Virus record (IMG/VR): IMGVR_UViG_3300043548_000322
Location: 1-23,691 of that record
Strand: one strand, 5' to 3'
DNA length: 23,691 nucleotides
Source of the DNA: a virus
In this document: piece after piece, positions 1-23,691 of the stretch
Layout of the letters: each line of letters begins with the position of its first letter
Position numbering within the stretch: the stretch's first letter is position 1
Made by a program: the position numbers and the translations under genes
Notes under the pieces: model-generated
Database searches by the model: none
Seen by the model: the letters and a program-made list of their open reading frames with translations, nothing else
What the model was told of the DNA's origin: nothing

Positions 1-360
1 CTGCCGGTAGGCAGCCCACGGCGTCGAAATGGCGTCGGGAATATCCTTGCCCTGCGTCCAGTCACAATCGGCCAGTCGCCTGTTACGGTCGGCACGCACT
101 CGGCTCGCCTCCGCATCACGGTCGGCGTCGATCTCCTCTTGTGTCTTTGGCTGGACCTCGACGGTATAGGCCCATCCGTCCTGCACATAGGGCGGGCAGG
201 AAACGAGCTTCTCCGTCATCTGGTCGTGAGGCAGGAAGACGCTCACCTTCACAGCGCCGTTCTCTGTCAGAAACTCATCCGAGGGGCCATTGGGCGGGAA
301 CGATGTGTTGCGGAACACATCCCGGTAGTCTGCCACAATCCCGTCCTTGTAGATCAGCAT
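1..360 (-). CDS. Phage tail fibre assembly/tail assembly chaperone-like protein (3' end off the window)
   Basis: Translating the minus strand from the ATG at 360 gives 120 residues that run off the left edge without a stop. The visible end reads DCDWTQGKDIPDA then WAAYRQ. This is the signature of phage tail assembly chaperones of the 'DWTQLPDAP...WAAYRQALRDIP' type, in which a variable N-terminus precedes this short conserved tail. Family members sit directly after tail fibre genes and are thought to help fibre folding or attachment. Here the gene begins 7 bp after the stop of the LamG adhesin, which fits that role. The N-terminal part (MLIYKDGIVADYRD) is not recognised. Only the last few residues should be missing, judging from the family. 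The family call rests on a short motif recalled from memory. Confidence 0.75.
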   Translation of the reverse strand, partial: MLIYKDGIVADYRDVFRNTSFPPNGPSDEFLTENGAVKVSVFLPHDQMTEKLVSCPPYVQDGWAYTVEVQPKTQEEIDADRDAEASRVRADRNRRLADCDWTQGKDIPDAISTPWAAYRQ

Positions 361-367
361 GGGTTCC

Positions 368-2431
368 TCACAGATCAGGGAATGCCGCAGTGGGCGGCGT
401 GAAGTTGGCTGTGTAGCGGGCTACGCCCTTGGTGATGCGGAGGTCGTCTATGTAGCCTTTAAACTGATTGGTATAACCAGATGTGTTTGCTGCACCGATC
501 TTGGGCGCTACAGAACCTGCAATGGCTGCTGATGTGGTTCCAAGTGTATATCTTGTACCATCAACAAACCCGTAGATTGTGGTGCCGCTTCTGACCCACG
601 CAACATGCACCCATGTATTTGTTGCGACTGTTGCCGCTACGCTAAGCGCAATAGATGGAGAGGCTTGATAAAGCTCAAGACCGACACCAGCGACTGACGT
701 GCTTCCGTATATTGCGAACGAGCAATCATTCGCATTTGCAGAACCTGTGCTAAATATTGTAACAGTTTTGCGGAAGTCTGGTCTATTGGGGCTTACAGTG
801 CTGTCGAGCCAAACCCATGCTTCTATTGTGAAATCCCCTGTGCCAAACGAAAACTCAACATTGTTTGGCGCTGCAATCCAATCACCCGTCCCATCAAACG
901 CCAGCGAACCCGTGCCGTATTTCTTCACGCTGGTGCTGATCTGCGCGTTGCCAACCGTCTCCAGAACATTGTCTGCGGCGTTGTCGATGATGCCGCCGTT
1001 GGTGAAGTTGAGAAGCAAGGCCACGTTAGTTGTAGCACTTGCCGGTGAGTTCGGGACGGCAGAGCTTTCAGCGGTACCATTGGTAAATTTCAAGCTGGAT
1101 ATATATCCATTCATAACATTTGTGGCGCTACGGTCAGCGCCAACATACAGAACTTCTGTCTGGTTAAAGTCGGTGGCTACTGTGCCAGTAGCGCGGGTGA
1201 CGCCATTGATATAGAGCTGAAATCCGTTGGAACCTGTGCCTGTTCTTATAGCGGCAACATGCGTCCAACATGACGCAGGGATTGTCTCTGTTGTATCAAT
1301 ACTTGTGGAGCCATGTGTAAAACGAAGCACATTTGTGCTTGTCACTTGGAACACAAAACCAGTACTCGCACCGCCCTTTGCAATAATGGAGTGCGTTGCT
1401 CCGGCAGCATTTCGGTATATCCAAGCCTGAATAGTAAATGCAGATGTCCCAAGCCTCAGATTGGCGTTGTCCGCTACTGAAAGATAATCGCCAGTCCCAT
1501 CAAAATACCCACTCCCCCCGTTCGTGCTGGTTGAAAACGCAGAAGATGGAGAGAACGGAACGAATGGGCGGACATACACATCACCGTTGCGATCTATCGT
1601 GCGGTTGCCGCTACTATTGTCTCTGAAACTGTTGCTCTGACAAGTTAGAAGTGACGTATTTGCTATCGCCGTAAGCGGGCCAGTGGGTGGAGTGAAGTTG
1701 GAAGTGTATACAGCGGTACCTTTTACCGCGCGAAAATTTGAAATGTACCCCTTGAAATGACCGTAGTACGTTGTCCCTCTTGCAGAGCCTATCTGCGTTG
1801 GTTCTACAGAGCTGATCAATGTGACAGTCGCAGAGCCATCTGATACACTTAAGGTGTACCTAGTACCATTTACAAAACCGTATAGATTTGAGCCTGATCT
1901 TACAAACGCTATATGTGCCCATTGATTTAACGGCACTGTTGCGGATACGCTTGCAGCCAAACGAGGAGCATCTTGATAGATTTCAAAACCTGTTCCAGCT
2001 ACCGAAGCAGACCCAGCAATACCAAAGATACACGTTCCGCTAAACCCGCCAACTTCAGTAATTCCGCTAAAAATTGTCTGGGCTTTTAGATTGTCCGGTC
2101 TTGATGGCGTTACTGTGCTATCTATCCAAATGAACGCTTCAATCGTAAAGTCGCCAGTAAACTGCAAAGCGGAGCTTGCGGGTATCACCAGAAAATCTGA
2201 ACTTCCATCAAACCAATTCGACCACCTGTCGCCAAACGGGTTCAGCGATCCCTGCGTGACATTGCCGTTGCGGGTCACAGTGAGGTTGTTTGTAGACCCG
2301 TCGATAAAAGTGTTGTTCTGCGCGCCGTTGGTGCCGTCACCGTGGAGCAGCATGGTGACGTTTTCAAAATCGGCATCCGTTGTGGTGCCGGATGCGATGC
2401 GGGCGGCGGCGAGAGCCTTCTTGTTAAGCAT
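368..2431 (-). CDS. Triple LamG/concanavalin A-like tail adhesin
   Basis: This 687-residue protein is built from three LamG-like (concanavalin A-like lectin/glucanase) beta-sandwich domains, at about residues 73-236, 308-450 and 511-667. Each shows the usual pattern: FDG(S/T)(S/G)D(F/Y/W), then FTI(E/Q)A(F/W)(I/V)(W/Y), W(A/T/V)HVA...R(S/T)G, an FVNG/FVDG or YING turn, and (K/N)GYI(S/D)(N/S/D)L/F. Domains 1 and 3 are closest: both carry RSG..(L/I)YGFV(N/D)GTRYTL and both end in YT(S/A)NFTPPT. LamG domains bind glycans or proteins, so this is probably a receptor-binding or decorating tail protein; no enzymatic residues are evident. No signal peptide is seen. It starts 8 bp inside the upstream gene's 3' end, with AAGGGTGGG before the ATG. 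Its base composition is more AT-rich than the replication genes, suggesting separate acquisition of tail modules. Confidence 0.85.
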   Translation of the reverse strand: MLNKKALAAARIASGTTTDADFENVTMLLHGDGTNGAQNNTFIDGSTNNLTVTRNGNVTQGSLNPFGDRWSNWFDGSSDFLVIPASSALQFTGDFTIEAFIWIDSTVTPSRPDNLKAQTIFSGITEVGGFSGTCIFGIAGSASVAGTGFEIYQDAPRLAASVSATVPLNQWAHIAFVRSGSNLYGFVNGTRYTLSVSDGSATVTLISSVEPTQIGSARGTTYYGHFKGYISNFRAVKGTAVYTSNFTPPTGPLTAIANTSLLTCQSNSFRDNSSGNRTIDRNGDVYVRPFVPFSPSSAFSTSTNGGSGYFDGTGDYLSVADNANLRLGTSAFTIQAWIYRNAAGATHSIIAKGGASTGFVFQVTSTNVLRFTHGSTSIDTTETIPASCWTHVAAIRTGTGSNGFQLYINGVTRATGTVATDFNQTEVLYVGADRSATNVMNGYISSLKFTNGTAESSAVPNSPASATTNVALLLNFTNGGIIDNAADNVLETVGNAQISTSVKKYGTGSLAFDGTGDWIAAPNNVEFSFGTGDFTIEAWVWLDSTVSPNRPDFRKTVTIFSTGSANANDCSFAIYGSTSVAGVGLELYQASPSIALSVAATVATNTWVHVAWVRSGTTIYGFVDGTRYTLGTTSAAIAGSVAPKIGAANTSGYTNQFKGYIDDLRITKGVARYTANFTPPTAAFPDL

Positions 2432-3086
2432 CGCCCACCCTTGCGCCGTACACCTGAGTGCCGACCTTCCAGAGCGTGATGACTGTAAAGCCAGTGGTGT
2501 TCAGCGTCGGCGCAGAACCCCCGTTCGTTTTCCAGTTCACGCCGCTCGTTCCGAAGGTGGTGTCGCTCCAGGTCAACGTGAACGCTGACCCGTCATCCAC
2601 CATCAGGATCACGCTCTCGCCCGCCGCAAAGTTCGTGGCCTTTGGTGTACGAGAGGCACCAAGTGTGATCAACTGGATCGACCCGTTTCCGGGGTCAATT
2701 TCAAAAGCCGCGCCGTCCGTGATCGTGAACACATCCTCCAAGATCGTCCCGACCATAACCGGGTCGGTCAGTGTCTTGTTCGTCAGCGTCTGAGTGTCCG
2801 ACGTTCCGACTATGGTGCCAGAGGGCAGCGTGGCATTCGATGTCGCCAGTGTGCCAAGCCCCAGAGTGGTGCGCTGCGCGGCGGCGTCCGCGTCATCAAG
2901 CAAGGCCCGCCCGGCGGCGGTGCAAGTGATTTCCTCAACAGCACCCGCACCCGCAGACGATCGGCCCAGAAGCGTGTTCGTGGCCGCCGTCAGCGTGTGT
3001 TCTTCATTCCACTGGGCTTTGCGGATTTCGCCGTTCCCGGCGTCCGTCCCAACGGCCTGAGTGGTGTGCTTGAGGGAGATCGCCAT
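2424..3086 (-). CDS. Tail-associated structural protein with TLTNKTLT motif
   Basis: A 220-residue protein. Residues 1-55 (MAISLKH, QWNEEHTLT, LGRSSAGAGAVEEIT) closely match the start of the tail spike at 3761-5839 (MAVSLKH, DWNAEHVLT, LGRVSSGTGAVEELT), so both probably share an N-terminal attachment module. The middle carries GTSDTQTLTNKTLTDP, a repeat motif common in phage tail fibre and appendage proteins. The C-terminal half (about 115-220) is Gly/Thr/Ser-rich with alternating hydrophobics, as in a beta-structured domain. The gene lies between a small tail protein and the LamG adhesin, overlapping the latter by 8 bp. A virion tail role is inferred from this context and the shared N-terminus. 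No enzyme motif was found. Confidence 0.7.
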   Translation of the reverse strand: MAISLKHTTQAVGTDAGNGEIRKAQWNEEHTLTAATNTLLGRSSAGAGAVEEITCTAAGRALLDDADAAAQRTTLGLGTLATSNATLPSGTIVGTSDTQTLTNKTLTDPVMVGTILEDVFTITDGAAFEIDPGNGSIQLITLGASRTPKATNFAAGESVILMVDDGSAFTLTWSDTTFGTSGVNWKTNGGSAPTLNTTGFTVITLWKVGTQVYGARVGDA

Positions 3087-3090
3087 CGGA

Positions 3091-3498
3091 TTATGCGTTG
3101 CCCGCAGAGATTGTAAACGACGTGACCGTCACGGTCTGGCCCGAGTTGATCGAGGTATTGTCGAGCGTCATGTCGCCGCCGCCTCCCGTCGCGGTGATCG
3201 TGCCCTGCGCGTGGCAGGTCGTGCCATCCGAGGCATAGAGCCGCCAATGGGCAGCAGTGCCGGTGGCGTCCGCGCTAGTGTCTTCCCAAGTGCCGCTCTT
3301 GGCTTTGGAGCCAGACGAGGCCGCCGCCATCCAGTCGGACGGAAGATTGATCGTCGCCAGCACCGTGCCGCTGTCGGCGGCGGCGCAGTTGGCGGGCGCG
3401 GAACCGGAGCGGATCTTGAGGATGGCGCTGGCGCCAACCGCTGTTTCCAGCGCGTCGAGCTGTGCATTCCGCACAGTTACAGAATACTGAAGAGCCAT
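3091..3498 (-). CDS. Small conserved prophage tail-region protein
   Basis: A 135-residue protein resembling a common prophage hypothetical found beside tail fibres: MALQYSVTVRNAQLDAL, then LKIRSGSAPANCAAA, then HWRLYASDGTTCHAQG, ending VTVTSFTISAGNA. The composition is rich in Ala, Thr, Ser and Gly with no charged clusters, which suits a beta-rich structural domain. There is no signal peptide, transmembrane segment or catalytic motif. GGAGAA lies about 8 nt upstream of the ATG. The stop is 4 bp before the next gene's start, so the two are probably co-translated. The family resemblance is from memory; a structural role as a tail or decoration protein is inferred from position only. Confidence 0.65.
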   Translation of the reverse strand: MALQYSVTVRNAQLDALETAVGASAILKIRSGSAPANCAAADSGTVLATINLPSDWMAAASSGSKAKSGTWEDTSADATGTAAHWRLYASDGTTCHAQGTITATGGGGDMTLDNTSINSGQTVTVTSFTISAGNA

Positions 3499-3510
3499 AG
3501 GGCTGTTCTC

Positions 3511-3750
3511 CTACTTGCGAAGAGCTTCTTCGATTGAGTTGAGTTTCTGGAAAATTCGCTCGGTCGTATCGCGGATCTCTTTCATCTCGCGATCATGGGC
3601 CTGCTTGTTGGTGGCCGTCTCAGCCTTCAGCACCGCAATATCGGTCTGCTGGGCCTGCATCTTATTGTACAAGAACCAAACGAATGCTCCCACTGGGGCC
3701 ACGACCCATTGTAGGATTGTGTGGAGTATGTCGAGCGCGCCAGCTTGCAT
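3511..3750 (-). CDS. Small membrane-anchored coiled-coil protein (holin/spanin-like candidate)
   Basis: 79 residues from the ATG at 3750. I prefer this start to the in-frame ATG at 3816 because AGGGAG lies just upstream, and because 3816 would put 56 bp inside the spike gene. Residues 8-28 (ILHTILQWVVAPVGAFVWFL) form one hydrophobic segment. Residues 30-78 are a charged heptad-like helix (Q, K, E, R with spaced L/I/M), as in a coiled coil. One membrane anchor plus a coiled coil occurs in phage lysis accessories (inner-membrane spanins, XhlA-like haemolysin proteins) and in some tail-associated proteins. No endolysin or outer spanin is next to it, so a lysis role is only a candidate. The membrane topology is the solid observation. 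Confidence 0.65.
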   Translation of the reverse strand: MQAGALDILHTILQWVVAPVGAFVWFLYNKMQAQQTDIAVLKAETATNKQAHDREMKEIRDTTERIFQKLNSIEEALRK

Positions 3751-3760
3751 TTTACGCTCC

Positions 3761-5839
3761 CTAAAGCGACCCAAATGCGGTGAGATACCAAGTCGAACCG
3801 TTATACTCGACATCACACCACTGCCCGGCTGAGAGTGACTTGAGGCCGCCCACGTCTATTGTAAACGCACCCGTTGCGGACGTAGAGCGCACAATGCGAA
3901 AGCGTTCACCATTGATGCCGCCTGAGGTCGGTAGCGTGTATGTAACGTTAGTCGTTAACGCTCCGGTAACGTTGATTGTCTTCGCACTTCCACCAATCGA
4001 CAGAGTTTGGTCCGTTGAGGCCACATTCGCCATACGGCCCGTCTGGATACGCTCAGTGGCGCTCGGAAGATAATAAGCGGCTAGCCGCCCGAGATAGATG
4101 TTGTTGCCCCCAGATCCGTCACGCGCCAGAACAGTGGACCCGGTTGCGTTGTTGGTGAAGCTCCCAGCCGTTTGCTGGTTTCCGATAAACACGCCATTGA
4201 AGGTGCTATCGAGCGTAACATCACCAGCAAAGGAGCAACCTACAACGAACGTATTTCCATAGATTGTCATGGGGCTGCTGCCATTCGCCCATCGGACAGA
4301 CTGTATCAACACCATCTGGCAGTCGGAGTTAGTTTCAATTCGTTTGAATACGCAGCCTGTAATTGACAGGTCATTAGCGCCATCGATGTCGATATAGCCA
4401 AGCTCGCAAGTGCAGTTTGAGATAACGCGGAACGTGGCACCAGTGTCGGGGCCGTTGAAATGAATGTATCTGGCATCTGTCTGCCCAGTGCCGAAAGAGA
4501 AACGGCAGTTGTCTACGATGGCGCTCTCGCCTGAGTTTGCAGTGTACTCAATGTGCGTATCGGTGAAGGCGTTAAACACCGTGTTGCTGATTACGGGACG
4601 CCAGCTAGAAGCCCCGCCAGAACATACAACACCCTTCCCAGTGTATGTTCCGTGGTTTCCGTCAAGGGTGATGTCGCGGATTTCCGCGCCAGAAACCGCA
4701 ATGCTCCATAGATTTCCGTTGAAGCCCTTCCTAATCGTTGCGCCATTGGACCCGGCAACCGTCACGTTTGCCTTGTGGACGATCTGCGAGCCGCACAGGT
4801 AGGTGCCGGGCGGAACGATAACAGTTCCGCCCCCTCCAGCGTTTGCCGCGTCTATTGCGGCTTGGAGGGCGGCAGCGTCATTGGTTGTTCCGTCACCCGT
4901 CGCGCCGAAATCTTTTACGCTGACGACATCGCGCAGCTTGGATTGTGTTGTTCTCGATACTGCGCCTGTGCCGCTGGGGCTAAATGTAACAAGGGATGCA
5001 TCGGTGCTCCCGCCGGCTCCAGTGTCATACCACGAACCACCCGCATAAGTCCGCATACGCGTGCTGGTGGTATTGAAGTAGAAGTCACCGGTTTGTAGAG
5101 CGGAACCATCAAGCCGCGTTGTTGGGTTTGAAGATGAAGCTCCAAGATAGAAATCCGTGATCAGATCGCCGTCATTGACGGCTTGCGCCACAGTATTGAT
5201 ACCAGAAATGTTGGCAGCTGTGGTGTTGACGCTGGCGATATTCGTTGCCACCGCTGCGACGTTTGAAAAGTCGCCTGCGACGGTTTCGAGGTTGTCAACG
5301 CGACCATCGAGGTGGGCTGTCGCCTGATCGATCACAACCCAGCTATTCGCAGCGCGCTTGTAGAGCAGAATGGCGGCATAGCGTGTAACTGTTGTCAGAC
5401 CGCCAGTCGTAGACTGAATGGTCACACCAGCCGCCGGGGTCACAGTCGTGGTACCGGTCCCTGTCTGAACCACGAGTACCTGGCTTCCAATGGGGAAGTT
5501 CACTCCGCCGACACCAGTTTCGTTCGGCACCGTCACTGTATTCGCACCCGAGACATTCATCTCGATGAGCTTGCCGCGATCGGATAAGGCCAGGGTATAG
5601 GATGCCGTCCTCGTATTTATGCCGCCAAGGACACCGAGCTGCGCGACGTCGGCGATGGATCTCACCTGAGCGCCCGTGAGCTCCTCTACGGCACCCGTGC
5701 CACTCGATACCCGCCCCAACACTCGATTGGTGCCAAGCGTCAAAACGTGCTCAGCGTTCCAGTCTGAGGGGCGCACGACTGTGCTGTCGGGCCCATCTGA
5801 CTTCGGATTGTTGAACGAGTGCTTGAGCGATACGGCCAT
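3761..5839 (-). CDS. Tail spike/fibre with pectate lyase-like beta-helix
   Basis: 692 residues in clear modules. Residues 1-55 are the N-terminal module shared with the protein at 2424-3086. Residues 60-175 are Thr/Val-rich beta sequence. Residues 176-275 carry a module common in phage fibres (LDGRVDNLETVAG, DFYLGASSSNPTTRLDG, GDFYFNTTSTRMRTYAGGSW). Residues 305-360 start a right-handed beta-helix with the Pectate_lyase_3 signature SVKDFGATGDGTTNDAAALQ then VPPGTY. Repeating N/G-rich coils run to about residue 600, and the end (about 610-692) resembles fibre tips with FRIVRS and WYLTAFGSL. Such spikes bind and often cleave surface polysaccharide. I cannot identify the active site or substrate. 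The gene starts 4 bp after the preceding stop. Confidence 0.85.
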   Translation of the reverse strand: MAVSLKHSFNNPKSDGPDSTVVRPSDWNAEHVLTLGTNRVLGRVSSGTGAVEELTGAQVRSIADVAQLGVLGGINTRTASYTLALSDRGKLIEMNVSGANTVTVPNETGVGGVNFPIGSQVLVVQTGTGTTTVTPAAGVTIQSTTGGLTTVTRYAAILLYKRAANSWVVIDQATAHLDGRVDNLETVAGDFSNVAAVATNIASVNTTAANISGINTVAQAVNDGDLITDFYLGASSSNPTTRLDGSALQTGDFYFNTTSTRMRTYAGGSWYDTGAGGSTDASLVTFSPSGTGAVSRTTQSKLRDVVSVKDFGATGDGTTNDAAALQAAIDAANAGGGGTVIVPPGTYLCGSQIVHKANVTVAGSNGATIRKGFNGNLWSIAVSGAEIRDITLDGNHGTYTGKGVVCSGGASSWRPVISNTVFNAFTDTHIEYTANSGESAIVDNCRFSFGTGQTDARYIHFNGPDTGATFRVISNCTCELGYIDIDGANDLSITGCVFKRIETNSDCQMVLIQSVRWANGSSPMTIYGNTFVVGCSFAGDVTLDSTFNGVFIGNQQTAGSFTNNATGSTVLARDGSGGNNIYLGRLAAYYLPSATERIQTGRMANVASTDQTLSIGGSAKTINVTGALTTNVTYTLPTSGGINGERFRIVRSTSATGAFTIDVGGLKSLSAGQWCDVEYNGSTWYLTAFGSL

Positions 5840-5843
5840 CTAA

Positions 5844-6077
5844 TTACCCCAGCAACGTGCGTGAGCCGACTTCGGAGCCGGCTGTGATGATGGTACTGTC
5901 ACGCCCCCGCGATCGCCGCATGCGCGTGCGATTGGCGGCCGAGGAACGCGCCCTGCTTCCGGTGTCACCAGCCGGCCCCATCGCCGCGTCGGGGCGCTGG
6001 GGCTTGTTGTTATTGTCGCCCGTCAGGTTCCTGACGGCTTTCTTGACGGTCTTCTTGAGTTTCTTGAACCAGCCCAT
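5844..6077 (-). CDS. Small basic phage protein with GR(D)STI motif
   Basis: 77 residues. The N-terminus is strongly basic (MGWFKKLKKTVKKAVRNLTG), the middle is low-complexity, and the C-terminus carries RGRDSTIITAG and ends SRTLLG. The same G-R-acid-S-T-I motif is in the neighbouring 73-aa protein, and I recall it (as GRASTIL) from small proteins near packaging and structural genes of other phages. Function is not known to me. The basic amphipathic N-terminus could bind nucleic acid or a membrane. It lies between the second motif protein (2 bp away) and the spike (4 bp away), in the same late transcript. Confidence 0.65.
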   Translation of the reverse strand: MGWFKKLKKTVKKAVRNLTGDNNNKPQRPDAAMGPAGDTGSRARSSAANRTRMRRSRGRDSTIITAGSEVGSRTLLG

Positions 6078-6079
6078 GA

Positions 6080-6301
6080 CTACATCGGGCTCCCACCAAG
6101 CGTGCCGCGTGAGTAGTCCGTACCGCCGCCTCCCTCGGCAGTCGTCGGCCCCAGGATCGTGCTCTCGCGGCCCTTGCGCTTCTTGGCGTCCATCATGGCG
6201 CCACGCTTGGCCATGCGAGCCTTCAGATCCTCCGGGTCTGGCATCGCCACTTCCGGCGGCGGATCCGGGATCTTCGGTGTCTTGAACAGTGAGCTCATCA
6301 T
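6080..6301 (-). CDS. Small phage protein with GR(E)STI motif, paralogue of its neighbour
   Basis: 73 residues: MMSSLFKTPKIPDPPPEVAMP, a charged helix (DPEDLKARMAKRGAMMDAKKRK), then GRESTILGP and a Gly-rich tail ending SRGTLGGSPM. Both the central GRESTI and the terminal SR.TLG pattern are shared with the 77-aa protein downstream, suggesting duplication. Small proline-rich N-terminus/STI proteins of this kind occur near terminase and portal genes in other phages, so a minor virion or assembly role is plausible but unproven. Two ATGs are possible: GGAG lies 4 nt before 6301 and 7 nt before 6298, and the second has the better spacing. The gene begins directly after the terminase stop. Confidence 0.65.
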   Translation of the reverse strand: MMSSLFKTPKIPDPPPEVAMPDPEDLKARMAKRGAMMDAKKRKGRESTILGPTTAEGGGGTDYSRGTLGGSPM

Positions 6302-7864
6302 CTATCTCCGAACGGCTCGTTTGATTTGCGAGTAGCCAAGCTTGGCCCTTGTCTGAAACTTCAGGCGCCCCGATGGGTGAGCAGACGAGCCCGTCTCGAG
6401 CGCCGTCACCCAGGCCAGCACCACCGCGTCACCGCGGTCAGGGCTCCTGCCCAATCTCTTCCTGATCTCGTCCTTGCTCTCGATCTGGATCCCGCGCGGC
6501 GTCAGTTTCCACGTCGGCGAGGTCAGATCGGCCCGCAGCTGCGGATCGGGCGGCAAGGCCAACCCACTCCCATACGCCGGGTCCAAGGCTTCGCGGAACT
6601 TCCACCAGGTCTCGGCGCGCTTGTTCACGAAGCCCAGCTGCCGGTCCCTTGTCTTCGACGTCGAGCCACTCGAGCCCGTGACACCCCTGATCTTCACCGA
6701 CTGGTGCTTCAGGTGGTCGAACGCTGAGTTCCCCCACCCGCCCCCGGTGTCGATCACGATCTCGCAGGCATCCCTCATGTGCTGAACGATCAGGCCTGCG
6801 GTCGCGGGACCGTCCTTTGTGTCTAAACCTTTTCGACAGATCAGATGATCGAACCAAGTCCCATACCTGCACGACAACACTGTCTCGTCGGCGCCGCCTC
6901 CTGCGACGTCCACACCGATTGATGTCATGACCGCGCCTTCCGGCCTCGAGGCCGTCCAGCGCTTCATCGCCTCGTCGATCCAGGCCGATGGCACCACCTG
7001 ATAGTCGGCATCCTGCTGGCCCAGGTCGAACCGGCCCTCGCGCATCATGGTCCGGAGCGGCTCCGGCATGCTCTCGAGCACCGCCGCGTATCCGCTCTCC
7101 ATGAGCGCAGGGTTGTCCTCGAGCTTCGCAGCGATGAACGTCCGCGACCGCGGCGTCACCACGCGGCCGTCGACCTCGATCGGGTCGGGCCCGGGCAGCT
7201 CGACGTCCTCGCCCTTGATCGTCGTGAACCACCGCAACTCCCCCGGCCGCGCCGGGTTCGGATGCTTCGGGTCGAGCCAGGGCGCCCAATAGTCGACAAC
7301 CCACCGGCCCTCGGCCGTCGTGGGCGGGTTGCCGGTCACCACAACCCTGCAGCGCTCGCCCTTCACGTCGCTTCTGTTCCAGCCGATCAGGTAGCGGTAG
7401 ATCGACGGCGTGAAGTGCGTGATCTCGTCGAAGCCGATAAAGCTATGCGCCCGGCCCTGGTACTTCTCGCGATCCCACTCGTGCGGAACGGACCCGAACT
7501 CGAGGATCCTGCTGCCACTGTGGCGCCAGACCTTCTCCGTCGCGTTGTAGCCGTCGCGTGTTCCGAGCAGCTTCGCAGCCTCGTCCTCGAGACCTCGGAT
7601 CTGCGAGTATTCCCGGCGGAAGATGATGCTCTTCGTGTGCGCCTGTACGGCGAGCCCGACGAGCATGGCCGTCTTTCCGCCGCCTGCCGCGCCGCCGTAG
7701 AACATCTCGTCGGCCTTGCTCAGATACGCATCCGTCTGAGGCCCCGGCCAAGGGATGAACTTGAACTGCTTCGTCGCTGCGGCGATTTCCTTCGCCAGCT
7801 TCTTCTTGTCTTTCGCAGCCTCGACTTTCCTCAGCGCCGGTGCGAGGCGATCAGCGGGTTTCAA
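6302..7864 (-). CDS. terL: Terminase large subunit (ATPase and nuclease of DNA packaging)
   Basis: TerL packages concatemeric DNA into proheads, pairing an ATPase motor with an RNase H-fold nuclease. I start it at TTG 7864, giving 520 residues. That codon overlaps the stop of the upstream gene (TTGA, with GAGGA just before), whereas the 591-residue extension to 8077 would only re-read that gene in another frame. Seen: Walker A GGAAGGGKT at residues 57-65, Walker B FIGFDEITH at 142-150, the coupling motif VVVTGNPPTT at 175-183, and nuclease acidic residues in SIGVDVAGGGADET (D319) and EIVIDTGGGWGN (D371). The length is usual for the family. It is separated from TerS by three small genes and a serine recombinase on the other strand. 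No portal gene follows, which is unusual. Confidence 0.93.
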   Translation of the reverse strand: MKPADRLAPALRKVEAAKDKKKLAKEIAAATKQFKFIPWPGPQTDAYLSKADEMFYGGAAGGGKTAMLVGLAVQAHTKSIIFRREYSQIRGLEDEAAKLLGTRDGYNATEKVWRHSGSRILEFGSVPHEWDREKYQGRAHSFIGFDEITHFTPSIYRYLIGWNRSDVKGERCRVVVTGNPPTTAEGRWVVDYWAPWLDPKHPNPARPGELRWFTTIKGEDVELPGPDPIEVDGRVVTPRSRTFIAAKLEDNPALMESGYAAVLESMPEPLRTMMREGRFDLGQQDADYQVVPSAWIDEAMKRWTASRPEGAVMTSIGVDVAGGGADETVLSCRYGTWFDHLICRKGLDTKDGPATAGLIVQHMRDACEIVIDTGGGWGNSAFDHLKHQSVKIRGVTGSSGSTSKTRDRQLGFVNKRAETWWKFREALDPAYGSGLALPPDPQLRADLTSPTWKLTPRGIQIESKDEIRKRLGRSPDRGDAVVLAWVTALETGSSAHPSGRLKFQTRAKLGYSQIKRAVRR

Positions 7865-8298
7865 TCGTCCTCGAACTCTTTTTCCTCCCACGCCTGGCAG
7901 GCGCGGAGGCTGTGGCAGATGAAGTCGAACTTCGTGCAATAGCCGCGGCCGCCGCCATCCATGTCGTAGGCATCGAGGGGCACGGCTTCCATCTCGGCGA
8001 GCTTCGCCGGGGTGTTGTTGAAATATTCGCAGTTGGCACAGAGCTGGCGCCGGGCTTCCTCTTCCGTGAGGTTCCACGCCGCGGCAAGCTTTTGCCAGTA
8101 GTCGGCATTGGCCGCCGGATCGACGCTGGTGCGCTCCGGCCCGAGCATCCAGTTCGTGATCACCAGGTCGCGGTTCTGCACGTTGGTCTCGGCGTCGATC
8201 GGCAGTTCGATCTCGTGATCCATCTCCGCCGGCATGATGTCGCTGATACGCATGACGTTGGGCGTCATCAGCCGGGAGAGCGGGAGGGTCTTTGCCAT
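7861..8298 (-). CDS. Cysteine-cluster phage protein upstream of terL
   Basis: 145 residues, not recognised by name. The N-terminus (MAKTLPLSRLMTPNVMRISDIMPAEMDHEIELP) is followed by a helical charged region. The C-terminal half carries five cysteines: C-x2-C in LCANCEYF, then GYCTKFDFICHS and LRACQAW, giving C-x6-C-x5-C. That pattern suggests a small metal-binding or Fe-S-like fold. It ends in an acidic tail (EEKEFEDD). AAGAAGG lies upstream of the ATG at 8298. Its TGA overlaps the TTG start of terL, implying translational coupling, so a packaging or assembly role is possible. I prefer this frame over the overlapping terL extension because of its start, its Shine-Dalgarno sequence and its conserved-looking cysteines. 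Confidence 0.75.
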   Translation of the reverse strand: MAKTLPLSRLMTPNVMRISDIMPAEMDHEIELPIDAETNVQNRDLVITNWMLGPERTSVDPAANADYWQKLAAAWNLTEEEARRQLCANCEYFNNTPAKLAEMEAVPLDAYDMDGGGRGYCTKFDFICHSLRACQAWEEKEFEDD

Positions 8299-8299
8299 A

Positions 8300-8458
8300 T
8301 CAAGCCTTCTTGTTCGCCGCCCAGGCGTTGTCGATCAGGTTCGGATAGGGCCGGCCGGCTTCGCTTGCGCGGCGCTTGGCTGCGGCCTTCTGCAGGTCGG
8401 AGAGCTTGGTCGGCTTCTTCGCCGGGGAGGCTTTCTCCCAGAACGGTTTCTTGGCCAT
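8300..8458 (-). CDS. 52-aa basic phage protein (AGRPYPNLIDN family)
   Basis: A small gene read directly from the minus strand. ATG at 8458 encodes MAKKPFWEKASPAKKPTKLS, then a helix rich in K, A and R, then EAGRPYPNLIDNAWAANKKA and TGA at 8300-8302. I recall very similar ~50-aa proteins ('...AGRPYPNLVDN...') encoded next to terminase genes in other phages, which is why I call this real despite its size. It is strongly basic, with a Trp/Phe N-terminus and no transmembrane segment. GGTGA lies 5-6 nt before the ATG, overlapping the end of the upstream gene. It is followed by 1 bp and then the cysteine-cluster gene. Function is unknown. Confidence 0.7.
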   Translation of the reverse strand: MAKKPFWEKASPAKKPTKLSDLQKAAAKRRASEAGRPYPNLIDNAWAANKKA

Positions 8459-8462
8459 CAGG

Positions 8463-8738
8463 TCACCATTTCGTGCGATCGGCCCAGTAGGCCGCGCTCA
8501 TCTTGCCCTTCGCGATATTGGAGGCGTGCCGGGCCTTGAAGCTTGCGCGGCGGGCGGCGTCGGCCTTGCTCTCGCCTTCGCGCTTGGGCGAGCCTTGCAC
8601 GCCTTGCTGTCCAAAGCGGATGAGGCGCTCTTCGTCACCCACTTTGGCCAGGACGGCGTGGCTCTTGGTCGGATGCTTCGGGGTGCGTTTCGGTTTGTTG
8701 TATGCAGCGAACAACTCGCCGGCTTTAACGATCGGCAT
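8463..8738 (-). CDS. Small conserved phage protein with KMSAAYWA C-terminus
   Basis: 91 residues from the ATG at 8738. GGAAGG sits about 6 nt upstream, while the alternative GTG at 8744 directly abuts that Shine-Dalgarno. Visible motifs are KPKRTPKHPTKSHAVLAK, RLIRFGQQGVQGSP, and the helical end FKARHASNIAKGKMSAAYWA followed by DRTKW. This combination matches a small basic family widespread in phages, including podoviruses of marine bacteria. I believe it has a DUF number (possibly DUF5872) but cannot confirm it. Function is unknown; the high Lys/Arg content is compatible with DNA contact in the capsid. It heads the small late cluster leading to terL and is the first minus-strand gene after the recombinase insertion. 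Confidence 0.75.
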   Translation of the reverse strand: MPIVKAGELFAAYNKPKRTPKHPTKSHAVLAKVGDEERLIRFGQQGVQGSPKREGESKADAARRASFKARHASNIAKGKMSAAYWADRTKW

Positions 8739-8846
8739 GTCCACCTTCCGCTAGGGCAGGAACCAAATTTTCGTTTTGTCTCAAAAACGGCGGGGCAGCA
8801 CTGGCAGGGGGCCCCACGGCCAGGGGGCACACCACCCCCTCGAGCA

Positions 8847-8868
8847 CCCCCACCCCCCACCCCCGCCC
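8847..8868 (-). repeat. Strong G-quadruplex-forming motif on the minus strand
   Basis: The plus strand has C5, C6, C5 and C3 runs separated by single bases at 8847-8851, 8853-8858, 8860-8864 and 8866-8868. The minus strand therefore has four G-runs with one-base loops, the most stable class of intramolecular G4 motif. A further C5 run at 8835-8839 could add another G-run. It lies in the non-coding tract about 110-130 bp upstream (5') of the small late gene at 8738, on the G-rich sense strand of the late transcript. Confidence 0.6.
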
Positions 8869-8902
8869 GGCGGGCGGCGGCGACGCCACCAGGCGCCAGC
8901 CG

Positions 8903-8932
8903 GGTCGGTCGGTGCCGGTCGGGTCGGGTCGG
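8903..8932 (+). repeat. GGTCGG short repeats
   Basis: Five copies of GGTCGG occur within 30 bp (starting at 8903, 8907, 8917, 8922 and 8927), partly overlapping. They lie 130-160 bp upstream of the serine recombinase start. Purpose unknown: they may be protein-binding repeats or simple slippage products in GC-rich DNA. Confidence 0.6.
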
Positions 8933-9062
8933 GCGGCTGCCAGGTTAGGGCAACCCCAAACGAGACAGCCTGCCATCGATCGCGGCACTGTCACATTTGA
9001 CTTGCTTTGTGGATTATGTGGCAGTAGTGTCTTGTTATCGATTAACGAGACAGGAGGACGAC

Positions 9063-9605
9063 ATGCTCATCGGATACGCCCGCACCAGCACCGCCGACCA
9101 GGACGCAGGCCTCGAGGCCCAACACCGTGACCTGCACGGCGCCGGCATCGAGAAGCTGTTCAGCGAACAGATCAGCTCGATGGCCCAGCGCCCGCAGCTC
9201 GAGGCAGCGATCGACTTCGCCCGCGAGGGCGATACGTTCGTCGTCACCAAGCTTGACCGCCTGGCCCGCTCGATGGCGGATCTCATGGACATCACCCGGC
9301 GGCTCGAGGCCAAGGGTGTCGGCCTCCGCATCCTCTCGATGAACCTCGACACCGCGACACCCACCGGCAAGCTGATGATGAACGTGCTCGGGTCTGTCGC
9401 TCAGTTCGAACGCGAGATGATGCTCGAGCGCCAGAAGGAAGGGATCGCGAAGGCGAAGGCCGCGGGCAAGTATCGCGGCCGGCCGGTCACAACAGACCAG
9501 GCCAAGATCCGCGAGCTCGTCGCCCTCGGCATCCCGAAGGCAAAAATCGCGAAGCAGATGGGCATCAGCCGGGAGACCGTCTACCGCGCGCTGGATGCCG
9601 TCTAG
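9063..9605 (+). CDS. Serine recombinase (resolvase/invertase family)
   Basis: 180 residues from the ATG at 9063, which has AGGAGG about 6 nt upstream. The N-terminal catalytic domain begins MLIGYARTSTADQ, with the nucleophile Ser9 next to Arg7. VTKLDRLARSMADL at 62-75 supplies the conserved DRL-R motif (active-site arginines), and FEREMMLERQKEGIAKAKAAGKYRGRP at about 115-141 is the long E helix leading to DNA contacts. Residues 145-178 form a C-terminal Hin/resolvase-like HTH (IAKQMGISRETVYRAL). The size matches resolvases and invertases, not large phage integrases. It lies on the plus strand inside the minus-strand late block. It could resolve phage DNA multimers, invert a segment, or be a passenger gene. 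No target site is evident by eye. Confidence 0.92.
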   Translation: MLIGYARTSTADQDAGLEAQHRDLHGAGIEKLFSEQISSMAQRPQLEAAIDFAREGDTFVVTKLDRLARSMADLMDITRRLEAKGVGLRILSMNLDTATPTGKLMMNVLGSVAQFEREMMLERQKEGIAKAKAAGKYRGRPVTTDQAKIRELVALGIPKAKIAKQMGISRETVYRALDAV

Positions 9606-9611
9606 GATCCA

Positions 9612-9626
9612 CAGCGGAGGCCGCTG
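9612..9626. terminator. Hairpin between convergent recombinase and terS
   Basis: CAGCGG-AGG-CCGCTG forms a perfect 6-bp stem with a 3-nt loop in the 28 bp between the convergent stops of the recombinase (9605) and terS (9634). No T-tract follows on either strand, so it is at best a weak or bidirectional terminator, or an end-protecting hairpin. Confidence 0.4.
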
Positions 9627-9633
9627 ACGGCGA

Positions 9634-10101
9634 TCAGGGCTCGAGGGCATCCTCGGGCCCTTCGTCGTCCTGGCCACCCTGTAGGGCCTGCAGGAAGGCC
9701 ACGCGCTTGGCCATCTCCTGCGGGTCGTCCGAGATCTGCCCGGTGACATGCACCGAGCTCCTCTCGCCCCAACGCTGCGGCGCCAGGCGCGAGGCCATCC
9801 ACTTCTTGTAGTCCGCGTAGACCTTGATGCCTGCCACCTGGGCGCCGGTCTCGGCCGTCAAGGCCTGGGCGGCCACGCGCTCGCCCTCATCCGCCAGCGC
9901 ATCGACCGCGCCAGCCTTGGCGCGCTCATATCTCTCGCGAAACTCAGGATCACGGCTGATCGTCAGGTACAGGTTGCTCGCATCGACGCCAACCATCCGG
10001 CAGGCCTCATGGTTGCTATGCCCGGCCTCGATGTACTCGAGGATCAAATCCTTGGCATCCGGCGTGAAAACTGTCGGCCGGCCAATTTTAGCTTCGGCCA
10101 T
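9634..10101 (-). CDS. terS: Terminase small subunit (Sf6 gp1-like)
   Basis: 155 residues. TerS binds the packaging site and hands DNA to TerL. The N-terminal HTH region begins AKIGRPTVFTP (residues 4-14) and continues to NHEACRMVGVDASNLYLTIS, the recognition-helix pattern of Sf6-type small terminases. It is followed by DPEFRERYERAKAGAVDAL (the oligomerisation helix) and the family hallmark YKKWMASRLAPQRWGER at 98-114. The acidic C-terminus (DDEGPEDALEP) probably contacts TerL. AGAGG lies upstream of the ATG. It is the first gene after the intrinsic terminator at 10113-10145, so it probably opens the late region. Its separation from terL by a recombinase and three small genes is atypical. Confidence 0.88.
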   Translation of the reverse strand: MAEAKIGRPTVFTPDAKDLILEYIEAGHSNHEACRMVGVDASNLYLTISRDPEFRERYERAKAGAVDALADEGERVAAQALTAETGAQVAGIKVYADYKKWMASRLAPQRWGERSSVHVTGQISDDPQEMAKRVAFLQALQGGQDDEGPEDALEP

Positions 10102-10112
10102 GTTAACCTCTT

Positions 10113-10145
10113 GAAAAAATTAGCCCGCGGCTTCAGGCCACGGGC
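10113..10145 (-). terminator. Intrinsic terminator between the 174-aa gene and terS
   Basis: On the minus strand GCCCGTGG (10145-10138) pairs with CCGCGGGC (10130-10123): eight pairs, one of them G-T, around a 7-nt loop. TAATTTTTT follows immediately (the A run at 10114-10119 on the plus strand). This is a textbook Rho-independent terminator for leftward transcripts. It lies 54 bp past the end of the 174-aa gene and just before terS, so it should block early transcripts from the late genes unless antitermination occurs. Confidence 0.85.
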
Positions 10146-10202
10146 GCAGATTGGTGAATGATACCGTTGTAGGCATAAACCCATGTAACACGGTTAGTGT
10201 TA
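10146..10202 (-). promoter_or_regulatory. Candidate late promoter/operator with TAACAC-N5-GTGTTA dyad
   Basis: The 50-odd bp between the 174-aa gene and the terminator contain the perfect dyad TAACAC-GGTTA-GTGTTA (10186-10202), overlapping the stop codon. Read leftward it contains CCGTGTTAC, close to the CCGTGTTGAC core of the two repressor-flanking operators. A degenerate -35 (TTACAT) with GGTATC or TATCAT downstream is possible, but spacing is poor. I infer a late-region control site; the dyad itself is certain. Confidence 0.4.
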
Positions 10203-10724
10203 TTTTATCAGGCCATAGAATTTCGCCAGCCGATGGAGGGCCGTTTCAACGGCACCGACCGCCCGGCCGGCCGCTGTGTGCTTGCCCTTCAGCCCCCAAT
10301 ATTTCCGGCCGATCTGCTCACAGGGAATGTCGTTGATGACCAGCCAGTGTATCAGTTTGCGCCGCCCCATCTCGTCCAGAACGTCGTTAGCCTTGGCGAA
10401 ACGCCGGCTATGAAACACCCGCCGCTCCATCGCGTCGAGGTTCTGGCTACCGCCCAAACCGCTGATGTACTCGGACCAGCGCATCGTCGTGCCGTTACCT
10501 TGCTCGGTGCCGATATACCAATCCGCAAAATATTTCTGCCCGGCCTGATATTCCTCGGCGCTTATGCAGCGGTTGCGGTAGAGGTTCTCGAGCTGGCTCC
10601 ACACCCGGACGGCGCCAGACTTCCTCGTCGTGCCACCCGCCTGCGTCTCGGTCAGCTCGTCGAACCCCGGCGCCCTGCGCATGCGCTGCCTGGTCGGCTT
10701 GATCACGTCCTCAGTCATCAGCAT
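10200..10724 (-). CDS. 174-aa protein, candidate late-gene regulator (position-based)
   Basis: 174 residues, not firmly recognised. The N-terminus is basic (IKPTRQRMRRAPGFDELTETQ). The middle reads VWSQLENLYRNRCISAEEYQAGQKYF, like a helical hairpin seen in alphaproteobacterial DUF6456-type proteins. The C-terminus has an HTH-like run, DEMGRRKLIHWLVINDIPCEQIGRKYWG, then AAGRAVGAVETALHRLAKFYGLIK. This 'RAVGAVETALHRLA' ending resembles sigma-region-4-like or ArpU/Q-type late regulators in layout. It is the last early gene before a strong terminator and terS, where lambda-like phages put the antiterminator Q. ATG 10718 is an alternative start with AGGAG 7 nt upstream. The regulatory role is inference. 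Confidence 0.6.
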   Translation of the reverse strand: MLMTEDVIKPTRQRMRRAPGFDELTETQAGGTTRKSGAVRVWSQLENLYRNRCISAEEYQAGQKYFADWYIGTEQGNGTTMRWSEYISGLGGSQNLDAMERRVFHSRRFAKANDVLDEMGRRKLIHWLVINDIPCEQIGRKYWGLKGKHTAAGRAVGAVETALHRLAKFYGLIK

Positions 10725-10971
10725 GCTCCTGCTCCTCGAGGATCTCGTCGATCTCCTCCAGCCACTGAACCTCGCCCCTCGCAGCCGCCAGCTTGCGATC
10801 GAGCGCCGATCTCCCCGGCGGCGGATCGCCCAGCAGCCGGCCGGTCAGGTCTCTCGTGTCCGGGATCCTCGCCCGCCTCTCCCGGTCGGCCAGCGCCTTG
10901 GGGCTCGGCTGCAGTTCCGTCCCCCTGTGCATCGACCACTTGTAGATCGGACTGGTGAAGCGCTCGGTCAT
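10711..10971 (-). CDS. 86-aa protein next to the heptamer array
   Basis: 86 residues from the ATG at 10971, whose Shine-Dalgarno (AGGGAG, 7 nt upstream) lies within the first copy of the heptamer array. The longer frame to 11070 would be read through the repeats and has no Shine-Dalgarno. The sequence starts MTERFTSPIYKWSMHRGTEL, has a basic stretch ALADRERRARIPDTRDLTGR at 26-45, and ends in an acidic helix (VQWLEEIDEILEEQEHADD). No family is recognised. It overlaps the 174-aa gene by 14 bp. Its position directly beside the candidate origin and downstream of the primase-helicase suggests, without proof, a replication accessory or regulatory role. Confidence 0.65.
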   Translation of the reverse strand: MTERFTSPIYKWSMHRGTELQPSPKALADRERRARIPDTRDLTGRLLGDPPPGRSALDRKLAAARGEVQWLEEIDEILEEQEHADD

Positions 10972-10975
10972 CGTC

Positions 10976-11206
10976 CAACTCCCTTCCAGGGGAGTTGAAG
11001 GAGTTTTGGCCGGTAAGGCAGTAAAACACCCCGATCGGGGAGTTGGGGAGTTGTGTCTATAGACACACAACTCCCCTCAACTCCCCTCCGCAGACTTCGC
11101 AGGGAGTTCAAAGCGGGAGTTGAACTCCCTGTTTTTCTCAACTCCCTGCCCCGATTTGACAGGGAGTTGAAGGGAGTTGAACTCCCTAGCTTAACTCCCA
11201 ACTCCC
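10976..11206. repeat. Iteron-like array of 15 AACTCCC/GGGAGTT heptamers (candidate origin)
   Basis: Exact AACTCCC copies start at 10977, 11069, 11079, 11123, 11140, 11180, 11193 and 11200. Exact GGGAGTT copies start at 10990, 11038, 11046, 11102, 11115, 11162 and 11172, and AGGAGTT at 10999 is degenerate. They assemble into dyads: CAACTCCC-N6-GGGAGTTG (10976-10997), a 12-bp-arm inverted repeat around CTATAGAC (11045-11076), a 10-bp-arm repeat (11139-11169), and two GGGAGTTGAACTCCC palindromes (11115-11129 and 11172-11186). A CCCCGATCGGGG palindrome sits at 11029-11040. The array fills the gap after the primase-helicase gene, overlapping its stop codon. This looks like an initiator-binding origin; a cluster of RNA hairpins is the main alternative. 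Confidence 0.85.
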
Positions 11207-13242
11207 TAATCCCGCATGACGACATAGCGGTCCTCCTTCGTCTCCTTGTCCGGCGGCAGGAACGGGCTGTCGTCACCCTTCCGCATGGCTGCGAGCTTCG
11301 CCCTGACGTTCCCGCGACGCACCTTGACGGTTCCCGCATCGGGCCGCCGATCAGCGGCACGGATCACCAGCTCGCTCTTCAACACGTCGCCGCCAACGGC
11401 TAGCTCCTGGTAGACATCAAGGATTGCCTCGCCCCAGACACCCCACGACTTCGCCGCAGCCTTGCGCCGCCCGCCCCTCACCCCTGCCTCGACCTGCACC
11501 TCGCTCTCGGCGATGACGCAGCTCTCGATCACCTCACCGTCGTCATCCATGCCGATGGGCACGTTCTGGAGGGTGAAGCCCCAGCTCGCGCTGTCCTCGC
11601 CGTCCTTCTGCTTCGTTGTGTGAACTGCCCGGGCAGCGCCGTCGCGCGTGACCTCGATCTCAAAATCAGCCGCGGCCTTGATGCCGGACCAGCCGCGAGC
11701 CCCCCGGCTCGCGTCCTTGCCGGCGTGATGCACCAGGATGACCACGGCACCCGCCTGGCGCCCCACGGCGCGGATGTTGCTGATGGCCTGGCCCATGTCC
11801 TCGGCGCTGTTCTCGTTCGCGCCGGGCGTCGTCTGCGCGAAGGTATCGACGACGATCACCTCGGCACCGGCCTTCAGGATCGCCTGGCAGAGCGCCTTGA
11901 CCTGGGCCTTGTCGAGCAGGTTCGGGGCGGCGTGAACGACGCCAAAGGGCACCTGCGACAGGTCGACGTTGTTGTGCTGGGCATATGCCTCGAGCCGGTT
12001 GCGGAAGCCGCCACCGCCCTCGGCCACGATGTAGACCACCCTGCCCTGGCGCACCTTGAGACCGCGCCAAGAGGTGCCGCGGGCGATCGCCATGGCAAGA
12101 TCGATCATCACGAAGGACTTGCCGGCGCCGCTCTCGCCGTAGATCACGCCGAGGTCTGCCTTGGGGATCAGGCCCTTGATGATCCAACCCGGACGGGGGC
12201 GTTCGAGGAACATGAAGGCGGGGATGACCTCGAAACGGGCGGCTGCCGGCGCATCGATGGTCTCGCCTGTTCCATCGGCCGTCTCGGCATCCGGATCGGG
12301 GCCGAGATCCTCGAAATCGTTCGCGACGTCGTCCTGGTAATTGATCGCGGCCAGGTAATCCTGCCGCGTGCGGTGGTCGCAGTGGGAGTGCAGGCACCGG
12401 AAATGGCCCTGCCCGTGCCCGTTGGTGCCCGCGATGAGCCACATCGTCGAGCTGTCGCCGGCGTCACCTCCTGAGTGCTCGTGCTCCCACGGGCACTCGA
12501 TCAGGAGACCGCCCCGCCGGTCCTCGCCCAGCACCAGGCCGTGGTCGTACAGGAACGTGGCGACGGGGTCGTCGACGTCGAGGTGAAGCCCGCGGCGCCG
12601 GTCTGAGGCCTTGAACTCCTTCGGCTCCTCGATCGCGAACTGCACCTCGAGGCTGCCCCACAGATCCTCGAACTGTTGGGCAGTGATTTCCGGAAATGTT
12701 TCCGGCAATCCGTTGACCCATTCGTAGCGGGCGCCGGAGGTGTGCGTGCCGACAGCGATGAATTGCTGGCCGTTGCCGAGGAACTCGATCATCCCGCCCT
12801 CGACCTTCATCACCCGCTTCGGGAACTCGCCGGCGAGGCGGAACGCGAGGAGGCACTTGCCGGTGTTGGGCCGCCTGCGGATCGGGAGATCGATCCCGAG
12901 CTCCTGCTTCGCTGCCTTGACGATCGCAGCCGCGACGGCCTCGTTCGCGACGTCGATGTCGAGGGCGCGCACCAGGCGCGTCTGGATGCAGATCCCGTAG
13001 TCGGGCTCCGACGCCCAGCGCTTGATCTCCGCGTCGGAGGCGCGGTGGTCGGTCCACCGGGAGATGCCCACGACCATCTTGCCGCCGTTGTACTGCGACG
13101 GCGTCTTGCCCAGCTGCTTCATGGACGACTTCGGGCTGATGGTCGCGCCGGGGCGCGAGACCACCGGCAAGAGATCCGAGCCGAGGCCCAGCTGGTCGAG
13201 GTGCCGCCAGTCATCGGGCCGGGCGCCGTAGTGAGTGCTCAT
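11206..13242 (-). CDS. Primase-polymerase/RepA-like helicase fusion (phage replication protein)
   Basis: 678 residues in three parts. The N-terminal archaeo-eukaryotic-type primase/polymerase domain (about 40-200) has the metal-binding RALDIDV (D95, D97), GKCLLAFR near 128-135, and GGMIEFLGNGQQFIAVGTH at 149-167, as in Prim-Pol proteins. A Cys/His segment at 250-290 (CPWEHEHS, then FRCLHSHCDHRT) looks zinc-binding. The C-terminal RecA-fold ATPase (about 340-560) has Walker A GESGAGKS (369-376), Walker B EVIVVDTFAQ (461-470) and VVILVHHAGKDASRGARG, matching RepA/RadA-like hexameric helicases ('AAA_25' type). Together these would prime and unwind phage DNA. No clear Shine-Dalgarno precedes the ATG at 13242. 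The gene ends inside the heptamer array, a likely binding site for it or a partner. Confidence 0.9.
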   Translation of the reverse strand: MSTHYGARPDDWRHLDQLGLGSDLLPVVSRPGATISPKSSMKQLGKTPSQYNGGKMVVGISRWTDHRASDAEIKRWASEPDYGICIQTRLVRALDIDVANEAVAAAIVKAAKQELGIDLPIRRRPNTGKCLLAFRLAGEFPKRVMKVEGGMIEFLGNGQQFIAVGTHTSGARYEWVNGLPETFPEITAQQFEDLWGSLEVQFAIEEPKEFKASDRRRGLHLDVDDPVATFLYDHGLVLGEDRRGGLLIECPWEHEHSGGDAGDSSTMWLIAGTNGHGQGHFRCLHSHCDHRTRQDYLAAINYQDDVANDFEDLGPDPDAETADGTGETIDAPAAARFEVIPAFMFLERPRPGWIIKGLIPKADLGVIYGESGAGKSFVMIDLAMAIARGTSWRGLKVRQGRVVYIVAEGGGGFRNRLEAYAQHNNVDLSQVPFGVVHAAPNLLDKAQVKALCQAILKAGAEVIVVDTFAQTTPGANENSAEDMGQAISNIRAVGRQAGAVVILVHHAGKDASRGARGWSGIKAAADFEIEVTRDGAARAVHTTKQKDGEDSASWGFTLQNVPIGMDDDGEVIESCVIAESEVQVEAGVRGGRRKAAAKSWGVWGEAILDVYQELAVGGDVLKSELVIRAADRRPDAGTVKVRRGNVRAKLAAMRKGDDSPFLPPDKETKEDRYVVMRD

Positions 13243-13262
13243 CTGAGGAGGTTCCGTTCGGA

Positions 13263-13523
13263 TTAGACCAGGTCGGAAGCGTCGAGGTCGCCCAGTGCGT
13301 GGAGGTAGGTGTCGACAAGCGAGCGCTGCTCGCGCATCTGCTCCGCGTCCATCTTGCGAAGCGCGATCACCTTGCGCAGGATCTTGGTGTCGAAGCCGGT
13401 GGCCTTGGCCTCGGAGTAGACGTTCTTGATGTCATCGGAGATGGCGCGCTTCTCGTCCTCGAGGATCTCGATACGCTCGACGATGGCCTTAAGCTCGGCC
13501 GCGGTGTTGGATCCGATGGTCAT
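13263..13523 (-). CDS. GapR/DUF2312 family nucleoid-associated protein
   Basis: 86 residues from the ATG at 13523, with AGGAGG a few nt upstream. The longer frame to 14003 only re-reads the upstream genes. The sequence [52 protein letters not shown], then [15 protein letters not shown] is the DUF2312/GapR signature. In Caulobacter GapR is a coiled-coil protein that encircles AT-rich, overtwisted DNA and aids replication and topoisomerase action. Family length is about 85-90 aa, so this copy is complete. It sits 20 bp before the primase-helicase and overlaps the Myb-like gene by ATGA, pointing to a replication-linked role for the phage copy. This gene is the best single pointer to an alphaproteobacterial host. 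Confidence 0.9.
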
Positions 13524-13864
13524 TCGTCCTCCTGTGGGTTTGCCTGGTCGCGCAAAAGCTTCGCGCGCTTGCGCACGCTGTCCTCGGACCTGTTCAGCAG
13601 ACGGCAGATGGCCATCAGCGACATGCCGTTCTGCCGGCGCTCGAGGAGCGCCTGGTCCTCCCCCGGGGTCCAGTGCCGGTAGTTGGGTTTCCGCTGGCCC
13701 TTGCAGCTGCCGGACTTCGGGCCTGAGTGTTTCGGGATGTGATCGCGATCGACGAGCTCTGTAATCACCCGGCCGTCGATCGTGATCTTTGTGATCGTGC
13801 CGTCGAGCGTGCGGCGCATCAGCTCCTCGATGAGCTGGCCTTCGGTCATCATCTGGGTTGTCAT
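13520..13864 (-). CDS. Myb/SANT-like HTH DNA-binding protein
   Basis: 114 residues. The N-terminal half ([37 protein letters not shown]) is not recognised. Residues 64-108 are a Myb/SANT- or GcrA-like helix-turn-helix: [41 protein letters not shown]. The tryptophan, acidic ED..LL pair and [12 protein letters not shown] recognition helix match the general W(T/S)xxED..LL..R..G.S...IA..L.RS..AVR.R pattern. It overlaps its neighbours at both ends by ATGA (13861-13864 and 13520-13523), so it is translationally coupled within the early left operon. It probably regulates phage transcription or helps initiate replication; the target is unknown. Confidence 0.75.
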
Positions 13865-14073
13865 ACATCGGCCCCGAAGATGTCGGGCCGTAGTTCAGCT
13901 GTGCGGATCTTGCCCTTCGTTGCCTTGTGTATGGCGATAGCCATCTTCGGCGACACCTGCCCCCTTTGGACGGCGTGCCAGACGGCGTGCTGGCTGTAGC
14001 CAATGGCTGCCGCCAGCCTGCTCATATTTCCGAAATGGGCTATGGCTTGGTGTAGGTATTCGCTTTGTTCCAT
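13861..14073 (-). CDS. YdaS/Cro-like HTH regulator
   Basis: 70 residues from the ATG at 14073. The HTH reads [40 protein letters not shown], followed by [19 protein letters not shown]. This is the arrangement of YdaS-type Cro/antitoxin-like regulators ('AIAIEKATGGKVT...ELRPDIF'). Such proteins act as Cro, opposing the CI-like repressor encoded divergently. The alternative GTG at 14094 abuts GGAA and would add MCFVPQI, which I think is wrong. No Shine-Dalgarno precedes 14073, and the predicted leftward start of transcription falls at about 14076-14081. The message may therefore be leaderless or nearly so. First gene of the left operon. Confidence 0.85.
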
Positions 14074-14082
14074 GATTTGCGG

Positions 14083-14126
14083 AACAAAACACACTTCCGT
14101 TTATTGGTCAACACGGAAAATGTTTC
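14083..14126 (-). promoter_or_regulatory. Leftward early promoter with overlapping repressor operator
   Basis: On the minus strand TTGACC (14111-14106) is a -35 and TTTGTT (14088-14083) a -10, with 17 bp between. The -35 lies inside the inverted repeat TTCCGT-N12-ACGGAA (14095-14118), so a bound dimer would block polymerase. The block AAACATTTTCCGTGTTGAC is repeated almost exactly, facing the other way, at 14773-14791. It drives the YdaS-like gene and the rest of the left operon. Confidence 0.7.
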
Positions 14127-14130
14127 ACGC

Positions 14131-14166
14131 CTGAGTGTATGGTCAATTACACAGTCGTGTATTAAA
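14131..14166 (+). promoter_or_regulatory. Repressor promoter region with GTGTA/TACAC half-sites
   Basis: Between the leftward promoter and the repressor gene lie GTGTA-N8-TACAC (14135-14152), ACAC-N4-GTGT (14149-14160) and GTGT-N6-ACAC (14157-14170), three interlocked small dyads. TATTAA (14160-14165) could be the -10 of the rightward repressor promoter, with a poor -35. I infer a maintenance promoter with Cro/CI operators; the dyads are seen, the roles are not proven. Confidence 0.45.
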
Positions 14167-14198
14167 ACACCCGATGCAGTTAGTTAAGGAACAACCCA

Positions 14199-14774
14199 AT
14201 GAGTATTGGGAAGCTGATCAAAGAGACCCGCGAAGCGGCCGACATCACACAGAAGCAGCTTGCTGAAATGGCTGGCTGCAAACAGGCTGATGTTCACAGA
14301 ATTGAGAGTGGCCAGGTCAGCAACTCGAAATATCTTGCGCCTATACTAAAAGTTTTGCACTTATCTGAAGACACACATTCGGTGGTGCCGCTTGTGGGGT
14401 ATATCGGAGCAGGTGCAGAAGTGCTGGCGATTGACGATCATGCCAAAGGCGATGGTTTCGAGATGATCCCGGCCCCTCCGGGGATGCTGAACGGTATCGC
14501 TCTGATTGTACGCGGCACATCCATGACGCCAAAGTACGACGACGGCGAGGTCATCTTCATCGAAAAGACGATTTACGCAATCGACAGCATGATTGGCGAC
14601 AATTGCTACATCCAGCTGCCTGACGGCCGGGCCTATCTGAAGAAGCTGCAGTACGGTTCCCGACCAGGGCTTTACACCCTTGTTTCCTACAACGCGCCCC
14701 CTATCATCGACGTACCGATCGAGCGGGCTTACCCAATCGCATACACGAAGCCGCGTTATCGAAATCTGAAATAA
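14199..14774 (+). CDS. CI-like phage repressor, XRE HTH plus S24/LexA-like domain
   Basis: 191 residues. Residues 1-55 are an XRE helix-turn-helix: IGKLIKETREAADITQKQLAEMAG, CKQADVHRIESGQ. The C-terminal half is an S24 peptidase/LexA-like domain. VGYIGAGAEV (66-75) contains the probable self-cleavage site A71-G72, RGTSMTPKYDDGEVI holds the catalytic Ser108, and GRAYLKKL holds the Lys148/149 partner. Such repressors keep the prophage silent and self-cleave when RecA is activated by DNA damage, so this phage is probably SOS-inducible. AAGGA lies about 10 nt before the ATG. It is transcribed divergently from the Cro-like gene and flanked on both sides by matching operators. Base composition is somewhat lower in GC than the genes around it, as is frequent for immunity genes. 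Confidence 0.92.
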   Translation: MSIGKLIKETREAADITQKQLAEMAGCKQADVHRIESGQVSNSKYLAPILKVLHLSEDTHSVVPLVGYIGAGAEVLAIDDHAKGDGFEMIPAPPGMLNGIALIVRGTSMTPKYDDGEVIFIEKTIYAIDSMIGDNCYIQLPDGRAYLKKLQYGSRPGLYTLVSYNAPPIIDVPIERAYPIAYTKPRYRNLK

Positions 14775-14814
14775 ACATTTCCGTGTTGACAGAATAAACG
14801 GATCTGTATACGGT
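14773..14814 (+). promoter_or_regulatory. Rightward early promoter with overlapping repressor operator
   Basis: TTGACA (14786-14791) is a perfect -35. TATACG (14807-14812, 15-bp spacer) or TACGGT (14809-14814, 17-bp spacer) is the -10. The -35 sits within TTCCGT-N13-ACGGAT (14779-14803). Sequence 14773-14802 matches the leftward promoter block with only a few differences, two of them single-base indels. It begins directly at the repressor's 3' end and precedes the 122-aa gene by about 30 nt, so it drives the right operon. Confidence 0.8.
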
Positions 14815-14843
14815 GCCTTCCGAACACAACTCGGAGGCACCCG

Positions 14844-15212
14844 ATGAAACTCACCGACACCATCAAGATCCGCTGCACCGTCACCAAGCGCGACGGCCGC
14901 AAGCGCATTGAAACCGTCGAGATGCTCGACGAGCCGTGCAAGCTGTACGGCCCTCTTGCCCTGCACAAGGATTTCCACGCCGGCCGCGTCCAGCTCTGGA
15001 AGATCACACACGTTGCCACCGGGCTGCGCGTGATGGGCGAGGTCAAGCTCGACGAAGCCGTCAGCATCATCAAGCAGGTCAAGGATCTCCCTGAATGGCA
15101 TGACCCGCGGCTCGCTGAAGGTGTGAACGCCGGCAACAAGGCTTTGTTCGACGGCTTGGTCGTCGCGATCCGCAAAGCACAGAGCGCCTTCGCCTACGGG
15201 GAGGCTGCATAA
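14844..15212 (+). CDS. 122-aa early phage protein, unknown
   Basis: First gene of the right operon; GGAGG lies 7 nt before the ATG. No family is recognised. Residues 1-65 look beta-rich (MKLTDTIKIRCTVTKRDGRK, VEMLDEPCKLYGPLAL, VQLWKITHVATGLRVMGEVK). Residues 66-122 look helical (DEAVSIIKQVKDLPEWHDP, KALFDGLVVAIRKAQSAFAYGEAA). Small, soluble and with no metal-binding cluster. The gene immediately downstream of the rightward promoter in temperate phages often encodes a host-takeover, anti-restriction or recombination accessory protein; nothing in this sequence decides between these. Confidence 0.7.
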   Translation: MKLTDTIKIRCTVTKRDGRKRIETVEMLDEPCKLYGPLALHKDFHAGRVQLWKITHVATGLRVMGEVKLDEAVSIIKQVKDLPEWHDPRLAEGVNAGNKALFDGLVVAIRKAQSAFAYGEAA

Positions 15213-15213
15213 C

Positions 15214-15444
15214 ATGGCTTCCACTTTGAAAATCGGCGACCGCGTCGGCTACTCGGCCTCCTTTCTTCGCAGCACCGGACTGTACGCGGGCGAAGAGCCG
15301 TTCATGCGCGGCACAGTGACAGCCTTTGAAGACATCTCGCAGGGCTTTGTGCTCGCCGTTGTCGACTGGGGGCACGGACACAGCCGCAAAGTGAACGTCA
15401 AGAACCTGGCTCGCCTTGGCACTATCGCGTGGGCGGGCGTGTGA
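15214..15444 (+). CDS. 76-aa early phage protein, SH3/KOW-like fold suspected
   Basis: MASTLKIGDRVGYSASFLRS, then PFMRGTVTAFEDISQGFVLA, VVDWGHGHSRKVNVKNLARL. The KIGDRV..S..FLRSTG start and the V.V.NL.RLG end match small conserved phage proteins with a beta-barrel (KOW/SH3-like) pattern, as I recall them. The GDRV, RGTV and VDW strands fit such a barrel. GGGAGG lies 9-10 nt upstream, inside the end of the previous gene. Its stop overlaps the following ATG (TGATG). Function unknown; barrels of this kind often bind nucleic acid or protein partners. Confidence 0.7.
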   Translation: MASTLKIGDRVGYSASFLRSTGLYAGEEPFMRGTVTAFEDISQGFVLAVVDWGHGHSRKVNVKNLARLGTIAWAGV

Positions 15445-15635
15445 TGATCAACCGCATCCTCATCACCGGCAAGAACAGCTCGATCCCGCGGCTCCGCGAT
15501 CTCTACGTCTGCAGCGATTGCGGTGGCGACGGCTGGGTCCACGGCTGGAGCAATAACCCCAGCGAGCCGCCGTTCCGCGCCGATTGCCGCAACTGCAACG
15601 GCGAAGGCGTCATCGAAAAGCGGAGGGCTGCGTGA
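15444..15635 (+). CDS. 63-aa DnaJ-type zinc-finger protein
   Basis: The ATG at 15444 overlaps the preceding stop (TGATG); the upstream GTG at 15429 would add only five residues. The protein holds two CxxCxGxG motifs, CSDCGGDGW and CRNCNGEGV, 18 residues apart. This is the spacing expected for one zinc site of the DnaJ cysteine-rich type. No J domain or other part of DnaJ is present. Small stand-alone zinc ribbons of this sort are frequent in phages and may mediate protein or RNA contacts. It is followed by another TGATG-coupled gene. Confidence 0.75.
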   Translation: MINRILITGKNSSIPRLRDLYVCSDCGGDGWVHGWSNNPSEPPFRADCRNCNGEGVIEKRRAA

Positions 15636-15892
15636 TGGCCCGCGCTGTCTACGACTACACGCTCGAGCGCTGGCTCGAGAACCCCCATTCCGGCAGGACG
15701 CCGGGATCCGGCGCCGCGGCGGAACCGCGGCACACCCACTACGCTGCTCCCAAGCGCCCGGCGGCCGTCCCTGAACTACAGGCCGCCGGGCGTGTCGAGC
15801 GATTGGCCGACTTCTTGGCCGATGTTCTGACCGTCGCAGCGGGCTTGTCGGTGTTCGGCAGCATTGCCTACGTTTTCCTGGTGCTCGCGTGA
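15635..15892 (+). CDS. 85-aa single-pass membrane protein, unknown
   Basis: Starts at the ATG at 15635, overlapping the previous stop. The soluble N-terminal part (MARAVYDYTLERWLENPHSG, then a Pro/Ala/Gly-rich linker) is followed by GRVERLADFLADV and a hydrophobic C-terminal helix (LTVAAGLSVFGSIAYVFLVLA) that reaches the last residue. That is the layout of a C-tail-anchored inner-membrane protein. No family is recognised. Its stop overlaps the GTG start of the next gene (GTGA). Confidence 0.65.
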   Translation: MARAVYDYTLERWLENPHSGRTPGSGAAAEPRHTHYAAPKRPAAVPELQAAGRVERLADFLADVLTVAAGLSVFGSIAYVFLVLA

Positions 15893-16140
15893 GCAGACAC
15901 GGTCGCTACCCCGTCGAGTTCTCGGCGCGCAACATGCCAGTGACGCTGGAGCGCAAGGGCTCCGGCGCGCTTTTCACCAACCCCGGCTGGACACGGCTGC
16001 TCGAGCACATCGCCAGGCATGAGAAGGCCGGCGGCTGGGTGAGCATCCGTTACCACACGCCGCCCCTCCAGCCGGTCGAGGTCGAAGGCTTCAAGTGCGT
16101 GAAGTTTGCCGACGTCGACCTGCTCCATCCCCTCGCCTAA
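15889..16140 (+). CDS. 83-aa early phage protein, unknown
   Basis: GTG start at 15889, overlapping the preceding TGA. The sequence MSRHGRYPVEFSARNMPVTL, FTNPGWTRLLEHIARHEKAG, GWVSIRYHTPPLQPVEVEGF suggests a small mixed alpha/beta domain with an amphipathic helix in the middle and a beta C-terminal half. No cysteine cluster, transmembrane segment or known motif. Codon use matches the operon and the coupling is tight, so it is probably expressed. Confidence 0.6.
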   Translation: MSRHGRYPVEFSARNMPVTLERKGSGALFTNPGWTRLLEHIARHEKAGGWVSIRYHTPPLQPVEVEGFKCVKFADVDLLHPLA

Positions 16141-16158
16141 TCCAACGGAGATCGAACC

Positions 16159-16530
16159 ATGAGCCTCGAGCTCGCCATTGCAGAGAACACCCGCGCCATC
16201 AATCAGCTGATCGCCATCCTGCGCGACCAGGCTGCGAACCCCGTGCCTGCAGAACTGAAGCAGGCGCCGGAACCTGAGCAGCTGATCCAGGAAGACCCGC
16301 CCAAGACCAAGAAGGCGAAGAAGGAAGAGCCCGCCCCGGCGCCTGAGCCGGAGACGCCCAAGGCTGTGACCTATGCCGAGGCAGCAAGCGCCGTCACCAA
16401 GCTGGTGAAGGAGAAGGGCCGCGAAGCCGCGAAGGCGCTGCTCGCCGGGTTCAACGCCACCAACCTCAAGGAGATCCCCGAAGCGCGCTTCGCCGACGTG
16501 ATCGCCGCTGCTGAGAACGCGCTGCGCTGA
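16159..16530 (+). CDS. 123-aa two-domain early protein linked to the DUF2800/DUF2815 cassette
   Basis: CGGAG lies about 11 nt before the ATG. Residues 1-30 form a helix (MSLELAIAENTRAINQLIAI), residues 31-68 are a disordered Pro/Lys/Glu linker (KTKKAKKEEPAPAPEPE), and residues 69-123 are a compact helical domain (TYAEAASAVTKLVKEKGREA, ALLAGFNATNLKEIPEARFA, DVIAAAENALR). I recall similar C-terminal domains ('V..LV..KGR.AAL.LL..FGA..L..LP') in phage proteins next to single-strand annealing and ssDNA-binding genes, so a recombination accessory role is likely but unproven. Its stop overlaps the DUF2800 start by one base. Confidence 0.7.
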   Translation: MSLELAIAENTRAINQLIAILRDQAANPVPAELKQAPEPEQLIQEDPPKTKKAKKEEPAPAPEPETPKAVTYAEAASAVTKLVKEKGREAAKALLAGFNATNLKEIPEARFADVIAAAENALR

Positions 16531-17666
16531 TGGCACACGCAATCCTCGGGCCCAGCAAGGCCCACCGCTGGATGCGGTGCCCCGGATCCATCGCCCTCGA
16601 GGCGAGCATCCCGGACACCACCTCCGCCTATGCCGAGGAAGGCACGCAGGCGCATGAGATGGCCGCGTGGATCCTGCAGGGCATGACACCCTTCACAGAC
16701 GACGTCGACATGCTCGAGCACGTCAGCGTCTACGTCGACTACGTCAGGCGCGAGGCCGAGGGCCACCAGCTGCTCGTCGAGCAGATCGTCGACTATTCGG
16801 ACGTGATCGATGTCGAGGACAGCTTCGGCACGTCGGACGCGGTGATCCTGGCCGGCGACACCATCAAGGTGATCGACCTCAAATACGGCATGGGTGTCCG
16901 TGTCGACGCAACTGAGAACGAGCAGCTGCAGCTTTACGCGCTCGGCGCGCTCAACGTCTTCGGCATCGTCGGAGATTTCAAGAAGGTGAAGATGGCGATC
17001 GTCCAGCCCCGGCTCGATCACATCTCGGAGTGGGAGACCAGCGTCGACGAGCTCCGCGCCTTTGGTGACGAGGCCCGCGGCTGCGCGAAGATCGCTGCCC
17101 GGTTCATCGACAGCGTGGTGTCGGTTGACGCCTTACACCCTGGCCCGAAGCAGTGCCGTTTTTGCAAAGCCAAGGCGATCTGCCCGGCACTCCTCCAGCA
17201 CGTCCAGGACGCGGTCGGCGCTGACTTCGACAACCTCGACGCCGACGAGATCAAGACCGCGCCCATGGGCATGGGCCCCAACTACCTCGGCCAGGCCTTG
17301 GCCGCTGTGCCGTTGATCGAGGACTGGTGCAAGGCGGTCAGGGCGAAGGCCGAGACCGAGCTGATGGCCGGCCGCGAGGTCGCTGGTTTCAAGCTGGTGC
17401 AGGGCCGCAACGGCCAGCGCCGGTGGGGCAATGCGGAGCAGGCCGAGAAGACCCTCAAGAAGCTGATCGGCAAGGCCGCGTTCGAGACGAGCCTGATCTC
17501 GCCGGCGCAGGCGGAGAAGAGGCTCAAGGGCAACAAGGACGCCTGGGCGCAGCTCCAGGCAGCCATCGTGCAGAAACCGGGGCCACCAAGCGTGGCGCCC
17601 ATCACAGACAAGCGCCCGGCGTGGAGCCCGGCGGATGACTTTGAACCCATCAACAAGGAGAATTGA
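16530..17666 (+). CDS. DUF2800 protein, Cas4/RecB-like nuclease
   Basis: 378 residues starting MAHAILGPSKAHRWMRCPGS, the DUF2800 signature. The core is a PD-(D/E)XK nuclease: DSFGTSDAVILAGD (D103), VIDLKYGMG (D116, K118) and NEQLQLYALGAL (Q132, Y136, the RecB QxxxY-like motif). Four cysteines, C17 near the start and C209, C212, C218 in KQCRFCKAKAICPAL, are placed as in the Fe-S cluster of Cas4/AddB-type nucleases. The C-terminal 120 residues are helical and Lys-rich. I infer a phage exonuclease acting with the ssDNA-binding DUF2815 protein encoded next, in recombination or end processing. It overlaps the previous gene by one base, and its stop is 2 bp before the DUF2815 start codon. Confidence 0.85.
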   Translation: MAHAILGPSKAHRWMRCPGSIALEASIPDTTSAYAEEGTQAHEMAAWILQGMTPFTDDVDMLEHVSVYVDYVRREAEGHQLLVEQIVDYSDVIDVEDSFGTSDAVILAGDTIKVIDLKYGMGVRVDATENEQLQLYALGALNVFGIVGDFKKVKMAIVQPRLDHISEWETSVDELRAFGDEARGCAKIAARFIDSVVSVDALHPGPKQCRFCKAKAICPALLQHVQDAVGADFDNLDADEIKTAPMGMGPNYLGQALAAVPLIEDWCKAVRAKAETELMAGREVAGFKLVQGRNGQRRWGNAEQAEKTLKKLIGKAAFETSLISPAQAEKRLKGNKDAWAQLQAAIVQKPGPPSVAPITDKRPAWSPADDFEPINKEN

Positions 17667-17668
17667 GA

Positions 17669-18217
17669 ATGAAGATCAGCTTGACCAACGTCCGCCTCGC
17701 CTTCCCGCAGCTGTTCGAAGCAAAGACGGTCAACGGCGAAGGCGACCCCGCCTTCTCGGCGTCGTTCATCCTGCCCCCCAACCACCCGGCGGTGAAGCAG
17801 ATCAACGCCGCCATCGACGAGCTGGGCCAGGCCAAGTGGGCGGCGAAGTGGCCTGCCATCAAGAAGGAGCTGTCTGCAAAGGACAAGCTCCCGATCCATG
17901 ACGGCGATACCAAGGCGAACTACTCCGGGTTCGAGGGCAATCTCTATGTGTCGTCCCGCAACAAGGTGCGCCCGTTGGTGCTCGACCGCGACAAGAGCCC
18001 GCTCACTCAGAGCGACGGCCGCCCCTACGCGGGCTGTTATGTGAACGGGTCGATCGAGCTGTGGTGCCAGGACAACGCCTACGGCAAGCGCATCAACGCA
18101 ACGCTCCGCGGCGTGCAGTTCTACAAGGACGGCGAAGCCTTCGCCGGTGGCGGATCTGCAACCGCCGATGAATTCGACGACCTCGGGGTCGACGAGGAAG
18201 AAGAGGCGCTCGTCTAG
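17669..18217 (+). CDS. DUF2815 protein, ssDNA-binding-like
   Basis: 182 residues from the ATG at 17669 with AAGGAG 8 nt upstream; the in-frame TTG at 17663 is too close to it. It begins MKISLTNVRLAFPQLFEAKT, then PAFSASFILPPNHPAVKQI, and later GYEGNLYVSS-like text (SGFEGNLYVSSRNKVRPLVL), GRPYAGCYVNGSIELWCQDN, YGKRINATLRGVQFYKDGEAF. The acidic tail DEFDDLGVDEEEEALV is like those of SSBs, which recruit partners. DUF2815 proteins are found beside DUF2800 and DNA polymerase genes in many phages and have an OB-like, ssDNA-binding character. It probably protects replication or recombination intermediates. A large hairpin follows the gene. Confidence 0.85.
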   Translation: MKISLTNVRLAFPQLFEAKTVNGEGDPAFSASFILPPNHPAVKQINAAIDELGQAKWAAKWPAIKKELSAKDKLPIHDGDTKANYSGFEGNLYVSSRNKVRPLVLDRDKSPLTQSDGRPYAGCYVNGSIELWCQDNAYGKRINATLRGVQFYKDGEAFAGGGSATADEFDDLGVDEEEEALV

Positions 18218-18243
18218 TACCTCCCCGGACTAGAGCGCCACAA

Positions 18244-18282
18244 CCCCCGGCGTCGATGAGGTGCCTCTCAGGGCGCCGGGGG
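18244..18282 (+). promoter_or_regulatory. Large stable hairpin between DUF2815 and the DNA polymerase
   Basis: CCCCCGGCG (18244-18252) pairs perfectly with CGCCGGGGG (18274-18282), nine pairs. The 21-nt loop can fold further (GAGG with CCTC). No T-tract follows, so it is not a classic terminator. It lies 22 bp before the polymerase ATG in an otherwise gene-packed operon, where it could slow transcription, protect mRNA ends or lower polymerase translation. Confidence 0.6.
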
Positions 18283-18303
18283 CCTCTCCACCAGGATCAT
18301 CTG

Positions 18304-20376
18304 ATGACCATCCTCTGGCTTGATTTCGAGACCTACAGCGACGTGCCGATCAAGCACGGCACGCACCGCTATGCTGAAGGTGCCGAAATCATGCTGGCTG
18401 CCCGGGCTATAGATGCCGGGCCCGTCGACGTTCTGGACTTCACCGTTGGCGATGCGGAGATCCGCATGGACATTCTCCGCAAGGAGATCGAGGCCGCCGA
18501 TCACATTGCGATACACAATTCACATTTCGATCGCACCGTTGCCTGGCACAGTTACATCAAGATCCCGGCGGAGAAGATCATCGACACGATGGTCCTCGCC
18601 CTGGCGCATTCCCTGCCCGGCTCGCTCGCGAAGCTCTGCGACGTCCTGAACGTTCCGATGGACAAGGCGAAGGACAAGGACGGCCGGCGGCTGATCAATC
18701 TGTTCTGCATGCCGCGCCCCAAGAACCAGAAGCTTCGCAGGGCCACGCGCGAGACGCATCCCGAGGATTGGCAGAAGTTCGTGGACTATGCGCGCCTCGA
18801 CATCGAGGCCATGCGCGCGGTCTACAAGCGGATCCCCAAGTGGAACTGGACTGCGACCGAGCGCGAGCTGTGGCTGCTCGACCAGGAGATCAACGACCGG
18901 GGTGTCGCGATCGACATGGAGCTGGTTGACGCCGCGATCGCAGCGGTCGACCAGGCGCAGCTGGATCTCGCGGATCAGACGGCCGACCTCACGGCCGGCC
19001 TCGTGGGCGCCGCTACCCAGCGCGATGCCGTGATGCGCTACCTGGCAGACGTCTTCGACGTCGACCTCGCCGACCTCCGCGGCTCGACCGTCGAGCGCTT
19101 GCTCGAGGACGACCGGCTGCACCCGGACATGCGCCAGCTGCTGATGGTGAGGCTCCAGGCGTCGACGACGAGCACGGCCAAGTACCGGGCCCTCCAGCAG
19201 GCAACCTCGAGCGATGGCCGCCTGCGGGGCACGCTGCAGTTCTGTGGCGCCTCGCGCACCGGCCGCTGGGCCGGCCGCCTGTTCCAGCCGCAGAACCTGC
19301 CCAGACCCAACCTCAAGGGCGACGTGATCGAGGGCGGCATTGAGCTGCTCAAGGCCGGGGCCGCGAGCCTCGCCACCGGCAATGTCATGGAGCTCACCAG
19401 CAACGCGATCCGCGGCTGCATCGTGGCGCCCCCGGGGAAGAAGCTGGTGATCGCCGACCTGTCGAACATCGAGGGCCGCGTGCTGGCCTGGCTGGCCGGC
19501 GAGGAATGGAAGCTGCAGGCGTTCCGCGATTACGACGCCGGCACCGGGCACGACCTCTACAAGCTGACCGCCGGCAAGATCCTCGGCAAGGATCCCGGTG
19601 ACGTGACGAAGCAGGAGCGGCAAGTCTACGGCAAGGTGCCCGAGCTCGCTTTAGGTTACGAGGGAGGTGTCGGCGCCTTCGTCACGTTTGCCGCAGCCTA
19701 TGGCGTCGACCTCGACGAGATGGCCGGCCAGGCGCGTGGCAACCTGCCCCGCTCCTCGCTCGAGAAGAGCGGCGAGAGCTGGGAGTGGATGCAGGAGCAG
19801 AAGCGCCCCACCTTCGGGCTTGCGAGAGAGACGTGGATCGCTTGCGATGCGATCAAGCGCACCTGGCGCGCCGCCCACCCGAACATCTCGAGCTTCTGGA
19901 AGGATCTCCAGCAGGCGGTGATCAGCGCGGACGAGGCGCCGAACAGCACGCACTGGGCAGGCGAGCACGTCTCAGCCGTGCGCAACGGCGCCTGGTTGAA
20001 GGTCATGCTGCCGAGCGGCCGCGCGCTGTCCTACCCGGCGGTGCGCGTCGAGGATGGCAAGATCACCTACACCGGCGTGAACCAGTACACGCGCGCCTGG
20101 GGCCGCATCGGCACCTATGGCGGCAAGCTGGCTGAGAACGTCACGCAGGCCGTGGCCCGCGATGTGTTGGCCGCCACCATGCTCGGGATTGATAGCCTAG
20201 GCGGCTACGACATTGCGCTTTCAGTCCATGACGAGCTGATCACCGAGGCGCCCGACACCGAGGACTTCAACGCCGAAGAGCTCGCCCGGCTCATGTCTCT
20301 CAACCCCAGCTGGGCCGAAGGCCTGCCGCTCTCGGCCGCCGGGTTCGAGACCTATCGCTACAAGAAGGAAGACTGA
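18304..20376 (+). CDS. Family A DNA polymerase with 3'-5' exonuclease domain
   Basis: 690 residues from the ATG at 18304 (AGGA upstream). A longer start at 18256 would read through the hairpin. The exonuclease domain has Exo I LDFETYSD (D7, E9), Exo II HNSHFDRT (D76) and Exo III YARLDIEAM (D166). The polymerase domain has motif A VIADLSNIEGRVLAW (D385), motif B KQERQVYGKVPELALGYEGG (R439, K444, Y452), and motif C SVHDELITE with the catalytic H642-D643-E644. This is a phage replicative Pol I-type enzyme with no 5' nuclease domain, and shorter than E. coli Pol I. It presumably extends primers laid by the primase-polymerase of the left operon. It is followed by TGATG-coupled VRR-NUC. Confidence 0.95.
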   Translation: MTILWLDFETYSDVPIKHGTHRYAEGAEIMLAARAIDAGPVDVLDFTVGDAEIRMDILRKEIEAADHIAIHNSHFDRTVAWHSYIKIPAEKIIDTMVLALAHSLPGSLAKLCDVLNVPMDKAKDKDGRRLINLFCMPRPKNQKLRRATRETHPEDWQKFVDYARLDIEAMRAVYKRIPKWNWTATERELWLLDQEINDRGVAIDMELVDAAIAAVDQAQLDLADQTADLTAGLVGAATQRDAVMRYLADVFDVDLADLRGSTVERLLEDDRLHPDMRQLLMVRLQASTTSTAKYRALQQATSSDGRLRGTLQFCGASRTGRWAGRLFQPQNLPRPNLKGDVIEGGIELLKAGAASLATGNVMELTSNAIRGCIVAPPGKKLVIADLSNIEGRVLAWLAGEEWKLQAFRDYDAGTGHDLYKLTAGKILGKDPGDVTKQERQVYGKVPELALGYEGGVGAFVTFAAAYGVDLDEMAGQARGNLPRSSLEKSGESWEWMQEQKRPTFGLARETWIACDAIKRTWRAAHPNISSFWKDLQQAVISADEAPNSTHWAGEHVSAVRNGAWLKVMLPSGRALSYPAVRVEDGKITYTGVNQYTRAWGRIGTYGGKLAENVTQAVARDVLAATMLGIDSLGGYDIALSVHDELITEAPDTEDFNAEELARLMSLNPSWAEGLPLSAAGFETYRYKKED

Positions 20377-20654
20377 TGCGCGAGCGCGACATCGAACGCC
20401 AGCTCGTGAAGCGCGTCAAAGCCGCAGGTGGTGACGTGCGCAAGCTTGCGTGGATCGGCCGCCGCGGCGCGCCCGACCGGCTGGTGATGCTGCCGGGGCG
20501 GTTCCTGCTGGTCGAGCTCAAGGCGCCGGGCGGGCGTATCTCCCGGCTGCAGGACGTCGAGCATCGCCGACTGCGTGCCGCCGGGTTCGACGTTCGCGTT
20601 ATCTGGAAAGTGGAAGACATCGACGAGGTGATCGGCACGGAGGCGAGGCCATGA
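20376..20654 (+). CDS. VRR-NUC domain nuclease
   Basis: 92 residues, a stand-alone VRR-NUC (PD-(D/E)XK) domain. The motif GRRGAPDRLVMLPGRFLLVE (residues 29-47) gives D34 and E47, and VELKAPGGR gives K49. R54 and Q59 follow at the positions usual for the fold. The C-terminus GFDVRVIWKVEDIDEVIGTE is also typical. VRR-NUC enzymes such as FAN1 and phage homologues cleave branched or single-stranded DNA junctions. Here it overlaps both the polymerase (1 bp) and the SNF2-like helicase (ATGA), an arrangement seen repeatedly in phages. The nuclease and helicase therefore probably process replication or recombination intermediates together. Confidence 0.92.
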   Translation: MRERDIERQLVKRVKAAGGDVRKLAWIGRRGAPDRLVMLPGRFLLVELKAPGGRISRLQDVEHRRLRAAGFDVRVIWKVEDIDEVIGTEARP

Positions 20655-22012
20655 AGCTGCGCCCCTACCAGGAGCAGATGGTCGATCACATCATCGCAAA
20701 CCCCCGAACGAACCTCTTTTGCCCCATGGGCGCGGGCAAGACCCTGGCCGTGCTGACGGCGCTCGACCATCTGTCTCTTCTCGAGGACACCTTCCCGGTG
20801 CTGGTCGTTGCGCCGTTGCGCGTGGCCAAGTCGACCTGGCCGGACGAGGTCCAGAAGTGGGCGCACCTCCGGCACCTCACCGTGAGCGTGATCACGGGCA
20901 ATATTCATCAGCGCTGGAAGGCGCTCGACACCGACGCCGATATCGTCTGCATCAACTACGACAACCTTGTCTGGCTCGCGGAAGCCTGCGGCGACCGCTG
21001 GCCATTCAAGGTGATCGTTGCTGACGAGGCAACGCGGCTCAAGGGTTTCCGCACCCGGCAGGGCACGCAGCGCGCCAAGGCCCTGGCCCGGTACGCCCAC
21101 GCCACGCCCCGCTACATCGGCCTCACCGGGACGCCGGCCGCCAACGGGCTGCAAGATCTCTGGGCCCTGGCCTGGTTCGTCGACAAGGGTCAGCGCCTCG
21201 GCCTCACGTTCAAGGCCTTCACCGACCGCTGGTTCCAGTCGATCGCCACATCGGCGGGCTTCACCATGATCAAGCCCCTCGCCCATGCGCAGCGCGAGAT
21301 CGAGGACAAGCTCAAGGACATCTGCCTGTCGATCGATCTCAAGGACTACATCGACATGAAGGAGCCGGTGATCAACACGATCGCCGTCGAGCTACCGGCC
21401 AATGCCCGCCGCATCTACGACCAGATGGAGCGCGAGATGTTCGCCGAGATCTCGAAAGAGAAGGACGTCGCCGCCTTCAACGCCGCAGCCAAAACCATGA
21501 AATGTCTGCAACTGGCGAACGGCGCTGTCTACACCGACGAGCACGGCGCCTGGGAGGACATCCACCAGGCCAAGCTCGATGCCCTCGAGAGCATCATCGA
21601 GGAAGCGAACGGCATGCCGGTGCTGGTGGCCTACCACTTCAAGTCCGACCTCGCCCGGCTGCAGAAGCGCTTCCGCTCTGGCCGCGTCCTCGATGCGGAT
21701 CCCAAGACCATCCGAGACTGGAACGCCGGCAAGATCCCGGTGCTGTTCGCGCATCCGGCATCGGCCGGCCACGGCCTGAACCTTCAGGACGGCTCGAACA
21801 TCCTCGCGTTCTTCAGCCTCAACTGGAACCTCGAGGAGCGGCTGCAGATCATCGAGCGCATCGGCCCGGCGCGTCAGGCACAGGCCGGGCACGACCGCCC
21901 GGTGTTCATCCACAACATCATTGCAAAGAACACGATCGACGAGCTCGTGCTGGCCCGGGTCGAGGGCAAGCGGGACGTGGTCGAATTGATAATGGAGGCG
22001 ATGCGGAAATGA
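20651..22012 (+). CDS. SNF2-like superfamily 2 helicase
   Basis: 453 residues from the ATG at 20651. Seen: a Q-like start (MKLRPYQEQMVDHI), motif I CPMGAGKT (24-31), motif Ia LVVAPLRVAKSTW, motif II VIVADEATRLKG (DEAT at 125-128), motif III GLTGTPAANGLQDL (157-170), motif V HPASAGHGLNLQDG (about 368-381) and motif VI IERIGPARQ (401-409). This is the phage SNF2/DEAD-like family usually partnered with VRR-NUC. Both recombination and replication-fork functions have been proposed. There is no accessory domain, and the size is normal for the family. It is coupled to the 48-aa gene by ATGA. Confidence 0.92.
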   Translation: MKLRPYQEQMVDHIIANPRTNLFCPMGAGKTLAVLTALDHLSLLEDTFPVLVVAPLRVAKSTWPDEVQKWAHLRHLTVSVITGNIHQRWKALDTDADIVCINYDNLVWLAEACGDRWPFKVIVADEATRLKGFRTRQGTQRAKALARYAHATPRYIGLTGTPAANGLQDLWALAWFVDKGQRLGLTFKAFTDRWFQSIATSAGFTMIKPLAHAQREIEDKLKDICLSIDLKDYIDMKEPVINTIAVELPANARRIYDQMEREMFAEISKEKDVAAFNAAAKTMKCLQLANGAVYTDEHGAWEDIHQAKLDALESIIEEANGMPVLVAYHFKSDLARLQKRFRSGRVLDADPKTIRDWNAGKIPVLFAHPASAGHGLNLQDGSNILAFFSLNWNLEERLQIIERIGPARQAQAGHDRPVFIHNIIAKNTIDELVLARVEGKRDVVELIMEAMRK

Positions 22013-22155
22013 GAACCACCGAACTCGACAAGACGGAGATCGTGATGCTGCTGCGCGACATGCTGCGCGCCCACCAGGCGCAGGGCCGCGATCTCGAGGA
22101 GGTGATCGCCTACATGGACAAAGTGATCGCCCGCCGGCAAAGGGCGCAGCAATGA
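22009..22155 (+). CDS. 48-aa helical protein, unknown
   Basis: ATG at 22009 overlaps the helicase stop (ATGA), and its own stop overlaps the kinase start the same way. It reads MRTTELDKTEIVMLLRDMLR, AHQAQGRDLEEVIAYMDKVI, ARRQRAQQ: two predicted helices with a basic end. Four-base overlaps at both ends and phage-like codon use argue that it is translated. No family is recognised. Confidence 0.65.
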   Translation: MRTTELDKTEIVMLLRDMLRAHQAQGRDLEEVIAYMDKVIARRQRAQQ

Positions 22156-22688
22156 TCATCGGGCTCGCGGGATACGCCGGCAGCGGCAAGAGCACGGTGG
22201 CCGACTACCTGGTCAAGAAGCACGGCTTCACGCTGCTGAAGTTCGCCGGGCCCCTGAAGCAGATGATGCGGGCGCTGGGCCTGGGCGAGCGCGAGATCGA
22301 GGGCGACCTCAAGGAGCAGCCGTGCGCCTTGCTCGCCGGCAGGACGCCGCGCGAGGCGATGCAGCTGCTCGGCACCGAGTGGGGGCGGCAGCACTTCGGC
22401 CAGAATTTCTGGGTGAACCTCTGCATGGAGCGCGCGGTCGACGTCTTCGACCAGGGCGGCAGGGTGGTGATCGACGACGTGCGCTTCGCGAACGAGGCCG
22501 AGGCGATCAGGGTCTATGGTGGCAAGGTCTTCCGGGTCACCCGCCCCGGCGTCGGCCCCGTGAACAAGCACAGCTCGGACAACCAGAACCTTCGCCACGA
22601 CCTCGAGATCTTCAACACCCGGTCGATCGCCGGGCTGCAGGAGGCAGTGTGGTTCGCGCTCGCCTCGGTGGAGGCCCTGCATGACTGA
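22152..22688 (+). CDS. Deoxynucleoside monophosphate kinase
   Basis: 178 residues with the P-loop GYAGSGKST at 7-15 right after MIIGLA. KFAGPLKQMMRALGL (about 35-49) resembles the dNMP-binding helix of phage dNMP kinases. TPREAMQLLGTEWGRQHFGQNFWVN at about 66-90 and RVVIDDVRFANEAEAI at about 105-120 are also family hallmarks (Walker B-like VIDD). The enzyme phosphorylates dNMPs to dNDPs to supply phage DNA synthesis, which fits its place at the end of the replication genes. Start and end overlap neighbours by 4 and 8 bp. Confidence 0.9.
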   Translation: MIIGLAGYAGSGKSTVADYLVKKHGFTLLKFAGPLKQMMRALGLGEREIEGDLKEQPCALLAGRTPREAMQLLGTEWGRQHFGQNFWVNLCMERAVDVFDQGGRVVIDDVRFANEAEAIRVYGGKVFRVTRPGVGPVNKHSSDNQNLRHDLEIFNTRSIAGLQEAVWFALASVEALHD

Positions 22689-22770
22689 GCTCTTCATCTT
22701 CGTCCTGGGCGGCCTTGTCGGGTTCCTCGCCATGGCGATGGTCTCGGCGTTCCGGGAACGCGAGCAATGA
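22681..22770 (+). CDS. 29-aa single-pass membrane peptide
   Basis: ATG at 22681, 8 bp inside the kinase gene, encodes MTELFIFVLGGLVGFLAMAM, then VSAFREREQ and TGA. Nearly all of it is one hydrophobic helix with a short charged C-tail, like other tiny phage membrane peptides (DUF3789-like). Its stop overlaps the next ATG. Supported by coupling and membrane-like composition only. Confidence 0.5.
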   Translation: MTELFIFVLGGLVGFLAMAMVSAFREREQ

Positions 22771-22907
22771 GCGCGCTGGTGATCGCGGCCGCCCTGCTCT
22801 GTGGCGTGCCCCTGGGGTTCATCCTCGGGCTGATCGCCGGCGCGAGAATGTACCGCGGCACGGAGCGGCCGGGGGATGACGATTTGGATTATTCGGGAGG
22901 GCTGTGA
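22767..22907 (+). CDS. 46-aa single-pass membrane peptide
   Basis: ATG at 22767 overlaps the preceding TGA. Residues 2-26 are hydrophobic (SALVIAAALLCGVPLGFILG, LIAGA), followed by a charged acidic tail (TERPGDDDLDYSGGL). It is a second N-terminal membrane anchor beside the 29-aa peptide. The pair could act together or be holin-like, but no lysis enzyme is nearby. Its stop overlaps the next gene's ATG (TGATG). Confidence 0.55.
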   Translation: MSALVIAAALLCGVPLGFILGLIAGARMYRGTERPGDDDLDYSGGL

Positions 22908-23317
22908 TGCTTGAGCGCCTCTATAGCGTTGACGAAGTTCTTGAGACTTGGCCGCCGAATGCCCGGCCTGCTCGCCGCCGTCTGATTGCAGCGGCCAAAA
23001 CCTATGGTTGTTGCGTGAAGCTAGGCCGGGGTCTAGGCTTTACGCTCCGGCAAATCACAGACCTGCAGAACGCACTCACATGCTCAAGCTCAAGCGTTAC
23101 CCCAAGCTCTCCCCGTATTGGTATATCCGCGGCACGCTCAAAGGTGTCTACGTACGAGAAAGCACGGGCACTGCTGATCGAGCAAAAGCGGAAGAACTCC
23201 GCCTCAAGCGCGAGCGAGAGGTCTTCGACCAGGCCGCGCTCGGCAAGGAACGCCCCGCAACATTCGCCGAAGCCGTCGCCGGATACGTCGGCGCCGGAGG
23301 AGAGGCGCGGTTCCTGA
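22907..23317 (+). CDS. Excisionase-like wHTH protein whose frame overlaps the integrase
   Basis: 136 residues from the ATG at 22907 with GGGAGG 6 nt upstream. Residues 1-56 are a small DNA-binding domain: MLERLYSVDEVLETWPPNAR, RRLIAAAKTYGCCVKLGRGL, GFTLRQITDLQNAL. This resembles Xis/wHTH proteins that precede integrases in alphaproteobacterial prophages. From about residue 58 (TCSSSSVTPSSPRIGISAAR onward) the frame lies inside the integrase gene and is Ser/Arg-rich. I recall related proteins with the same CxSxSS...GTS tail, so the overlap may be truly coding. Otherwise translation of the tail is an incidental by-product. It probably steers integrase toward excision. Confidence 0.75.
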   Translation: MLERLYSVDEVLETWPPNARPARRRLIAAAKTYGCCVKLGRGLGFTLRQITDLQNALTCSSSSVTPSSPRIGISAARSKVSTYEKARALLIEQKRKNSASSASERSSTRPRSARNAPQHSPKPSPDTSAPEERRGS

Positions 23318-23691
23318 TGCCGATCCTGGACCACTTCAAGGATAAGCCGGTCCAAGATATTCGTCAGGCCGACGTGGATGAACTGGTGTCGAAGCTGTAC
23401 CCCAAGGCCAAAGCCTCGACGGTCAACCGCCAGTGCATCAGCCCGATCATCTCGGTTCTAAACTACGCACGGGATGCGGAGATGCCAGGCGCTAATATCC
23501 GCAAGATCCGGCGCCGGCAGGAGACGAAGCCGGTGGTGCAGCCCGCCAGCGATGACCACATCGACAAGCTGTTGCCGTACCTGCCGGAGGGCCTGCGCGC
23601 CCTCATCCTGATGATGACCTTCACCGGCCTGCGCACCGGCGAGGCGCTGCGCGTCCAGCCGGGTGACGTAAGGGACGGCTTTATCCATATC
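23080..23691 (+). CDS. int: Tyrosine integrase, N-terminal part (runs off the window)
   Basis: 204 residues to the edge. The N-terminal arm-binding region reads MLKLKRYPKLSPYWYIRGTL, KGVYVRESTGTADRAKAEEL. The SAM-like core-binding domain (about 70-150) follows: TFAEAVAGYVGAGGEARFLM, VQDIRQADVDELVSKLYPKA, VNRQCISPIISVLNYARDAE. The catalytic domain begins with LILMMTFTGLRTGEAL, which holds the first catalytic arginine (TGLRTGEA). The remaining catalytic residues and the attachment site should lie beyond the right edge. No Shine-Dalgarno is apparent, so translation is probably coupled to the excisionase-like gene. Integrases of this class insert the phage at tRNA or other host genes. Confidence 0.9.
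   Translation, partial: MLKLKRYPKLSPYWYIRGTLKGVYVRESTGTADRAKAEELRLKREREVFDQAALGKERPATFAEAVAGYVGAGGEARFLMPILDHFKDKPVQDIRQADVDELVSKLYPKAKASTVNRQCISPIISVLNYARDAEMPGANIRKIRRRQETKPVVQPASDDHIDKLLPYLPEGLRALILMMTFTGLRTGEALRVQPGDVRDGFIHI

Follow-up and report, generated by a model that had tools for sequence, protein, structure and literature searches.

P4 alpha unites primase and helicase in one protein, whose C-terminal winged-helix domain binds the origin; its iterons are short and lie in two orientations. At RSF1010 oriV, RepA, RepB' and RepC are three separate proteins, and the iterons are longer direct repeats. In the SaPI/PICI satellite islands, the gene for the initiator helicase is followed immediately by an iteron origin, which the C terminus of Rep reads; the iteron sequences differ from element to element (PMC7581432, PMC6092414). 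An essential stem-loop region without iterons lies just 3' of the Prim-Pol/helicase/winged-helix gene of pRN1 (PMC4234260). For primases of mobile elements, a survey predicted possible origin recognition by a C-terminal winged helix (PMC5862659). The literature that we covered, largely open-access journal papers, contained no iteron origins for phage initiators of the Prim-Pol/RepA type and no residue-base rule.

The window analyzed here is an IMG/VR virus record of 23.7 kb, possibly incomplete, in which a dense array of the heptamer AACTCCC/GGGAGTT adjoins the end of a primase-helicase gene (Table 1). Fifteen exact sites make up the array, eight reading AACTCCC and seven GGGAGTT on the + strand, as the original prediction had counted at this place; one further copy lies elsewhere in the window, at 7236. 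When the full 23.7 kb was shuffled with dinucleotides preserved, the mean was 2.07 copies and 16 were never reached. This corresponds to ~0.02 per 231 bp, in agreement with the chance expectation of 0.03 proposed earlier. The final base of the array, 11206, is also the last base of the primase-helicase stop codon (TAG, − strand, 11208-11206), so that the array does meet the stop codon of the Prim-Pol/RepA-like gene, as had been claimed.

The dyads described in the original prediction are real, with minor corrections. The 12-bp perfect arms (11045-11056/11065-11076) and both copies of the 15-bp palindrome GGGAGTTGAACTCCC (11115-11129 and 11172-11186) stand as described; the pair given as 10 bp in fact has 11-bp arms (11138-11148/11160-11170), and a further perfect 12-bp pair (11100-11111/11120-11131) had been missed. 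The spacing, previously called irregular, is less so than it appears: 12 of the 15 sites group as three four-site units with the pattern <- <- -> ->. The unit at 11038-11085 is predicted to fold as a hairpin of 19 bp with a 2-nt bulge (−18.5 kcal/mol as DNA, z −7.0), and in it the opposed heptamer blocks lie on either side of a CTATAG palindrome. The window array showed no long AT-rich tract, and GC skew gave no useful minimum in the window or in the phages CRP-811 and YeP5.

Table 1. Features of the heptamer array and of the genes beside it in the window.
Feature	Position	Strand	Basis
Heptamer (iteron) array, 15 sites, candidate replication origin	10977..11206	.	Site count; position conserved in relatives
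Four-site unit (<- <- -> ->) around central palindrome, one long hairpin	11038..11085	.	DNA fold
Palindrome TGTGTCTATAGACACA at the center (CTWTAG class), candidate site of opening or priming	11052..11067	.	Palindrome enrichment in arrays
Four-site unit containing 15-bp palindrome 11115-11129	11102..11146	.	Repeat and dyad scans
Four-site unit containing 15-bp palindrome 11172-11186	11162..11199	.	Repeat and dyad scans
Prim-Pol/RepA-like helicase/C-terminal winged-helix protein, 678 aa, proposed initiator	11206..13242	-	Pfam Prim-Pol, AAA_25
Prim-Pol domain, residues 55-178	12709..13080	-	Pfam
RepA-like hexameric helicase domain, residues 347-511	11710..12204	-	Pfam; RSF1010 RepA fold
C-terminal winged-helix-like domain, residues 595-678	11209..11460	-	AlphaFold; weak, mostly winged-helix matches
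Predicted recognition helix VKVRRGNVRAKLAAMR, residues 639-654; Asn645 (11308-11310), specificity position	11281..11328	-	
86-aa ORF downstream of array, no known family	10711..10971	-	ORF list; family searches

The 678-aa product is annotated by PHROG as a DNA primase/helicase. Its helicase part resembles RSF1010 RepA: 1nlf and 1g8y are two of the three best Foldseek hits, and phmmer gives an E value of 5e-8; in both fold and sequence it is a hexameric helicase of the RSF1010 RepA type. The AlphaFold model of the C terminus has three helices and a short hairpin (pLDDT 88.5), and it matches solved structures weakly in Foldseek (E 0.4), mostly at winged-helix domains. The predicted specificity position, Asn645 in the window protein, sits in the third helix of this domain.

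Downstream of the array, the 86-aa ORF is followed by a 174-aa protein with a match to PHROG 16492 and then by the terminase genes; both terminase subunits and tail genes are present in the window. On the − strand, the heptamer at 10977-10983 supplies GGGAG at Shine–Dalgarno distance from the ATG of the 86-aa ORF, and this iteron may double as its ribosome-binding site. The opposite strand encodes a PDDEXK/DUF2800 exonuclease, an Enc34-type ssDNA-binding protein, a family A DNA polymerase, an SNF2-type helicase and a dNMP kinase. With these genes, the phage supplies a large part of its replication machinery itself. A gene at 13263-14003 (− strand), immediately upstream of that for the primase-helicase, encodes a 246-aa phage protein ending in a GapR-like DNA-binding domain. 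Divergent repressor genes, Cro/YdaS-like (13861-14094, − strand) and CI/S24-like (14199-14774, + strand), form a temperate-phage switch. The same phage is present in another record (L008), identical from upstream through the array. When L008 is compared with the window over 8.7-19.2 kb, identity falls to 60-70% from ~0.6 kb past the primase stop onward, marking an abrupt boundary after the replication module and its array.

Related primase-helicases were gathered from IMG/VR and GTDB genomes, giving 137 relatives nonredundant at 85% identity. The 270 bp after each stop codon were searched with a de novo dense-heptamer scan for at least five copies of one mixed-orientation heptamer. Such arrays were present after the stop in 55 of 137 relatives; the same criterion picked out 1 of 3977 control windows taken from these loci and none of 1370 dinucleotide shuffles. 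Lineages carry their own heptamers, among them TGACCCC (L009), TGGTGCA (L011), TGTCCCG (L019-L021), TTAATAC (L084), TGAAGGGT (L041) and many others. The position of the array is thus conserved across relatives, whereas the heptamer sequence is not. Arrays have a median of eight sites, with orientations balanced overall; the commonest distance between direct neighbors is 7-11 bp, and same-orientation neighbors occur more often than in shuffles (279 vs 231, sd 10). Palindromes of the CTWTAG type occur in 23 of 66 arrays, compared with 23 of 3639 control windows.

Isolated phages show the same arrangement. The Roseobacter phages CRP-811 and CRP-823 carry ten copies of ACTACAAA at the same place together with the palindrome CCCTTTAGGG, Yersinia phage YeP5 has AGACAACC seven times, Escherichia phage vB_EcoM-683R1 has AGGTGAC nine times, and Caulobacter phage Jess A has a weak array of five GGTTAC copies. 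In YeP5, vB_EcoM-683R1 and Jess A, similarity to the window protein covers its N-terminal half, with Prim-Pol. At the stop codon, about one relative in two is without a clear array, among them those with RRQR/RRQN-type helices (L010, L013, L015 and L348, which is Caulobacter phage GB2A); the scan of the whole GB2A genome found no array either. A loose TGCA-pair pattern search in array-less records was too unspecific to interpret. In three relatives (L160, L121, L151), the array precedes the helicase stop, so that the C terminus is apparently extended by translated repeats. Elsewhere in IMG/VR, AACTCCC arrays occur only in the sibling record (L008/L357); the other 18 matches have 3-4 copies each, without such a helicase, and BLASTN of the array against phage genomes returned nothing useful. 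Conservation of the heptamers in relatives had been proposed as a check. AACTCCC itself is absent from close relatives, but many carry an array of another heptamer at this place, one that changes with the recognition helix of the primase-helicase, and the candidate-origin reading thus withstands a stricter test than the proposed one.

We examined which protein reads the heptamers through covariation. Motif similarity climbed with C-terminal identity, and 94% of pairs at 70% identity or above share a motif. Two relatives (L075 and L073) with helicase cores 97% identical and C termini 52% identical have different motifs. A partial Mantel test gave a partial r of 0.15 each for the C terminus and the core, with no separation of the two. 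The C-terminal code adjoins the array, and recombination could thus move the two jointly; a finer test was therefore made. In relatives with the recognition helix RD[TS]R[KR]Q-X, where X is the specificity residue, we first saw that His at X goes with TGCACC and other residues with TGCAAC. Across 75 loci picked for a clear array of either kind, His accompanied TGCACC in 22 of 22 cases, and Arg, Lys, Val, Leu or Met accompanied TGCAAC in 53 of 53 (split 22/0/0/53). The specificity column reached an MCC of 1.0, compared with 0.51 for the best of the other 326 columns; this single-column test, unlike the partial Mantel test, did separate the C terminus from the core. Array-bearing loci fetched after the rule had been set down all agreed with it (13/13 with His and 19/19 with Arg/Lys, 32/32 in all).

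On a tree of helicase cores, 12 residue changes and 12 motif changes always fall together with no mismatch, only five of the 12 joint changes being independent pairs on well-supported branches. In two further pairs (L186/L187 and L101/L331), the genes are similar up to the C terminus and the arrays are wholly different. One member of the original set (L087) combines His with TGCACT, keeping the C at the same base. Linkage alone would not explain one perfect column among its neighbors, and the covariation identifies the C-terminal winged-helix-like domain of the primase-helicase as the predicted reader of the array. This residue-base rule comes from the TGCA[A/C]C group; the window, with Asn645 and AACTCCC, is without a close relative of changed heptamer. 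Among the binders originally suggested, the Prim-Pol protein is favored by the covariation of heptamer and recognition helix, and neither the 86-aa protein nor GapR gained any support.

Judged from sequence comparison, the array is almost certainly a docking site of the phage's own primase-helicase and most likely also the point at which replication starts. It is highly probable that the array is the cognate site of the Prim-Pol/RepA-like helicase and forms with its gene a rep-ori replication module; we count the phage's own PolA, ssDNA-binding protein and nuclease as support for this module, together with the spacing of direct neighbors, the enriched palindromes, the central hairpin and the arrays of isolated phages. 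The relatives that have no clear array, the uninformative GC skew and the weak winged-helix matches count against it. The proposal of a candidate origin gains support from varied arrays at the same place that track the recognition helix. Comparison provides the array position, the helix-heptamer covariation and the fold class, and we infer two-ring loading, palindrome melting and origin firing. Each protomer would put the third helix of its C-terminal winged-helix-like domain on one heptamer, and directly neighboring heptamers, about one helical turn apart, could be filled side by side. Opposed blocks could seat two helicase rings facing the central CTATAG palindrome, which would open or extrude as a hairpin. 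RepA-type rings would then load at the opened palindrome, the attached Prim-Pol domain would synthesize primers, and the phage PolA would continue.

An operator array with no origin function, through which the primase-helicase or a different regulator would control downstream genes by occupying the heptamers, would fit the location directly before the same-strand 86-aa ORF, the first heptamer that can serve as its ribosome-binding site and the terminase small subunit gene often found nearby. However, the array accompanies the primase-helicase gene even where the sequence downstream differs (47 clusters in 66 loci, crude numbers because the clustering includes some antisense ORFs), the reader domain belongs to a replicative helicase, and 15 sites around a hairpin are far above the usual operator. 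We regard a pure operator as unlikely; an extra regulatory role might exist beside origin function. The terminase small subunit gene, ~0.9 kb from the array in the window, also raises the reading of the heptamers as a packaging (pac) site for its product. This is extremely unlikely, as heptamer identity tracks a primase-helicase residue and the terminase genes of CRP-811, a 32.6-kb circular genome, lie ~5 kb from the array across the record ends.

A strong hairpin 3' of the primase-helicase gene might also be a transcription terminator or attenuator, but no T-tract follows it, Rfam returned no match, and such an element needs no 8-15 lineage-specific sites in two orientations that covary with a protein; we consider it very unlikely. 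Short repeats are able to spread, and a functionless array produced by chance or selfish expansion has next to no probability: unrelated heptamers at the same position in very diverse phages and prophages, with perfect covariation, already contradict it. A classical iteron plasmid origin, with long direct repeats in one orientation and a nonhelicase Rep, was rejected; the sites here are 7 bp long and in two orientations, and their predicted reader is part of a helicase.

The rep-ori reading provides candidate replication origins and a reader protein for a wide set of phages and prophages for which we found no reported origins, and sharpens the published guess of a winged-helix origin reader into specific predictions. 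Loci that differ naturally by His/Arg but have near-identical helicase cores already amount to specificity swaps. We lean slightly toward the broader proposition that fused Prim-Pol/helicase initiators in a large set of previously unlinked phage and prophage replicons read lineage-specific heptamers with their C-terminal recognition helix by simple residue-base rules, making a phage's origin and its replication compatibility with other phages predictable from the protein alone. Should the rule extend, protein sequence could be used to predict origin sequence and the compatibility of replicons, and to choose orthogonal replicons derived from phages.

Compared with known systems, the locus combines features otherwise found apart. 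With P4 alpha (comparison given in PMC4234260), it shares a fused primase-helicase, a C-terminal winged helix and two-orientation iterons; the primase and helicase folds differ, and P4 needs a second distant site (crr), in the possibly incomplete 23.7-kb record, one stray heptamer but no such site was seen. Like pRN1 and the proposed BIP-1, it pairs a Prim-Pol/helicase/winged-helix protein with a stem-loop region just 3' of the gene, but the helicase of pRN1 belongs to SF3 and iterons are absent there; a stem-loop origin of the pRN1 type was rejected, the window having a hairpin but also 15 iterons. RSF1010 oriV has the same helicase fold, plus a primase and iteron binding, distributed over three separate proteins with longer direct-repeat iterons instead of one fused protein. 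The survey of PrimQH and related archaeo-eukaryotic primases is without iterons and names no origin for them. The window and its relatives resemble SaPI/PICI in having an iteron array immediately 3' of the gene for the initiator helicase and in C-terminal recognition of that array, here indicated by covariation. The mixed-orientation arrangement, suggested to be new, is so only in part, short iterons 3' of an initiator gene being known from PICIs (PMC6092414, PMC7581432). In contrast to the satellite islands, which have no virion and packaging genes of their own, the window comes from a full phage with its own polymerase, terminase and tail genes, and its helicase is of the RSF1010 RepA type fused to Prim-Pol. 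SaPI/PICI origins have two iteron sets around an AT-rich region; the arrangement here seems to differ, with ~7-bp sites in two orientations around a CTWTAG palindrome that appear to be read by a residue-base rule.
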